A stretch of DNA of 64,000 nt from Planctomycetales bacterium 10988. GTDB taxonomy: Bacteria > Planctomycetota > Planctomycetia > Pirellulales > Pb10988. The DNA lies in the NCBI GenBank assembly GCA_009664345.1, contig CP043547.1:5484709-5548708 (forward strand). Reading direction: 5' to 3'. Shown piece after piece: positions 1 through 64,000 of the stretch; position 1 is the first letter of the stretch, and each line of letters starts with the position of its first letter. Position numbers and translations under genes: made by a program. The notes beneath the pieces were generated by a model. It was not told the origin of the DNA. It saw only the letters and a program-made list of their open reading frames with translations, and did not search any database.

Positions 1-530
1 GAACGAGTCGCGGGGCTTCGGCGGCCCTCAGTTTATCGGCCCGGGACAGTCGCATCGCCGGGGTCGTGAGCGATGGCGGCTTTCCGATTGTGCCAATGAT
101 TCAATATTATCTGAACCGTTTCTTGCGAATCTATACGCGATGGTATCCTGTCTATAAATATCTGCCTGCTTGGTACATGCGGATTTTGATTCGCTGGATT
201 CTGTCGGCTTACGAGAAACGTCACGAGTGCAAATTCGCCCATTTAGACAAACTTGCGGGACAGATCAAACAACCCGTGATGCTCATTCATGGCGAACGAG
301 ATTCGTATGTGCCGGAATATATCGTCAAGGACCTCGGCGATTCGATCGATCAATTGGAAGAACTTTGGATCGTCCCCAAAGCCAAGCACAACGCCGCTTA
401 CGCCGTCGAACCGGAACAATACGGAGAGAAGGTGACCCGTTTTTTCGCTCGCTACTTAATGGCCCCTTCACACCAGGCCCTTAAGTCTCGGCAAAAGGTT
501 TGCCAATCCGCCTCGAATTCCAAGGTGTGA
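1..530 (+). CDS. alpha/beta hydrolase, C-terminal part (5' end outside window)
   Basis: The frame is open from base 3 and ends with TGA at 528-530, so the gene begins before the window; the GTG at 66 is internal. The first codons read SRGASAAL, which fits the nucleophile elbow of a serine hydrolase (G-x-S-x-G, the first Ser being the nucleophile). Downstream, MLIHGERDSYVP carries the expected acid residue region and KAKHNAAY the catalytic His. This is the usual C-terminal half of an alpha/beta hydrolase related to BAAT/prolyl-oligopeptidase-like esterases; the substrate is unknown. Its last 79 bases overlap the 3' end of the convergent hydrolase gene on the other strand, which is unusual and could indicate a recently shifted stop codon. 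Confidence 0.8.
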   Translation, partial: TSRGASAALSLSARDSRIAGVVSDGGFPIVPMIQYYLNRFLRIYTRWYPVYKYLPAWYMRILIRWILSAYEKRHECKFAHLDKLAGQIKQPVMLIHGERDSYVPEYIVKDLGDSIDQLEELWIVPKAKHNAAYAVEPEQYGEKVTRFFARYLMAPSHQALKSRQKVCQSASNSKV

Positions 531-1336
531 GCCGCCTCTGGGTAGACGATCAACTGCTTCTGCTCGTGAGGAACCGCCTCGAAGAACACCCGCAGTTTCT
601 CATTATCAACGATGCGATCGCGTCCGGCGAGCATCATCAACATCGGCATCGTCAAGCGGCTGGCCCAAGATTCTCGTTGGGCATCAAGTTCGAGATTGTT
701 CGCCAAGAAGCGGACCGTCGCCCGGCGTAAGGTGAGCGGGTCTTCGGAAATCATCCGTTGCCAATTCGGCTCTTCCGTGAAAAGTTGAGGGTCTTGCAAC
801 GGAATCTGAATCCGCCGACCGCTCATTCGCTTTCGCTTCGCTGCCAGTTTCAAGAGTTTGGCTTGCCATGGTTTCGCCTGAAATTGGGCATATATCCCTG
901 GATAAAGGAGGGCCAAGGCGGAAATTTCTTCGGCATGATTCGCAGCAAGATGGGCGGCAAGCTTTCCTCCCCAGCTCAATCCAATCAAAATGTGAGGGCG
1001 GTCTTTCGGCAACGCTCGCAAGCGGACAAGCACATCATCCACCCAGGTTTGCCACGTCGGAATATCCCCAGCGGAGTCTCGATTGAGGCCAGAACCTCTT
1101 CGATCCACAGCGTGCAACGCAAAGCCCGCTTGAGATAAGGTCCGCCCGGTTCGATAGTACCAGCCGCTGTGACTGGTGATCCCGTGCAGCAACACGACCT
1201 CCGCACGCGGGGTTTCTCGCTGCCGGTGCTCCTCATTCAAAGCCGGCCAATATCGATACCGGAGCTTGTATCCATCCGCCGCGGTGTCGCTGCGAATCTC
1301 TGGAAAGATCGTCGACGATTCAGCTCCCTCGGTCAT
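452..1336 (-). CDS. alpha/beta hydrolase (lysophospholipase/monoacylglycerol lipase-like)
   Basis: A 294-residue serine hydrolase. Visible motifs: oxyanion-hole LLHG (48-52), nucleophile elbow GLSWGG with Ser121, acid Asp239 in GRDRIVDN and catalytic His269 in AAHTLEF. The fold and size fit monoacylglycerol lipase/lysophospholipase-type enzymes; actual substrate unknown; no signal peptide, so cytoplasmic. Start choice: an in-frame ATG also exists at 1351, but the ATG at 1336 overlaps the stop of the upstream gene as ATGA and has a G-rich ribosome site (GGGGGG) just before it, so translational coupling with the MenC-like enzyme is likely. The two genes form an operon. The 3' end overlaps the convergent hydrolase gene. 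Confidence 0.85.
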   Translation of the reverse strand: MTEGAESSTIFPEIRSDTAADGYKLRYRYWPALNEEHRQRETPRAEVVLLHGITSHSGWYYRTGRTLSQAGFALHAVDRRGSGLNRDSAGDIPTWQTWVDDVLVRLRALPKDRPHILIGLSWGGKLAAHLAANHAEEISALALLYPGIYAQFQAKPWQAKLLKLAAKRKRMSGRRIQIPLQDPQLFTEEPNWQRMISEDPLTLRRATVRFLANNLELDAQRESWASRLTMPMLMMLAGRDRIVDNEKLRVFFEAVPHEQKQLIVYPEAAHTLEFEADWQTFCRDLRAWCEGAIK

Positions 1337-2580
1337 TCCACATCCCCCCATCGCCAGTTCTTTTGTTCACTCGACAACCGGTGGACCGTTTGCGGCTCCA
1401 CACTGACCCCCAGCCCCGGCTCCATGATCACCACGGCTTTTCCTGAATAACGGAAGGAAACATGCTTTTTGGTGAGATTCTCTTGCAAGATGAAGCGATC
1501 GTAGGAACCTTCCAAATAGCGAATCATCGTCACCGTACAAGCAAAGTGCCGACCGGCCGCGGAGAGAATCCCCGACTCGCCGGGATGGCAACCAAGTTGA
1601 TATCCCAAACCGTTCGCATGTGCCAAGGCCGCCAATCGCAAACAGGCGAGAAAGCCGCCACATTTCGAAAGGCGTAGATTAAAAAGATCGCACATCCCTT
1701 CGCGAATCGCCCGCTCCGCGTCGAACGTTCCGGTCAACGACTCATCGAGCATGATCGGAACCTTGAGTTCCTGGCGAACGTCGCTGAGTCCACCCACCTC
1801 GGCATGAGCCACGGGTTGTTCGACACTACTGATCGAAGCCCGCTTGAGCAAACTCATTCTCTCTACAACTTCTCCGAGCGGCCAAGCTTCATTGGCATCG
1901 ACCCGAATATCAACGCCCGGCCCTAAGATCCGCCGAATCCGCCGCAAGCGGCGAGCATCCTTCTCCGGGGAAAAACCAACTTTTACCTTGCATTGATGGA
2001 AGTTGAAAAGCCGCATCTTCAGAGCACTGACGATCTCCTTGCGGGAAGACTCTGCGGTGATGGCGGTCGAATAGCGGACTTGCTCTGGTTCCTTGCGGAT
2101 CGGCTCGGCAGGAGGGTAAAGCTTCGTCAATTCAAAAAGTGGTTTTTGCCAATGTTTTCCAAAGGCATCCAGCAAAGCCAACTCGACCGCACAACGGAGG
2201 GCATTCGCCGAGCAACCTCGTTCCTCGGCAGCCTCTTGGGTGAGCATCCCGGCGGTCGCTTCGCAATGTTCGGAAGATTCGACCGCCGCAGTCGTCACAG
2301 GAGCAAAGCCCTCACACATGGCGAAAACTTCCTCCCAAGTGTGACAATCTTTCCCGAGTTGTGCTTCAAGATCGGTTGCCGCAAGTTGCTGCATCGCCCC
2401 TGCAGGAGATTCGCCGGTTACGTAGGGACGGGGCACCCCTTCACCCCAGCCAGTGATCCCGTTTTCCAGCCGGACGCAGACAACGAGGTTTTCACTCTCT
2501 CGACGTGTCGCCGAGGCGTGTTTGATTTCCTTCTTCAGAGGAAGCTTGACGCGATAAGCTGTCAATTGAACAACACGCAT
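1333..2580 (-). CDS. Enolase-superfamily enzyme, MenC / muconate cycloisomerase-like
   Basis: A 415-residue member of the muconate-lactonizing subgroup of the enolase superfamily. The catalytic set is recognisable: K198-x-K200 (base), Mg ligands D228, E254 and D279 (in LDES), and K306 on the far side of the barrel. Family members include o-succinylbenzoate synthase and dipeptide epimerases; the substrate cannot be chosen from sequence. It is longer than the usual 320-370 residues because of an extra segment at about residues 90-125 in the capping domain. ATG start with AGGAA upstream. It lies first in a two-gene operon with the downstream hydrolase (ATGA overlap). No other menaquinone genes are nearby, so I leave the symbol open. 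Confidence 0.85.
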   Translation of the reverse strand: MRVVQLTAYRVKLPLKKEIKHASATRRESENLVVCVRLENGITGWGEGVPRPYVTGESPAGAMQQLAATDLEAQLGKDCHTWEEVFAMCEGFAPVTTAAVESSEHCEATAGMLTQEAAEERGCSANALRCAVELALLDAFGKHWQKPLFELTKLYPPAEPIRKEPEQVRYSTAITAESSRKEIVSALKMRLFNFHQCKVKVGFSPEKDARRLRRIRRILGPGVDIRVDANEAWPLGEVVERMSLLKRASISSVEQPVAHAEVGGLSDVRQELKVPIMLDESLTGTFDAERAIREGMCDLFNLRLSKCGGFLACLRLAALAHANGLGYQLGCHPGESGILSAAGRHFACTVTMIRYLEGSYDRFILQENLTKKHVSFRYSGKAVVIMEPGLGVSVEPQTVHRLSSEQKNWRWGDVE

Positions 2581-2646
2581 GACGTAAACGTTCCTAAGAG
2601 CAAGTGAATCCTAAAACTACTTTTTGAAAGAGGTCGAACGGTCAGA

Positions 2647-3705
2647 CTAAGATGGAGTCCCAACAGAAGTCGGCTCATCGGAAGAAGCTCCCTTTTGTGC
2701 CGTTGCCCAATCAAGGGCCTCACGAATGCCGTCTTGGAAATCTTTATAGGGTTTATAACCCAAGACTTTTTTCGCTTTGTCGATGGAGTACTCAAGATTC
2801 AAGGTCAAGAATTTGAAGCGGGCCTTGGTCAACATCGGGGCTTGCTTAGCATTTCGCAACCGGGCAAAGCCCTCGGCGGCATTCGTCAAAGGGCGAGCCA
2901 GCCACAACGGAATCTTCTTCGGATGCGGCTTGTCGAGATATTCGGCCACGGTGTTTAAAAATTCTTCGCGGGTAACAAGGCGTTCGTCACGAATATTGAA
3001 GGCCTCTCCCAAGGCATCCTCATTTCGCAAGGCCAGGAAGACCGCTTCGACGATATGCCCGACATACGTATTATTGAGGACTTTCTTTCCATCCCCGAAC
3101 AACAGAACCGGCTTCCCGGTTTCCCATCGTTCAATCAGTCGCGGCAGGACCTGCCGATCACCGGGGCCATACAAAAAACCTGGTCGCAACATGACTGCTT
3201 TCAGACCATGCTGTTCAATATGTTGTCGAAGAATCACTTCCGATTCGGCCTTGGTCAGCACATAGCCATCGGTCCCTTGGAGATTGATCTCAGCGGTTTC
3301 GTCCGTGCCAAAATGATCACGCGGGGGATAAACGCCTAACGAACTGATCTGAATCCACCGCTTCAGATCGCCCTGTTTCTCGGCCAAGGTCAGCATCGTC
3401 TCCAAGGCGGCACAGTTGATTTTGCGATACTCTTCGATGTCGCCCCAGTCCCCGACTTTCGCCGCTGTATGCACGACATAGTCCACGCTCTTGAGTGGTT
3501 CCGCGAAGGACTCCGGCTCCGCCAGATCAGCCTCGGCAAATTCAAGGCGGGCGGGATCGACGCCCTCTGGTACGGTCAAAGCGGAACGATCACTATTCGC
3601 CCGAACGATCGCCCGGACAATGAGTCCCTCACGTAGTGCCCGCTCGACAGTATGGCGTCCCACCAACCCGGTTGCCCCGGTAATCAACATCCGTTCTTCT
3701 GCCAT
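2647..3705 (-). CDS. NAD(P)-dependent epimerase/dehydratase (extended SDR, 3beta-HSD-like)
   Basis: 352 residues with an N-terminal Rossmann motif GATGLVG (10-16), an SS pair at 121-122 and the catalytic Y148-x3-K152, so it is an extended short-chain dehydrogenase. The sequence style (LITGATGLVG, RPGFLYGPGD, NTYVGHIVEA) resembles 3beta-hydroxysteroid dehydrogenase/sugar epimerase families; the substrate is unknown and may be a nucleotide sugar or a polycyclic alcohol. ATG start preceded by AAAGGA. It stands alone, 66 bases upstream of the MenC-like gene on the same strand and could be co-transcribed with it. Cytoplasmic; no signal peptide. Confidence 0.85.
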   Translation of the reverse strand: MAEERMLITGATGLVGRHTVERALREGLIVRAIVRANSDRSALTVPEGVDPARLEFAEADLAEPESFAEPLKSVDYVVHTAAKVGDWGDIEEYRKINCAALETMLTLAEKQGDLKRWIQISSLGVYPPRDHFGTDETAEINLQGTDGYVLTKAESEVILRQHIEQHGLKAVMLRPGFLYGPGDRQVLPRLIERWETGKPVLLFGDGKKVLNNTYVGHIVEAVFLALRNEDALGEAFNIRDERLVTREEFLNTVAEYLDKPHPKKIPLWLARPLTNAAEGFARLRNAKQAPMLTKARFKFLTLNLEYSIDKAKKVLGYKPYKDFQDGIREALDWATAQKGASSDEPTSVGTPS

Positions 3706-3900
3706 CGCTTCGATCCTTTTGCGTATTCGATCAGTTCAAACATCAAGGGCCGCACCCTCGGCATCTCTAAGTTTAGCACACAAAATGCTTTCGTTAGGGA
3801 TTGAGGATACCCAACTTTCCTGTCCTGAAAAGCTCAAAACAGGAAAATCTTTCCCAGATCGAAAAAGACGTGCGGTGGAATCAGTCGGATGGTGGAAAAA

Positions 3901-4776
3901 TTAATTCAGTTCTGCAATCAATTTATTCGCAGCTAACAAGAAAGGTTCGATTTCTTCCTTCTCGGCGGCGGTTGCCTCTTCTTGAAATGTTTTGAACGCC
4001 TCCAGCGCCGGGGGACCTTGATAAAGATGAACCCAAATCAGCCCTAAATCCCGGTATTCGCGGTATTCGTCGGGGGAAAGCGTAATCAATCGCTGTTGGA
4101 CAGGCAAAGCTTGCGACCATTCATGCCTAGCCAAATAGGCCGCTTTGAGATTGCGGAGCATCCGGGTCGTGATCTGCCACGGAGAAGCCGAAGTGAAGGT
4201 ATAATCGGCCAAAGCGATCGGCTGGCCGGTGAGATGAATCAGTTGCTCCCTGGCTTCTTCCTCAGTCAAAAGTTGCCCAGTAAAAGGATCGATCAGGATC
4301 AAGGGTTCCGCCGCAAAGCATCCCAGCATAAAATGAGCGGGGGAATTGATTCCCTTCAATAGGATGCCGACCCCCTCGGCAACCGTCTGATAAAGGAGAG
4401 CCATCGAGATGGGAATCCCTGTTTTTCTCTGAAGGACTTCGTGAAGATAACTGTTCCGAGGATCATAATAGTCCTCCAAATTTCCATGAAAACCCTCTAC
4501 CTGATAAAGAAAATCACTGATCCCTTGGAGTCGGCTTCGAATCGCGGCATGGGACTCTTCCTCAGAAAGGCCTTCAGTAGGAGTGGCAGAAGTCGATTCC
4601 AAAAACTGGTGGGCTCGCCGGGAAAGTTGCTCTAAATTCTCTCGAACCTCCTGCACCGATAGCTCAGGATAAGCATCTTGGGCTAACTCCAACATGAGGT
4701 GAGGATAAAGGATTTCTTTTTCACCGGATACGACTTTGGAAAATTCCGGGCCAGACTCGAAACGAACATCACGCAA
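3901..4776 (-). CDS. SirB1-family protein (transglutaminase-like N-terminus, TPR C-terminus)
   Basis: 291 residues, recognised as a SirB1/UPF0162-type protein: the segment with RKTGIPISMALLYQ followed by PAHFML is the conserved core of the transglutaminase-like domain, and the C-terminal third (about 210-290) is helical and TPR-like (RNLKAAYLARHEW, DEYREYRDLGL). Molecular function of the family is not established. Start choice: a frame-open TTG exists at 4818, but a perfect AGGAGG lies at 4786-4791 (minus strand), nine bases before the TTG at 4776, so I place the start there. The gene is divergent from the UvrA-like gene, separated by about 110 bases containing both promoters. Confidence 0.82.
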   Translation of the reverse strand: MRDVRFESGPEFSKVVSGEKEILYPHLMLELAQDAYPELSVQEVRENLEQLSRRAHQFLESTSATPTEGLSEEESHAAIRSRLQGISDFLYQVEGFHGNLEDYYDPRNSYLHEVLQRKTGIPISMALLYQTVAEGVGILLKGINSPAHFMLGCFAAEPLILIDPFTGQLLTEEEAREQLIHLTGQPIALADYTFTSASPWQITTRMLRNLKAAYLARHEWSQALPVQQRLITLSPDEYREYRDLGLIWVHLYQGPPALEAFKTFQEEATAAEKEEIEPFLLAANKLIAELN

Positions 4777-4889
4777 GAACTCAAACCTCCTCAGCTCCCA
4801 ACTTGAGAGACTTCGCAAGAAACTTAAAAACTACTTTTTGTTTTTCTACGACTCACAGAATATTCACTGCTTTTGCAGCCAGTAATCTT

Positions 4890-7523
4890 ATGATACCACC
4901 GAATCCCTCCCCTGAGATCCCCCTTTCCGATTCTTCCCTGATCGCGACGGACGCAACGCAAGCCATGATTCGGCTCTTCGGAGTTCGCGTCCATAACTTA
5001 CAGTCCGTCGATGTCGAGCTTCCTGTCGGGAAGTTAATTGCCCTCTGTGGCGTAAGTGGCAGTGGGAAGAGTAGCTTGGCTATGGACACCCTCTTCGCGG
5101 AGAGTCAACGGCGTTATCTCGAAAGTTTCTCGATTCAAAGCCAGCGATTTTTTCGAACTTGGCAACGCCCGGAGGTCGATCGCTTCGAAGGTTTACGTCC
5201 TTCCATCGCGGTGGCTCAGCCAACTTCGCGGACGTCGGATCGGCAAAGCTTAGGAACAGTCAGCGAAATCGAGCCACATCTACAATTGCTATTTGCGCAG
5301 GCCTCGACCGTGATTTGTCAATGTTGCGGTCGCGAAGTCGTCCGAGACTCACCGACGAGCGTGGCCGACTATCTTGAAGCAATTCCAGAAAAAACCGCTG
5401 TCTTACTAACCTTCTCACTTCCTGCTCCCAGTAAGAATCCAAAACTTCGCGCGAAACTTCTCCAGGAAGAAGGCTTCCGTCGGCTGATCATCGCGGAGGA
5501 GCTTGTTCGCATTGAGGACGTCATCAATGGAAAGCATCAAGGTAAAGAAGAGGAAGACTCCAAAGCAAAAAACACTTTTTGGAATGTTGTCGTCGATCGT
5601 GTGCAGTCGGGAGGTCGATCGGCCCGACTTCTCGATTCTCTGGAAATGGCCTTCCGCTATGGCAGCGGAACGATGCAACTTTGGCAGGCCCTTCCCAAAG
5701 ATACCGAAGAGTCTACCGGCCACACCGAATCGATAACCTACTTAAACGGCGATGCTTATTGTGTGGAAACCTTTACTCAAGCCCTCCGCTGTGGACATTG
5801 CGGACGAGAGTTCCCCGAACCGGAACCGCAGTTATTCAACCAACGCCACCGTTCGGGACAATGTCCAGCTTGCCAAGGGAGTGGACTCTTTACCTCCTCT
5901 ACGAAGAAGCAACAGACGGATACTCCTTGTCCGACTTGCTCTGGGACCGGAAGAAATCCGATTGCTGAAGAGTACTTTTATGCAGGACAGCGTTATTCCT
6001 ACTATTTGACCGAGTCGCTTGAAAAGCTAAAACTGCTTTTTGAAAAAGAACAACGGGAGCTTGATCGACCCATTTATCAACAACGCCTTGTCGAACAGAT
6101 TTCGCAACGGCTGAACTATCTTTCTCGTGTGGGTCTAGGCTATTTGCAGCTTGGCCGAACCTTTTCCACGCTGAGCAGTGGTGAATGGCAGCGGGTGGTT
6201 TTGACGCGATGTTTAGCCTCGGGGCTTGTTCATGCACTGTATATATTGGACGAACCTTCCAGCGGACTGCACCCGGCGGATCAAGGGCCGTTGATCGAGA
6301 TCTTGCAAGAAATTCGCGATCAGCAGAATACGCTGCTCGTCATCGACCACCATCGCGGCGTCCTCGACACGGCGGATTGGATCATCGAGATGGGGCCCGG
6401 TGCAGGCGAGGAAGGGGGCAACCTGGTCTATGCAGGCACGAAGGAAAATTTTCTTCAGCACCCCGACAGCCCGACCGCTAAGGCACTCGCAAAGCCTCTT
6501 AAACTTAAGGAGGCAATGAATCCACCTCCGAAAAAATGGCTCCAACTTCAGGGAATTAGTGGTCGCTTCTTTGATGGTCTCGACCTTTCGATTCCTTTAG
6601 GGAAGCTAACGGTCCTGACCGGGGTAAGTGGTGCCGGCAAGACTTCGCTCCTCCGCGACGCACTTTTTCCCGCTCTCCAAGCAACTCTGCAAGGCGTGGA
6701 TGCCCCAGGTTTCGAGTACCAGGAACTGATCGGAAGTCAGTACGTCAATGGCGTGCAGTGGCTTGACCAATCCCCAATGACGAAGACTTCGCGATCCAAT
6801 GCGGCCACTTATCTCAAGGCCTTTGATGCGATTCGCTCCGTGTTCGCAGAGACACCTGACGCAAAGTCCAAGAATCTTTCAAAAAGTAATTTTAGCTTTA
6901 ACTCGCCTGCGGGGCGATGCTTACAATGCCAAGGAGAAGGTCAGCTTCGAATCGAGATGCAATGCTTGCCGGATGTCTTTGTCGTCTGTCCAGAGTGTGA
7001 GGGAACCCGCTTTCGCCCCGAGATTTTAGAGGTTTACTATCGAGGGATGACGATCGCGGAGGTGCTACAACTGAGTGCTCGCGAGGCGTTTCGTTTCTTT
7101 CGAGGACAGCCGACGATTCAAACTCGCTTGAAACCCCTGTTGGATGTCGGCTTGGATTATTTGCAGATCGGGCAACCGGCGAATACTTTTTCTGGAGGCG
7201 AAGCCCAGCGTCTGAAGCTCGCTTCGCTGCTTGCCGAGACGAAAGTCACACGCACGCTCCTCTTGCTCGATGAGCCTACACGCGGACTTCACCCCGCCGA
7301 CATCGATCGCTTGATGCAAACTTGGAGGATGTTACTGGAAGTCGGGCATACCGTGCTCATCGCCGAATCCCGTCTCCAAGTCCTGGCCGGGGCTGACCAT
7401 CTTATCGAACTCGGACCAGGTCCCGCGGCAGAAGGCGGAAAGATCATCGCCACCGGCTCTCCCCAAGAACTCAGCACCAACCCGACCTCCCGCATCGGCC
7501 CTTATTTAAAAAGTACATTTTAG
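4890..7523 (+). CDS. UvrA-like ABC ATPase (excinuclease A paralog)
   Basis: 877 residues with the UvrA architecture: Walker A GVSGSGKS (about 54-61), a CxxC pair near 144 followed by a UvrB-binding-domain-like stretch ending in VVVDR, CGHC (about 302), CPAC (about 325), CPTC (about 346), first signature LSSGE (about 427), second Walker A GVSGAGKT (about 577), CLQC/CPEC (about 677/701), second signature FSGGE (about 768) and DEPTRGLHP. Differences from true UvrA: only about 20 residues separate CPAC and CPTC, so the DNA-contacting insertion domain is missing; the first signature is LSSGE; and the switch His of the second ATPase is replaced (IAES where VIEH is usual). It is therefore a paralog, perhaps for resistance or a specialised repair role. 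The start is uncertain: ATG 4890 or ATG 4965 (which matches the usual UvrA N-terminus); neither has a clear ribosome site. Confidence 0.85.
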   Translation: MIPPNPSPEIPLSDSSLIATDATQAMIRLFGVRVHNLQSVDVELPVGKLIALCGVSGSGKSSLAMDTLFAESQRRYLESFSIQSQRFFRTWQRPEVDRFEGLRPSIAVAQPTSRTSDRQSLGTVSEIEPHLQLLFAQASTVICQCCGREVVRDSPTSVADYLEAIPEKTAVLLTFSLPAPSKNPKLRAKLLQEEGFRRLIIAEELVRIEDVINGKHQGKEEEDSKAKNTFWNVVVDRVQSGGRSARLLDSLEMAFRYGSGTMQLWQALPKDTEESTGHTESITYLNGDAYCVETFTQALRCGHCGREFPEPEPQLFNQRHRSGQCPACQGSGLFTSSTKKQQTDTPCPTCSGTGRNPIAEEYFYAGQRYSYYLTESLEKLKLLFEKEQRELDRPIYQQRLVEQISQRLNYLSRVGLGYLQLGRTFSTLSSGEWQRVVLTRCLASGLVHALYILDEPSSGLHPADQGPLIEILQEIRDQQNTLLVIDHHRGVLDTADWIIEMGPGAGEEGGNLVYAGTKENFLQHPDSPTAKALAKPLKLKEAMNPPPKKWLQLQGISGRFFDGLDLSIPLGKLTVLTGVSGAGKTSLLRDALFPALQATLQGVDAPGFEYQELIGSQYVNGVQWLDQSPMTKTSRSNAATYLKAFDAIRSVFAETPDAKSKNLSKSNFSFNSPAGRCLQCQGEGQLRIEMQCLPDVFVVCPECEGTRFRPEILEVYYRGMTIAEVLQLSAREAFRFFRGQPTIQTRLKPLLDVGLDYLQIGQPANTFSGGEAQRLKLASLLAETKVTRTLLLLDEPTRGLHPADIDRLMQTWRMLLEVGHTVLIAESRLQVLAGADHLIELGPGPAAEGGKIIATGSPQELSTNPTSRIGPYLKSTF

Positions 7524-7627
7524 TTTTTATTCAAAAAGTACTTTTGAAATCAAGCATCTAGAGTCGTTTTGATTGCAGAGGGTTGCCTATCTCATCTTCC
7601 TTTCAATCCGAGCTAAAGTACTTCAAG

Positions 7628-7710
7628 CGTTTGTGGTCAAAAGTTAGTTGAGAACCACTTTTTCCAAGTACCCATCTGTTACTGATGGAGTTTGGCCACT
7701 GGCTCTGAGC
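7628..7710 (+). repeat. dispersed ~80-bp hairpin repeat, copy A
   Basis: This segment begins CGTTTGTGGTCAAAAG and ends GTTTGGCCACTGGCTC, so its two ends can pair. It is clearly similar (about three quarters of bases by eye) to 25668-25750 and, in inverted orientation, to 53093-53170. All three copies lie in intergenic DNA. It looks like a small REP- or MITE-like element; no protein is encoded. Confidence 0.7.
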
Positions 7711-7720
7711 TTCGTAACCA

Positions 7721-7789
7721 TTCTCCCTGTAAAACGGGAGAAAACGAAAGTAATATTGAAATTCATAGCAATTAACTCGAATATTACTT
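7721..7789. promoter_or_regulatory. inverted repeats upstream of the GrpE-like/Hsp70-like unit
   Basis: Two dyads lie in the 374-base gap between the UvrA-like gene and the GrpE-like gene. The first is TTCTCCC (7721-7727) with GGGAGAA (7736-7742). The second is a perfect 10-base arm AAGTAATATT (7748-7757) with AATATTACTT (7780-7789) around a 22-base loop. The second is well placed as an operator for the downstream pair, but this is inference. The rest of the gap holds the dispersed repeat copy A and two AAAAAGTAC-type motifs (7505-7540). Confidence 0.45.
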
Positions 7790-7897
7790 GAGCTAGTGTT
7801 TTTTTTGAGCTATTTTGAATTAGTAACTTTTTGTCCCGTTCTCCCTTGGACACAGGGAAATCTACTCTTTCCACTATTTCCAATTCTGGATGCAGAT

Positions 7898-8890
7898 ATG
7901 GCGACGATTCTACCCCCTAGCTATGAACAGAGTTCATTCACCCAAATTGTTCTGCCTGTATTTAACACACCAAAGCCGCGTACCCTGAAGCAAGCCTTTG
8001 AGGCACTCCCCAAATCAAAACTGGTATGGGAAGAGTTTCGACAGGAGGTTGACCGGTTAGTGGGACAAGGATTTCTCTATCCCTGTTCTGCTTTTCGAGG
8101 GGCAGCCCGTTTCTGGGCAAAGAACGAGCAAGAACTTGCAAAGGAAAAGCTTCAAGTCATCCTCGCCGACAAACCGCGTACGAAAACTCAACTGATTGAG
8201 GAGTTAGGAAGACATTTAAAAACCATGGCTTCGAAGTCATGGCGAGAAAAATTTATCCAAGAGCAAGCATCGGGGAATTTTCTCCATATTTGGCCGCCTA
8301 CAGGTCGCTATCGCTCGAATCGCTATGCCCTTCTCCCGGCCCAACCCCTTGAATATTTAAAAAAATCCAGGGAAGAGTTGGAAAAGGTCTGTCGGAAGCT
8401 GGAAAAGGTAGGGGTATCCAAAGAAGAAATTCTACGATCAATCTGTCAACTCATTGCCCCCCAGTTTCTTTCCAAACTTCCTGATACTAGTGACAGCCCA
8501 CCGGTGGAGCCGAGGACCAAGGAAACTCAGGCGATCGATAAAGCGCATCCCAAGATCAATGCGTTGGAATGGCTGCCACAGGTTGCGGACCAAAAAGCTG
8601 AAGCTGAATGGGAGTTTTACAGAGACGTCAGCGAACAACTCGTCTTCGCATGGCAGGATACGGAAAATCCAGAAACGAAGAAATCGCTTGAAGGGGTATT
8701 TTTCAATCTCGGTATTCAGCCGATTGGGCAACCCGGTAAGCAAGTTTCATTCAACGGGCGTGAGCATTATACCGAAGACGACCTCTTTCGAGGAGAGCCG
8801 GCGGTCATCGTGGAGAGTGGCTGGCGTCTGGAGGATCAAACAAATCGTTATCTTATCGCACGTGCCAAAGTTCAATCGGTCACCGACTAA
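7898..8890 (+). CDS. GrpE-like protein, putative exchange factor for the adjacent Hsp70-like ATPase
   Basis: 330 residues from ATG 7898 (the frame is open to 7796, but no better start is seen; ribosome site weak). N-terminal half (about 30-190) is helical and charged, with a possible winged-helix section; residues 150-185 may form a coiled coil. The C-terminal 60 residues (about 266-327; FNLGIQPIGQPGKQV, then EPAVIVESGWRL and ARAKV) follow the pattern of the GrpE beta-wing (lG...i...G..fd...H......g.Vv....GY.l......A.V), the part of GrpE that contacts the Hsp70 nucleotide-binding domain. The next gene, 15 bases away, is an Hsp70/actin-fold ATPase, which strongly supports a functional pair. 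The family assignment of the N-terminus is unknown. Confidence 0.6.
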   Translation: MATILPPSYEQSSFTQIVLPVFNTPKPRTLKQAFEALPKSKLVWEEFRQEVDRLVGQGFLYPCSAFRGAARFWAKNEQELAKEKLQVILADKPRTKTQLIEELGRHLKTMASKSWREKFIQEQASGNFLHIWPPTGRYRSNRYALLPAQPLEYLKKSREELEKVCRKLEKVGVSKEEILRSICQLIAPQFLSKLPDTSDSPPVEPRTKETQAIDKAHPKINALEWLPQVADQKAEAEWEFYRDVSEQLVFAWQDTENPETKKSLEGVFFNLGIQPIGQPGKQVSFNGREHYTEDDLFRGEPAVIVESGWRLEDQTNRYLIARAKVQSVTD

Positions 8891-8905
8891 CGGAGTATCT
8901 TAATC

Positions 8906-10351
8906 ATGGGCCAAATGATCAATATTGACTTCGGAAACTCGTACACGAAAGTCGGAGTACGGACAGACGGAAACGAGCTGTCCACGCCATTAAGCGATAA
9001 CGTGTTAGAATTTGATGATGGTTTGAACATTTGTATTCCCACCCTTGCTGCCAGAGTCCTCCGAAAAGGAAAGGAGCATTGGGTATATGGGAGTGAGATC
9101 TTGGAGATCGGAAATTCTCAGGGCGTTGAAGTCCTACGGAATTGGAAGCCAAACTTTTTCAACGGTTCCAGTACCCCTCTCAAAGGTATCCCCCAAGCGA
9201 AGATTCCTGCGTTTGCTACCATGAAAAAGTTGAGTGAATCTGAATTGCAACACTTTATGGATAGCTTAAACCTGAATGAAAAACAGAGAGCCGCATTAGA
9301 AGACCTAAAGAATGGGGAAGACGAACCCGACCCTGGGCAAACGGACCTCGATACGAAGGAGATCGGGCTTAAATATTTCCGGTGGCTGCGAGCCTTTCTT
9401 GAAGGAATCTGCACGCGACGAGGAATCGATCTCCGTAAGACGCCGACACGCATCAACCTACCTAGCTTCGGTGCCAAGACGACTGCGGAAGACCTTCTCA
9501 TCGAGATTCTAAGCGAGGCAGGTTGGAAGATCGCTCCGAATCATCCAGCCCTTCCGGAACCGGTGGCCAATGCCATCGGGGTCTTTTCAGAAGGAAGAAA
9601 TATCCTCTGGCGCCCCAAAAGAACTGAGGATCAGTTTCCAGATTATCCCGGGATGTTTGGTACAAATGAGTTTATCAAGGCTGCTCGAAAACGCTTTGAA
9701 AGTAGATACAACCAACGTATGTATTGGGTCCTTGTGGTTGACCTAGGTGGATATACACTTGACATCGCTATGGTTGGTTTCGACCTGGAAGAAATCGATA
9801 TACCGCTCAACGGGAAATATCAGGGAAAACAGCGGCTCGCGACTCTCTCGGAGAAGATTGGGATTCGTGCCTTAGACGACAAGGTCAAATCGATCCTTCC
9901 AGAGGAAAAACAAAAGCTTATCGACGAACTTCTCCAAGACCCCGACCCTCGCCGAGTCGAAGCCTTCCATCGATTTCTTTATCAGAGAGGGCGCCCTTTT
10001 CATATCAGCCGGCAATTGATTGGGCAAAAGGAGGAAGGGGAAGCCATCCAAGAAGTGGTCTCTAACTTTGCTCACGAATGTGCCAAGCACGTCGAAGATT
10101 TCATCACGATGCATCAATACACCCGGATTGACGATGTGGTCATGACAGGCGGAGGCTGCAATATTCCCCAAGTTCGCGATGCCATTGTCGGGCTTCTCCA
10201 AGGATATCGCTTGAAAAATGCCTATGTCCCCGCTTTGGCCGCTGAAGAAAAAAATCTTCCCCCCAAATGCCAACGCCTCAAACCTCTGCTCGTTCGGGGA
10301 GCAACGGCAATCGGGGGAACCAGTGTTTTCTTTGATTACAATGGAGAATGA
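8906..10351 (+). CDS. Hsp70/actin-fold ATPase, nucleotide-binding domain only
   Basis: 481 residues with the signature of the actin/Hsp70 superfamily: phosphate-1 loop IDFGNSYTKVG (7-17), an Hsp70-type connecting motif LPEPVANAIG (216-225), phosphate-2 loop VVDLGGYTLDIA (277-288), adenosine motif VVMTGGGCNIPQVR (411-424) and a C-terminal GATAIGG. There is no peptide-binding domain after the ATPase core, unlike DnaK. Residues 105-150 form an extra charged insertion. It could be read as a ParM/StbA-like filament protein or as an Hsp70 NBD; the preceding GrpE-like gene favours the Hsp70 reading. ATG 8906 is preceded by GGAG at 8893; a second ATG at 8915 is possible. Two-gene operon. Confidence 0.75.
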   Translation: MGQMINIDFGNSYTKVGVRTDGNELSTPLSDNVLEFDDGLNICIPTLAARVLRKGKEHWVYGSEILEIGNSQGVEVLRNWKPNFFNGSSTPLKGIPQAKIPAFATMKKLSESELQHFMDSLNLNEKQRAALEDLKNGEDEPDPGQTDLDTKEIGLKYFRWLRAFLEGICTRRGIDLRKTPTRINLPSFGAKTTAEDLLIEILSEAGWKIAPNHPALPEPVANAIGVFSEGRNILWRPKRTEDQFPDYPGMFGTNEFIKAARKRFESRYNQRMYWVLVVDLGGYTLDIAMVGFDLEEIDIPLNGKYQGKQRLATLSEKIGIRALDDKVKSILPEEKQKLIDELLQDPDPRRVEAFHRFLYQRGRPFHISRQLIGQKEEGEAIQEVVSNFAHECAKHVEDFITMHQYTRIDDVVMTGGGCNIPQVRDAIVGLLQGYRLKNAYVPALAAEEKNLPPKCQRLKPLLVRGATAIGGTSVFFDYNGE

Positions 10352-10381
10352 ATACTCAATTCTCAAAAACGCTTTTTGGAT

Positions 10382-11122
10382 TTAGCCTCCTCGCTCGTTT
10401 ACCAACTTTTGTAGGCGTTCGGGATAGTCGGTCATGATGGCATCGACGCCCCAGGTGAGGAGGGGTTTCATTTGTTCGATCGTGTTGGCCGTCCAGACGT
10501 AAACCCGCAGATTCCGGGCTTGCGAGGCATGAATGCTTGCGGCATTAGCTGTCTTCGTCGAGAAGCCAATGCCACCGATCCCCGCTGAAAGCAAAGTCCG
10601 CCAGCGTTCGCGATGAACTTCCGGGTCGTGAGGCCAATCGGATTGCAACCAGACAGACGGCAAACAAGGCTCCAAGGTTCGCAGCGTCAGCAGAACACTT
10701 AAGTCAAAAGCAAAGACGGTCACCTCGCCCGGTTCGTATCCCGCCGTCGAGATCGCCTCCAGCACTTCCTTCTCCATGCCTGTCTCTTTGATTTCGATAA
10801 TGAGCCGCATCTTCCCCCGCAGATATTTCAACACATCGACCAAACGAGAAACCGGCTCGCCACGGTATTGCTCATCTTTCCAACCTCCGACTTCGAACTC
10901 TTGTAAATCTTGATAAGTGAGATCGGAGAGTTTCGAGTCCTTACCCGCAGTTCGCTTCAAGGCGGCATCATGAATCAGCACCGGAACGCGGTCGCGGGTT
11001 AGCCGCACATCGCATTCCGCAAAGGAAAAACCTCGCTCCCAAGCCAATCGATAGGCGGCCAAGGTGTTCTCAGGAGCCAAGGACGAAAACCCGCGGTGAC
11101 AAACAATGAGTGGATCGGCCAT
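10382..11122 (-). CDS. ugpQ: glycerophosphodiester phosphodiesterase
   Basis: 246 residues, full length for a cytoplasmic GDPD. Catalytic and metal residues are in place: H9-R10, E18 (PENT), E36-x-D38 (AECDV) and H51-D52 (LIHD). The family hydrolyses glycerophosphodiesters to glycerol-3-phosphate and an alcohol; no signal peptide, so it resembles UgpQ rather than the periplasmic GlpQ. ATG start with GAGGTG just upstream. It is convergent with the Hsp70-like gene, 30 bases apart. No transporter for glycerophosphodiesters is nearby. Substrate range is inferred from family only. Confidence 0.9.
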   Translation of the reverse strand: MADPLIVCHRGFSSLAPENTLAAYRLAWERGFSFAECDVRLTRDRVPVLIHDAALKRTAGKDSKLSDLTYQDLQEFEVGGWKDEQYRGEPVSRLVDVLKYLRGKMRLIIEIKETGMEKEVLEAISTAGYEPGEVTVFAFDLSVLLTLRTLEPCLPSVWLQSDWPHDPEVHRERWRTLLSAGIGGIGFSTKTANAASIHASQARNLRVYVWTANTIEQMKPLLTWGVDAIMTDYPERLQKLVNERGG

Positions 11123-11494
11123 CGATCACCTCGTTTCTATAGATGCAGTTGAACAACCCAGCATGCAAACGGATTGTGAAATGTTTCCCAAATCCATTCT
11201 GATAACCAGGTAGCTTTCTAGAACTTTTTCCACGGGCAACTAGTGCCTCCTGAGGAAATCCGGTAGACTTCAATGTGGTTTAAAGCAGGCGATTCGATGG
11301 AATCTTTCGCGTTGAACTGGAAGGAACTCGGGCTTTCTTGCTGCTTTCACTTTCCGACAACGCACAATTTTGGAACTCCGATCTTCTCGCCTGCGAATCG
11401 TTATCGGAAATTCACGGTCTCTGTGGAAGAGGACCGGCCAAGCTCATCGGTGAGAGCAACCACTTTTGAACCCCAACGACAAAGGAACCCGGCC

Positions 11495-11818
11495 ATGCCA
11501 CTGTACGAGATTGAGACGAAAGCCCATATTATCATCACCTGGGCTGACGAAGAACAACCTGCGAAAGACGTTGTTCAAGACGCTTATCCTAGTGAGGAGA
11601 TTGTACGAATTACCCGCCGACCGCGACAAACGTGGGTCATCTCGAAAGCCGCTTTGGGGATTGCCAGCACAATCGATCCCTGTTCGACTGCCCGCGACTG
11701 TCTCAGCAAAGCCGCCGGCGACAAAGTGAATGCAATTCGACTTTACATGCAGGAAACAGGTGCTGATCTTGATAACGCCCGAAAAGTGATAGAATCCAAT
11801 ATGGTCATGGGTTGGTAA
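11495..11818 (+). CDS. conserved small protein with an L7/L12-like C-terminal helix motif
   Basis: 107 residues from ATG 11495, which has AAAGGAA eight bases upstream; the frame is open to 11273 but the extra part has no coding character. I do not recognise the family. The last third (KVNAIRLYMQETGADLDNAR) resembles the C-terminal domain of ribosomal protein L7/L12 and its small relatives (K.I+.+RE.TGL.L.EAK..V). No signal peptide or membrane segment. It is monocistronic and followed by an intrinsic terminator at 11893-11928. The 370 bases upstream to the GDPD gene hold nothing else that I can support. Confidence 0.6.
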   Translation: MPLYEIETKAHIIITWADEEQPAKDVVQDAYPSEEIVRITRRPRQTWVISKAALGIASTIDPCSTARDCLSKAAGDKVNAIRLYMQETGADLDNARKVIESNMVMGW

Positions 11819-11892
11819 ATGCCCCACTTCCCTTCTTGAAAACATTGATGGAAAGAACGCTTGAATTGTAAACAGCTTACGCCCAATCATTG

Positions 11893-11928
11893 AGACGAGA
11901 GGCCCAATCGCCTTTCGTCTTCTTTTTT
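11893..11928 (+). terminator. intrinsic terminator
   Basis: AGACGA(11893-11898)-GA-GGC pairs with GCC-TT-TCGTCT (11910-11920) and is followed by TCTTTTTT. It ends the small-protein transcript upstream. Confidence 0.7.
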
Positions 11929-12087
11929 CCTACCTAAGAGCGTTTCCTGTTTCCTTTTGCTTCGCAGCTTTCACTTGTTGCTAATAAAAATTTCGAAAGT
12001 GACTCCCCATCCGGCAGAAGATGTATATATTAGTATAGTAGTAATCCTAAGCCATCTACTATCCTTCTACCATCCGGGAAGCGTGCG

Positions 12088-13221
12088 ATGAATCCTGAAT
12101 TCGATCGATTCAATCCGGGACGAGGGGCGGACATCAACCCTACTAATCGCTTTGAAAGGCTGTCGATCGAGACCACCTTCGATCACTTGGAAGAGGAGGA
12201 GTCTCTCGAAAGGGCGCAACGATCGCTTACCACCGAGTACCTCCGTGACGAAACGCAGAGCATTGTTTCCCATACGGATAGCCCCGACATTCCCTTTGAA
12301 TGGAGCATCAATCCCTACCGAGGGTGTTTGCATGGGTGCAGCTATTGTTATGCTCGAACGTTTCATGAGTACCTCGGTTTCAAAGCAGGCACAGACTTCG
12401 AAACGAAAATTCTCGTCAAAACAAATGCCGCGGAGCTATTGAAACGATGGCTGGTCAAGAATGTCCATAACGTAAAGCCGATTACGCTGTCGGGAGTGAC
12501 CGATCCGTATCAGCCGGCCGAGCGAAAATTTAGGATCACCCGAGAATGCCTCGAAGTGATGGAAACCGCCCACCAATCTGTTTGCATTATCACCAAAAAT
12601 GCCTTGGTCCTCCGCGATCTTGACTTATATATCAAAATGGCGAACCGCAATCAGGTCCACGTAGCGATCTCACTTCCAACCCTCGACCGAGCCCTCGCCC
12701 GGAAGATGGAGCCGAGAGCCTCCCTCCCAGCCCAACGTCTTCGTACAATCGAGAAGTTAAGTGAAGCAGGCATTCCGGTTAAAGTATTAATCGCCCCGCT
12801 GATTCCAGGACTTACCGAAGAAGAACTCCCCAGTATCCTCAAAGCGATCAAATCCGCCGGAGCCCTCAGCGCGAGCCCGATCATTCTCCGCCTCCCTGGT
12901 GCCGTGCAGCCGATTTTCTTTGCCTGGATGGAACGATATTTCCCAGATCGAGTGAAGAAAGTTGAACAACGTATCCGTTCCATGAAAGGGGGAAAGCTCA
13001 ATCGGAGCGAATTTGGTCTCCGGTTTAAAACGGAAGGCAACTACATAGGGCAAGTCAAACAAATGTTTCGAGTTTTTTCAAACAAGGAAGGGCTTGTCCA
13101 ACACCTTCCTCCGCTGGATAGTGCAGGGTTCCAACCTGAGAATCTAGGGATATCACACAAGAAAGCAAAGAAAACAAAACCTGCCGATAAAGATCAACTT
13201 TTTTTATTTGATCTAGAATAG
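12088..13221 (+). CDS. PA0069-family radical SAM protein
   Basis: 377 residues. The [4Fe-4S]/SAM cluster motif is C80-x3-C84-x2-C87 in NPYRGCLHGCSYCYAR, the hallmark wording of the PA0069/Rv2578c subfamily related to spore photoproduct lyase. The TIM-barrel continues through VTDPYQPAE and PLIPGLTEEE. The reaction of this subfamily is not known; DNA-repair-like or tRNA-related roles have been suggested for relatives but nothing here settles it. ATG 12088; monocistronic in appearance, with an AT-rich -10-like stretch (TATATTAGTATAGTA) about 50 bases upstream. Full length. Confidence 0.88.
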   Translation: MNPEFDRFNPGRGADINPTNRFERLSIETTFDHLEEEESLERAQRSLTTEYLRDETQSIVSHTDSPDIPFEWSINPYRGCLHGCSYCYARTFHEYLGFKAGTDFETKILVKTNAAELLKRWLVKNVHNVKPITLSGVTDPYQPAERKFRITRECLEVMETAHQSVCIITKNALVLRDLDLYIKMANRNQVHVAISLPTLDRALARKMEPRASLPAQRLRTIEKLSEAGIPVKVLIAPLIPGLTEEELPSILKAIKSAGALSASPIILRLPGAVQPIFFAWMERYFPDRVKKVEQRIRSMKGGKLNRSEFGLRFKTEGNYIGQVKQMFRVFSNKEGLVQHLPPLDSAGFQPENLGISHKKAKKTKPADKDQLFLFDLE

Positions 13222-13250
13222 AACGAATTGGTGGTAAAGGAAACGCAACC

Positions 13251-13883
13251 ATGTTTAAGACAAAGTTACAATTACTTAGTGTTTCTATCTTATCCCCCTT
13301 ATCCTTTTTCTATTTCCTTATTTTGTTCTTGCAACCCTCTTCATTGCTTTACGCTCAGCAAATGCCCAAACCTCCCGGCCCTGGTGAAATGGCACCAACT
13401 TGGCAAAGCTTGGTGAATGAGCAGTTAAAAGAGGTAACTTTAAAAGATTGGAGAAACACCAATTATATAGTCCTCGTGTTTACTCATAAGGACTGCTATG
13501 TTTCTACACTCTATGAAGAGCGATTCGCGGCCTTTGCAAAAACCTATCCCCAAGCAAAAGTCGCTTTGATCGCTGTAGAAGTCATCAATTCGCCAACAGA
13601 ATTAGAATCGACAATAACTGCAATTAAAAAGAAACAACGCCCTTTTGTTACCTATTTTGACAAAGAGCAGTCTGTTGCAAAAAGTTATGGAGCCACGGTC
13701 ACCCCCGAAGTTTTTCTACTCGGGCCAAAGAGAACCGTTCTCTATCACGGGGCATGGGACGATTCGTTATTCGCAGAACAAGTGAAAACTGCCTATCTTG
13801 AAGAGGCAATCGAAGCCATGCTAAAGCAACAAACTCCTCCAGTCAGTCAAACTCGACCAAGCGGTTGCCCCATTCTTTATTAA
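13251..13883 (+). CDS. exported thioredoxin-fold (redoxin-like) protein
   Basis: 210 residues with an N-terminal hydrophobic signal segment (about 7-35, ending SLLYAQ), so it is exported or membrane anchored. Residues 60-190 follow a thioredoxin/redoxin pattern: LKDWRNTNYIVLVFTHKDC with a single Cys82 at the position where redoxins carry CPV, then a cis-Pro-like VTPEVFLLG and a GAWDD. The absence of CPV or CxxC argues against a normal peroxidase or disulfide reductase; the second Cys (near the C-terminus, SGCPILY) is outside the fold. ATG 13251 with AAAGGAAA upstream. It starts 30 bases after the radical SAM gene, possibly in the same transcript, but its codons are more AT-rich. Confidence 0.65.
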   Translation: MFKTKLQLLSVSILSPLSFFYFLILFLQPSSLLYAQQMPKPPGPGEMAPTWQSLVNEQLKEVTLKDWRNTNYIVLVFTHKDCYVSTLYEERFAAFAKTYPQAKVALIAVEVINSPTELESTITAIKKKQRPFVTYFDKEQSVAKSYGATVTPEVFLLGPKRTVLYHGAWDDSLFAEQVKTAYLEEAIEAMLKQQTPPVSQTRPSGCPILY

Positions 13884-14194
13884 TGCCCCTCTTTAACTTT
13901 CCCCTTCAATTCAAATATTCCAAAAAATCGAATAACTTTTCTTCAGATACCAAGGGAACAGGTCGATAACGAAGAACGGAATATTTTGCAACCTACCGTT
14001 TTCCACTGCCGAGACAATTTCGTTTGAAGAATCCTAGTCAACAAAGCCGATGCTTTGAAAGGTGAGATCAAACATGACACATTGCAAAGAATTTTGTATT
14101 TAAAGTTTTTAAATATTGTCTTTGTAACTTAAATGTCCTCGGTTCACATCTGGAAAACGCGACCCGTGTTTAATCGGATGAAGGAATGTTAACT

Positions 14195-14641
14195 ATGAAA
14201 CGTCTCTGCCTGGTACTGATACTGGCTGCTGCCTCCATGAGCAGTTCCGGCTGTTGCCTCATGGACCGGCTCTTCTGCTGTGAAAGTTGCGGCGTAGGAA
14301 ACTCGGGGTGTGGGACGTGTGGTCATACCTCCTGCAATCCTTTTTATAGTGGTTCCGTCACTTGTGAACCTGCTGCCACCTATTGTGAAAGTTGCGATTG
14401 TTACTCCTGCTGCAAACCGAAAATGCACATCGGCCCCTCGTGCGTTTCCAAAAGTTGTTGCGGCCCGTTGTTCGGAGTTCACTCGCTGCCGGGGAAAGGA
14501 TTGCTTACCGGTGGTTGTAAATCTTGTAACGTAGCCCCGCAACCTGCGGTCGCACCCCCGGCACAAGTAGCTTATCCTTACTACACCACCCGTGGTCCAC
14601 GCGATTATTTCGCCAACGGTCCCGGCTATCCAGCGAACTAA
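14195..14641 (+). CDS. cysteine-rich lipoprotein
   Basis: 148 residues from ATG 14195 (a second ATG at 14186 is possible; GAAGGA at 14179-14184 serves either). A short signal peptide ends in SSSGC, a plausible lipobox, so the mature protein would be a lipoprotein. The body contains about 20 cysteines, many in pairs (CC, SCC, CxxC) over only 110 residues, then a Pro/Ala/Tyr tail. No known metal-binding fold can be assigned; disulfide cross-linking in the cell envelope or metal binding are possibilities. The 310 bases upstream contain only AT-rich leader DNA with no gene that I can support. Confidence 0.7.
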   Translation: MKRLCLVLILAAASMSSSGCCLMDRLFCCESCGVGNSGCGTCGHTSCNPFYSGSVTCEPAATYCESCDCYSCCKPKMHIGPSCVSKSCCGPLFGVHSLPGKGLLTGGCKSCNVAPQPAVAPPAQVAYPYYTTRGPRDYFANGPGYPAN

Positions 14642-14710
14642 ATAATCTTTATCTGTTAGAAAATCATCATACATAATCTGACAGATAAATAGAAAAAATA
14701 GATAGTAAAA

Positions 14711-14746
14711 GAAAAGACCTTGGTCCAATCGGGCGAAGGTCTTTTC
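14711..14746. terminator. bidirectional intrinsic terminator
   Basis: Perfect 11-base stem GAAAAGACCTT (14711-14721) / AAGGTCTTTTC (14736-14746). It has A-runs on one side and T-runs on the other, so it can terminate both the lipoprotein gene and the convergent sugar isomerase gene. Confidence 0.8.
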
Positions 14747-14774
14747 TTCGTTTCTATTCTATGATGATCATCGG

Positions 14775-15596
14775 TTATGACACTTGAGCAATGGCATCGA
14801 GCATGTTTTGCATACTTTGTTTGGTCAGATGTTCAATCCCTGGAGAATAGTCAAATACCTCGACTGAGACCCACCCTTGATAGTTCACATCTTTTAAAGC
14901 TTGAAAAATAGGGGGGAACGAAAGTTCTCCAAAGCCCGGACCTAAACGGTTCGGGTCATTCGCGTGAAAATGAGCCATAGATGAATGATATTTGCGAATG
15001 ATCTCCGGCACCGGCTCACTTTCAGAAGACATCGCTTTACAATCTAAATGAAGTTGAACATAAGGCGAGTCACACATTTTCAAAAGTTGAATACCCTCTT
15101 CCGCGGTGGTTAAAAAATCCCCTTCGCTTGGCCCCAACGGTTCCAGGGCTAGTGTAACTTTCGTCTCTTCCAATGTAGGGATTATTTGTTGAATTACATC
15201 CAGCGCATATTGATGCGCGTCCTGCAACGTAACCCCGGGCAATAAATTTCTTTGTTGTGGAGAACCCAACACAAGGATCGATCCCCCTAGGTCTGCACAA
15301 AGATGAGCCAATGCTTTAAAATAGTCCGCCGTTTTTTGACGAATGTTTTTGTCAGGACTTGTTAAATAAAAGCCTTCTGTTTTTGCCAACAACCAATGAA
15401 GCCCAACGACTTCCAACCCGGCATTTTTTGCTTGTTCTTTTACTTCTGCACGCTTGTCACTTGTAATTTGTGTTGCATCAGAATTGATCGTAAAGGGAGC
15501 AATTTCAATCCCTGTATATCCACATTCTCTAGCAAAAGCAAACGCTTTATCAAACGGCCAATCCTCAAATGTTTCATTACAAATCGCAAACTTCAT
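14775..15596 (-). CDS. sugar phosphate isomerase/epimerase (xylose-isomerase-like TIM barrel)
   Basis: 273 residues. The N-terminal MKFAICNETF, the CGYTGIEIAPF strand, VVGLHWLL, LALEPLGPSEGDFL and the HFHANDPNRLGPG/VSVEVFDY segments are typical of AP-endonuclease-2-like TIM-barrel sugar isomerases/epimerases, with Glu, Asp and His residues at strand ends for a divalent metal. Planctomycetes carry many such paralogs; the sugar is unknown. No signal peptide. ATG with GAGAGGA upstream. It is downstream of the methyltransferase gene on the same strand (39 bases), possibly one transcript. AT-rich codon use. Confidence 0.85.
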   Translation of the reverse strand: MKFAICNETFEDWPFDKAFAFARECGYTGIEIAPFTINSDATQITSDKRAEVKEQAKNAGLEVVGLHWLLAKTEGFYLTSPDKNIRQKTADYFKALAHLCADLGGSILVLGSPQQRNLLPGVTLQDAHQYALDVIQQIIPTLEETKVTLALEPLGPSEGDFLTTAEEGIQLLKMCDSPYVQLHLDCKAMSSESEPVPEIIRKYHSSMAHFHANDPNRLGPGFGELSFPPIFQALKDVNYQGWVSVEVFDYSPGIEHLTKQSMQNMLDAIAQVS

Positions 15597-15635
15597 TGTA
15601 TCCTCTCGATGTTAATTCATTGTGTGAAAAGAATA

Positions 15636-16520
15636 TTATGACCTCTTGCCTTTAGTTGGTTTCTTTTTCGGAGTACTTTTTAAAGGCTCTTTCGTTCCTA
15701 ATAATGGATCACCCGGCTGAATAGTGGTCAGCCGTTGCTTTATATGTTCAGTGTAAGTTTCAGAAAGTTCAAAACCAAGGTAAAGCCGCTTTAATTTCTT
15801 TGCAACCGCCAAAGTCGTACCGCTTCCACTAAAAGGGTCGAGAACCTTTTCCCCTTCCTGACTGCAAGCGAGCAAGATTCGTCCTAACAATTGCTCAGGC
15901 ATTTGACACCCATGAAAACCCGCCCTCTCTTTAAAGGTGCCGGCAACCCTGGGAAAATACCAAGTATCCTCGTTAGCCTCGAACCCTTCCGCCAATTCCT
16001 GAGGCCTTAAAATCCAAGTATTATCCGGAAGCCGCCCTTTTGGATTCGCCCGACGATCATTGTAAATCAACTGCCGTGCAGAAGGGACTCGGAGCTCCGG
16101 ATCGTCTTCATTAAAGGTAAAATGTTGAGGGTCTTTTGTAAAATAGAGAAGGTGGGTATGTGAGCGGCTAAAATTTTTCTGACAGTTAACACCAAAAGTA
16201 TAATACCAAATCACCCAACTCCGGCAGGAAAAATGAAGCTCTTTTTGAGCAAGAATTTTTAACTCCGCCGCGTATTCATCTCCAATCGCTAACCAGAACG
16301 TTCCGTCCGGAGTTAACACTCGATGAATTTCTTTCATCCAATCCCGTGACCAGTCTAAATATTTTGCATCCTCCTGCCGATCTTCATAAACATCGTAATT
16401 ATAACCGATATTAAAAGGGGGATCTGCAAACACAAGATGAACGTCTTCATCCGGAAGTCGTTTCATCTGCTCTATACAATCTCCAGCATGTATTTGATTC
16501 CACATCCTTGTCTTTGTCAT
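15636..16520 (-). CDS. site-specific DNA methyltransferase (amino-methyltransferase, motif order IV then I)
   Basis: 294 residues. Catalytic motif DPPF at 33-36 precedes the SAM-binding motif DPFSGSGT (228-235), the beta-class order used by N6-adenine and N4-cytosine DNA methyltransferases. DPPF and FxGxG place it with enzymes such as those of MboII/CcrM type; CcrM-like enzymes recognise GANTC, but this protein lacks the typical CcrM C-terminal extension, so the target is open. No restriction endonuclease is adjacent, so it appears solitary. The C-terminus is basic ([11 protein letters not shown]). ATG 16520 with AAGGA about 12 bases upstream; ATG 16505 is an alternative. Divergent from the EEP nuclease gene. 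Confidence 0.87.
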
Positions 16521-16965
16521 TTATCTATTTTTCCTTAGGTCGATAGATTCTCTATTTCATCAAGAGAAAAGGTGAACTCTCGCCCTGTTGTAAACACTTT
16601 ATTATTACCTAATCTATCAGAAAGTTATCGAAAAATCGACCTGGAGTCAAAAGGGTAGATTGAGTATCTTTCACGGATACTTCCTCTATTCAAGGTTTCG
16701 ATACATCGGTAAGACACCAATCGAACAACATATCGATGAATAGAGATAACCTAGTACCCCGTCTTTCCATCGATTGTTACCCAGTCAAGATATCAGATTC
16801 GTCTATTTTCCTTTACTTAGGTAAAGTAATATAAATGGCTAAATTGCATGACTTCATCGCAATTTAATACCTACACATCTCTCGTCAAACATTTCGCTCA
16901 TCTCTTATCACAATAATTTTAGTCAATTATTCAATACTAAAATATATTGCTGAGGCAGGAGTATC
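16521..16965. other. 445-bp AT-rich divergent intergenic region
   Basis: No gene is visible. It separates the methyltransferase and EEP nuclease genes and must hold both promoters. A small dyad CTTTAC-TTAG-GTAAAG lies at 16811-16826. TTTCGATACATCGG and TATCGAT-type GATC-free repeats occur but I see no clear operator family. Confidence 0.5.
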
Positions 16966-17934
16966 ATGCGTAAATCGCTTAGTTATTTACTGATTATCGT
17001 GTTACTGTCGATCGGCGGCTATTTTTTCCGCTCGGACTTGGAAACTCTACTTCCTCAACCTCATCAAAATAATCATTCTGACAGTTCCAAATTTGAACCC
17101 TCAGGGGATTCACTTAAAGATTCAATAACCATTGCCTCTTTTAATATTCAAGTCTTCGGACAAAGTAAACTTGAAGACAGTGCGGCAATGGATATCCTGG
17201 CAAGAACGGCACGTCGTTTTGACATTATAGCTGTTCAGGAAATTCGATCGAAAAGTCAGGATGTCATGCCACGATTTATCGATTTAATCAACCGTGGTGG
17301 TCATCGTTATGATTATGTCATTGGCCCTCGCATTGGCAGGACTGTCAGCAAAGAACAATATGCCTATGTATATAATACAGATCGTTTAGAACTTGACCCT
17401 TCGAGTATCCACACTGTTTATGATCCAGAAGATATGTTACATCGTGAGCCGTTGGTAGGTACTTTTCGTGTTCGCGGTGTCAGCCCTGACTCAGCGTTTA
17501 CTTTTACACTCATCAATATACATACCGATCCTGATGAAGTAGACCTAGAGCTGAATGTATTAGATGATGTCTTCCGTGCGGTGATCCAAGATGGCCGCGG
17601 TGAAGACGACGTGATTATGCTTGGAGACTTCAATACAGAACCTCAAGAGAGTGGAGAGTTTGGCTCACTTCCAAATATTCATTGGGCAATTCAAGGGGTT
17701 CCTAGCAATACCCGAGGAACGAAACTCTATGATAACTTGGTCTTCAGTACGTTAACAACAACCGAGTTTACAGGCCGAGCTGGGGTCTTCGATTTATGTA
17801 AAGCTTATAATTTAACACTTGAACAAGCCTTGGAAGTTTCTGACCATTTTCCTGTTTGGGCAGAATTCACCGTCGAAGAAGGCGGAAAACGAGGCCGAAT
17901 TGCTCAAGCTCCCGGCGGGTCCAACTATCGATAA
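16966..17934 (+). CDS. membrane-anchored or exported endonuclease/exonuclease/phosphatase-family protein
   Basis: 322 residues. An N-terminal hydrophobic segment (about 5-22) is a signal or anchor. The DNase-I-like fold follows with all key motifs: SFNIQVFG, VQEIR (metal-binding Glu), INIHTDP, LGDFNTE and SDHFPVW (catalytic Asp-His). EEP proteins cleave phosphodiester or phosphomonoester bonds in nucleic acids, lipids or inositol phosphates; the DNase-I-type wording (RxIGRTVSKEQYAYVY) slightly favours a nuclease. A basic C-terminal tail follows the domain. ATG with AGGAG upstream. It lies just before the ExoIII-DnaE gene, which also begins with an EEP-fold nuclease, but a terminator separates them. 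Confidence 0.85.
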   Translation: MRKSLSYLLIIVLLSIGGYFFRSDLETLLPQPHQNNHSDSSKFEPSGDSLKDSITIASFNIQVFGQSKLEDSAAMDILARTARRFDIIAVQEIRSKSQDVMPRFIDLINRGGHRYDYVIGPRIGRTVSKEQYAYVYNTDRLELDPSSIHTVYDPEDMLHREPLVGTFRVRGVSPDSAFTFTLINIHTDPDEVDLELNVLDDVFRAVIQDGRGEDDVIMLGDFNTEPQESGEFGSLPNIHWAIQGVPSNTRGTKLYDNLVFSTLTTTEFTGRAGVFDLCKAYNLTLEQALEVSDHFPVWAEFTVEEGGKRGRIAQAPGGSNYR

Positions 17935-18114
17935 CTTTTACGTAATGAAATGGAATCACTTCTCCATCTGACACCAAATCCAATTATTTATTGAATGTAA
18001 CAATATTTTATATTTCATGTATATTTTGATCATCTATTACTTTCAGTTATTCTAAACCATTAGACTGGAAGTTAGCTAAGACTTCAGCTAGCATAGATAG
18101 TACAGCATACAAAT

Positions 18115-18146
18115 GGCGAGGGAGCTTTCTGCTCTCTTGCCTTTTT
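18115..18146 (+). terminator. intrinsic terminator or leader attenuator
   Basis: GGCGAGGGAG (18115-18124) pairs with CTCTCTTGCC (18132-18141), followed by TTTTT. It is 180 bases after the EEP stop and 93 bases before the ExoIII-DnaE start, so it could end the former transcript or act in the leader of the latter. The rest of this 304-base gap holds no gene. Confidence 0.65.
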
Positions 18147-18238
18147 CCGTCTTGTGGGGATCGGTGAACTTTATATATAATTTTGTTCATTATCTTCGCC
18201 ATTTTTGAGACTGATATTGAAAGCTAAAGGGGACGCCG

Positions 18239-21200
18239 TTGTTCGTTGCGACTTGGAATTTGAATGGGATTCGTGCCCGCCAGGAACGTTTTTTCGGCTG
18301 GCTGGAAACGCATCGGCCCGATGTTCTTTGTCTGCAAGAGATTAAGGCTTCGGAAGAACATTTCCCCTTCCCTCTTCTTCAAATGTCCGGATATCATGCG
18401 GTTGCCCACGGGCAAAAAGGTCGCAATGGCGTTGCTATTTTGGCAACTGAAGAATTGACGGAAGTTCAACGAGGGTTTGGAGATGGAGTTGAAGACCCTC
18501 AAGCTCGCTTTATCGCGGCGAAGGTAAACGGCGTTCGCATTATCTCGGCATATTTTCCCACCGGCTGGCCGATCGGTTCCGAAAAATATGATTACAAACG
18601 TCAGTGGAATGCTCGCCTCTTGGCCTACTTAGAACGGACGAAAGCCCTTCAAGAGCCGACTCTCCTCTGTGGCGACTTCAACCTGACATCGATGCCCAGC
18701 GATGTGGCAAATCCGGATGAATGGGAAGGGACGGCCGTTTCCAACCCCGAGATGCGGGCGTGGTTCCAAGGTCTAATCGATCTCGGATGGCAAGATACCT
18801 ACCTCCCCTTCGCCCCGGAGGAACCCCAGTACACTTGGTGGGATGCGACGAAATCTTCCTTTGAACGCAATGATGGGATGCGGATCGACTTCATCTTGGC
18901 TTCTCCCCCCTTGTCTGGTTTATGCCTCGATTCAAAGATCGATCTCGAAGAACGGGCACGTCGCAGCACTTCCGATCATGCTCCGCATTGGAGTAAATTT
19001 CAATGGCCACCAGGGTCTGAAATTCAAGTTGATGTCGAAATTTTAACAGAACAGAAATCATTACACAAAGATGAAGATTCAAGTGAAGTTAATCCTTCGA
19101 CAACCGACCGTACTCAAAAACTTCAGGAAGTCATTACTGAATCTTTTCCTTCAGAAAAGATAGAATTTGATCTCAGTTCTTTTGTCCATTTACATGTTCA
19201 CAGTCATTATAGTTTATTGCAAGGGGCGGGCCAAATTAATGGTTTGGTGAATCGTGCAAAAGAGCTAGGAATGACCTCCTTGGCACTTACTGACAATGGA
19301 AACCTTTATGGGGCTTTACAGTTTTATCAAGCTTGTAAAAGTGCCGATATCAAACCGATTCTAGGGTATGAAGCGAATGTCGCACCTGGGAGTCGCTTTG
19401 AGAAAAAAGGTAGTGGAATTAAAGGGTCTTCCTTTCGCATTACACTTTTAGCTCAAAATCTAACAGGATTTAAAAACCTCGTTAAACTTTCTTCACGTGC
19501 CTATCTGGAAGGTTTTTACTACCGTCCTCGAATTGATAAAGAGCTGTTAACAAAGTATTCAGAAGGTCTTGTTTGTTTAAGTGGGGATGTCCTCAGTGAA
19601 TTTACACAAGGTATCCTTCACGATAAAAGCGGAACTCTGGAAGATGCCAAGCATGTAGCTCGCTGGTATCAACAACTTTTCGGAGATCGCTACTATATTG
19701 AATTAATGAACCATGGGATTGAAGGGCAGGAGGAAATTCTACTTTCCGCTGTTCAAATCGCTCAGGAATTAAACATTCCAACTGTAGCCACTGGGGATGT
19801 TCATTATATCAATCAAGAGGATGCTGAAGCACAAGATATTCTTCTTTGTATTTCATCCGGAAAATTTCGCACAGATCCGAATCGTTATCGTTTAAAAACA
19901 AAAGAGTTTCATCTTCGTAACTTCGAAGAAATATCGCAACGATTTCAAGGTTTAGAAAAGGCCCTTGCTACAACCAAAACGATTGCTGATCAAGTTGATA
20001 TTGAACTGCAACTTGGAGAACGTTTCTTTCCAACCTTTACTTTACCGGAAGGAAAGTCGGCGAAAGAGTACCTCTACGAACTTTGTATCAAAGGTTTAAA
20101 AGATCGCTATAAAGACAATCCTGAGCGTTATAAAGATGGACAGTTCTCACAAGAAGTGATAGATCGTCTTGAACGCGAACTTTATGTTATTAATACGTTA
20201 GGATTTCCCAATTACTTTTTAATTGTTTGGGACTTTGTAAACTTTGCTAAAAAAGAAGGGATTCAGTGTACCACACGGGGCTCCGGGGTCGGCGCACTTG
20301 TTAGTTATGCCCTGTATTTAAGCCATGTTTGTCCGCTTGAGTATGATCTTCTCTTCGAACGTTTCTTGGATATCAATCGTAAAGAAGCGCCTGATATTGA
20401 TATCGATTTTGAAAAGGAACGTCGTGGCGAAGTCATTCAATATGTAAAGGATAAATACGGTGAAGCCAACGTTGCACAGATTGGAACCTTCGGAACTTTA
20501 GCCGCTAGGGCAGCCTTACGCGATACCGGTCGGGCACTGGGGATGCCGCTCTTCCGTGTGGATAGTGTCGTGGCGATGGTGCCGGATGTGTTAGGGATTT
20601 CTTTAGACAAAGCTTTAGAAACAAGTGAAGACTTAAAGAAAGCCTATGATGAAGACCCGGAAGTAAAAGAGTTACTCGATCTTGCCCGACAAATTGAAGG
20701 GCTGGCTCGAAATGTCGGAACGCATGCCGCGGCGGTTGTGATCGCCGATCAGCCTTTGGAAGAGTATGTCCCGTTACAACATGTGACAGGAAAAGAAGAA
20801 GTCATTACCCAATGGTCCATGAATGATGTGGAAGCCGCGGGTTTATTGAAAATGGACTTCTTGGGTTTGCGAAACTTAACGATGCTTTCGAAGGCCGTTC
20901 AACTGATAGAAAGCAACCGTGAAATTTCGATTGATCCTTATGCTTTTCCTTTAACGGATAAACCTACGTATGCTTTGCTTTGTCGAGGTGAAACCAAAGG
21001 GGTTTTCCAATTAGAAAGCGGCGGGATTCGCGACCTTCTACAACGGATGAAGCCGGATCACTTCCGAGATATTATCGCGACGAATGCCCTCTATCGACCG
21101 GGTCCGCTAGAAGGGGGAATGGTCGACGATTATATCGAAGTGAAACATGGACGGCAGGAACCTGTTTATAAACACCCTGTGATGGAAGACGTTCTGTCTG

Positions 21201-22735
21201 AAACCAACGGGGTCATGGTTTATCAAGAACAGGTGATGCGGATTTTAAATCGCTTAGGAGGCATTGAACTTTCCGATGCCTATAAATGTATTAAAGCGAT
21301 TAGTAAAAAGAAGCTGCCGATCATTGCGAAATACAAAGAAGAGTTTATTGATGGATCTGTCAAGCAAGGACTAGCTAAGAAAGAAGCGGAAGAACTTTTT
21401 AACTTAATTGAAAAGTTTGCCGGTTACGGTTTTAACAAAAGCCACTCGACCGCTTATGCCTTAATTGCCTACATGACAGCCTATTTAAAAACACATTATA
21501 GTGTTGAATTTATGGCTTCCTTGTTGTGTAGTGATATTGATGGACGAAACTTTAAAAGAAAAGATTCGCTGGTTGAACACTTGGAAGATTGCCGGCGGAT
21601 GCAAATTGAAATTATGTCGCCGGATGTTAACTCATGCGAAGCCGACTTTACGGTTCGAGGAGAAAAGATTTATTTCGGCCTGAGTGCGATTAAAGGTTGT
21701 GGTCGTTCGGCAAGTGATACGATTGCTCATGCACGAAAAGAAGAAGGGCCTTTTCGCGATCTGTTCGATTTCTGCGAACGGGTCGATCCCTCGATGGTCA
21801 GTCGTTCCACCATTGAATCGTTAATCAAAGCCGGGGCTTTTGATTCCACTGGGGCAAAGCGGGCGGCTTGTATGCAAGTTCTTGAACGAGCGATGCAAGC
21901 CGGTGCCCAGGTCCATGCCGATCGTCGCAGTGGGCAGCAAAACCTCTTCGGTGATTCCGCGGAGGGAGAAGCACAATCTCTCAAACCCGGCGAAAGTTCG
22001 TTTTCGCAGGACGAATGGCCCGAGAAAGAGAAACTCGCGAATGAGAAAGAAGTTCTGGGATTTTATTTAACAAGTCATCCGCTAGCGGAACATGAGCAGA
22101 GCCTCAAGCTGTATTGCACACATCACTCTGGCCAAGTCCCGGCTTTGCCCCATCGGGCCGAGGTCGTGGTCGGCGGGATGCTTTCTTCTTTGAAATTTTC
22201 CAATACCAAGCGGCCACGGGTCGAAGGCGGTCCGACTCGCTATGTGATGTTTGATTTGGAAGATTTAGAAGGCAATCTTCGGTGTATCGTGTGGCCGGAG
22301 CAGTTCGCCGAGTGTGGGCATTTGGCCCAAGCGGATGCGATTTTGGGAGTCCGCGGCAAGGTCGATAAACGCCCTGGCAGTGATGAAGCGAATCTGATTG
22401 TCGACGAGTTGATGCCACTAGAGGACCTCGAAGCCCGGTATACGAAACGCGTTGTGGTTCGGGTGAAGGAGGAATCGCACGGCATCCGAGGCATTGAGCA
22501 ATTGCATGAGATTTTACGCTATTATCCTGGCGATTATGAACTGCGAATCTACCTGGAGCTTGCCAACGGGGGGAAAGTTCTTTGCCACAGCCATGGGTTG
22601 AAAGTAGGCTTGGAGAAAGAAATGCGAGAACGGGTGGAGGAGCTGCTAGGCCCTGAAAACTTCAAGCTTGATTCTTCTCGGCCGCGGCGAAAGTCGGCTG
22701 CTCCCCCTGCTGCCTCCCGACGAAATGCGAGTTAA
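18239..22735 (+). CDS. dnaE: fusion of exonuclease III and DNA polymerase III alpha subunit
   Basis: One uninterrupted 1498-residue frame. Residues 1-255 are a complete ExoIII/AP endonuclease with N7, E34, Y105, D146-x-N148, D217 and D246-H247. Residues 256-312 are a polar, charged linker. Residues 315-1498 are a full-length DnaE: PHP domain (from HLHVHSHYSLL at 317), polymerase core with catalytic PDIDIDF (718-724), helix-hairpin-helix section (about 1170-1240), OB domain (about 1300-1390) and C-terminal domain. The PHP site lacks several usual ligands (Q328, N353, R400, D450) but keeps E378 and D520-x-H522. The start is TTG 18239, with AAAGGGGA upstream, and gives the normal ExoIII N-terminus (FVATWNLNGIRAR). 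Codon use is GC-rich in the ExoIII part, AT-rich in the PHP/polymerase part and GC-rich again at the end. Replicative DNA synthesis is the inferred role; the ExoIII part would give AP-site cleavage and 3'-5' exonuclease. Confidence 0.92.
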   Translation: MFVATWNLNGIRARQERFFGWLETHRPDVLCLQEIKASEEHFPFPLLQMSGYHAVAHGQKGRNGVAILATEELTEVQRGFGDGVEDPQARFIAAKVNGVRIISAYFPTGWPIGSEKYDYKRQWNARLLAYLERTKALQEPTLLCGDFNLTSMPSDVANPDEWEGTAVSNPEMRAWFQGLIDLGWQDTYLPFAPEEPQYTWWDATKSSFERNDGMRIDFILASPPLSGLCLDSKIDLEERARRSTSDHAPHWSKFQWPPGSEIQVDVEILTEQKSLHKDEDSSEVNPSTTDRTQKLQEVITESFPSEKIEFDLSSFVHLHVHSHYSLLQGAGQINGLVNRAKELGMTSLALTDNGNLYGALQFYQACKSADIKPILGYEANVAPGSRFEKKGSGIKGSSFRITLLAQNLTGFKNLVKLSSRAYLEGFYYRPRIDKELLTKYSEGLVCLSGDVLSEFTQGILHDKSGTLEDAKHVARWYQQLFGDRYYIELMNHGIEGQEEILLSAVQIAQELNIPTVATGDVHYINQEDAEAQDILLCISSGKFRTDPNRYRLKTKEFHLRNFEEISQRFQGLEKALATTKTIADQVDIELQLGERFFPTFTLPEGKSAKEYLYELCIKGLKDRYKDNPERYKDGQFSQEVIDRLERELYVINTLGFPNYFLIVWDFVNFAKKEGIQCTTRGSGVGALVSYALYLSHVCPLEYDLLFERFLDINRKEAPDIDIDFEKERRGEVIQYVKDKYGEANVAQIGTFGTLAARAALRDTGRALGMPLFRVDSVVAMVPDVLGISLDKALETSEDLKKAYDEDPEVKELLDLARQIEGLARNVGTHAAAVVIADQPLEEYVPLQHVTGKEEVITQWSMNDVEAAGLLKMDFLGLRNLTMLSKAVQLIESNREISIDPYAFPLTDKPTYALLCRGETKGVFQLESGGIRDLLQRMKPDHFRDIIATNALYRPGPLEGGMVDDYIEVKHGRQEPVYKHPVMEDVLSETNGVMVYQEQVMRILNRLGGIELSDAYKCIKAISKKKLPIIAKYKEEFIDGSVKQGLAKKEAEELFNLIEKFAGYGFNKSHSTAYALIAYMTAYLKTHYSVEFMASLLCSDIDGRNFKRKDSLVEHLEDCRRMQIEIMSPDVNSCEADFTVRGEKIYFGLSAIKGCGRSASDTIAHARKEEGPFRDLFDFCERVDPSMVSRSTIESLIKAGAFDSTGAKRAACMQVLERAMQAGAQVHADRRSGQQNLFGDSAEGEAQSLKPGESSFSQDEWPEKEKLANEKEVLGFYLTSHPLAEHEQSLKLYCTHHSGQVPALPHRAEVVVGGMLSSLKFSNTKRPRVEGGPTRYVMFDLEDLEGNLRCIVWPEQFAECGHLAQADAILGVRGKVDKRPGSDEANLIVDELMPLEDLEARYTKRVVVRVKEESHGIRGIEQLHEILRYYPGDYELRIYLELANGGKVLCHSHGLKVGLEKEMRERVEELLGPENFKLDSSRPRRKSAAPPAASRRNAS

Positions 22736-22963
22736 AGCAGCTATCTCTTCCACTCGAAAGGTGGGGAATGGTTGCAAATTGCTATATTCTCTTCGAACTG
22801 TAAAATAGGCGAAAAGTTCCCTATTTTTTCTGTCTTCCATCTTCGAATTGGCTTGCGTGCCCGGTTCTGTTTGCTAGGCTCATTAAAACTGAGAGCCTTC
22901 ACGCAAGATCCTTCGGATCAGGCTTCCTTTTGCGCTTATCCCGTGTCTTCTCTGGAGCTTCCT

Positions 22964-23257
22964 ATGGATGAAAAGACGAAGCAGATTCTAACACTGACCG
23001 GCTATGGTGCACTCGGGGGCGGGATTGCCAGCATCGGGATGCAGTTCTTATTTTTCTTCATGGCACAGGCAATGCTCGGTGCGGATACCACGGACAACGC
23101 CTCGGGGCGGGTCTTTGATATGGTTCGCGGTACGTTGATCTTTGCCTTGATTGGAGCCATCATCGGCTTATTGGCGGGGGTTTTTGCGAAAACTCCTGAG
23201 CCTGAGGAATCTTCCAAAGACGAAAACGAACCTCCACCGGAAGCCCCGCTGGTTTAG
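22964..23257 (+). CDS. small two-segment membrane protein
   Basis: 97 residues from ATG 22964 (GGAG seven bases upstream). Two hydrophobic stretches, about 11-38 (glycine-rich) and 55-76, then an acidic, proline-rich cytoplasmic tail (PEPEESSKDENEPPPEA). I do not recognise a family. The frame is open further upstream to 22772, but that part lacks coding character. It lies alone between the DnaE fusion and the convergent thiG gene. Confidence 0.6.
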   Translation: MDEKTKQILTLTGYGALGGGIASIGMQFLFFFMAQAMLGADTTDNASGRVFDMVRGTLIFALIGAIIGLLAGVFAKTPEPEESSKDENEPPPEAPLV

Positions 23258-23281
23258 TTCAGCACACAGACCGGGAGATGC

Positions 23282-24115
23282 CTACGTCCCAATTACGCCT
23301 TCTTCAGGACTACTGGCGGTAGCATAGAGTTTTTTCGGAATGCGTCCGGCCAAGTAGGCAAGACGTCCGGCTTGCATCGCGGCTTGCATGGCGAGGGCCA
23401 TTTTGAGAGGGTCTTTCGCTTTGGCGATTCCGGTATTTAAGAGCACCCCATCGGCACCCAACTCCATGGCAATCGCCACATCACTGGCCGTGCCGACTCC
23501 GGCATCGACGATCACCGGATAATCAGGATCGTTCTCTTTCAAATATTCAAGACAAATCAAGAGATTGTTCGGATTGAGAATCCCTTGACCTGAACCAATG
23601 GGACTGCCTGCCGGCATCACACTGGTTGCACCGGCCTCTTTCAACCGCTTGGCCGTAACGGGATCATCAGTGGTGTAACAAAGGACATGAAAGCCCTCCG
23701 CGACGAGTTGTTCGGTGGCTCGCAATGTTGCAACGGGATCGGGAAGTAAAGTCTTTTTATCGCCTAAAACTTCCAACTTGACCCAATTCGCTCCAGGGTT
23801 TTCGAGCTGTGAAAGGATCTCGCGGCCGAGCCGGGCGTGACGGACGGCATCTTCCGCGTTGAAACAACCGGCAGTATTGGGCAGAAGGAGATATCGCTTG
23901 GGATCGAGGAAATCAAGGATATTTTCACCCTGTTCATTCACCAAGCGTTCGCGGCGAATCGCGACGGTGACACAATGGGTCTCGGCCAATTCCAAGGATT
24001 GTTGCATTTGGGCATAGGTCGCATATTTTCCCGTACCGACAATCAAACGGTTTTTGAGTTGATGCGGTCCTACCTGCAACAAGTCCGCCTCAGCGACGGG
24101 GGTTTCCAAAGACAT
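23282..24115 (-). CDS. thiG: thiazole synthase ThiG
   Basis: 277 residues, full-length ThiG. It makes the thiazole phosphate moiety of thiamine from deoxyxylulose phosphate, dehydroglycine and ThiS-thiocarboxylate. Seen: [32 protein letters not shown] with the Schiff-base Lys, [10 protein letters not shown](Q)G and the phosphate-binding DAGVGTASD and LLNTGIA. It follows thiS by three bases, and the Shine-Dalgarno GGAGGTGG for thiG is formed by the terminal Gly codons of thiS. No TPP riboswitch was found upstream of the pair. Confidence 0.95.
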
Positions 24116-24118
24116 CGT

Positions 24119-24322
24119 TTAACCACCTCCTACTAAGGTTACGACTTCCAGCCGGTCGCCGTCTCGCAGCACACATTCGGCCAGCCCCGATCGCGGAATG
24201 ACGGTCCCATTGTACTCAACCGCCACCCCAGGCCGGGCCAAATTCAAGCTTGCCAAATATTCCGCCAAGTTGGTCTCCGCAGTAATTGTTCGTTCCGCCC
24301 CATTGTAAATGATGGTAATCAC
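24119..24322 (-). CDS. thiS: sulfur carrier protein ThiS
   Basis: 67 residues from a GTG start at 24322, which gives the usual ThiS length and N-terminus (ITIIYNGAERT). The C-terminus is VTLVGGG; ThiS is adenylated and thiocarboxylated on its C-terminal Gly-Gly. A longer frame from 24379 is open but would add 19 residues unlike ThiS. GGGAA lies before the GTG. It is translationally coupled to thiG. The extra third Gly at the very end is slightly unusual, since most ThiS proteins end in GG. Confidence 0.85.
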   Translation of the reverse strand: MITIIYNGAERTITAETNLAEYLASLNLARPGVAVEYNGTVIPRSGLAECVLRDGDRLEVVTLVGGG

Positions 24323-24466
24323 GCTCAGTTTCCCGCAACGAAAGCCACTTGGAAATATAATTCGGTTGGAATCGAACACTCGATACCGTCTGTTTATTGT
24401 CGAGCTTTCTGGCGAAAGATCAACCAGCGACTAGCCAAAGCGATTGTTTTTATTGTATCAATAAAA

Positions 24467-24492
24467 AAGGGAACTTCCGTAGAAATTCCCTT
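24467..24492 (-). terminator. intrinsic terminator of the 24526-25068 gene
   Basis: AAGGGAA (24467-24473) pairs with TTCCCTT (24486-24492); on the minus strand it is followed by TTTTAT. It separates the exported-protein gene from thiS. Confidence 0.65.
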
Positions 24493-24525
24493 CGTTTGAC
24501 TTCTTGAGTTTTTTGATTGCCAGGA

Positions 24526-25068
24526 CTATTGAGGAGTCCCCAAGGTTCCGCCTGGTCGCACCATCGTTTTGCGGAAGACCAGTTTGTCCATCGGCAAAAA
24601 CTGCGTGCGGATAAGGCCGGAGTTTCTAGCGTTCGGCGCGTAGGGCAAGCCGTAGGCAACCATCTGTCCGGAGTTGATTTCCGCGACATACAAGAGCGAA
24701 CTCAATCCGCGGGTTAGTCCTCCGCCGCGGGGATTGATATTCGCCATGCCGGAGACCATCAAGAAGGTCGGGTTGCCCGAACCTGGCTGCAACTGAAAAT
24801 CGTTGAGAATATTGTGTGAATACTGAACGTTGAATTTTCCTGTCGTGGGACTCATGGCATAACCCGTCAAATCGCCAGTCAGGATATCGAGCACACAAAT
24901 CGCTTCCAAATTGGAATCGATCGGCGTGGTGCAAATGGCGAAGTTCTCAAAACGGTCCGTCGCCACGGCATGAGCAGGTGAATGCGGCAAGAGATAGCCG
25001 GCAATCAGCCCAAAAGAAAAACCGATGCTCAACCAAAGAGCGGGGTTTTTACGGAAGGAAGAAAGCAT
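24526..25068 (-). CDS. exported planctomycete-type protein of unknown function
   Basis: 180 residues from ATG 25068; the frame extends to 25143 but ATG 25068 gives a proper signal or anchor segment (basic RKN then a hydrophobic stretch at about 10-30, with an Ala-x-Ala-like AHA). Body: FENFAICTTPIDSNLEAICVLD, LTGDLTGYAM and LYVAEINSGQMVAYGLPY, repeating a beta-strand style seen in small secreted proteins of planctomycetes. No catalytic motif is seen. An intrinsic terminator follows. Confidence 0.6.
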   Translation of the reverse strand: MLSSFRKNPALWLSIGFSFGLIAGYLLPHSPAHAVATDRFENFAICTTPIDSNLEAICVLDILTGDLTGYAMSPTTGKFNVQYSHNILNDFQLQPGSGNPTFLMVSGMANINPRGGGLTRGLSSLLYVAEINSGQMVAYGLPYAPNARNSGLIRTQFLPMDKLVFRKTMVRPGGTLGTPQ

Positions 25069-25984
25069 AGGTGATACTCCAAAGTCAAAGGGGGGAATAG
25101 CAACAATCGCCAAGGATGTATGAGTCCAATCGTACCCTGTCACTATATCAAATGTGTAGCCAGTGCAGGTTTCTTAGGCAATTCAAGCAGGCAAACCACA
25201 CGGAAAAAGAGCAACCCTTTAGAAGAATACCCTCAACCGCTTGTTTGTTTTTGCTCTTTTGATTTTGCTCTCAAAAAAGACCTTCTCCTGATCGTACACC
25301 ATCCTTTTGCGGGATGCCAATGTTTGCGAAAGAAAGCGGGCAGGGATTTTTTAAAAAGCGTTAAAATCTTCTTGCAAAAGCCTAGGAGCTGAAAATATTA
25401 CTGATATATTGAACACTAAACCCCAGCGATTCGGGGGTCGATTAATGGATTTTGAAAAGTTTTCGGAAAAGAGGGGGCAATGGACTTGAAAATGTCGCCT
25501 GATTTGCGACAATCTCCCGAATACCTCTTGCAACGCGCTGACTAGAGACACCGACCGTTTTCTAGTTCCAACCCTGCAATTTCAACCATGGCCCGCAGAT
25601 GATCGCGGGCGATTTTATTGATCTTGGTTGCAACCTACGCAAGCTTGTCGCTACGAAGAGGCTTTAAGAGTTTGTGGCCAACAGTAACTTGGGAGCCACT
25701 TTTCCCAAGTGCCTATCTGTTTCTATCGGGTGTTGCCGCTGACTCTAAATACCGTCTTGAAATGCAATCCCTGGGAGTAATCAGCGGGGATTTTTTTCGC
25801 GATTGATCCAGTATCGCGAAGAAAGTCGCAACCGTTCTCTCTAGTGCATTTGGAAATACAACGAAGTTAACCGTCAAAGCTGTTCGGCAGAATGCTTCTT
25901 TAATGGCAATTTGTGATTCCGAACGTTATGACTCCCGGCTCTTACTATCAAATAAGAACGTCGTCTCACCTCAAGGGAAAGATT
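25069..25984. other. long intergenic region (916 bp) before rplY
   Basis: No gene can be supported. It contains a GC-rich hairpin (GCCCGC 25591-25596 with GCGGGC 25605-25610) and dispersed repeat copy B at 25668-25750. The promoter of the rplY-dnaB cluster must lie in the last 200 bases. Short open frames here (for example around 25120-25390) show no codon bias or ribosome site. Confidence 0.55.
25668..25750 (+). repeat. dispersed ~80-bp hairpin repeat, copy B
   Basis: Begins AGTTTGTGGCCAACAG and ends TGTTGCCGCTGACTCT. Aligns with copy A (7628-7710) with one gap and with the inverted copy C (53093-53170). The CCACTTTT(T/C)CCAAGT core is the best conserved part. Changes in the two arms partly compensate, suggesting the hairpin is maintained. 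Confidence 0.7.
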
Positions 25985-26608
25985 ATGGCCGACGTATTGA
26001 ATGTCGAAAAACGTGAAGGAACGGGCTCTCAACGTGCTCGTCAGCTTCGAGCAAAAGGAATTGTCCCGGCAGTTCTTTATGGACACGAAGAAACCCCGGT
26101 TTGTCTTGGGATTCCTGTCAAAGAAGTGGAAGCACTGATCCGCAGCCGCTCGCGACAAGTGAACCTCGGCGGTGCCCTCAAAGAGATGGCACTCGTCAAA
26201 GAAGTGCAATGGAACACCTACGCGACGGAAGTTTTGCATATCGATCTTCAACGAGTTTCGGCTCGTGAAAAAGTCGAAGTTGCTGTCCGCATCCGTTTGC
26301 ATGGGATGGCTCCCGGTGCTTCCGAAGGCGGGGTCATCGATCAACCGCTGCACGAAATCACCATGCTTTGTCCGGCAAATGCCATTCCGGAATATCTCGA
26401 AGTGAACATCAATGAGATGCACCTCGGGGATACGGTCTCCGTTGCCGATTTGAAATTGCCAGAAGGTGCGGAATCGACCATCGAGGCCGAACAATTGGTC
26501 GTCAGCTGCCACGAACCGGAAATTATCGAAGAACCGGAAGAAGGCGAAGCTGGAGCAGGCGAGCCGGAAGTGATCGGTGAAAAAGCGGAAGACGGCGAAG
26601 AAGCGTAA
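25985..26608 (+). CDS. rplY: 50S ribosomal protein L25/Ctc
   Basis: 207 residues from ATG 25985 with AAGGGAA upstream; the longer open frame from 25913 is not needed. N-terminal L25 domain binds 5S rRNA (MADVLNVEKREGTGSQRARQL, GIVPAVLYG). C-terminal CTC-type beta domain (about 95-185; RVSAREKVEVAVRIRL, GGVIDQPLHEI). The acidic tail (EEPEEGEAGAGEPE...) is typical of long-form L25. First gene of a cluster with pth, rpsF, ssb, rplI and dnaB. Confidence 0.93.
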   Translation: MADVLNVEKREGTGSQRARQLRAKGIVPAVLYGHEETPVCLGIPVKEVEALIRSRSRQVNLGGALKEMALVKEVQWNTYATEVLHIDLQRVSAREKVEVAVRIRLHGMAPGASEGGVIDQPLHEITMLCPANAIPEYLEVNINEMHLGDTVSVADLKLPEGAESTIEAEQLVVSCHEPEIIEEPEEGEAGAGEPEVIGEKAEDGEEA

Positions 26609-26671
26609 CGTATCCGGACATCGTAAGTGGTCACTGGCCCCTTGGATTTCCATTTGTAGTTGAGCAGGCTC

Positions 26672-27244
26672 ATGAAACTAGTCGTCGGATTGGGAAATCC
26701 AGGACGACGCTACCAGAATACCCGCCACAATATCGGCTGGGAGGTGCTTGCCGCACTCTCTCAACAATATTCCGGAACCTCCCCCAAGCAGAAGTTCTCC
26801 GGTGAAGTGGTCGAGATTCGGGTAGCCGGTGAAATGCTCTTACTCCTTGCTCCCCATACGTATATGAATCGCAGCGGGCAAAGCGTACGACAAGCGGTCG
26901 ATTTTTACCGCCTAGAGCCTGCCGATTTACTAGTGATTTGCGACGATATGAACTTGCCCATCGACCGGATTCGCATTCGTGCGAAAGGCTCCGCCGGAGG
27001 GCAAAAGGGACTGGCCGATATTTTGCGGCATCTTTCTACGGAAGAAGTCCCGCGATTACGTCTCGGCGTAGGGCGACCTCCCGAAGGCTGGAATCCAGCG
27101 AATTATGTCTTGGGCCAGTTCTCCAAAGACGAACGTCCAACCATCAATGCCTCGGTGGATCGAGCGGTGAAAGCCGTGGCCTGCTGGGCGGAAGAAGAGA
27201 TGCAAGCGTGTATGAATCGCTTCAATGCCCCCGTTCAATCATGA
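26672..27244 (+). CDS. pth: peptidyl-tRNA hydrolase
   Basis: 190 residues. Start ATG 26672 gives the standard MKLVVGLGNPG; the TTG at 26660 is not needed. Catalytic residues visible: N16 and H19 in NTRHNIGW, the Asp in VICDDMNLP, and the conserved SAGGQKGL loop. It frees tRNA from prematurely dropped peptidyl-tRNA. Second gene in the rplY-dnaB cluster, following rplY by 63 bases, a common neighbourhood in bacteria. Confidence 0.95.
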   Translation: MKLVVGLGNPGRRYQNTRHNIGWEVLAALSQQYSGTSPKQKFSGEVVEIRVAGEMLLLLAPHTYMNRSGQSVRQAVDFYRLEPADLLVICDDMNLPIDRIRIRAKGSAGGQKGLADILRHLSTEEVPRLRLGVGRPPEGWNPANYVLGQFSKDERPTINASVDRAVKAVACWAEEEMQACMNRFNAPVQS

Positions 27245-27369
27245 AGGGGAGCTTCAAAATAAAATCGAAGGAAGGTTCGCCACCGAGCGGGCCTTTCGCA
27301 ATAATCCAAGATCAAGAGCAATTTTGATCGACCCTCTTTCGAAAACCCTCTGAATGAGGAGAGAAAACT

Positions 27370-27777
27370 TTGGCTGAAACCGTATACGATGGTCTGTTTC
27401 TGTTGGATTCCAACAAGTTTGTCTCGGATATGGCCGGTGTGCAAAAAGCCCTCGAAACCTTGATTACCGATCAAGGAGGGGAAATCCTCGCCAGCCGCCT
27501 GTGGGATGAACGACGTTTGGCCTATCCGATCGACGGTCATAAAAAAGGACACTACTGGTTGATTTTCTTCAAAATCGAAGGCGAAAAGATCGAAGCCTTG
27601 CGACGCGAAGTCAACATCGTCGATTATGTCTTACGCTCGATGATCGTGAAAGTCGATCCGCGCATCGCGAACACCTTGGTCAGCCACGCTTTGGGCATTG
27701 TGCCGGAAGAAGAAGCCGCTGCCGAGGAAGGTGAAGCAACCGAAAGCGAATCGGAAACCAGCGCCGCGAACGCTTAG
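27370..27777 (+). CDS. rpsF: 30S ribosomal protein S6
   Basis: 135 residues from a TTG start at 27370 with AGGAG upstream. Core S6 fold is clear (VYDGLFLLDSN, RRLAYPIDGHKKGHYWLI, INIVDYVLRSMIVKVD). It ends in a Glu/Ala-rich tail of about 30 residues that most S6 proteins lack or carry shorter. S6 binds the central domain of 16S rRNA with S18; rpsR is absent here although many bacteria have rpsF-ssb-rpsR-rplI. Confidence 0.93.
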   Translation: MAETVYDGLFLLDSNKFVSDMAGVQKALETLITDQGGEILASRLWDERRLAYPIDGHKKGHYWLIFFKIEGEKIEALRREVNIVDYVLRSMIVKVDPRIANTLVSHALGIVPEEEAAAEEGEATESESETSAANA

Positions 27778-28039
27778 GAACGTCCGAAGCAGATCGAATG
27801 CGTTGATTTTTCACGAGCCAGACACTTGGTCCGACCCGGAATCTCAGACAAAATGCTTTGGATAAGAGGCAATCTCGGTTGAGATGTAAGTCGTTGAGGA
27901 AGCCCTAGATCCGTTTTGTCAAAGCTTCTGAGATTTTGACCGAGAAACTGCTTGCTATCTTCACTAGTAAGTGATAAGATAGGGTACACAAGTACATTAT
28001 TTACTATCTTTTCTTCTGCCCACTTAAGGAGCAGTAGCC

Positions 28040-28519
28040 ATGGCAAGCTTTAATCGGGTAGTGCTCGTTGGAAATTTGACCCGAGATCCGGAATTGCGTC
28101 ATATCCCTAGCGGAATGGCCGTGACCGATTTGGGTTTAGCGATCAATGATCGTCGGAAATCCTCCTCGGGGGAATGGGTCGAAGAGACGACCTATGTCGA
28201 TGTCACCATGTGGGCCCGTCAGGCGGAAGTCGCCTGCCAATATCTCCGCAAAGGCTCCAGCGTCCTGATTGAAGGCCGTTTGAAAATGGATAGCTGGGAG
28301 ACCAATGACGGACAAAAACGAACCAAGCTCAAAGTGACTGGTGAACGAATGCAGATGTTAGGTGGCCGTGACGGAGACAGTGGCTCCAGCGGTCGAGGAG
28401 GAAGTCAAAGCCGCTCCAGCAGTGGTGGCGACGATTATCAACAAGATTATCAGGATTATGATTCATCACCGGGCTACAACCGCTCTTCGAGTGCCCCCGA
28501 TGATGAGATTCCTTTCTAG
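28040..28519 (+). CDS. ssb: single-stranded DNA-binding protein
   Basis: 159 residues. OB-fold at about 1-110 ([29 protein letters not shown]-like [22 protein letters not shown]), then a Gly/Ser/Asp-rich flexible linker and the conserved acidic tip DDEIPF that recruits replication and repair partners. AGGAG before ATG 28040. Between rpsF and rplI. It has a 260-base upstream gap, enough for its own promoter (AT-rich at 27960-28010). Confidence 0.95.
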
Positions 28520-28623
28520 CAGTTCGTGCTGGCAGTTCCCAACGTTTGAAGTGAAATCCTTTCCTTCGAATGTAATGCGAATTGCCGAACGACTGAAAAG
28601 AACCCGCTTTCAAGGAATTAGCC

Positions 28624-29157
28624 GTGCCTAAAACCAAACGCAAACACATTCGAGGAACCAAGCTTCCTTATGGCCCTCACGGAGGAGTTCAACTCCTCTT
28701 GATCCATAATGTCGATCACTTGGGCAAACAAGGAGAAGTTGTCGAAGTTCGCCCCGGCTATGCTCGCAACTACTTACTACCACAAGGTTTAGCAACGATT
28801 GCTACCGACCATCACCGTCGTATGGTCGAGAAACACAAAGCGAAATTGCTCGAAATCGAACGCGCTCGCTTGGCGACCCTGCAATCCAAAGCCGACAACC
28901 TCAGCCAAGAAAGCATCACCATCGAAGCGAATGCTACCGATGAAGGCCATCTCTATGGTTCGGTCGGTGCTCCGGAAATCGTGGCAGCCTTGAAAGCGAA
29001 AGAAATCGAAATCACCCAAGATCAGGTTCGCTTGACCGGTCCACTGAAAGAAGTTGGTCTTTACACCGTGAAGATTGCCTTCGGTCAAGGGGTCGAAGCC
29101 AACTTGAAAGTTTGGGTGGTGCCGTTGACTGGTGGCGATGAAGAAGCTGCTTCCTAA
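28624..29157 (+). CDS. rplI: 50S ribosomal protein L9
   Basis: 177 residues from a GTG start at 28624 with AAGGAATT upstream. N-terminal domain with VQLLLIHNVDHLGKQGEVVEVRPGYARNYLLPQGLA (signature positions about 18-50), a long connecting helix, and the C-terminal domain. The N-terminus carries about 15 basic residues before the usual start of L9 (KTKRKHIRGTKLPYG), a slight extension. Followed by an intrinsic terminator that isolates it from dnaB. Confidence 0.94.
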   Translation: MPKTKRKHIRGTKLPYGPHGGVQLLLIHNVDHLGKQGEVVEVRPGYARNYLLPQGLATIATDHHRRMVEKHKAKLLEIERARLATLQSKADNLSQESITIEANATDEGHLYGSVGAPEIVAALKAKEIEITQDQVRLTGPLKEVGLYTVKIAFGQGVEANLKVWVVPLTGGDEEAAS

Positions 29158-29229
29158 CAGTAACTTCGAAAAAACATAGAAAACCAGCAAACGACGTTGC
29201 AATCATGGAACGTCTGAAGTTGAATAGAA

Positions 29230-29263
29230 AAAGGGACGCTCCGGGTTCGGTTCGTCCCTTTTC
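29230..29263 (+). terminator. intrinsic terminator after rplI
   Basis: AAAAGGGACG (29230-29239) pairs with CGTCCCTTTT (29254-29263) and continues into TTTTC. It suggests dnaB has its own promoter or depends on read-through. Confidence 0.75.
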
Positions 29264-29344
29264 TGCTTTCGCCAGCCGCCCTTGGTCAAGGATCGCCAGG
29301 GCTTTAACCATCATTGGGCATTCTGTTTCCTAGGGAGGGGTATC

Positions 29345-30778
29345 ATGGCTACCAATGGAGAGCATGCGACCAAAACTCGGCAATCCGGTTCACCTTCGGA
29401 AATTCTCGACCGCCTTCCTCCTCAAAGTTTGGAAGCCGAACGTGGGGTGTTGGGGAGTATGTTACTCGATTCTGATGTCTGTGACGAAATCTCGTTGCTT
29501 CTCCGGGCGGATGATTTCTACGCCGACCGCCATCGGGTCCTCTTTCATCACCTCATTGAATTGCACAACGAGGGGATGCAGCATATCGATGTCACCCTGT
29601 TGCATGAACGTCTGAAGGATGCCGGGCAACTCGAACAAATCGGCGGCATTGTCTATCTCGGCGAACTCATCCATGCCGTGCCCCACGCGGCCAATGCCAC
29701 CTATTATGCCGATATTGTTGCTCAAAAAAGTACCCTTCGCTCGCTGATTCAAACCAGCACCGAAGTTCTCAAAGATTGCTACTCCGACGGGCAAGACCCT
29801 CGCGAACTCCTGTCCAAAGCGGAAGACCGTATCTTTCGCATTCTCGATGGCCGAGGCACGACCGAGGTTTCTCGCTTGGAAGACATCTTGGCACTCGCCT
29901 TCGAACGGATCGATGCCAGGGTCAAAAATGGGGGTGGGATCAGTGGAATCGCCACCGGGCTCATTGATCTCGATCATCAAATCGGCGGTTTGCAGCGTTC
30001 GGAGCTTGCGATCTTGGCCGCCCGTCCGAGTATGGGAAAAACAGCCCTGGCAACGACGATTTCCGAAAATGTCGCCATCCGTACCGGCGAATGTGTCCTC
30101 TTCGTCAGTTTGGAAATGTCCAAGCTGGAGCTTACCGAACGGATTATGTGTTCTTTCGCCAGAGTGAATGGGCATAAACTTCGCAACGGTTTTCTAGGTG
30201 CGGAAGCCCAACAGAAGCTGGTTGAGAAGGCTTCGGAAATGAGCCAAGCCCCGCTCTATATTGATGATACGCCCAGCCGAACGGTGAGCGAAATCGCCGC
30301 GGCCGCCCGTCGTTTGAAACACCGCGAAGGGCTTTCGCTGATTGTAATTGACTATTTGCAGCTCATTGAGCCGGATAACGCCCGCGATCCCCGGCAGGAG
30401 CAGGTTGCCAAAATCGCCCGGCGGCTGAAAGGGTTGGCTCGTTCGCTAGAAGTTCCGGTCCTCTGCCTTGCCCAGCTCAATCGGCAGGCGGAAGCGACGA
30501 AAGACAACATTCCTCGCCTGAGTCACCTCCGGGAATCCGGAGCCATCGAACAAGATGCCGACGTGGTGATGTTCATTCACCGTGAAGAATATTACGCCAA
30601 TTCGGAAGAGGAAAAAGCCGAACACGCCGGCAAGGCGGAAATCATCATCGCCAAGCAACGGAACGGCCCGGTCGGCACCATTCCGATTTGCTACTTGAGC
30701 GAATTTGTCCGCTTCGAAAGTCTCGACGAACGCGATGACCCCGGCGATACGACGGACTTTGGGGATTATTTTGAGTGA
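29345..30778 (+). CDS. dnaB: replicative DNA helicase DnaB
   Basis: 477 residues from ATG 29345 (GGGAGGGG upstream); the longer frame from 29282 is not needed. N-terminal DnaB domain (PPQSLEAERGVLGSMLLD), linker, then the RecA-like ATPase with Walker A ARPSMGKTAL (226-235), Walker B IVIDYLQLI, arginine-finger region and the C-terminal KQRNGPVG. It is the hexameric 5'-3' helicase at the replication fork. Last gene of the cluster; the window also holds ssb and the polymerase fusion, three replisome components. Confidence 0.95.
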   Translation: MATNGEHATKTRQSGSPSEILDRLPPQSLEAERGVLGSMLLDSDVCDEISLLLRADDFYADRHRVLFHHLIELHNEGMQHIDVTLLHERLKDAGQLEQIGGIVYLGELIHAVPHAANATYYADIVAQKSTLRSLIQTSTEVLKDCYSDGQDPRELLSKAEDRIFRILDGRGTTEVSRLEDILALAFERIDARVKNGGGISGIATGLIDLDHQIGGLQRSELAILAARPSMGKTALATTISENVAIRTGECVLFVSLEMSKLELTERIMCSFARVNGHKLRNGFLGAEAQQKLVEKASEMSQAPLYIDDTPSRTVSEIAAAARRLKHREGLSLIVIDYLQLIEPDNARDPRQEQVAKIARRLKGLARSLEVPVLCLAQLNRQAEATKDNIPRLSHLRESGAIEQDADVVMFIHREEYYANSEEEKAEHAGKAEIIIAKQRNGPVGTIPICYLSEFVRFESLDERDDPGDTTDFGDYFE

Positions 30779-30814
30779 AGGCAGGGAAACCCGCCTTGAC
30801 GGGATTTCGTTCCC

Positions 30815-30998
30815 ACCAGGGAAACGATAGGTGTTCGGTTTTCAGTGTTCGGTGTTCGGTCTTGAACCCAAAATTGGAACAGACCAAATATTCAAAAGCA
30901 CTTTTTGCCTTTACGCTTTAGAACTACAGGAAATCCGATTCTGTAGTGCACCGTATTGGAAGGTTTCCCTGGTATACTGAACACTGAAAACCGAACAC
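30815..30998. repeat. interleaved inverted repeats in the dnaB-rraA gap
   Basis: Two arm pairs are visible. ACCAGGGAAAC (30815-30825) has its complement GTTTCCCTGGT at 30963-30973. GTGTTCGGTTTTCAGTGTTC (30831-30850) has its near-perfect complement at about 30979-30998 (CTGAACACTGAAAACCGAAC...). The order is A-B-A'-B', so both hairpins cannot form at once except as a pseudoknot. The left B arm also contains short direct repeats of GTGTTCGGT. No gene lies within. Confidence 0.7.
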
Positions 30999-31039
30999 GA
31001 CTTGTCACCCTGGTTTTCGAGTAAACCTGCGATTCAAGC

Positions 31040-31774
31040 TTAACCCTGCTGATCCCTTCTCACCCTCTGCGTAATCGCTTGTGCTTGCTTTTGAAAAGCC
31101 CGGCGAACCTCCAGGAAACCTGCCGCGGTCTTTTCTTCAGTGCCGCGGACATAGTCGAGAATGATCGCTTCGGCCGCGATAAATTCTTCGCAGACATCCG
31201 CCACTTCATCCGCAAGATCGAGCGGGATTTCTGAAACTCCGTTAGCATCGCCATGGAGCAGCTGGCCGGACAGGACCGTCAACCCCCCGACGCGGACCGG
31301 CAATCCCATATGTAATAGATGACAGTAGGCATGCGAACAAATAGTGCCTCCGGTGAAGATCGGGTACTTCAAGGCTTGAACTTGTTCCAGGTCTCGCCCT
31401 GCCCCACTGGTAATCAATCCAACCGAACCATAAGCTTGGTAAGTGGAACACATCACTTCCCCGAAGGTTGCCGACACGGCGGGATCATCCAGGTCTTGAA
31501 AAACCATTACGGTGGGTTGCGAATCGGAAGCCAATTGCTCAACCTGTTGCTCCATTCCCCCGTACGCATCGCCACCGATCGGCGGGGCATCGCTGCGGAA
31601 GCTACAAGTTAAAGCGAATCCTACCATGGGCGGTAGCTCTGGGAACTGACAGCGGATACGATGATCCATGTAACCGACATTTCGCGGGCGAACATGAAAA
31701 AGTTCGATGACATTGCAAATGGTCGGCGTATCATATTGTGCTAGCTTCTTGAGTGTTTCCGCGGAAATGGACAT
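31040..31774 (-). CDS. RraA-family protein (aldolase/RraA fold)
   Basis: 244 residues. The RraA fold is recognised by the N-terminal YDTPTICNVIE, GFALTCSF, the SATFGEVMCSTYQAYGSVG helix-strand and SGAGRD (position of the metal/substrate Asp), then VHVGGLTVLSGQLLHGDANGV. The family includes HMG/CHA aldolases and RNase E inhibitors; planctomycete members usually act as dimethylmenaquinone methyltransferase-annotated aldolases with unknown substrates. C-terminal 50 residues are helical and longer than RraA. ATG 31774. Monocistronic. Confidence 0.82.
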   Translation of the reverse strand: MSISAETLKKLAQYDTPTICNVIELFHVRPRNVGYMDHRIRCQFPELPPMVGFALTCSFRSDAPPIGGDAYGGMEQQVEQLASDSQPTVMVFQDLDDPAVSATFGEVMCSTYQAYGSVGLITSGAGRDLEQVQALKYPIFTGGTICSHAYCHLLHMGLPVRVGGLTVLSGQLLHGDANGVSEIPLDLADEVADVCEEFIAAEAIILDYVRGTEEKTAAGFLEVRRAFQKQAQAITQRVRRDQQG

Positions 31775-31961
31775 GATAGGAGTACCTCTATTGAACCCTA
31801 GTATTAACAGACAATGACTTTGGAATCGTCCGGCGGGTAACAGTTATGGCAGAGGTTCTTTGAAATGAAAAGATGCGGAGGCAGACTTTTTATCGAAAAG
31901 GTCTTTCTTTCTTGCCAAAAACAGGACGCTTCCAAACACGAACGACTCTGCTAAAGGAACT

Positions 31962-33017
31962 ATGATGAGTCTACTCGATGGGATTAAAGGTTGGTTGTCC
32001 GGAAAAAAGTTGCATATCAATGCACGCTTTGAAACCTTGGGGACGCCAATCAAAGGACGGGCGGGAGAAGTTCGTAAGGTTCGTGAGAAGAAGACTGGCG
32101 AAATCTATGCCTTGAAGGTGCTCGATCCCGACTTTTTGAAGGATTACGAAGATCGATTTAGTGAGGTGGAATGCCCGTCGGAGATCGACGTTGCCTTACA
32201 TCTTTCCGCGAAACATCCTTGTCTGTTGAAGACCTATGAGCAAGGCATCACGACCACGGACCAACCTTATCTCATCATGGAATGGTTCCCCGGCAAAAGC
32301 ATGCGGAAAATCTTTGAAGGCGAATATCTCCGTGCCCGGGGTCATCGACTCGAAATCATTCGCATGCTGGCCGAGGCATTGGATGCCCTTCATGAAACCG
32401 GTTATCTCCATCGAGACGTTCGACCGGACAATGTGTTGATTTCTGAAGATATGACCAAGCTCAAGTTAATCGACTACAGCCATGCCGTGCCCGCGAAACG
32501 GGAATATGTCGAGCCTGGGAATCGGCTGGGATTTTCCGATTATTTGCCGCCGGATTCGCTAAGAAAGAATGCCGATCCTGGACCTCGTTTGGACATTTTT
32601 GCCTTTGGCGTCACGGTATATCAATGGCTTACGCGAAATATTCCTTGGCCACAAACGGATACCTCCACGGTTGCCAGGGCCTTTCGAGAGGCGATTGATC
32701 TCCGAGAATATGTCCCCAATATTGATGATACCTTGGCGAGTGCCGTCGCAAGTTGCTTGGAAGCCAAACCGCAAGAACGGCCCGCCTCTCTCCATGAATT
32801 CCTTCAGCGAATCCAATACGTAGAGAAAGTGGAGCATCCTCGCCCCATCCCCCCTCCGGAAGAAGCCGTGCCGGAGGAAGTCGAGGAAGAAGAGGTCAAG
32901 CCAGATTTGGAAGAGGCCATGTTAAATGCGGAAATGCCCCATCAGGATCGAATCGATGCCCCTGAGGATGCCTTGCCGGAAGAGGAAGAATCTGAAGAAA
33001 TTTCCGAAGAGGAGTAA
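31962..33017 (+). CDS. cytosolic serine/threonine protein kinase with acidic tail
   Basis: 351 residues. Kinase domain about 25-285: VAIK-type K52 (YALKVL), catalytic HRDVRPDN (150-157), but the Mg-binding DFG is DYS (171-173), and the glycine loop (LGTPIKGRAGEV) is degenerate. The Asp is kept, so activity is possible. No transmembrane segment or sensor domain, unlike PknB types. The last 65 residues are strongly acidic (EEVEEEEVKPDLEE, EEEESEEISEEE) and may bind partners. ATGATG start with AAAGGAA upstream. Convergent with bamA (39 bases apart). Confidence 0.88.
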   Translation: MMSLLDGIKGWLSGKKLHINARFETLGTPIKGRAGEVRKVREKKTGEIYALKVLDPDFLKDYEDRFSEVECPSEIDVALHLSAKHPCLLKTYEQGITTTDQPYLIMEWFPGKSMRKIFEGEYLRARGHRLEIIRMLAEALDALHETGYLHRDVRPDNVLISEDMTKLKLIDYSHAVPAKREYVEPGNRLGFSDYLPPDSLRKNADPGPRLDIFAFGVTVYQWLTRNIPWPQTDTSTVARAFREAIDLREYVPNIDDTLASAVASCLEAKPQERPASLHEFLQRIQYVEKVEHPRPIPPPEEAVPEEVEEEEVKPDLEEAMLNAEMPHQDRIDAPEDALPEEEESEEISEEE

Positions 33018-33056
33018 TTCACTCTTAGAAGATTTCTCCAGGATTGAATCGGCTGT

Positions 33057-36000
33057 CTAGCGAATTGCCCCGAGGCTGAAGGTAAAGATTCGCTCGTCGT
33101 CCCCTTCTCCCGTGGCAATCGGAAAGCCAAAGTAGAAGGCCAACGGTGCCGGGCCAAGAGCTTGAATCGAGACCAAGAAACCAACCCCCGGAGCGACCCG
33201 GAAGTTGTCCCAGTCGATTTCAACCTCATCTTCGACGGTTCCTGCATCCAGGAAGACGACCCCTCGGAAAAGATCATTCGCGGTGATCGGCATCTGGTAT
33301 TCGACGGTTCCAATTGCCATGAAGTCACCACCCACGCCGACGCCCAGGCTCCTCGGAGTAACTCCTCGGAAGTCAAAACCGCGTAAGGTACGATAACCAC
33401 CGGCATAGAACCGATCGTAAATCGGGGTGTCTTCCCCGGTGATTCCCATCTGTCCACCGACGGTCAATGTACGACGGCCTGATCCATCGAACCGTTGTCC
33501 TAAGAGGAAGTATTGACGGTACTCCGCCGAGAAACGGGGATAGACAAAGTCGCCAAGGACTTGCTCGAACGAGGTTTCAAAATAATGCCCTTCTGTTGGC
33601 AAGAAGGTACTATCCCGCGTATCGTGCGTGAGAGAAACGCGAAAACCAAGCAACGTATTATTACCCACCGCCTCGGCCAATTCCGGCGGAGTCGGCACGG
33701 TTGGATCACGAATTTCGACATCTTCCCCTCGGAAGGCAAACGACAGCGAAAGATCGTGGGTGATCGCTCGACCAATCGCGACGCGGCCCCCCGTTCGGTT
33801 TTCCTCCCAGTCATCATAAAACCGGGTATAGTAAGAACCACTCACACTTAAACTATAAGCCGTATCGAACGCATAGGGTTCCGTCAAACTGACCACATAG
33901 CGGCTGACATCCGTACCAGGAACCGCTTCCAGTCGGAAGCGTTGGCCGCCACCGCGGAAGGCTTGACCATCACGGAAGTCGGCCCAACCTCGCGGAAAGC
34001 GAAGCCAGTCAAAGTTCTGTTCATCGACGGTCACCTGACCGATCAGACCAGCATCGGAGTTCACCCCGACACCGAAACTCAATCGTCCAGTCTCCGTCTC
34101 TTCCACGGTTACATTTAAATCTTGCGTCGGTCCCATCTCCCATGGTTCCATCAACGGAGGATTCTCCGGAGGGATGGGCAGAATGGTCCCCGGCCCTTCG
34201 CCTGGGGGAACAACGGTCGTTCCGGGACTGGGCAAAGGATTCGCCGGCGTTCCAGGCGGCACCGCTTCGTAATAACTCGGTGGCGGAGGCGAACCGGGGT
34301 TAGTCGTTTGCGGAAACGAAGGGACCGGAGTCGGAGTGAAACTCGAATTCGGATTTCCGGTGGACGGAAGTGGCCGATTCGGATTCGTTGGATTGTTCGG
34401 ATACGGCTGATAAGGCGAAGGCCCCGGTCCTTGCCCACGTGCTACATACCCACGTGGAGCCTGTGCATACTGAACCGGCTGGACCTTCGGAGGCAGTTGT
34501 TGAGGCGAAAACTGCGAAAAACTTCCCGAAGGGTAATGGGCTTGATTCCGTAGCGGCTCACTCGGTGGCAAGCTGGATTGTTTCGGAGTTGCTTCCGGAA
34601 GTCGTTCGGGTAGATGACTTGGATGCATTGCCGGCAAGGTTGAACTTGTCCCATCCGGATAATCTCCCGGCATCGGGAACTTTCCACCAGCGGGAACGTG
34701 CCAAACCGATCCCTTGTCGTTTGTCTCAGGCTTGGGAGCTTGAAACGCTTGCGGAGGGGTATATCCTTCCGGCCAAACGCCATCGACTTCCAGGTCGATT
34801 TCGGGACTTTGCCCACGACTGGCCAATTGACGTCCGCCGAGGTTCGGCTTTCCATACGCAATCGTCGGAGAAATTCCCCGTGCAGGGTCATTCAAGAAGA
34901 GACCCGATGCCCGCAACCGCCGTTCACTGGCTCGCAACTCACGAACATCAATAACATCCCCTGGCTTCACCGAGAGACGATTCAACACGGTCGTGATCTT
35001 CGTATGTGGATAATCCCCGTTGACGACGACATTGATGCGACCAACGCGATACTGTGCCCCTTCCGAGATTTCATACACGACATCGAGCATGCCCGGCTGA
35101 TCCAAATAACGAATATCGGGTTTGATATCCGCATAGATATAACCTTGGCTGCCGTAATGATCTCGAATGAAGGTCAAATCTTCCTCTAAATCCGCCTGTA
35201 AATATCCATTGTCGGCTTTCAATTTCAGTTCTGAGGACAACTCCGCAGTCGAGAACACTTCGTTCCCTACGAAAGAAATATCGCGAACCTTAAACCGAAT
35301 GCCTTCATCAATCACGAAGCGGACGGTGACACGATCGCCTTCTTCGTTGAACTTGACTTCTCGGCCAACACGGACATTCCAATAGCCAAGCCCGTGATAA
35401 TAGGCGACCAAGCGATCGACATCCCCTTCGAGAATTTCGGGATTATATTTTCCAAATAACCCGGCGATCATTTTTTTCGTTTGAATTTGCGTCTTCAAGC
35501 GACCGCCTGAGACAATCTCATTTCCTTCAAAGCGAATCGCGGAAACCCGCTGAACCGGTCCTTCAAAGATTTGAAAAACCGCATTGCGATCGCCAATTTT
35601 ATTTCCTTCTAAAACATCCACGCGCACATGGTTATAGCCTTTGGAATGATAGTAGTCTTCAATTCGCCGGGCTGCATCCGAAATGGCCACCGGATCGACG
35701 CTATCCCCTTCTTCCAAACCGACTTCATCGCGGAGGTGTTTTTCTTTGATCCCGATATTCCCCAATCCGAAGATGATCGGAGTTCGTTTCATCCCGACAA
35801 ATTCGATCTTTTCAAGGCGAGGGCGTTCCACCATCCGGTAGATCACGATCACCCCATCAGGGACTTTTTGATAGAAAGGACGAACATCCACAAAAAGCCC
35901 GGAGCTAATCAGCTGGCGGACATCGCTCTCCACGGCATCAATATCAAATTCGCGACCTTTGCGGAGACGAACATACGGATTGACCTTGGTATCAGGCACC

Positions 36001-36203
36001 TTCTCGTTGCCTTCGTAGCGAAGTTCAACGACCGGTTGCCCCTGATATTGCAAGGGGTCCTGCTCATTCACCGCCGGCTTTGGTGGAAGTTGTCCCCATA
36101 AGAGGGCACCTTGCCACGTTTCGGAAAACATTCCAAAAGCGAAGCCGACGACAAGCAAAAGCCACACGGTACCTTTGCCGATTCCCAAGTTGCGGTCGGT
36201 CAT
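33057..36203 (-). CDS. bamA: outer membrane protein assembly factor BamA (Omp85) with proline-rich insert
   Basis: 1048 residues from ATG 36203, which places a hydrophobic signal segment at about 10-27; the frame is open further up to 36485. Five POTRA-like repeats (about 58-476, for example VVELRYEGNEKV, VSAIRFEGNEIV, RDISFVGNEVF), then an unusual Pro/Gly/Asn/Ser-rich region of about 220 residues (477-694), then the Omp85 beta-barrel (695-1048), with a conserved-type RFYAGGYRTLRGFDFRG motif and a final strand ending FSLGAIR rather than in Phe. It folds proteins into the outer membrane. No skp or lpx gene is adjacent. A weak ribosome site makes the start less certain. Confidence 0.88.
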   Translation of the reverse strand: MTDRNLGIGKGTVWLLLVVGFAFGMFSETWQGALLWGQLPPKPAVNEQDPLQYQGQPVVELRYEGNEKVPDTKVNPYVRLRKGREFDIDAVESDVRQLISSGLFVDVRPFYQKVPDGVIVIYRMVERPRLEKIEFVGMKRTPIIFGLGNIGIKEKHLRDEVGLEEGDSVDPVAISDAARRIEDYYHSKGYNHVRVDVLEGNKIGDRNAVFQIFEGPVQRVSAIRFEGNEIVSGGRLKTQIQTKKMIAGLFGKYNPEILEGDVDRLVAYYHGLGYWNVRVGREVKFNEEGDRVTVRFVIDEGIRFKVRDISFVGNEVFSTAELSSELKLKADNGYLQADLEEDLTFIRDHYGSQGYIYADIKPDIRYLDQPGMLDVVYEISEGAQYRVGRINVVVNGDYPHTKITTVLNRLSVKPGDVIDVRELRASERRLRASGLFLNDPARGISPTIAYGKPNLGGRQLASRGQSPEIDLEVDGVWPEGYTPPQAFQAPKPETNDKGSVWHVPAGGKFPMPGDYPDGTSSTLPAMHPSHLPERLPEATPKQSSLPPSEPLRNQAHYPSGSFSQFSPQQLPPKVQPVQYAQAPRGYVARGQGPGPSPYQPYPNNPTNPNRPLPSTGNPNSSFTPTPVPSFPQTTNPGSPPPPSYYEAVPPGTPANPLPSPGTTVVPPGEGPGTILPIPPENPPLMEPWEMGPTQDLNVTVEETETGRLSFGVGVNSDAGLIGQVTVDEQNFDWLRFPRGWADFRDGQAFRGGGQRFRLEAVPGTDVSRYVVSLTEPYAFDTAYSLSVSGSYYTRFYDDWEENRTGGRVAIGRAITHDLSLSFAFRGEDVEIRDPTVPTPPELAEAVGNNTLLGFRVSLTHDTRDSTFLPTEGHYFETSFEQVLGDFVYPRFSAEYRQYFLLGQRFDGSGRRTLTVGGQMGITGEDTPIYDRFYAGGYRTLRGFDFRGVTPRSLGVGVGGDFMAIGTVEYQMPITANDLFRGVVFLDAGTVEDEVEIDWDNFRVAPGVGFLVSIQALGPAPLAFYFGFPIATGEGDDERIFTFSLGAIR

Positions 36204-36863
36204 AGCAACATTTTCACTTGCATGTGCAATAAAAGGCGGCAGGACAAGATCAAGACGGAACCGCCCTAGAGATGCTGAAACGAAGGATCGCACACGCCGG
36301 ATGGTGTTCCAACGCAGACGGCAATCCTTTCCCGTCTCGACAAGAGGCATAGAAATACTCCAAACCCACCCGGGAATGCAACCCGAATTTCTTGAGCCTA
36401 CTCGTACCAAACACCAGGGTTCTCTCTGCCCAACGTGGACAAAGCCTCGTGCTAGAGCGTTTTTGCTTGAATAACTCTGATTCACATCTAAAAAAACAAG
36501 ATGTTAACTAGAGTCAGAAGAACGAAAAAACAGCTCTATACTCAGATATCTCCATTATCTGACGACTCTCTCAAACGCAAATTTTCAAAATCTCTAGTAA
36601 ATTTTTCAAAGAATCTACATTTCCTTCTGAAACTTTTTCGTTTGAAGATGCGCAATCATTTCATCGGCAGGCATTCTGAGGAACTGTATGAATTTTACAG
36701 CTCTTCCAGATAAGTCCGATTAAGTAGAATTAGCTAAGTTAACTACATTACGCAGTCAAAGAAGAGTCTACTTTTGAATAACAAAGTTTACGTTGTCTGC
36801 ATTCAAAGAGTTTACGAATCAAGGACTTGAATTTTAATTGTTGATTTTTAATTATTTTTATCA
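36204..36863. other. 660-bp region upstream of bamA
   Basis: Nothing coding is supported. The bamA frame continues to 36485 without coding character; 36500-36850 is AT-rich and must carry the bamA promoter. The minus-strand gene 36864-37373 ends here. Confidence 0.5.
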
Positions 36864-37373
36864 CTATTGAGGAGTAACTAAATTCCATGTGAAAGAAGAT
36901 TGAATAGGTAAGTTGGATTCGTTTTCCAAAGCAGGGTCAAGGGTATACGACCCGGTAAGTTGGGACTGCATCCCTTTCGAAAAAGGGAACTTACTTTTCT
37001 TCCATACATATTTGAAGCGGTTCCATCGTGTGAAACGGAGTGTCAAAGTACCAAGGGTGACTTCTCCTTCTCTCCACTCTCCTACATATTGTTTTTGTTT
37101 GCGTTCCCAATGGAATTTTACCACTCCTCGGAATGCCTCATCATGACTTTTTAACCTTGCTAAATAAACACCCTCTCTTTCCTTCTTCAATTGAACTTTC
37201 CCAAACGATTCACTCTCCCAAATCCCTCCCAAAGATGGCGGTGGAGAAGGTCGAAACGTCTCTTCAATACTTGGACCGCTTTCTGTGAACCAACTAAAAG
37301 GAGGCAGCACATAAAACAAAAACCTGATTGGAAACCAAAACAACTTCCACAAGATAACAAGAATCTCCCACAC
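36864..37373 (-). CDS. small membrane-anchored protein, unknown function
   Basis: 169 residues from a GTG start at 37373, with GGGAGG eight bases upstream. Residues 1-28 are a hydrophobic, Trp/Phe-rich anchor (WEILVILWKLFWFPIRFLF). The rest is basic, beta-rich and cytoplasmic or periplasmic (GGIWESESFGKVQL, RGVVKFHWERKQKQYVGEW, LTGSYTLDP). I do not recognise it. AT-rich composition like the next gene. Divergent from the DUF4139 gene by 170 bases. Confidence 0.55.
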   Translation of the reverse strand: MWEILVILWKLFWFPIRFLFYVLPPFSWFTESGPSIEETFRPSPPPSLGGIWESESFGKVQLKKEREGVYLARLKSHDEAFRGVVKFHWERKQKQYVGEWREGEVTLGTLTLRFTRWNRFKYVWKKSKFPFSKGMQSQLTGSYTLDPALENESNLPIQSSFTWNLVTPQ

Positions 37374-37542
37374 TCCCCGAACCTCCCAGCTTGCTTTTCC
37401 ATCTAACAGTAAATATTTACTTCAGGAGTACAATTTTCTCCCGGGCGATCATATAATCCATCAGCCAATGTCGCTACGATAAAAAGAGTAGGCCATCAAC
37501 AGAAACGAAGAGCCCCTCCTTTCGGATCAGAAAGTAACCCCC

Positions 37543-39558
37543 ATGAGCGAAAATCACGTCGTTATCTATTCCAACGGGATTGCGGACTTTCAGCGAAGTT
37601 ACCAAATTCCCAAAGAAAAAGCCGTTCCCATTTCGCTACCGGTACGCAAGGATCACCTTGCCGATGTCCTTGGCTCCTTTAATGTTTATGGCCAAGTCCG
37701 CCTCGATGCCCCTCTGACCTATCGCCCTTCCAATGATATAGAGGGGAGTCTAGAGATCGTTGGTGACAGTGTTTTAGAATCCTTAGCCGAGGAGTTGAGT
37801 GGTGCCAAAGTAAAACTTTCGCGATCTTCCGATACCATTGAAGGGACCTTGGTTGGATTGAATAATGAACAGGAATCAACAGGCGGAGATTCCTTTTTTA
37901 TCCCACACCTTATTGTTTTAACAAACGAAGGGCTTAAACGCTGTGCCATTCGCGATATAGAAAACTTTCAATTTTTAGATGCCGATATTCAATCAGAAAT
38001 CGAAAAGGCTCTACTCCGCAACTATCAAAGTATCAAACCGAATAGCACCTTCATCGATCTGACACTTAGCGCGCTACAGGAAGAAACCGAGGCGATCCTT
38101 CAATACACTCTTCCAGCCGCCGCCTGGAAAATCTCCTATCGCTTACGCATGAAAAGTGACAAGAAAGCCGAGTTGCAAGGCTTTGCCATAGTGGATAACA
38201 ACACTGAAGAAGATTGGAATGAATTTCTCATTAGTGTAGTCACCGGCGAACCAATTACTTTTTCAACGGACCTCGCCGAAACAAAAGTCCCCAAACGCGA
38301 TCATGTCAATCTTGTTATTGAAAAAGCCCCCGGCTCGGTCGAAGTCGAAGCTCCGGTCATGATGGCCGCAGGCGGTGCGACAATGGACCATATGGAGTTG
38401 ACACAAGAATACAGGAGTTCCGAAACATATCGTAGTAGTGGTTCAAACAGGATGCGAAAAGCTCCCCCTGAACGACTTGCCCTTGAAGAGTCTGCACAAA
38501 CGGAATCTGCTCAACTGACAGAGGTTGGTGACTTCAGTATCTTTCATGCGGAAAAGCCGGTAAACATTCCGGCACATCACTCTTCCGTCATTCCTATTTT
38601 TCAACTTAAACTTGATGAAGCCAAAACCATTCTCCACTATAAAGTTGATAATCATGAAACAAAGCCGTATCGTTGTGTCAACTTTAAAAATCAAGCAGGC
38701 TTTCATCTAGGAAAAGGAATGTGTACCGTTTTTGAACAAGGTCATTTTGCCGGAAGTAGTGTCCTTCCCAGCATGAAACCGGAGGACGATCGCCTCCTTC
38801 CGCACGCCCTCGAAACCGGTGTCACGGTGACCTATAAACCCAACAAGCGTCGACAAAGCCATCTTGCTTCCATCGAAATTGTGCAAGGTGTTTGTAAAAG
38901 AGAATTTATACACTCTAAAAAATGTACTTATACAATACAAAACAATCGTAAAGAGCCGTATGAACTTTTTCTTGATCATCAGCCCATGCTGCGGGAGCCT
39001 ACGACGTCCGCTTCTATACAATTAAATGGAAAGAATCTGTCCCTTGAATCTCATTCAGAACTGAAAGAAGGGATACGCTATAAAGTTCAACTTGAACCAA
39101 AAGCAACACTTCGCATCAAAGTGTATGAAGAAGAAACTGAAATTACCAGTTATGAATTATTCCTAGCTGCGAACCAAGATGAATCCGCGAAGATCAATTG
39201 GATCCTTACGAATTTACTCAAAACAAACGGCCCGCTCGCGGAGAATAAAGACTTACATCATTGCTTTTCGCTTTATGAAGAGCTCAATGCAAAGCGAGAA
39301 GAGATCAGCGACTTGAATCAAGAAATGGAACGGATCATCTCCCGGGAGGAACGACTCCGAGAAAATATCAAATCCGGTGGTAAAGATGCACTTACAACCA
39401 GGTGGCGAAAAGAACTCGACGATGCAGAAAAAGAAATTCAAAAGCTTGTCGATCAACAAATTCCACAGCTAAGAGAAGAAGAAAAGAAACTCCGTCAACA
39501 ACTTTCTCAAGCATTAAAGTCACTTTCTACTTCCTGGAAAGATGAAACACCTGAATAG
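37543..39558 (+). CDS. DUF4139-domain protein
   Basis: 671 residues without a signal peptide. Residues 185-520 follow the DUF4139 pattern: PAAAWKISYRLRM, LQGFAIVDNNTEEDWNEFLISVVTGEP, then long beta-rich parts (VNIPAHHSSVIPIF, TYTIQNNRKEPYELFLDHQ). The last 100 residues are a strong coiled coil (NAKREEISDLNQEMERIISR, EKEIQKLVDQQIP). Relatives include the mucoidy inhibitor MuiA family; function unknown. In many homologs the coiled coil is N-terminal; here it is C-terminal. ATG 37543, weak ribosome site. AT-rich codons. Terminator follows. Confidence 0.8.
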   Translation: MSENHVVIYSNGIADFQRSYQIPKEKAVPISLPVRKDHLADVLGSFNVYGQVRLDAPLTYRPSNDIEGSLEIVGDSVLESLAEELSGAKVKLSRSSDTIEGTLVGLNNEQESTGGDSFFIPHLIVLTNEGLKRCAIRDIENFQFLDADIQSEIEKALLRNYQSIKPNSTFIDLTLSALQEETEAILQYTLPAAAWKISYRLRMKSDKKAELQGFAIVDNNTEEDWNEFLISVVTGEPITFSTDLAETKVPKRDHVNLVIEKAPGSVEVEAPVMMAAGGATMDHMELTQEYRSSETYRSSGSNRMRKAPPERLALEESAQTESAQLTEVGDFSIFHAEKPVNIPAHHSSVIPIFQLKLDEAKTILHYKVDNHETKPYRCVNFKNQAGFHLGKGMCTVFEQGHFAGSSVLPSMKPEDDRLLPHALETGVTVTYKPNKRRQSHLASIEIVQGVCKREFIHSKKCTYTIQNNRKEPYELFLDHQPMLREPTTSASIQLNGKNLSLESHSELKEGIRYKVQLEPKATLRIKVYEEETEITSYELFLAANQDESAKINWILTNLLKTNGPLAENKDLHHCFSLYEELNAKREEISDLNQEMERIISREERLRENIKSGGKDALTTRWRKELDDAEKEIQKLVDQQIPQLREEEKKLRQQLSQALKSLSTSWKDETPE

Positions 39559-39590
39559 CTTTCTTGCTTTTTCAATCAATCTTTTAAAAT

Positions 39591-39630
39591 AAAAAAGTCG
39601 AGAGAACCTAACATTCCCTCGGCCTTTTTT
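39591..39630. terminator. bidirectional intrinsic terminator
   Basis: AAAAAAGTCGAG (39591-39602) pairs with CTCGGCCTTTTTT (39618-39630, one G-T pair), with T-runs on both strands. It serves the DUF4139 gene and the convergent secreted-protein gene. Confidence 0.7.
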
Positions 39631-39651
39631 ATATTACAAACATATTATCGG

Positions 39652-40419
39652 TTATTGTCGATTGCGTTTTCGAACAGGGTTCATTTCATACTTCACTGGC
39701 TCAAAGGTTGATAACTTTTCTTTTGATTGTTCCCAGTTTGGTTGCACCGCTGATCGAACCGACCAAATAGTTAAATCATCGACTTCAACCGATCCATCTT
39801 TCGTGCCCGCGAAGCCAATATGATGTCCCACTTTTTCAATCGAATCCAACAAGGAAGCGTCTTTGACATAGAAAGTAGGACCATCTTGAATTTGCACGAT
39901 AAACTCGTCCCCTTTCATCTCGGCTAACATGGAATATTTTTTTCCAAGTTCGAGTTTAAAACTTTTCTCTTCTGCAACCTTGAGGGACTCTTTCTTTGTT
40001 AATAAATACGTCCCTTCTTCACTTATGCGCAAACGGCAAATATGGTGTCCAAATTCTACAAAAGGAGATTGTCGAGTTTCCGTTCCGCCTTGAAAACAAA
40101 CAGTAAACTTCGCGATAAATTCAAAAGGCGTAGCTGGAATACTCACTCGCGGTTCGTAGCCAAAATGATCTTTCTTAGTGGCTTGATATTCAGCGGTCGA
40201 AGGTGTTCCAATCAACATTCCGTCTTGGATATTCCACTGAGTTCCTTGCCGCCGTTGCCAGGTATCTCTCGACAAAGGATGGGGTTTTGCAAAATCCTCT
40301 TCCAGCACTACTGAATCTGGCACCGCCATCAACGGTTGAAGTTCCGCCTTCACATCGTTCAGAAAGCCCAATGAAAGGGCAACAATCATACTCAACAAAC
40401 ATCGTGTCAGGTTTATCAT
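39652..40419 (-). CDS. secreted DUF1080-like (concanavalin-fold) protein
   Basis: 255 residues. Signal peptide about 1-25 (LLSMIVALSLGFLNDVKA). The body FAKPHPLSRDTWQRRQGTQW, IQDGMLIGTP, FEFIAKFTV, FGHHICRLRIS and VEVDDLTIW follows the jelly-roll pattern of DUF1080/3-keto-disaccharide-hydrolase-like proteins, abundant in planctomycetes. C-terminal 30 residues are basic. Probably binds or cleaves glycans outside the cytoplasm; no catalytic residues can be named. ATG 40419. Last normal gene before the tRNA-linked island. Confidence 0.75.
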   Translation of the reverse strand: MINLTRCLLSMIVALSLGFLNDVKAELQPLMAVPDSVVLEEDFAKPHPLSRDTWQRRQGTQWNIQDGMLIGTPSTAEYQATKKDHFGYEPRVSIPATPFEFIAKFTVCFQGGTETRQSPFVEFGHHICRLRISEEGTYLLTKKESLKVAEEKSFKLELGKKYSMLAEMKGDEFIVQIQDGPTFYVKDASLLDSIEKVGHHIGFAGTKDGSVEVDDLTIWSVRSAVQPNWEQSKEKLSTFEPVKYEMNPVRKRNRQ

Positions 40420-40665
40420 TGTTGAATCTCTAAGTAGAAAAAAGAAGATTGCACAATATCAAAACCCCCACCCGTCAACAAGAGACCTGCGAACGATTGC
40501 TTCTTCCGTTCGAAGCATAATTCTTTTCTCGATCAATCAAGCTATTTTTTCTATTAGGCCTAGCGATGATATTCGCTGAAAATAGCCGAACTTCCGAACC
40601 TAAAACCGAAGGCAAATGTCCTTCCTTAGGAGTGTTCGCCAGGCGGGAAAAAATTCCAGGGACCC

Positions 40666-40694
40666 TTGCGAATCCCCCCGGGGACTGCTATAAA
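40666..40694 (+). promoter_or_regulatory. putative sigma70-type promoter of tRNA-Arg
   Basis: TTGCGA (40666-40671), 17-base spacer, TATAAA (40689-40694), about 25 bases before the mature tRNA. The spacer is very GC-rich (CCCCCCGGGG). The remaining 250 bases back to 40420 hold no gene. Confidence 0.65.
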
Positions 40695-40719
40695 ATTAGT
40701 TCCCTTCGCGGTCAAATAC

Positions 40720-40793
<74 letters not shown>

Positions 40794-40875
40794 CTTTAAC
40801 TTAACTCTCGCCGAATGCTAGACTTAGCATACCTGTCACTTCTCTTGGCAGTGTGGCCTTTTCACTCTGTGAATG

Positions 40876-40889
40876 TAGTACCGGTACTA
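40876..40889. promoter_or_regulatory. 14-bp perfect palindrome upstream of the integrase remnant
   Basis: TAGTACCGGTACTA, 26 bases before the integrase ATG and 83 bases after the tRNA. Placement fits an operator for the integrase or part of the attachment region; no second copy was noticed. Confidence 0.4.
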
Positions 40890-40915
40890 TTTTCACGCGT
40901 CGAAAGGAGCTGGAC

Positions 40916-41393
40916 ATGCCCAAATCTACCAATCAACCCAAGTACAGACACTACCGCCCGAAAAACTTGGCGGTCGTTCGTCTACAAGGAAAAGATCATT
41001 ACCTTGGAAAGTATGATTCTCCTGAAAGCTGGGAGAAATACCATCGGTTGATGGCCGAGTGCACTCCCAAGGGCCTTCTGTCTCTGCCCCCCATTCGTCG
41101 CTGCCACTTCTACCCCTGCTTCGTCTGACCCCATCTTGATCAACCAAATGATCAATGTGTATCGAAAGTACGCACGTGGCTACTATGTCAAAAATGGCGA
41201 GCCCACCAAGGAGTATGTCGAAATGAAGCATGCGGCGCGCCCTGTATTAAAGCTTTACGGGAGGACAGCTGCGGAAACATTTGGCCCGCTCTCTTTAAAA
41301 GCCGTCCGCACTCACATGATCGAGGATCTGGGGCTTTCCAGAGGGGTAATCAATAATCGTATTAAGCGTATGTTCAAATGGGCTGTGTCCGAA
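40916..41393 (+). pseudogene. tyrosine recombinase (site-specific integrase), frameshifted and truncated
   Basis: Starts at ATG 40916 with AAAGGAG. The first frame gives a typical planctomycete integrase N-terminus (KNLAVVRLQGKDHYLGKYDS). Near a run of six C (about 41085-41091) the frame changes, and the second frame continues through the core-binding (SAM-like) domain (INVYRKYARGYYVKNGEPT, KAVRTHMIEDLGLSRGVINN, KRMFKWAVSE). It stops exactly where the IS3 element begins (TGA at 41394), so the catalytic Tyr domain is missing. Not functional. A single-base sequencing error could explain the frameshift but not the truncation. Confidence 0.88.
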
Positions 41394-41562
41394 TGACCTT
41401 CCGCAGAAAAAGTGGACAGTGTAGGGGTTAGTAAAGTTGTAGCCGGGAGGCTACAACGGGCTAGGGAACTTCCTTGGAATTCACTAACAAAGCTCCGTTG
41501 AAGCCTTCTTTGTCGCCATCGCGGTCGCCTTGGATGGTGAGCAACACGACCAAAGCGAAGCT

Positions 41563-42521
41563 TCAATGCCCTGTCTCCGACGAAGGCAAACGATTTCTGG
41601 TCTCATTTTCCTCCCGCCGAGTCCGTTCAAATTCCAACGGACTCAGATACTCCAACGACGAATGACGCCGCTTGCGATTGTAAAATCGATCTATGTAGTC
41701 GCTCATCGCCTGGGTTGCTTCCTCGTGGGTGGCGTACTGCTGCCAGGTGACCTCTTCCGCCTTGTAGCTGCGAAAGAAACTCTTCATCGGGGCATTGTCA
41801 TAGCAGTTTCCCCGGCGGCTCATGCTCCGCACCAGTCCGTGCCGAGCCAATCGATTCTGAAATGCCAGGCTCGCGGCTGGCTGTCACGGTCGCTATATAC
41901 GATCAGTCCCGGTAAGGGACTCCGCATGTTGATCGCCTGCTGCAATGCAAAAACCGCTTTTTATATTTAATACTAAAATCACTTTTTATTTTCATCTCAA
42001 AAAGTACTATTTGGAGAGTTTGCTTCGCGATTGCTCGCCCAACCGACGATGCGATGTTAGTCCAAATCCTCCACCGTGCAGAGATAGCTGAAACCCGCCT
42101 GCATCGGCACGTACATTAGGTCCGTCAGTCACACCTGATTCGGTTTATCCGCAGTAAAACGCTGCTTGAAAAGGTTCGGAGCGACTATCCCACCCGACTC
42201 CGACCCCGTTGTCGTTCGACGGCGAACCCGCTTGGTCCGAGCCCGCAAGCCAGCCTCCTGCATCACCTTGGCCACCGTGTTGACGCAACAGCGGACGCCC
42301 CGCTCAACCAATTCCCGCGGCATCCGAGGGCTGCCGTCATCGGGGCTCACCTCCTGATGGAGGCTTTGAATCTGTCGGACGATCCGCTCACGATTCCGCT
42401 TTTGTCGCGAAGGTTTCCGCCGAATCCAGCGATAAAACCCCGCCCGGCTGACGCCGAACAGCCGACAGAGCAGCGACAGCGAGAAGTGCGGCACCTGCTC
42501 TTGAAGAAACCGAAAGGTCAA
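41563..42521 (-). pseudogene. IS3 orfB transposase (DDE), inactivated
   Basis: N-terminal part 42521-42129 (HTH_21-like; LCRLFGVSRAGFYRW) reads to PNQV, then TGA replaces the Trp of the usual WVTDLTY. Further on, VEDL is followed by a stop, and an AT-rich insert of about 60 bases at 41945-42010 lies in the middle of the domain. A frameshift occurs after YSDRDSQ. The last part (41850-41563; RGNCYDNAPMKSFF) has Lys where the catalytic Glu is expected. At least four independent lesions. It starts in ATGA overlap with orfA. Confidence 0.87.
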
Positions 42522-42820
42522 TCCTTTTCGCTGGCGAAGAAGGCCGTTGTTTTTTTTAAAAGGTCCCGTTCCAGCTGGAGCTGCCGGTTCTCCGCCCTCA
42601 GCCGCTTGACCTCTTCCTCCAAGGACGAAGCCGGGGGCGGCTGCACCACGCCTTCCTCCAGAAACCTTCGCTTCCAGGAATGTAACAAACTCTCCGCGAC
42701 ACCAAGGTCCCGAGCGACCTCCGTCACAGCCAGTCCTTGCTCGATGATTTTCTTTACCGCCGCTAACTTAAAGTCACGGCTAAACTTTCGACGCGCTTTC
42801 ATAATCCAATCCTCCTTCAA
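42518..42820 (-). CDS. IS3 orfA (HTH protein)
   Basis: 100 residues (94 from ATG 42802, MKARRKF). HTH_Tnp_1-type domain (RRKFSRDFKLAAVKKIIEQG, VTEVARDLGVAESLLHSW), then a leucine-zipper-like helix (LEEEVKRLRAENRQLQLERD). In active IS3 elements it is fused to orfB by frameshifting; a stretch of eight A (GTTTTTTTT on the plus strand near 42548-42556) is a plausible slippage site. Intact, but its partner orfB is broken. Confidence 0.85.
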   Translation of the reverse strand: MKEDWIMKARRKFSRDFKLAAVKKIIEQGLAVTEVARDLGVAESLLHSWKRRFLEEGVVQPPPASSLEEEVKRLRAENRQLQLERDLLKKTTAFFASEKD

Positions 42821-43117
42821 AAGTATGACACTTAAAAACCCTCTGTCTACTCTTTCTGGGGAAGGTCATATCGACTTCAACGAGCGGAAATTCAAGCGGC
42901 TTACATCACCGGACGTGAGCTGGCTGAGAAAGATGAGCTTGTCATCGGCGACTCGGATGCCTATGCGGCCAAACTAACTGAACTTGATGAACTCCGCATC
43001 GAATCCCTTGATGGAGCCAAACAAAATTATGCACGGCTGGAACAAGAGGCATTTTCCACCTGGCTGGAGGCGGACCTACAAGCCAGCAGGCAAGCAACCC
43101 TGGCGATAACTCAAGAG

Positions 43118-46100
43118 ATGACCGATCATGCGAACCGTGTCCATTCTGCCATTGATAACTTTTTGGCCCTACAGCAAGCCGAGGGAGAACTCTTCCAGCA
43201 GCAGAGAACCCAGATTCAGAAGGAATTCTCAAAAGATGCCAGCTCCTTTTACCGTGATGCTTTGGAGAATTCCTTAAACCAGGAATCGGCGCTCAGCGAG
43301 TACGAGCTAGAGGCCGCCCTCATCGACGATGAGTATGTAGAAGCCGTAGCCGATCAGCAAGAGCTTACAGACCAAGGTGTTGCTACCGCAAACCAGGCGT
43401 TCGAAGCCGGTTCTGTGTTGGCGATGCTCAACTACTCTGTCAGTGCGGCGGGTGCCCAATCCTTTCAAATCCACAATCTTTTGGATGCCAGCCGGGATCA
43501 TCAACTCAATTATCTACTTCAACGCGAGCAATCCATTGCAAACGAGGAATTCGATTCGCCACTCTATTTCCCCATCTTCGACTCTCCCCCCCTCGTTGGC
43601 GAGTTTGATCTTCCGACCTATTTGCATTTCTCGGTGGTAGATGGTTATGGGTTTCGTGGGCTTCATGTGGAGCCTTCGGCCAATCCACAATTCCTAAATT
43701 CTGACTGGGATGAGTTTGAGCAAACGGCTTATCCGAATATCAGCTTGGCCATTCCTGACTTTGGTCATATTACTCTTGGGGACGGCTTCACGTTCATATC
43801 TCTCGGCGACGGTATGGCCTCCGATGGCTTTGATTACTTCGACGCCTACCGGTATTCCAAAGTGCCATCCGAAATTAGTTATAGCGAAAACCCCGAATTT
43901 TCTGACCAGAACTTTGACTACCATTTCTTCGGGTCGACAGGTACCTTTGGAGATTTTTGGAGTGCTGAAAATCAACCCGAAGGGGATGAGGAGGATCCCA
44001 ATTTTCATATGATTCCTCCAATTGGCTTGGGTTTCCCGGATCAGCCGGATGGTGGGCAGTTGGGGTTAGATTACTCATTCGCTTACGGTTATGAAGCTGC
44101 CGACTACCATCCCTCCGACTGGAATGGCATTGCTGAAGGTACTGATTTTATCCTTGACGCCATCACCCGAGGATTCTACCCAGAATATGAGGACGAGATT
44201 CCTTATAAAAATCTGCTCTCCAACGTTGCCTTACGGCTTGCCTTCGGCTATGAGCTAAATGAAGCCGATCCCATCATCTCCCAAAGTGACGTCCACGGGA
44301 CGGAACACGAAAACGTCATCTTCGACTTCTCCACGGTCGACCTCTACGCGGATGTCGTCGAGACCACCGTGGCTGACCCCCGTACCTGGTTTGAATTTCT
44401 GGGTGATAGTTCCCGAGAAGCCTACAACCTGACCACCACGGTAGCGACGCAAAGCTACTCGTGGGCGGAATCGGTCGTGATTGCTACCCCCGATGCCCTC
44501 TGGGCGGCTGCAGAGGGCTACGCCAAGTTAAACCTGCAGCTCGCTCACTTCCTTTCAGATCCTCTGCGCGTCTTCAATGGGGCCAGAAATTTCCATTATG
44601 GAATGCTTGTCGGCTTCTTCTACGACGGGCTTTACGGGGATATCGAGTTGGTTGGGGACCTTGCTTGGAAGGCCGGGGAAATCGCGTACCGCTACTCTCC
44701 CCAACGATGGATTACCCACAGCATCCTCTCCCAATTCACCGACGAAATCGAAGGATATTCTTCGCCCATTCACTTAGCCTTCCAAGACGCCAGCGATAAG
44801 TACGAAGAATACAGCGAGTTCTACGAAGAAAATCTTCAGCCTTACGTCCAGGCTGTTCTGAAAGACCTGAAGCTGATTGCCAGCAATCCGGAGATGGCGA
44901 CGGCTATCCTGGAGGGAGATTTCGATTCGATTGCTCCCAAGCTCACGCCCGAAACAAGGCTCGTGCTGGACGTGGCCTCCGAGACAATCACCGCCCTGGT
45001 GGACCTGATCGAGCAGCAATTCACGGAGATGACCGAGGACGAGCGATTCCAACTCGCCGGACGGATCACCGGGATGATTCTGTACGAGGTCGCCGCTGAC
45101 CTAGCGATTGAATCAGTTACCGGAGGCACGGCGACAGCAGCTCCCGTGGCTGCAAGATCCGCCAAGGCCCTCCGCTGGTTTGACAAGATCGCCGGGACGA
45201 CTCTGAAACTGGCACCCGATCTGCCCTACTCAAAGATCGCTGATCGACTGGAGAATCTAAGACCGTACCTAGACGAGTTGGCCGAAGGCATTGAGGCAAT
45301 TAAACGCTCAATTGCCTGCTTCGTTGCGGGTACGAAGGTCCACACGCTTGAGGGTCTCAAAAATATCGAGGAAGTTCGCTACGGGGACCTCGTGCTGACC
45401 CGCCACGAACACGATTCCCACGAGAACATTACTCCGGTCTACCAGAAGGTGCTAGCCACCTTTGTAACTGATCCCTGCTTGCTATATCACATTACGTACC
45501 GCTCTGACTCAGGTGAGGTAGAAACCCTTTCCTCCACGGCGGGCCATCCATACTACATCGTCGAGGAAAGGAAGTTTGTAGAAGCTGAAAATCTCAAGCT
45601 GGGGGCAACTCTGTCGCTTCCAGAAGGACGAACTGCCGAGGTCATTGGAATAGAAACCGAAATCTCTGCCCAAGGCGAGACCTTTACAACTTACAATATT
45701 TGCGTTGCGAAGACTCACACCTATTTTGTCGGACAACTTGGAGCCTGGGTACATAACGAAAGCGACCTATGCACGGAGATAGCCAAAGAAGTTTCATCTC
45801 TAATTAAGGTGGCAACCGGCGAGGAGGACATCTTCAAGGCTGTGCTCAGAGGCCTTGATAAGCTGGGGGACAGGATAAGAAACGGCACCGATGATGAAAA
45901 AGCACTGAGCCTCTACAAAGAGGCCTACGATCTAATCTTCGAACTTTACCTCAGAGACCTAAAATATAGGGAAGGAGTAAAGAAGGAACCAGGGCTGAAA
46001 AACCCCAATGGCATCGGTAGAGATATGTACAAGAAACTTCTCAAACATCTTTCAGACAAGTTCCATCCCGTTTTGGCTGACCAAAAGGGGATGGAACTAT

Positions 46101-46618
46101 ACGATGACATGGAAGACCGAGCTATCGAAGTTTACCTAGATATTTTAGAAGCCCAAGAAAGCGGGCATTGGCGCATTGCCCGCTATGGCAAAGAGATTAA
46201 AACCGGCAAAGGCAGTCGGGGACCGGTCTTAACGCTGCTAAAGGATCTGGTCACGGGACAGTATTATCTGGGTCAAAACACCAAGGGCTCATTTACCAAG
46301 AATATAAACCGCAATCTTGAAGAAAGGGTTTATGATTTCCTTGAACAAGGAAATCCTTTATTTAATCTCAAACGGGGTTATGCTGGCTCACACGCCGAAA
46401 TAGACGCGATGAGCGATGCACTGCGGCAGGCTTTGGGACCCCAAGCTGATCGCATTGATCCCAACTTCAAGATAGATGGCGACAGATTTGTGATGTACAA
46501 CATCAGAACCAAAGATTATGAAACAACCACCCGCGGCATGCCTGTTCACAAGTGCGAAGTTTGCGATTTTGTGACAAGGGGAGCCAATTCCCTGACGGAT
46601 CTCCCCGGGGGTCCCTAG
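43118..46618 (+). CDS. polymorphic toxin: Hint domain plus YwqJ-like deaminase tip, 5'-truncated
   Basis: 1166 residues from ATG 43118, but the frame is open with coding character back to the IS3 end (about 42869), so the true N-terminus is missing and the start is only the first ATG. Residues 1-180 are helical coiled coil. Residues 180-730 are acidic and Tyr/Phe-rich with no recognised domain. A Hint (hedgehog/intein) domain spans about 733-880: CFVAGTKVHTLEGLKNIEEV, TAGHPYYI and THTYFVGQLGAWVHN. The C-terminal tip (about 1020-1166) has the deaminase marks SHAEI (H1092-A-E1094) and KCEVC (C1146-x2-C1149), with PVLTLLKDL before them, as in YwqJ-type nucleic-acid deaminase toxins. Hint is thought to release the tip. 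Immunity genes follow directly. Expression is doubtful because of the truncation. Confidence 0.82.
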   Translation: MTDHANRVHSAIDNFLALQQAEGELFQQQRTQIQKEFSKDASSFYRDALENSLNQESALSEYELEAALIDDEYVEAVADQQELTDQGVATANQAFEAGSVLAMLNYSVSAAGAQSFQIHNLLDASRDHQLNYLLQREQSIANEEFDSPLYFPIFDSPPLVGEFDLPTYLHFSVVDGYGFRGLHVEPSANPQFLNSDWDEFEQTAYPNISLAIPDFGHITLGDGFTFISLGDGMASDGFDYFDAYRYSKVPSEISYSENPEFSDQNFDYHFFGSTGTFGDFWSAENQPEGDEEDPNFHMIPPIGLGFPDQPDGGQLGLDYSFAYGYEAADYHPSDWNGIAEGTDFILDAITRGFYPEYEDEIPYKNLLSNVALRLAFGYELNEADPIISQSDVHGTEHENVIFDFSTVDLYADVVETTVADPRTWFEFLGDSSREAYNLTTTVATQSYSWAESVVIATPDALWAAAEGYAKLNLQLAHFLSDPLRVFNGARNFHYGMLVGFFYDGLYGDIELVGDLAWKAGEIAYRYSPQRWITHSILSQFTDEIEGYSSPIHLAFQDASDKYEEYSEFYEENLQPYVQAVLKDLKLIASNPEMATAILEGDFDSIAPKLTPETRLVLDVASETITALVDLIEQQFTEMTEDERFQLAGRITGMILYEVAADLAIESVTGGTATAAPVAARSAKALRWFDKIAGTTLKLAPDLPYSKIADRLENLRPYLDELAEGIEAIKRSIACFVAGTKVHTLEGLKNIEEVRYGDLVLTRHEHDSHENITPVYQKVLATFVTDPCLLYHITYRSDSGEVETLSSTAGHPYYIVEERKFVEAENLKLGATLSLPEGRTAEVIGIETEISAQGETFTTYNICVAKTHTYFVGQLGAWVHNESDLCTEIAKEVSSLIKVATGEEDIFKAVLRGLDKLGDRIRNGTDDEKALSLYKEAYDLIFELYLRDLKYREGVKKEPGLKNPNGIGRDMYKKLLKHLSDKFHPVLADQKGMELYDDMEDRAIEVYLDILEAQESGHWRIARYGKEIKTGKGSRGPVLTLLKDLVTGQYYLGQNTKGSFTKNINRNLEERVYDFLEQGNPLFNLKRGYAGSHAEIDAMSDALRQALGPQADRIDPNFKIDGDRFVMYNIRTKDYETTTRGMPVHKCEVCDFVTRGANSLTDLPGGP

Positions 46619-46673
46619 CCTCCGCAAACATCGCAACGCGGATGGAGGTAGTTTCTTGATGGAGAGAGAATCG

Positions 46674-47135
46674 ATGAAGAAAGTACTCAGTGAGGATCTG
46701 GATTACCCAGGCGACGATGGGTTGTACTATCTCGACGGGAAACCTTTCACAGGTATCGAAGTCCATCCCGATTTCGAGCCGACGAACTCCGAAACGGAAT
46801 ACCGAAACGGTTTGGTTTGGGGCGACAGGAAGGAGTGGTGGCCTTCGGGACAACTCGCTGCCAGAGAAGAATGGAAGTGGGGATGTCTCCACGGCGAAAC
46901 CCAGCGGTGGCACGAAAATGGCAATCCCTTGGAGGAAAGTGAGTACGAATTGGGAATCTGCAAGCGGCACAAGAAATGGGATGAGAGCGGCAGATTGGTC
47001 GAAGAGTCCGCCCTTGAGGAGGGATCCCGTTGGCACAATTCCCTCCTAAGGCTCAGGAAAATTTACTACGGGCACACTGGCGAAGAACGCGGGGACGAAG
47101 AAATTCAGCATCCCGAGAGCGCCCAGCCGGAGTAG
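46674..47135 (+). CDS. YwqK-like immunity protein, copy 1
   Basis: 153 residues from ATG 46674 (GGAGAG seven bases upstream; ATG 46659 possible). YwqK/MORN-like antitoxin repeats: YRNGLVWGDRKEWWPSGQL, CLHGETQRWHENGNPLE, GICKRHKKWDESGRL. YwqK proteins neutralise YwqJ-family deaminase toxins, and the toxin gene ends 56 bases upstream. The first residues (LDYPGDDGLYYLDGKPFTGI) define the local family. C-terminal GEERGDEEIQHPESAQPE is nearly the same as in copy 2, showing recent duplication. Confidence 0.85.
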   Translation: MKKVLSEDLDYPGDDGLYYLDGKPFTGIEVHPDFEPTNSETEYRNGLVWGDRKEWWPSGQLAAREEWKWGCLHGETQRWHENGNPLEESEYELGICKRHKKWDESGRLVEESALEEGSRWHNSLLRLRKIYYGHTGEERGDEEIQHPESAQPE

Positions 47136-47152
47136 GAGGCTCGCGGAAATCC

Positions 47153-47617
47153 ATGAAAAAAGTCATGTACGACGAGATCGGCTATAACGGTGATGACGGA
47201 TTATACTACTACCGCGATGAATTCCCCTTCACCGGCATAGCAGTTTATCCCGATTTCGAGCCCACGAGCACCGAGGAAGAATATCGCGACGGGGTGCTGT
47301 GGGGCGACTGGAAGGAGTGGTGGCCTTCGGGACAACTTGCTGTTTTGACACAATTCAAGTACGGATGTATGCATGGCTCGGACCAGAGGTGGTATGAAAA
47401 TGGAAAGCCGCAGGAGGAAGGTGAATATGAGCTAGGTATCTGCAAGCGGCGAAAAAAGTGGGGCGAGGACGGCATACTGGTGGAGGAATTTGCTCTTGAG
47501 GATGGGTCAGACATGCATACCCATCTCCTGGAGCTTAGGAGGTTATGCTACGGGCAAACAGGCGAAAAACGTGGAGATGAAGAAAGCCAACATCCAGAAA
47601 GCTCCCAGCCGGAGTAG
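47153..47617 (+). CDS. YwqK-like immunity protein, copy 2
   Basis: 154 residues from ATG 47153 (AGGAGG at 47134-47139). Same repeat pattern: YRDGVLWGDWKEWWPSGQL, CMHGSDQRWYENGKPQE, GICKRRKKWGEDGIL. By eye about two thirds identical to copy 1 and with the same C-terminal acidic tail. Likely protects against the adjacent toxin or related toxins from other strains. The frame is open upstream but no start is needed there. Confidence 0.85.
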   Translation: MKKVMYDEIGYNGDDGLYYYRDEFPFTGIAVYPDFEPTSTEEEYRDGVLWGDWKEWWPSGQLAVLTQFKYGCMHGSDQRWYENGKPQEEGEYELGICKRRKKWGEDGILVEEFALEDGSDMHTHLLELRRLCYGQTGEKRGDEESQHPESSQPE

Positions 47618-47649
47618 CTTTCTGGAATAGCAAAAAAATACCTGACAAA

Positions 47650-48111
47650 ATGAAAAGAGTGCATAGTGAGGATCTGGATTACCCAGGTGACGATGGGCTT
47701 TACTACTATGAAGGTGCCCCATTTACGGGCATCAGGGTGATTCAAGAGATCGACTTTAAAACTGAGGAAGAATTTCGCCACGGCGTATTATGGGGAAAGT
47801 CACAAACTTGGTGGCCCTCTGGACGACCTTGGAGGGAGTTGGAGTTTGTCTCGGGGCTATGGCATGGAACTATCAAGAAGTGGCACGACAATGGCCAAAT
47901 GGCAGAGCTAACTAAAGCGGAGGTTGGAATACCTATTGCTCGAAAGCGTTGGGATGAAGAGGGCAGACTAATCGAGGATTATAAAATCGAGAACGACCCC
48001 GAGGAAGCAAGCAGGCTGAGGAAGGAATGGGACATGGTAAAACGCTATTATGAGCGTGCCGGAGTACCGTCACCCTTTCAGAAAATCGATTTGGCAGACG
48101 ATTCCGAGTGA
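47650..48111 (+). CDS. YwqK-like immunity protein, copy 3 (divergent)
   Basis: 153 residues from ATG 47650; weak ribosome site. Same N-terminal block as copy 1 (SEDLDYPGDDGLYYYEGAPF) but more diverged afterwards: FRHGVLWGKSQTWWPSGRP, LWHGTIKKWHDNGQM, then a different, longer C-terminal helix (EEASRLRKEWDMVKRYYERA). It may be an orphan immunity kept against a different toxin variant. Confidence 0.83.
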   Translation: MKRVHSEDLDYPGDDGLYYYEGAPFTGIRVIQEIDFKTEEEFRHGVLWGKSQTWWPSGRPWRELEFVSGLWHGTIKKWHDNGQMAELTKAEVGIPIARKRWDEEGRLIEDYKIENDPEEASRLRKEWDMVKRYYERAGVPSPFQKIDLADDSE

Positions 48112-48282
48112 TTGTGATCTCGGGGCCTTCCTCGTTTCCGACAGAATTTAAAAAGTCCTCCCGGAAAACGAGTTGAAACTTCATTAATTCCTGGGTTTGA
48201 TGGCTTTCAAGGTGGTGAATCGCAGGGTAAACTTTGCTAGGATTTTCGGTCTCGACCTTCCAAGCCTTGCAAGCGGAGAACG

Positions 48283-49134
48283 GTGATGAAGCCGCCTTTG
48301 AACCCGGAGTCGAACCAGCAGGACCTGTTTCGGGCGTCGTTCGAGCAGATTCTCAACCCCGAGCATCCGCTGATTCGACCCGGCGAGCGGATCGATTGGC
48401 GGCGGTTTGAGGCGGCGTTCGAGGGCTGTTATGCCGCCGAAATCGGGGTTCCGGCGAAGGCCACGCGGCTGATGTTCGGCCTGCATTATCTCAAGCATGC
48501 CTTCGGCGAATCGGACGAATCGCTGCTGGATCATTGGGTCGAGAACCCGTACTGGCAGTGCTTTTGCGGCTTCACGACGATGCAACATGTGCCGCCGATT
48601 CATCCCACCGCGCTCATCAAATGGCGGCAACGCGTCGGGGCCGAACGGCTGCAACAGCTGCTGGAAGAGACCCTCGCTCTGGCCGTTCGTAGCAAGCAAG
48701 TCCGGCCTCAAGAGTTGCGGCAGGTCACCGTCGACACGACCGTGCAGGAGAAAAACATTTCCCACCCGACCGACTCGAAGTTGCTCTTGAAGGCGATCCA
48801 CAAACTCGGCAAGGCGGCCAAAACGCGGGGCATTCGCCTGCGGCAGCCGTATGTCAACGTCGCCAACGCCGCAACGCGATCGAGCCAAAGATCGGCCACC
48901 TCAAGTCGGACCACCTTCTGGGACGTTGCTTTCTCAAGGGCCTGGCCGGCGACGCGATCAACGCGGTCTTGGCTGGAGCGGCGGCGAACATCCGAAAACT
49001 ACTTTTGGCTTTCGGGCCTGCGCGGATTGGTTGGCCGTGGCAACAGCTCGCCCTGCTCCTCAAGCTCCTCAAAGAAGCGTTTACCTGCCCAGCAATGGCT
49101 CCCCCCCGAACCCGCACTCCCCTCCTCGCTTGAT
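48283..49134 (+). pseudogene. IS5/IS1182-type transposase with internal deletion
   Basis: The first 190 residues (NPEHPLIRPGERIDWRRF, YLKHAFGESDESLLDHW, TTMQHVPPIHPTALIKWR) are the N-terminus of an IS1182/IS5-type transposase. After RLRQPYVNV (about 48850-48870) the frame jumps and continues as RRNAIEPKIGHLKSDHLLGR to a TGA at 49132-49134, the normal C-terminus. The middle third with the second catalytic Asp is missing. The ends of the element are unclear; CAGGGACGACTAATTC at 49160-49175 may be its right terminus. Confidence 0.85.
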
Positions 49135-49239
49135 AAAAGCGAGAAAAAAAGACCTTTTTTCAGGGACGACTAATTCAAGGTGGGAGAAAGCAGAAGCAAA
49201 TTGTTTGATTGTTTTATTCGACGCGAAGCTTTTATGTTA

Positions 49240-50147
49240 GAGCGTGTTTGCGAATTGACATTTGACAAAAAAATCGGTACGACCCCTTGTGAATTCACCA
49301 CAAAACCATAACCAAGGAGCCGCACCGATGTCACGACCTCACGATTACACCGACCTCAGCGATCGTCAATGGCGTTTGATTCGTCCCCTGCTGCCGCCAC
49401 CGGCGAAGGTCGGAGCGAAGCGGCAGCTCGATTCCCTCGAAGTGGTCAACGCGATTTTCTACGTCCTGCGAGCGGGTTGTCCGTGGCGGTTGTTGCCGCA
49501 TGATTTTCCCAACTGGAATTCGGTTTACCACCTGTTTTGGGCGTGGCGAAATCTCGGCGGGTGGGAGAAAATTCACCGTAAACTTCGAGCGAAAATACGA
49601 ACAAAAGAGAAGCGATCCGCGAAGCCCTCGGCGGCGATTCTCGACAGTCAATCGGTCAAAACCACCGAGGCGGGCGGGCCTCGTGGGTACGACGCCGGCA
49701 AGAAAATCAACGAGAGAAAACGACATTTACTCGTCGATACGCTGGGTTTGGTCCTGGCGATCGTGGTGCATTCGGCGGACCTTCAGGACCAGGAGGGATC
49801 CCGCTTAGTGTTGCAAAAAGCGAAGCGAGACGTTCCTCGGCTTCGGGTGATTTTCGCGGACGGTGCCTACGCTCGCAGCGGGCTGCCGGCGTGGGTGAGA
49901 AATACCTTCCACTGGACACTGGAAATCGTCAAACGCGTGTCAGGCCGAGGCGGTTTTGAGGTGTTGCCGAAGCGGTGGATCGTCGAGCGAACCTTCGGTT
50001 GGCTGGGTCGCAGCCGCCGGTTGAGCAAGGATGATGAACGGGAACCTTCCACCAGTGAAGCGATGATACAAATCAGTATGATTCACCTGATGCTCAAACG
50101 TCTGTGTCCTTAAAAAAGGGAAGCTTTGGGGATTCGTAAACACGCTC
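49240..50147 (+). mobile_element. intact IS5-family (IS427-type) insertion sequence
   Basis: 908 bp with terminal inverted repeats GAGCGTGTTTGCGAATT (from 49240) and GAGCGTGTTTACGAATC (reversed, to 50147), 15 of 17 matching. TTA flanks both ends (49237-49239 and 50148-50150), the target duplication typical of the IS427 group. One intact transposase is inside, so it is probably still mobile. Confidence 0.9.
49328..50113 (+). CDS. IS5-family transposase (DDE)
   Basis: 261 residues from ATG 49328 (AAGGAG upstream). Catalytic triad region: ILDSQSVKTTEAGG (first Asp), VIFADGAYAR (second Asp) and WIVERTFGWLGRSRRL (Glu). N-terminal YTDLSDRQWRLIRPLLP is the standard IS427-type start. Full length with no lesions; contained in an element with perfect-looking ends. 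Confidence 0.93.
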   Translation: MSRPHDYTDLSDRQWRLIRPLLPPPAKVGAKRQLDSLEVVNAIFYVLRAGCPWRLLPHDFPNWNSVYHLFWAWRNLGGWEKIHRKLRAKIRTKEKRSAKPSAAILDSQSVKTTEAGGPRGYDAGKKINERKRHLLVDTLGLVLAIVVHSADLQDQEGSRLVLQKAKRDVPRLRVIFADGAYARSGLPAWVRNTFHWTLEIVKRVSGRGGFEVLPKRWIVERTFGWLGRSRRLSKDDEREPSTSEAMIQISMIHLMLKRLCP

Positions 50148-50263
50148 TTAGAAGGAGCAATACCTTGCACAAGGCAAACTCTTTTGTGTAGGTAGCTGGC
50201 CACAAGAATCAAAGTTATAGTCAATTTATTTATCTGACACTTAAAGTTATACCTCAATAAGAA

Positions 50264-50298
50264 AATCCCCAGGTAAACATTCGATTTACCTGGGGATT
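50264..50298 (-). terminator. intrinsic terminator of glgC
   Basis: Perfect 14-base stem AATCCCCAGGTAAA (50264-50277) / TTTACCTGGGGATT (50285-50298); on the minus strand TTTTC follows. The segment 50151-50336 has no gene. Confidence 0.8.
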
Positions 50299-50336
50299 CT
50301 ATTTTCAAGTTCTGTTAAATTAAATTCTATAACTTT

Positions 50337-51632
50337 TTAAACATGGGTTCCATCAGCGATGGTGGCGTTTTTATTGACGACTACAATGCCATCGCGGATC
50401 ATGATCATATCACTGCCATCCACTTCGTCGGCGTTTTCCACCTTTTCAAAGTTTCGGATGTGAACGCTGGAACCAAGTCGGGCGTTTTTGTCCACGATTG
50501 CTCCATCAATGAAGCAGCCATCTCCGATGCCGATCGCCGGAAGTTTTCCTTCGTTGACTTCCTCCAATGAGCTACTTGGCTCGTAGTAATCCGAGCCCAT
50601 AATAATGGAGTTGCGAATGGTCACATTGCGGCCAATCCGACAGCGGAGGCCGACGACACTATTTTCAATCACGGACCCTTCGCCGATGGTGCAACCATCC
50701 GCAATCAGACTCCGTTTGACTGTGGCACCTTCAGTAAATGTCGGAGGCAGGAAGCGGGCACGTGAGTAAATAGGTGCCTCTGCCGAAGCCAATTCAAAAG
50801 GAGGGTTCGCTTTGGCCAGATCGAGATTCGCTCGATAGAAGGCCCGAATCGTTCCAATATCTTCCCAATATCCATCGAAGAGGTGCGATTGGACATGGTA
50901 ATCATTGATCGCCCGGGGGAAAATTTGCTTTCCAAAATCCTCATCATCAGTTGAGTCGAGGATATCAAGTAGCGTCTCCCGCTTAAAAAGATAGATTCCC
51001 ATACTTGCCAAGCAGTCTCGGCCGTGGCTTTGAATCCCCTTCTTTTCAATCCAACCGGGATCGACAAGGACTTCGGAGAGTTCTTCTTCGGTTTGCGGCT
51101 TTTCAACGAATCCAAAGATTCGCCCTTCGTCGGTGACCTTCATAATCCCTAAAGCGGAGGCTTCCTTCCGATCAACCGGCAAGGCAGCAATCGAGACGTC
51201 CGCATTGGTCTCTTTATGCGTTCGCAACATCTCGCTGAAGTCCATCCGATAGAGTTGATCCCCGGAAAGAATCAGAATATTTTCAACCCCAAATTGATCA
51301 AGGTGCATCAGGTTCTTGCGAACTGCATCCGCTGTCCCCTGATACCAAGCGGTTCCTTCAGTCGTTTGCTGAGCAGCAAGAATTTCGACAAATCCCCCGC
51401 TGAAAATATCGAAATTATAAGTCTGGCGAATGTGGCGATGAAGACTGACGGAATTGAACTGTGTCAAAACATAAATCCGGCGGACTCCACTATTGATACA
51501 GTTCGAGACCGGGATATCGATCAAACGGTATTTTCCCGCTAGCGGCACCGCCGGCTTGGAGCGGTATTTGGTCAGGGGATAAAGGCGAGAACCACGTCCT
51601 CCACCGAGGACGAGTGCTAATGTTTTCCACAT
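50337..51632 (-). CDS. glgC: glucose-1-phosphate adenylyltransferase
   Basis: 431 residues, full length. Makes ADP-glucose for glycogen. Motifs: GGGRGSRLYPLTKYRSKPAVP (Arg-rich nucleotide loop, about 10-30), ILSGDQLYRMD, GFVEKP, DIGTIRAFYRANLDLA, then a left-handed beta-helix C-terminal domain (VIENSVVGLRCRIG, VTIRNSIIMG). ATG with GAGGAG upstream. Monocistronic; no other glycogen gene is near. Flanks the island on its right side, so it is likely core genome. Confidence 0.94.
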   Translation of the reverse strand: MWKTLALVLGGGRGSRLYPLTKYRSKPAVPLAGKYRLIDIPVSNCINSGVRRIYVLTQFNSVSLHRHIRQTYNFDIFSGGFVEILAAQQTTEGTAWYQGTADAVRKNLMHLDQFGVENILILSGDQLYRMDFSEMLRTHKETNADVSIAALPVDRKEASALGIMKVTDEGRIFGFVEKPQTEEELSEVLVDPGWIEKKGIQSHGRDCLASMGIYLFKRETLLDILDSTDDEDFGKQIFPRAINDYHVQSHLFDGYWEDIGTIRAFYRANLDLAKANPPFELASAEAPIYSRARFLPPTFTEGATVKRSLIADGCTIGEGSVIENSVVGLRCRIGRNVTIRNSIIMGSDYYEPSSSLEEVNEGKLPAIGIGDGCFIDGAIVDKNARLGSSVHIRNFEKVENADEVDGSDMIMIRDGIVVVNKNATIADGTHV

Positions 51633-52164
51633 AATGGGTATATCTCCTCAGCAGTTTTGTATACTTCCTGCTTGGAAGGGAAGGTTAATAGAAGAAAGTG
51701 GGAGGACTCGCTCTCGCCGCTTAGATGAGAATGCGATCAACCCTTGTTGTTCTGGATTTAGGTTGGAGGGGAGAACTTAGCAACCCGCAGATATTTTTCT
51801 CGTGAAATCCAGGAGAAACCTCTCACCTCAAGAACCAAATTCTCAATTACGTAAGTGTCCTCCAAATGGTTAATCATTATCTAAACAATTCTGTAGCAAA
51901 GTTCAAGCAACGGACACCTCTCGGTGATAGGTTCATCAGCTTTTTATAGGGATCGAACCTCTGCCATGTGCATTAAGAAAAGAATTTTCCTTCCACATTG
52001 GTCTCTTCTCAGATTTTTCGTTAAACTAGAGACTCTATCAATTCCATGACCAGACCTTGATCTGTCTTGAACTGATTTTGACGATTTCCCTTGTTAACCT
52101 TGGGACACTCCGCCGCCCCCAGGCTGGATGGTCCTCACGAATTTCCTCACGAAGTAGGCCTTCA
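51633..52164. other. divergent intergenic region glgC-nagB (532 bp)
   Basis: No gene is seen; promoters of both genes must lie here. The nagB frame is open to 52057 without coding character before ATG 52165. Confidence 0.5.
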
Positions 52165-52950
52165 ATGCGGGTGATCATTGAACCCAATCTCTCGACGCTC
52201 AGCCAATTTGCAGCCGAATATTTCTCCCAGCAAATTCGACGCAAGCCCCAGTCTGTGCTAGGTTTGGCTACCGGCGGCACTCCTTTGGAACTCTATCGCC
52301 TTCTAATTAAAAAATATCAGGATGGTGAAGTGGACCCCTCCCAAATTCAAACGTTTAATTTAGATGAATACGTTGGGATTCCCTCGGACCATGAGCAGAG
52401 TTACCGCACTTTTATGGAAGTGAACCTTTTTCGACCGTTGAAGATTCGGGAGGAGCAAATTCATTTCCTCGATGGGATGAGTCGGAATTTTGAACAGACC
52501 GCTCAAGAGTATGAATTGGCAATCCAACAACGGGGCGGAATTGACCTTCAATTGCTGGGCATTGGACGCGATGGACATATTGCCTTTAACGAACCCGGCT
52601 CCTCGCTGGCAAGCCGAACTCGCTTGAAAACCTTGACTTACGAAACTCGACGCGATAATGCCCGATTCTTTGGAACGATTGAAAAGGTTCCTCGCTTGGC
52701 CTTGACGATGGGGATCGGCACCATTTTGGACGCGAAGGAATGTCTTTTGATTGCTGGGGGAGAAGCCAAGGCGGAAGCGGTCGCTGCCATGATCGAAGGT
52801 CCTGTCACCGCACAAGTTACGGCTTCGGCGTTGCAAATGCACCCTCGTACAATCTGCCTTCTTGACGAAGCGGCCGCCTCTCGATTGAAGAATAAAGCTT
52901 ACTACTTGGAAGTGGAACAATTGCAGCGGGAATTAAAATTCTCTTCGTGA
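52165..52950 (+). CDS. nagB: glucosamine-6-phosphate deaminase
   Basis: 261 residues from ATG 52165. Converts glucosamine-6-phosphate to fructose-6-phosphate and ammonia. Catalytic Asp67 in NLDEYVG, D136 and H138 in IGRDGHIAFNEP, with E143, plus phosphate loop GLATGGTP. Length and motif spacing are standard. Single gene; no nagA is adjacent. The downstream 413-base gap has repeats. Confidence 0.93.
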   Translation: MRVIIEPNLSTLSQFAAEYFSQQIRRKPQSVLGLATGGTPLELYRLLIKKYQDGEVDPSQIQTFNLDEYVGIPSDHEQSYRTFMEVNLFRPLKIREEQIHFLDGMSRNFEQTAQEYELAIQQRGGIDLQLLGIGRDGHIAFNEPGSSLASRTRLKTLTYETRRDNARFFGTIEKVPRLALTMGIGTILDAKECLLIAGGEAKAEAVAAMIEGPVTAQVTASALQMHPRTICLLDEAAASRLKNKAYYLEVEQLQRELKFSS

Positions 52951-53016
52951 GCATCATCGTCTAATCCCACCCAGAAAATCCTGACGCTCTTCCAAGAAAA
53001 GAGGCTGGCAGTCGCT

Positions 53017-53068
53017 AAAAAATATGCCCAAAATTTTTCCGTAAAAAATATGCCCAAAATTTTTCCGT
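53017..53068 (+). repeat. perfect 26-bp tandem duplication
   Basis: AAAAAATATGCCCAAAATTT followed by TTCCGT, present twice head to tail (53017-53042 and 53043-53068) in the gap after nagB. Intergenic; a recent slippage or regulatory duplication. No gene is seen in the rest of 52951-53363. Confidence 0.9.
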
Positions 53069-53092
53069 CGTCTAAAATATGAAAATTGCATA

Positions 53093-53170
53093 AAAGCCAC
53101 TGGTCAAAACTCGACATAAAAGGAATCGTGGGGAAAAGTGACTTGCCCGTATCTTTTGACCACAAACTCT
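53093..53170 (-). repeat. dispersed ~80-bp hairpin repeat, copy C (inverted)
   Basis: Read on the minus strand it begins AGAGTTTGTGGTCAAAAG and ends GTTTTGACCAGTGGC, matching copies A and B. The arms TGGTCAAAA and TTTTGACCA are perfectly complementary here. Confidence 0.7.
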
Positions 53171-53363
53171 AAAAAATTTCCGTCGAAAGGCCCTCATTTT
53201 CGTATGATAAAGGGAGACCCAAGCGGTTGAGGCTCCTTCCTGACTTTGAAGCCCGGTGATTTTTCAACCCATTTAAAAAACGTAGAGTGAACGACCAAAT
53301 TTTGTCTGGCAGCGAAAAAAACTCCCTTCACTCGATTCTTCGTCGTAGAAAGTTCCTGATCAT

Positions 53364-55427
53364 ATGGCAAGTAAGAACTCTTCATTAGCTCCAAAACTCT
53401 TGAACTCAACGAGTCCTTACTTAAAGGCCCCTTCTGAAATCATCATTCTAGTTGCATGCTGTGCTATCGGAGCAACGCATTGCTTTCTTGCAAGTCAAGA
53501 ACTTCCCCCTTTGCAACGCATGAGCCTTTGGCTGGCTGGACTCTTGCAACTCGTCCTGGCTTGGGGAACGTGGAGATTAACCCGTTGGGCACGCCTGTTG
53601 ATCTTTCCATATGCGGCAGGGCTGATCGCTTGGGGAGTTTTCTCACTTTGGCAGAATCAATCGTGGGGCCTAGGGGTCGGGGTGATCTTCGTCGGGGCCG
53701 TTTTGATTTTATATAACACCCTGTTTGCCACGAAATTACTATTCCGGATACCGGTCCGTTTGCATTTGCCGCCGCTGTTTGTCGCTTCCTGGGTGGTGAT
53801 GTATCTGCCGCTGCTATTGCTGATTCCGACCGCCCTGCTACTGAATCTTTCTCCAGTCCTGACCTTCCTGATCGCTGCGGTGTTACTCCCCGTACATTTT
53901 CTCTTTATTCGGCCTCCGCTTCTCCAGTTTTTGGCGGCTTATGCCTCCCCGGTGCCGTCAGAGCTTTCACGAGAAAATCAGAAAAAATTCCGCGAAGCCC
54001 GCCGAGCCCGACTCTTGGGGCGGGTTCAATGGGCGGAGATTTTGCTGTTGAATCTGCCGGATGTCCGTGGCGTGCGGACGTTGAAAGGGCTTTTGCAACT
54101 ACAACGGCATGAAGATCGAGGGATTTTGAACAAGGTTCTCTTTCAGCACGAGATTGCGATTCCTCCGAGTAAACAAGAGCAATTGGAAGAGGCTTGCCGT
54201 ACTGCCGACCTTGAACAACTGTTGGAAAGCCGTACGCAATTGATTGATGATCTCGTGGCGGACCTCGCTTCACCGCGGCCGCTCTTTGTGATGGAAGCCA
54301 CGCCCGCTCTCAAGATTCTGACCGGACAAACTTTTTACATCAATCCGGACCTCGGCTATCTAGGTTGGTGGAATGAGAACCGTTCGCTCTGCACCGGTGG
54401 GCGTTCCTGGGGATGGCTCGTCTCGCGGCTGTGGTCACTGGAATGTCTCAAGGCGGCGGAAATCGTTTCGAAACGTTCGGAGAATTGCTTGCTCGAAGAA
54501 GCCTCTACTTTGCTGCGGATGTCGGAGGATTCCCCGGATGATCTCGATATTGAATGGATTATTGAACAAACACGAAGATTTTGTCTCTTTCCCCAATCGG
54601 CCAAGCATTTGAAGCCGTTCATGCTCGACTCCATTTTTGCCAGCATCGAAGGTTGGGAGGAGATGCCGAACCGACTGGAATTACGAGTTCCTTTGGTGGA
54701 TATGCTTATTCAAATGGCAAAAGATTATTTGCCGATGCAAATCACCCCATCAAGGAAGTCGAACGAAGCTCCTAATTCCGACTGGGCATGGATCATCGCT
54801 CAATTGACGAATTGCACTCGGGAGATCTTTCAAGACTCCGAGGCCTTTGAAAAATGGTGGAATGCCGTTCGTGAAGAAGAACGAAGATACGACGAATGGA
54901 TGGCGGATGGCTTGCGGACGGCCAATGCCGAAGATTGGGAGCAAGCGAGCGAATGCTTCCATGAAGCGAAGAAGTATCCCCGAGCCGGCATTGAAGCCCA
55001 TTACAACTACGTTCTCTGCCTGATGAAATTGGAGTCCTTTGGCGAAGCCGAGAGTTTGCTTGAAGAAATGATTCGCAAATCTCCCGACGAAGAACGCCTT
55101 TGGACGCGACTAGGCGATTGCCGCCGCTACTTGGGGCGTGGCAGCGAGGCGATGGATGCCTATCAAAAGGCGGTTGATAAAGGGGAAGATGAAGAAAACC
55201 TCGCCGTCTTGATGGGACTTACGCTTGCAAACGATGGGCAAGAAGAAGAGGCCCTGCAAAAATTCCAAACCGCCCTTGGCCCTGACCCCGACGCAGACAC
55301 CTTGGAAGAGCTTTCTACTTTCTTGGAATCAGAAGGCGTCTACCATCTGGCCCAACGTTTCCGCCAAGAAGCTTTTCAGAAAAGTTTGGAAGAAGACCTA
55401 GAGAACTTCGAAGAAGAGGAAGATTAA
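53364..55427 (+). CDS. membrane protein with C-terminal TPR repeats
   Basis: 687 residues. Six hydrophobic segments in the first 185 residues (about 25-44, 52-71, 76-95, 101-120, 136-160, 163-182). The middle (190-520) is soluble and unassigned. Residues 525-665 are TPR-like (AEDWEQASECFHEAKKYPRA, SFGEAESLLEEMIRKSPD, RGSEAMDAYQKAVDKGE, DGQEEEALQKFQTALGPDP). Acidic C-terminus. Probably an inner-membrane scaffold; function unknown. ATG 53364, weak ribosome site. Confidence 0.8.
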   Translation: MASKNSSLAPKLLNSTSPYLKAPSEIIILVACCAIGATHCFLASQELPPLQRMSLWLAGLLQLVLAWGTWRLTRWARLLIFPYAAGLIAWGVFSLWQNQSWGLGVGVIFVGAVLILYNTLFATKLLFRIPVRLHLPPLFVASWVVMYLPLLLLIPTALLLNLSPVLTFLIAAVLLPVHFLFIRPPLLQFLAAYASPVPSELSRENQKKFREARRARLLGRVQWAEILLLNLPDVRGVRTLKGLLQLQRHEDRGILNKVLFQHEIAIPPSKQEQLEEACRTADLEQLLESRTQLIDDLVADLASPRPLFVMEATPALKILTGQTFYINPDLGYLGWWNENRSLCTGGRSWGWLVSRLWSLECLKAAEIVSKRSENCLLEEASTLLRMSEDSPDDLDIEWIIEQTRRFCLFPQSAKHLKPFMLDSIFASIEGWEEMPNRLELRVPLVDMLIQMAKDYLPMQITPSRKSNEAPNSDWAWIIAQLTNCTREIFQDSEAFEKWWNAVREEERRYDEWMADGLRTANAEDWEQASECFHEAKKYPRAGIEAHYNYVLCLMKLESFGEAESLLEEMIRKSPDEERLWTRLGDCRRYLGRGSEAMDAYQKAVDKGEDEENLAVLMGLTLANDGQEEEALQKFQTALGPDPDADTLEELSTFLESEGVYHLAQRFRQEAFQKSLEEDLENFEEEED

Positions 55428-55539
55428 AAAGCTTTTTTACTTGGTTGGCGAAACTATCCCGCGATCATCTTGTCGAGCGGAAGGGCATCTTCCTATACTT
55501 CACCCAGTCCATTCTTTCTATTCTGTAGGTGAGGAACCG

Positions 55540-56136
55540 ATGCAAAAACCTGCCCCGACTGACTACCCGGTGATCGAGGAAATCGCCCAGCGATGGAGTC
55601 CGCTTGCTTTTTCTTCACGCCCCGTCGAAACCGAGAGATTACGGTCACTCTTCGAAGCCGCTCGCTGGGCTGCCTCTTCCTATAATGAACAACCTTGGCG
55701 ATACATTGTAGCCCAGAAATCCGACGATGAGACCTATCAGAAAGTGCTTGCTTGTTTGGTGGAAGGGAATCAAGCTTGGGCAAAGTATGCCCCGGTTTTA
55801 GGGTTGTCCGTCGCGAGCACCAAGTTTCAAAGAAATCAAAAACCCAATCGACATGCCTTCCACGACGTCGGGCAGGCGACCGCTCATTTAGCTTTGGAAG
55901 CGACAAAACAAGGGCTCTACGTTCATCAAATGGCTGGATTCGATGCGGACCAAGCCCGATCGACCTTTCAAATCCCTGAAGATTTCGAGCCAGTAGCCGG
56001 TTTCGCCCTCGGGTATCCAGGCTCCATCTCGGACCTCTCGGAGGATCATCAGAAACGCGAGCAGGCTGATCGTGCCAGAAAACCACAAGCGGATTTCGTC
56101 TTCGGTGGCGATTGGGGCATCGCGGCAGAGTTCTAA
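55540..56136 (+). CDS. nitroreductase-family FMN protein
   Basis: 198 residues from ATG 55540 (GAGGAA upstream); the longer frame from 55441 is not needed. Pattern of the nitroreductase family: RRSPLAFSSRPV-like WSPLAFSSRPVE (FMN phosphate), EAARWAASSYNEQPWRYIV, DVGQATAHLALEATKQGLYVHQM and VAGFALGYPG. Uses FMN and NAD(P)H to reduce nitro or quinone compounds; specific substrate unknown. Terminator follows. Confidence 0.9.
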   Translation: MQKPAPTDYPVIEEIAQRWSPLAFSSRPVETERLRSLFEAARWAASSYNEQPWRYIVAQKSDDETYQKVLACLVEGNQAWAKYAPVLGLSVASTKFQRNQKPNRHAFHDVGQATAHLALEATKQGLYVHQMAGFDADQARSTFQIPEDFEPVAGFALGYPGSISDLSEDHQKREQADRARKPQADFVFGGDWGIAAEF

Positions 56137-56159
56137 TTCGGCAATGACTTGAAATGTGA

Positions 56160-56200
56160 AAAAAGCCTAGAAATTCACAGTTGGAATTTCTAGGCTTTTT
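56160..56200. terminator. bidirectional intrinsic terminator
   Basis: AAAAAGCCTAGAAATTC pairs with GAATTTCTAGGCTTTTT across a short loop, with A and T runs on both sides. It ends both the nitroreductase gene and fabF. Confidence 0.85.
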
Positions 56201-56230
56201 CAACAATGTTCTTCGCTTTTTATATTCGGA

Positions 56231-57469
56231 TTAGGCAACGGGTCCCACGATCAGCGAAGCGTTGTGGCCGCCGAAGCCAAAGCTGTTGCTCATGGCGTAA
56301 CGGATGCGGCGTTCGCGCGGTTGCAATGGAGTATAATCGAGATCACAAGCAGGATCAGGATTTTCCAGATTGATGGTCGGGGGAACCAGACTCTTTCGCA
56401 TTGCCAAAATGGAAATGATTAGCTCAACCCCACCGCTGGCACCCAACAAGTGACCAAGTTGGCTTTTCGTGCTGGAAATACTGACTTCCTTTGCCATGTT
56501 GCCGAAGATTTGCTTAATGGCCGAAGTTTCCGCCTTATCGCCCAGAGGAGTACTCGTGCCGTGGGCATTGATGTAATCGACTTGCTCGGCGGAAAGATTC
56601 GCATTCTTCAAAGCTCGGGCCATCGCTCGGGCGGCCCCTTGCCCGGTTTCATCCGGCTGGGTGATGTGGCCGCCATCCGAACTCACGCCATAGCCGAGAA
56701 GTTCCGCGTAGATGTTTGCCCCGCGAGCCTTGGCATGTTCGTATTCTTCCAACACTAACAGTCCGGCTCCTTCGCTGAGGACAAAGCCGTCACGGTCACG
56801 ATCGAAAGGACGGCTCGCCAAGGTAGGAGCGTCGTTGCGAGTGGAAAGGGCTCGCATATTGGCAAAGCCGCTCATTCCCATCGGGGTCAAGGCTGCTTCC
56901 GTTCCCCCGGTGACCATGATATCGGCATCATCAAATTGAATCGCCCGCATCGCTTCGCCGATGGCATTACTCGCACTAGCACAAGCGGTCGCGACCGCCG
57001 TGGTGACGCCTCGTAGTCCGTATTCAATCGAGACCTGACCGGGAGCGGCGTTGACCATCAGCTTCGGAATGGTGAACGCGGAGACCCGATCGGGGCCTTT
57101 TTGAATTAGACGGGAGTGTTGGGTTTCGATTTCATGAAGCCCCCCGATGCCGGAACCGAGGATGACCCCGCTGCGGAAACGATCTTCTTGATCGAAATCA
57201 AGTCCGGAATCTTTGACGGCATCAATCGCGGCAACCATCGCGAACTGCGTGAATTGATCCAGACGCTTTGAATCCCTGGGATGGAGATAGCCCTCGGTGG
57301 TAAAGTTTTTGACTTCGCCTCCGATTTTGACTTTGTGGTCCGTCGTGTCGAATTGTTCGACGTAGCCGACTCCACTTTCCCCAGCACACAAACGATTCCA
57401 AAGATCGTTCACTTTCGAACTGAGCGAAGTGACGACTCCGAGTCCAGTGATTACAACGCGACGTTCCAT
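56231..57469 (-). CDS. fabF: beta-ketoacyl-ACP synthase II
   Basis: 412 residues, full length. Catalytic C163 (TACASASNAIGEA), H303 (NAHGTSTPLGD) and H340 (SQLGHLLGASGG). Elongates acyl-ACP with malonyl-ACP. ATG 57469. It is the last gene of the rpmF-plsX-fabD-fabG-acpP-fabF series and is separated from acpP by 260 bases. Confidence 0.95.
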   Translation of the reverse strand: MERRVVITGLGVVTSLSSKVNDLWNRLCAGESGVGYVEQFDTTDHKVKIGGEVKNFTTEGYLHPRDSKRLDQFTQFAMVAAIDAVKDSGLDFDQEDRFRSGVILGSGIGGLHEIETQHSRLIQKGPDRVSAFTIPKLMVNAAPGQVSIEYGLRGVTTAVATACASASNAIGEAMRAIQFDDADIMVTGGTEAALTPMGMSGFANMRALSTRNDAPTLASRPFDRDRDGFVLSEGAGLLVLEEYEHAKARGANIYAELLGYGVSSDGGHITQPDETGQGAARAMARALKNANLSAEQVDYINAHGTSTPLGDKAETSAIKQIFGNMAKEVSISSTKSQLGHLLGASGGVELIISILAMRKSLVPPTINLENPDPACDLDYTPLQPRERRIRYAMSNSFGFGGHNASLIVGPVA

Positions 57470-57730
57470 GCAGCTGCTTCACCCGCGATTAGTGCTCTTG
57501 GCACCCTGCGCGTCCTTGAAAGGGACCTAGGTAGATAGTGAAAGGACAACTCGCTCGATTTGTCAGATAGGACCTCGAAGCAGAAGCTTGTCCTCTAATT
57601 GTTGATTCCTGTCGAAAATCCCCGCACGCAAAAAATAGTGAAGAGGAAATTCGTGGGAAGTGGATAAACAAAGATTGCCAAGCGAACAACTCCCTTGACA
57701 ATCTATGCAAAGTCCAGTTGATCGATTCGG

Positions 57731-57970
57731 TTAGCCGTCTTGATTTTCGTCAATGTAATCAATGGCTTGGCCGATGGTTTGAATCTTTTCGGCGGCTTCT
57801 TCGGGGATAGTAATATCGAATTCTTCTTCGAATTCCATGACCAATTCAACCGTATCGAGCGAATCGGCACCGAGGTCATTTTGGAACGAAGTTTCCCGAT
57901 TTAACTTATCGCGATCCACCCCGAGATGTTCGCTAACGATATCAAAAACACGCTCTTCCGTAGACGCCAT
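57731..57970 (-). CDS. acpP: acyl carrier protein
   Basis: 79 residues from ATG 57970 (AGGAGAG upstream). Phosphopantetheine Ser37 in [13 protein letters not shown]; acidic helix II and length are typical. The frame is open upstream to 58063 but not coding. Carries acyl chains for the neighbouring fab enzymes. Confidence 0.95.
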
Positions 57971-58479
57971 GTGGGATCTCTCCTGCACGCAAGGACGAGG
58001 GTTAAGGGAATTCCGTGAACATGCACGACATTCGGATTTGGCTTCTCTTAACCCAACTGACAATGTGGTTTATTTTCCAAAAAAGTTTGTTTCGAAAGAC
58101 GCTGAGGAAGAACGAACTTGGTTTGAGCCTTCCAAGAAAGACCATTCCAGGGGGTTGGATCCTCGCCCAACTTACTCCGAACTTACAACTTACGGACTAC
58201 ATAAGTTCAATCAAGGGGAACATATAGCCTGTATTTCAATTCCTGTCTAGATCATTATGAAAAACCGGCATAATCATTGCGAAAAATAGTCATTGAGCCT
58301 GGGCTTTCCGCCGCTACAATTTCTATCTTCCTCAAAATTAGCTTGTTCCCTCATTTTTAACAAGCTGGATAGAAAGGGGAAATTCCTCATTCTTGAAAAA
58401 CTTCCTGAACCACCCGGCTTCTCGCTCGTTTGATCTTTCTTTTCACGACGAAAGAACAGTCGATTTCGATGATTTTCTT
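57971..58479. other. 509-bp gap between acpP and fabG
   Basis: No gene is supported. Such a long gap inside a fab cluster suggests acpP has its own promoter, as in many bacteria. AT-rich near 58240-58350. Confidence 0.5.
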
Positions 58480-59250
58480 TTAGGCCGTTAGTCCGCCGTC
58501 GATTGCCAAGGTATGCCCGGTAATATAGGCAGCTGCCGGACTTGCCAAGTAGAGGACTGCTTGGGCGACCTCGTGTGGCGTTCCTAATCGTCGAGCCGGG
58601 ACGCGTTGCTTGACCATTTCATTCAAAATTTCCGAAGGCATCGCCCCGGTCATATCGGTTTCGATCAGGCCAGGAGCCACGGCATTCACAGTGATTTTTC
58701 GTTTGCCGAGTTCGCGAGCCATCGTTCGAGTGAAGCCGATCATGCCAGCCTTCGAAGCCGAATAGTTGGCTTGACCTGGGTTGCCCATGAAGCCGACGAC
58801 GCTGGTGATGTTGATCACGCGGCCGTAACGGTTTTGCATCATCGGGCGACTGGCAGCTTTCGTGAAGAGGAACATCCCTTTGAGGTTCGTTTCGATGACC
58901 GAGTCCCATTCCTCTTCGGTCATTTTCATGAGAAGCATATCACGATTGATCCCGGCGTTGTTGACCAAGATATCGAGGCGTTCCCATTTTTCCGTCACGG
59001 CATCGATCACGCCATCGACATCGGAACCTTTGGTCACATCGCAAGGAAAAGCTTCAGCTTCCCCGCCAGCCGCTTGAATAGCTTCCACGGTGGCTTTGAG
59101 CTTTTCTGCATTTCGAGCGACGCAAGCCACTTTCGCACCGGCTTTGCCAAGGGCGAGGGCCATTGACTCGCCCAGTCCGCGAGAGGCCCCGGTGACAATG
59201 GCAACTTGTCCTGATAAATCGACTTGGATAGATGGTTGATCGTCAGCCAT
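58480..59250 (-). CDS. fabG: 3-oxoacyl-ACP reductase
   Basis: 256 residues. Rossmann motif GASRGLGE (21-28), NNAG (97-100), S150, Y163-x3-K167. Reduces 3-oxoacyl-ACP with NADPH. ATG with AAGGAG. It has an extra 12 residues at the N-terminus (MADDQPSIQVDL). 91 bases after fabD. Confidence 0.94.
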   Translation of the reverse strand: MADDQPSIQVDLSGQVAIVTGASRGLGESMALALGKAGAKVACVARNAEKLKATVEAIQAAGGEAEAFPCDVTKGSDVDGVIDAVTEKWERLDILVNNAGINRDMLLMKMTEEEWDSVIETNLKGMFLFTKAASRPMMQNRYGRVINITSVVGFMGNPGQANYSASKAGMIGFTRTMARELGKRKITVNAVAPGLIETDMTGAMPSEILNEMVKQRVPARRLGTPHEVAQAVLYLASPAAAYITGHTLAIDGGLTA

Positions 59251-59341
59251 GACGGTCTCCTTCTCTGGAGATGAAAATTATTTGCGTTGTTAACTTTTTA
59301 AAATCGTGATATTCGTATGATTTTGTGGGAAAATGGCTTTT

Positions 59342-60253
59342 TTAGTCAATGACACATTGGCAGGAAATTTTGCGGTTGATGCGACGCAGCAAGCCTCGCA
59401 AGACGCGGCCTGGCCCCACTTCATAGAAGGTATCAAAGCCTTCCGCTAAGAGATATTGCATGGAGTCTTCCCAACGTACGGGACTCAAAATTTGTCGTTC
59501 CAGCAATTCTTTTCCATCTTCAGGCGAGGTATGCGGAGCGGCATCGACGTTGGAGATCACCGGGATTTTGCCCTCTTGCATGGGAATGTCTTTGAGGGCG
59601 GCGGCAAGATGTTCATCGGCAGGCCGCATGATCGGCGTGTGGAAGGCTCCGGCGACCGGCAAAGGAATGGTTTTCATGGCCCCGGCTTTTTCGGCCAGTT
59701 CGGCGGCGAGTTCACAACCGGAGACCGTGCCGGAGACGACGATATTTCCCGGACAAAGGAGATTGGCAATTTGAATCGTTTCGCCCTGATCGACGACTTC
59801 TTGGCAAACGGCTTGGACCTGACTTCGCTCTAATCCCAGAATACTGACCATGCCGCTAGGGGTGGCATCCGAAGCGTCTTGCATGGCTTGCCCACGCTTT
59901 TGAACCAAGCGAAGACCATCGGCGAAAGTCATCATACCGGCAAAGACCATCGCGGTATATTCGCCGAGGCTCAGTCCGGCGGCCGCTTCACAACTCATCA
60001 CAATATCCGGCGATTCGGCCCGGAGTTTCTCCAAGGCGGCGAGACTGGTCACGAAGAGAGCTGGCTGGCTATAGACGGTAGAATCGAGTTCCTTTTGAGG
60101 CCCTTCGAAGCAGAGCGTTTTCAGATCATAGCCGAGAATGTCATTGGCCTGATCAAATAATTGGGCGGCAGCGGGGAAGTTTTCGGCAAGCTCTTTGCCC
60201 ATGCCGACTTTTTGAGCACCTTGGCCAGGAAATAAGAAAGCGATGCGACTCAC
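59342..60253 (-). CDS. fabD: malonyl-CoA:ACP transacylase
   Basis: 303 residues from a GTG start at 60253 (AAGGAA upstream). FPGQGAQ (8-14), catalytic S95 in GLSLGE, and His in AGAFHTP. Loads malonyl onto ACP. In the fab cluster; fabH is not present between plsX and fabD, where many bacteria have it (the gap is 294 bases). Confidence 0.95.
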   Translation of the reverse strand: MSRIAFLFPGQGAQKVGMGKELAENFPAAAQLFDQANDILGYDLKTLCFEGPQKELDSTVYSQPALFVTSLAALEKLRAESPDIVMSCEAAAGLSLGEYTAMVFAGMMTFADGLRLVQKRGQAMQDASDATPSGMVSILGLERSQVQAVCQEVVDQGETIQIANLLCPGNIVVSGTVSGCELAAELAEKAGAMKTIPLPVAGAFHTPIMRPADEHLAAALKDIPMQEGKIPVISNVDAAPHTSPEDGKELLERQILSPVRWEDSMQYLLAEGFDTFYEVGPGRVLRGLLRRINRKISCQCVID

Positions 60254-60547
60254 GTGTGGTTCCTTCCCCAGGCAATCGTTGCCTGCCTCGTTCCTTGATG
60301 TTATTTGCCGAATTAGAATGCCGAATCAACGGCCGGAATGTTTCTTAATGGAGCCACTCTAAGACAAGGTCTTGGCAATATTTTTTGAAGCGGCGAAACT
60401 GTGTAATGCCCACAATATGGAAGGTCTGCAAACGCTTGGCAAGAGGGTTCGATCTACCCTGCGTGAAGTCTCGACGCGAATAAAGCAGGAGGAGAAGGCC
60501 GTTCGTCTACGGAGGCTGCACAAAACCCAAGGCCCAGAGAACAGCAA

Positions 60548-61543
60548 TTACGCTTCAGCCGGAGGGTTCAATGCCGCGACGATCACCTCATTGAGATGAA
60601 CTTCCGCATGCTGAGCAGTCCGCAGGAGGGCATTGCGGATCGACTTATCATTGCTGCTTCCGTGGCAAATCAGACACGTTCCTTCAATTCCCAACAGCGG
60701 AGCCCCGCCGAAGGAACTGTGATGATAGCGATCGGCAATTTTCTTGAACGCTTGCTTTGCCAGATCACGTTCTTGATTCAAGGCAGGAAGAACCCCTTCG
60801 GCAGCCATTCCCATGACATACTCGAACATGCCTTCGCTGACTTTCAAGACCACGTTGCCGACAAAACCATCACAGACAACGACATTGGCCGTTCCTTGAT
60901 AAAGGTCACGTCCTTCGATATTGCCGTGGAAAGCATCACTAAAATGACTTTGATTGAAGAGACGATGCGTCTCTTTGACCAATTCATTCCCTTTGCCATC
61001 TTCCGTGCCGATGTTCATCAGACCGATGGTAGGTTGTTCGATGCCGACGATCTTTTGTGCGTAGAGCGAGCCCATCACCCCGTATTGATAGAGGTGTTCA
61101 GGTTTGCAAGCCGCGTTGGCTCCGACATCCAAGAGGATCGAAGGACCGCTCTTGGTCGGAATGACAACCGCGATCCCTGGACGCCGGACCCCTTTGAGAA
61201 AGAGTCGCGTGAAGAGACCCGCAGCAGCGACCGCACCCGTATTTCCCGCGGAAACCAAGGCATCAACTTTATTCGTTGCCATTAGTTCCCAGCAGCGAGC
61301 AATCGAGCTATCGCGTTTGGAGCGAACCGCACTCGGCCGTTCATGCATGCCCACGACCTGGGAACAATGAAGAATACTCAAACGCGGATGATCGCGATCT
61401 TCCTCCAGCAAAGGAGCAATCTTTTCTTCATCTCCGACGAGGACTACTTCGATACCTTCATGTTCTTGTAAAGCTTGACGAGCACCGAGAACATTCGGTT
61501 CGGGGGCGTAGTCCCCACCCATGGCATCCAGGGCTATACGCAT
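60548..61543 (-). CDS. plsX: phosphate acyltransferase PlsX
   Basis: 331 residues. MRIALDAMGGDYAP start, VSAGNTGA, GIAVVIPT, LLDVGAN, GNIEGRDL and GFVGNVVLK are standard PlsX motifs. Makes acyl-phosphate from acyl-ACP for phospholipid synthesis. Begins 6 bases after rpmF, whose last codons supply AGGAG as ribosome site. Confidence 0.95.
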   Translation of the reverse strand: MRIALDAMGGDYAPEPNVLGARQALQEHEGIEVVLVGDEEKIAPLLEEDRDHPRLSILHCSQVVGMHERPSAVRSKRDSSIARCWELMATNKVDALVSAGNTGAVAAAGLFTRLFLKGVRRPGIAVVIPTKSGPSILLDVGANAACKPEHLYQYGVMGSLYAQKIVGIEQPTIGLMNIGTEDGKGNELVKETHRLFNQSHFSDAFHGNIEGRDLYQGTANVVVCDGFVGNVVLKVSEGMFEYVMGMAAEGVLPALNQERDLAKQAFKKIADRYHHSSFGGAPLLGIEGTCLICHGSSNDKSIRNALLRTAQHAEVHLNEVIVAALNPPAEA

Positions 61544-61549
61544 GAATCG

Positions 61550-61729
61550 TTACTCCTGCGGTTCGACGACCATTCGGCCCATATAATAGCCGCACTTCGG
61601 GCAAACCACATGTTGAGGGTTCATCTGTCCACAATTCGGGCATGGGGACAGTTGTTTTCCGCGAATTTGGTCGTGACTGCGTCGTTTCCCAGTTCGCGAG
61701 TTGGAATGTTTACGTTTAGGGACTGCCAT
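61550..61729 (-). CDS. rpmF: 50S ribosomal protein L32
   Basis: 59 residues, ATG 61729 to TAA 61550-61552. N-terminus AVPKRKHSNSRTGKRRSH and zinc-binding CPNC and CPKC pairs mark L32 with all four cysteines. It is too short for most gene calls but clearly real by family and by its classic position before plsX. First gene of the fatty-acid cluster. Confidence 0.95.
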   Translation of the reverse strand: MAVPKRKHSNSRTGKRRSHDQIRGKQLSPCPNCGQMNPQHVVCPKCGYYMGRMVVEPQE

Positions 61730-62197
61730 GATGACGAACCTATGTTTTTTCGTAAAGGCCCATTAAGGGATAGTATGATGAATATTGCTTGTTTTTCGCT
61801 AGAAACTGCTGGGCGTCATTCACTTCGAGCGAAGCACGAGGAAGGAGTGAGAACCAAACCTATTCGAAGGTTCGGCAAGCTCGCCGCATTTCCAGCGCCC
61901 ACCGTGGGCATAAGAATCAAGCCACTGAGTGTAAAAATACTCAGGAAAAATGTCAAGCAGCTAGGAGCGACTTTCTTCTCTGCCAGGCCAAAACATCCGA
62001 ATTCCCTAGAAAAATAGGCAGTACCATGGGATTGAGACCATTAGAGCAGTTTTCATTGTCTTCTACAAATGAAAACAAGGCTGTCCCTTCCATTCCATGA
62101 AATCGAAGGAGAAAGCCTTGTAAAGATTGAATCGTAGTGCTGAAGCGATTCAACGATTTATTATGAAAGATTTACCAAAAGCGAATCATGGAAGTCC
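61730..62197. other. intergenic region with rpmF promoter side and a terminator
   Basis: 468 bases without a supported gene. A compound hairpin (ACAAGGCT 62075-62082 with AGCCTTGT 62114-62121, inner CCTTC/GAAGG) followed on the minus strand by TTTTC ends the surface-protein gene that starts beyond the window. Confidence 0.6.
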
Positions 62198-64000
62198 TTA
62201 GCTTCCATCGAAGTTACGCACTAGCGGAGCCGAACAATTGAAGAATTGATTCGCTTGCTCCAGCGACAACCCTTCGCCACCAAAGAGGTTCGGTGGGCTA
62301 CCGTTGGGATTGGCGGGGAAGTTTCTTAGCTGGAAGACTCCATTATAGAAATTATGGAAAATATTCTGATTGACACCGGTTCCCCCGATGTAAGCGGTCA
62401 CGCCGGGGCCTTGGGCAAAAATCCCCCCAGCGTCGGTGTTGTTAACGTTTGCTTGAATCGTATTGCCAATGATGGTGACTTGGACATCTCCTTGATCGTA
62501 CGTTCCCAGAGGATATCCCAAGAGTCCGATCCCGACATAGTTGTCATCAAAGAGATTGCCTTGAATGGTAATATTTCGGCCATTACCCACAAACAATCCG
62601 AAGGCGGAGTTCGTGCGGAAGGTCGTTCCTTCAATTCTCCCAGTGCTGTCCGCTGAGGTATCCACTTCCAAACCATTGAAACCAAGGTCCGCACCGCGAA
62701 TCGTTCCATTCGATTGGAAGAGGGAATTGCGAATGACGAAATTCACAAAGGCATTGAAAATCGCCCCGTTGGAATTTGCATTGAAGCTAAAGGAGGAACT
62801 TTCGATCAAGGCATCAATGAAAGTCCCTGAAAGGGTGTTTTCCAAAATCAAACCGTGATCTTTATTATAGGACCCACTCACACCACGCAGGGTGACGCGG
62901 CTATTGTTGATGACCACAAAACCACGGCCATATTGCTGGGCACCGGTGTTGACCGTATCGGTTCCATTGAAATTCGAGGAAACATTCCACGCCCGGAAAA
63001 GTCCGTTGCGTTCAATTAAGAGGCCGGCTTCTCGCTGACTTTGTCCCACATCGGAATCTTTCAAATCAAGGTAAGCCGTCGTTCCGTCTGGGGAAGAAAC
63101 ATAGACCCCGATCTGCATATTCCCAACCGTGCGGATGCCGGAACCAAAGAACTGCGAGCGGTGAACGACGAAGCCACGTCCTTGATTGGCAGCGGTCCCC
63201 TGGTTGGCCACGGTGAAGTTATAGCCATAGATATTCGTCGATTGATCGAGAACAAAGGCACCACCCCAACCGGCCATTCCCGTCCCCGGCGTGATCGAGG
63301 TATTGAATCGGCTGTTAGCATAGTAGGTGATATTTGACTTCTGGAAGGTGAAGACCGTTTGGCTGTAATTCCCTGGAGCCAAACGAATGATTTGGCCGGA
63401 AGTCGCCGCATTGGCAGCGGATTGCAGCAAACCAAAAGGATTTGCCTCGGTGCCATTGCCCGTTCCGCCTGGGCGGACAAAAATCGAATTGGCGGTATTC
63501 CAGAAACCAGGGATCGGAATGTCACCCGCTTGGCCGTAGGTGGAGGCTCCTGCATAGATGATCGAAGGGATGCCACTCATCGCGGTATCAATGAACCAGA
63601 CGCCATTGCGGAAGACGGCGAGGTCGGACTTCTGATCATTATTAAAGTCGAAGACCACCGGAATATCGGCAGGGTCTCCACCAAAGATGACGAACTGATC
63701 AAGGGTGCCATCGAAGGAATAATCAAGATACCACAAGCCGGAACGATAGATGCCTCGATCGAGGTTGCCGTCATTGTTAAAGTCTCCGACCACGGGAATA
63801 TCGCCGTTTTGCCCAAAGACACTTGTGATATCAGGCACCCCATTGCGATCAAAGTCAACGAACCAAGTACCACTGCGGAAGAGCATTAAGTCCGCGAGAC
63901 CGTCGTTGTTTCGATCCCCGGCCAGTGGAATATCACCGGCTGCCCCAAACGTGTGGGTGGCTTCCGGCCCGCCGTTTCGATTGACATCGATAAACCAAGT
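62198..64000 (-). CDS. surface or secreted protein: FG-GAP-like repeats and parallel beta-helix (5' end outside window)
   Basis: At least 600 residues; the frame is open through base 64000, so the ATG at 63886 is internal. The first 150 visible residues have four repeats of the type WF(I/V)DxNRNGxPDxxxxFGxxGDIPVxGDxNxDGxxDxxxFR, an FG-GAP/VCBS-like calcium-binding pattern. The rest (about 190-560) is a right-handed parallel beta-helix (NosD/pectate-lyase-like: ITIQGNLFDDNYVGIGLLGY, ANSNGAIFNAFVNFVIRNSL). Likely exported and calcium stabilised; no enzyme motif is visible. The C-terminus ends in NFDGS without an anchor. Confidence 0.82.
   Translation of the reverse strand, partial: TWFIDVNRNGGPEATHTFGAAGDIPLAGDRNNDGLADLMLFRSGTWFVDFDRNGVPDITSVFGQNGDIPVVGDFNNDGNLDRGIYRSGLWYLDYSFDGTLDQFVIFGGDPADIPVVFDFNNDQKSDLAVFRNGVWFIDTAMSGIPSIIYAGASTYGQAGDIPIPGFWNTANSIFVRPGGTGNGTEANPFGLLQSAANAATSGQIIRLAPGNYSQTVFTFQKSNITYYANSRFNTSITPGTGMAGWGGAFVLDQSTNIYGYNFTVANQGTAANQGRGFVVHRSQFFGSGIRTVGNMQIGVYVSSPDGTTAYLDLKDSDVGQSQREAGLLIERNGLFRAWNVSSNFNGTDTVNTGAQQYGRGFVVINNSRVTLRGVSGSYNKDHGLILENTLSGTFIDALIESSSFSFNANSNGAIFNAFVNFVIRNSLFQSNGTIRGADLGFNGLEVDTSADSTGRIEGTTFRTNSAFGLFVGNGRNITIQGNLFDDNYVGIGLLGYPLGTYDQGDVQVTIIGNTIQANVNNTDAGGIFAQGPGVTAYIGGTGVNQNIFHNFYNGVFQLRNFPANPNGSPPNLFGGEGLSLEQANQFFNCSAPLVRNFDGS

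Follow-up and report, generated by a model that had tools for sequence, protein, structure and literature searches.

An exonuclease III–DnaE1 fusion in Planctomycetales bacterium 10988 and its possible role in replicative proofreading

For bacterial replicases two proofreading nucleases are known, DnaQ-like (DEDD) enzymes and the PHP domain. Both can reside in the polymerase chain itself. In Bacteroidetes, DnaQ-DnaE1 chains carry the exonuclease N-terminal to PHP, separated from it by a linker of ~60 residues (PMC3919608). The active, zinc-dependent PHP exonuclease is characterized by the ligand motif HHDHEH[C/H]DH (PMC12926913), and in Mycobacterium tuberculosis DnaE1 the D23N change alone abolishes exonuclease activity (PMC5636811). 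APE1, which shares the fold of exonuclease III (ExoIII), excises mismatched 3' ends with a preference of 50-fold or more over matched ones and was proposed as the proofreader for Pol beta, which has none of its own (PMC5785985).

Here we describe a gene from Planctomycetales bacterium 10988 (Pirellulales) in which ExoIII (XthA) is joined to the replicative polymerase DnaE1. Positions refer to the window, the whole stretch of 64,000 nucleotides that was analyzed. An earlier note on this DNA knew of no description of the architecture, and the literature searched agrees: ExoIII together with DnaE is not mentioned in two surveys of C-family polymerases (PMC3919608; PMC12926913), and no description of an ExoIII-DnaE or ExoIII-Pol I fusion was found in the open-access literature.

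The fusion gene and its junction

The ExoIII-DnaE1 fusion is confirmed as a real, in-frame gene (Table 1). Pfam domains follow one another along the protein as Exo_endo_phos (residues 4-247), PHP (317-492), DNA_pol3_alpha (610-876), finger (879-1044), HHH_6 (1123-1210) and OB (1310-1394). No RNase_T/DnaQ domain was found in the protein by Pfam, Exo_endo_phos being its sole nuclease. The DnaE equivalog profile PRK05673 (NCBIfam) is matched with 1262 bits against a cut-off of 1002, and the DnaE1 catalytic aspartates in PDIDIDF and LKMDFLG are present and conserved in the alignment. The TTG start and ribosome site named in the earlier note were both recovered, the frame opening at TTG with AAAGGGG six bases ahead. 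Directly 5' on the same strand lies a gene for a second Exo_endo_phos protein (322 aa, with an N-terminal hydrophobic stretch), which is akin to the ExoIII of the fusion at the superfamily level only.

Table 1. Coordinates of the fusion gene, its parts and related loci (window positions unless a locus is named)
Feature	Position	Strand	Remarks
Upstream gene, second Exo_endo_phos protein	16966-17934	+	
Terminator-like hairpin with T tail, between upstream gene and fusion gene	18115-18141	+	consensus match; the search gave 3 matches against 1.7 expected
Ribosome-binding-like AAAGGGG	18226-18232	+	6 nt 5' of TTG; read from sequence
Whole fusion gene, ExoIII (XthA)-linker-DnaE1	18239-22735	+	1498 aa, TTG start
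ExoIII/XthA domain, residues 1-255, complete catalytic set	18239-19003	+	TIGR00195, catalytic residues, AlphaFold
Linker, residues 256-313 (58 residues), acidic (net -9)	19004-19177	+	low-confidence (flexible) in model
DnaE PHP domain, residues 314-590	19178-20008	+	fold kept, exonuclease site destroyed
PHP ligand D to Q, residue 328	19220-19222	+	equivalent of M. tuberculosis DnaE1 D23
PHP ligand H to N, residue 353	19295-19297	+	alignment
PHP ligand H to R, residue 400	19436-19438	+	alignment
PHP ligand C to D, residue 450	19586-19588	+	alignment
Polymerase core (palm, thumb, fingers)	20066-21370	+	catalytic PDIDIDF (718) and LKMDFLG (870) intact
HhH and OB domains	21605-22420	+	
Clamp-binding-like motif QQNLF, residue 1233	21935-21949	+	
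ExoIII-Pol I fusion	L178:3069-6764	-	
ExoIII-Pol I fusion	L250:3809-7279	+	
ExoIII-Pol I fusion	L254		genome G1025

The junction itself has the character of coding sequence. In the fused frame the linker has a codon score of +0.157, compared with -0.213 and -0.875 in the alternative frames, both of which carry stops at the junction. The in-frame score corresponds to the 24th percentile of true coding windows nearby, and it was reached by none of the out-of-frame 58-codon windows of neighboring genes. A consensus search gave no terminator or plus-strand promoter match at the junction. An erroneous join of two neighboring genes, made during sequencing or assembly, is therefore extremely improbable: the coding character of the linker is restricted to the fused frame, the two other frames are stopped, no terminator or promoter signal was matched there, and any single frameshift would deprive DnaE of a normal start. 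Moreover, the protein-specific PHP changes described below cannot arise from the join. What speaks for such an error is the presence of the ExoIII-DnaE fusion in one genome only. The genuine in-frame fusion claimed in the earlier note thus stands, as does the charged nature of its linker, although the length given there (57 residues) is one short.

Whether a shorter, free DnaE is made alongside the full-length fusion depends on an internal start. The earlier note saw no strong one at the DnaE boundary, and indeed no in-frame ATG, GTG or TTG occurs between residues 240 and 326. A separate start is conceivable only at 19133, where the rare codon ATT has a weak AGGA four bases upstream. Initiation there would leave a tail of ~15 residues before PHP, as in normal DnaE. 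However, ATT starts are very rare, the next ATG, GTG or TTG falls only inside the PHP domain, and the fusion would be made anyway, so that a second product is highly unlikely.

In the AlphaFold model, confidence falls below 50 at residues 260-289 and from 305 onward, as would suit a flexible tether; residues 287-302 form a weak helix. Third-codon-position G+C drops from 0.53 over the ExoIII domain to 0.21 over the linker and is 0.32 in the first 500 DnaE codons (18239-20250). This step at the domain border hints at differing histories of the ExoIII and DnaE parts.

The ExoIII and PHP nuclease sites

The ExoIII half is complete, as the earlier note had claimed. It exceeds the cut-offs of both exonuclease III profiles, TIGR00195 (243.8 bits against 182.6) and TIGR00633 (232.9 bits against 99.05). 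All eight catalytic residues checked are present, namely N7, E34, Y105, D146, N148, D217, D246 and H247 (N7, E34, Y109, D151, N153, D229, D258 and H259 in E. coli numbering). AlphaFold modeled the domain with a mean pLDDT above 90 in most blocks and in the four-layer EEP fold. The best PDB match of this model is Neisseria NExo (TM 0.96 by target), which at 39% identity is also the closest solved structure; the ExoIII structures of E. coli (TM 0.89) and A. fulgidus match as well. Two residues near the pocket are unusual, a T at the position of NExo N108 and a V at that of H167. In the ExoIII tree the domain is a long branch within the broad XthA group of planctomycetes and has no firm sister.

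The DnaE half presents a different picture. The earlier note had reported no lesion in either half, which is true of the ExoIII and polymerase centers; the PHP site, however, has lost four of its nine metal ligands. These read HHQNERDDH in the fusion and HHDHEHCDH in every one of the 106 relatives in the alignment (which form 93 clusters below 98% identity), and the fusion thus departs from the motif of an active PHP proofreader. One of the four, D328Q, falls at the position where D23N abolishes activity in M. tuberculosis (PMC5636811). The changes extend beyond the ligands. Where the relatives are 97% conserved or more, the fusion deviates at 15 of the 89 columns that lie in PHP and at 1 of the 214 that lie in the polymerase core (Fisher p 5e-8), whereas other sequences deviate at no more than 4 of the 89 PHP columns. 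The loss is therefore specific to the exonuclease domain. By the ratio of PHP to core divergence, the fusion ranks first of 100. The second most diverged PHP relative to core belongs to the DnaE of genome G008 (L029/L036), in which all nine ligands are intact; this genome also carries an ExoIII-Pol I fusion. AlphaFold gave the DnaE part its usual fold (mean 82), with low confidence around fusion residues 325-330 and 390-396. Judged by its ligands, the PHP exonuclease site of the fusion is dead, uniquely among the aligned relatives.

Distribution and a parallel on DNA polymerase I

The source genome is a single, closed contig of 6.65 Mb. It contains one match to PF07733, so the fused copy is its sole DnaE and sole replicative alpha subunit. 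Likewise, one match to the xth profile exceeds the cut-off, which makes the fused copy the sole clear xthA. The search for a separate dnaE or xthA suggested in the earlier note thus gave no other dnaE and no other clear xthA. The DnaQ-like profile PF00929 had no match in the genome, though a divergent DnaQ could escape it. This profile was also without a match in 30 of 40 genomes searched from the order (the source genome included), as would be expected if proofreading there is usually done by PHP.

Further comparison indicated that, among the genomes sampled, the fusion is confined to this one. In 57 other genomes of the order, those DnaE matches that include the N-terminus start only near query residues 286-315, and these DnaEs are therefore unfused. 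An ExoIII match similar to the domain of the fusion was seen in only 2 of the 57. No second ExoIII-DnaE fusion was found in profile searches of 397 genomes of the order, 398 of the class and 392 of the phylum (the last by protein), sets which overlap in part and in which the source genome is the only member of its family. The domain order, which the earlier note had proposed to look for in related planctomycetes, is thus present, among the genomes searched, in the source genome only. That note had also held that relatives with consistently separate genes would refute the fusion. Most of them instead have an ordinary DnaE and lack any close xthA, and the fusion is therefore regarded as a lineage-specific gain.

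Several other candidates were set aside. An ancestral xthA-dnaE operon gained nothing from the other DnaE loci fetched, where no ExoIII-like match lies within the flanks (up to 6 kb). Long frames over xthA were seen in a few genomes of the profile searches; those at L158, L171 and L199 have no polymerase downstream and mostly represent GC-rich shadow reading upstream. The long frame over DnaE in G015 is extended upstream by low-complexity sequence and is not taken for a domain fusion. As a separate observation, the DnaE of some Pirellulales is interrupted between finger and HhH by an intein that bears a LAGLIDADG endonuclease (L104:6001-10914 and L100:2256-7169), and the DnaEs of L105 and L106 have a similar span.

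ExoIII was, however, found at the N-terminus of another polymerase. In G008, from the same order and another family, it is fused to DNA polymerase I in a protein of 1231 aa (xth 224 bits, pola 905 bits), which is the only Pol I match in that genome. Homologous fusions occur in G1014 and G1025, from another family of the same class, giving three planctomycete genomes in two families. All DEDD residues of the fused Pol I are lost (TLTV, TAAA and TAVG in G008, G1014 and G1025), and the polymerase aspartates are retained in all three. Among unfused Pol I, DEDD is kept in 35 of 43, the remaining eight having lost one or two of the four residues. Such partial loss was noted at L220, L230 and L242 (family f19) and at L219, L239, L256 and L266. 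The ExoIII domains of the Pol I fusions form one clade (100/100) apart from that of the DnaE fusion, and the two polymerase fusions therefore arose independently, with the same pattern.

Proposed function and comparison with known systems

We consider it probable that 3'-5' exonucleolytic proofreading by the sole DnaE1 has passed from PHP to the tethered ExoIII. Following misinsertion, the polymerase would stall and the 3' end fray. ExoIII, on its flexible 58-residue arm, would swing in to remove the 3' nucleotide, and synthesis could resume once the misincorporated or damaged end had been excised. Within the searches made, no 3'-5' exonuclease other than the fused ExoIII appears to be attached to the replicase. 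Presumably this ExoIII is active, processes the 3' ends of the very polymerase that carries it, and was gained in causal connection with the loss of PHP; it may also retain AP-endonuclease activity. The earlier note had proposed a coupling of 3'-end or abasic-site processing to synthesis. This agrees in outline, but the loss of PHP and the lack of a detected DnaQ favor replacement of the proofreader over abasic-site processing. The independent ExoIII-Pol I fusions, all with a dead DEDD site, suggest the same. APE1 offers a precedent for such a role by a nuclease of this fold (PMC5785985), and the Bacteroidetes DnaQ-DnaE1 chains one for the geometry (PMC3919608).

Some observations weigh against replacement. 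Enzymes of the ExoIII family favor duplex 3' ends, and APE1 is a slow exonuclease. The T and V noted above near the ExoIII pocket are a further point. Loss of the PHP site is also seen in Proteobacteria, where a separate DnaQ takes its place. Moreover, the Pol I exonuclease site is partly decayed without an ExoIII fusion in 8 of 43 cases, and with the DnaE fusion in one genome, the link between PHP loss and fusion rests on one DnaE lineage.

The same domain could instead couple repair to synthesis, in base excision repair or at lesions that block the fork, with ExoIII incising AP sites or cleaning 3'-blocked ends for the attached polymerase and PHP lost separately. ExoIII-family enzymes are AP endonucleases and 3'-phosphatases, and the catalytic set is complete here. 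The histidine of NExo that blocks AP sites, H167, is replaced by V in the fusion, and the parallel on Pol I would be natural for gap-filling repair. We nevertheless regard this as unlikely, since AP incision is already covered by a separately encoded Endonuclease IV (Nfo, 290 bits), cutting a template AP site at a fork would break the fork, and the loss of the proofreading site in both fused polymerases would be left unexplained.

It is also conceivable that PHP proofreading was lost first, leaving a replicase of lower fidelity in reliance on mismatch repair, and that the fusion is neutral or minor. PHP-dead polymerases without a fused nuclease are indeed known, namely DnaE3 and most DnaE2 (PMC3919608). 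These are accessory or paired, however, whereas the fusion is the only DnaE of its genome. The ExoIII catalytic residues are still complete, and the same association occurs in two independent fusions, making loss without replacement quite improbable.

If replacement by ExoIII is true, a dead PHP, no detectable DnaQ and an in-chain ExoIII together represent a natural swap of the proofreading module in a replicase. This offers a route to ask what proofreaders need beyond cutting a 3' end. The Pol I parallel turns an isolated curiosity into a testable rule, namely that ExoIII can substitute for the exonuclease native to a polymerase. There is about an even chance that ExoIII/EEP in cis is a third kind of replicative proofreader, with a separate origin of the same solution on Pol I of planctomycetes.

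Carrying a proofreading exonuclease in the polymerase chain is a known arrangement; the nuclease family is new for such a role. The Bacteroidetes DnaQ-DnaE1 chains share with the fusion an N-terminal exonuclease and a linker of nearly the same length (~60 and 58 residues) before PHP. Their nuclease, however, has the DEDD (DnaQ-like) fold, whereas that of the fusion has the unrelated ExoIII/EEP fold (Exo_endo_phos). Firmicutes PolC likewise carries a proofreading exonuclease in one chain with a C-family replicase, as proposed here, but as a DEDD domain inserted inside PHP and in another polymerase form. The PHP-proofreading DnaE1 of Thermus aquaticus, M. tuberculosis and other Pirellulales is the same polymerase as that of the fusion, which is 62-69% identical to its relatives in the order (over the aligned N-terminal ~895 residues). 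In these the nine-ligand zinc site is intact, whereas the fusion has lost four ligands and gained ExoIII. The ExoIII-Pol I fusions also place ExoIII at the N-terminus of a polymerase with a destroyed proofreading site; they differ in having a family A polymerase, a basic linker of ~17 residues and an ExoIII of separate origin. Finally, E. coli XthA, Neisseria NExo and APE1 have the fold and catalytic residues of the fused ExoIII, but they are free proteins of base excision repair, whereas the fused ExoIII is part of a replicase.
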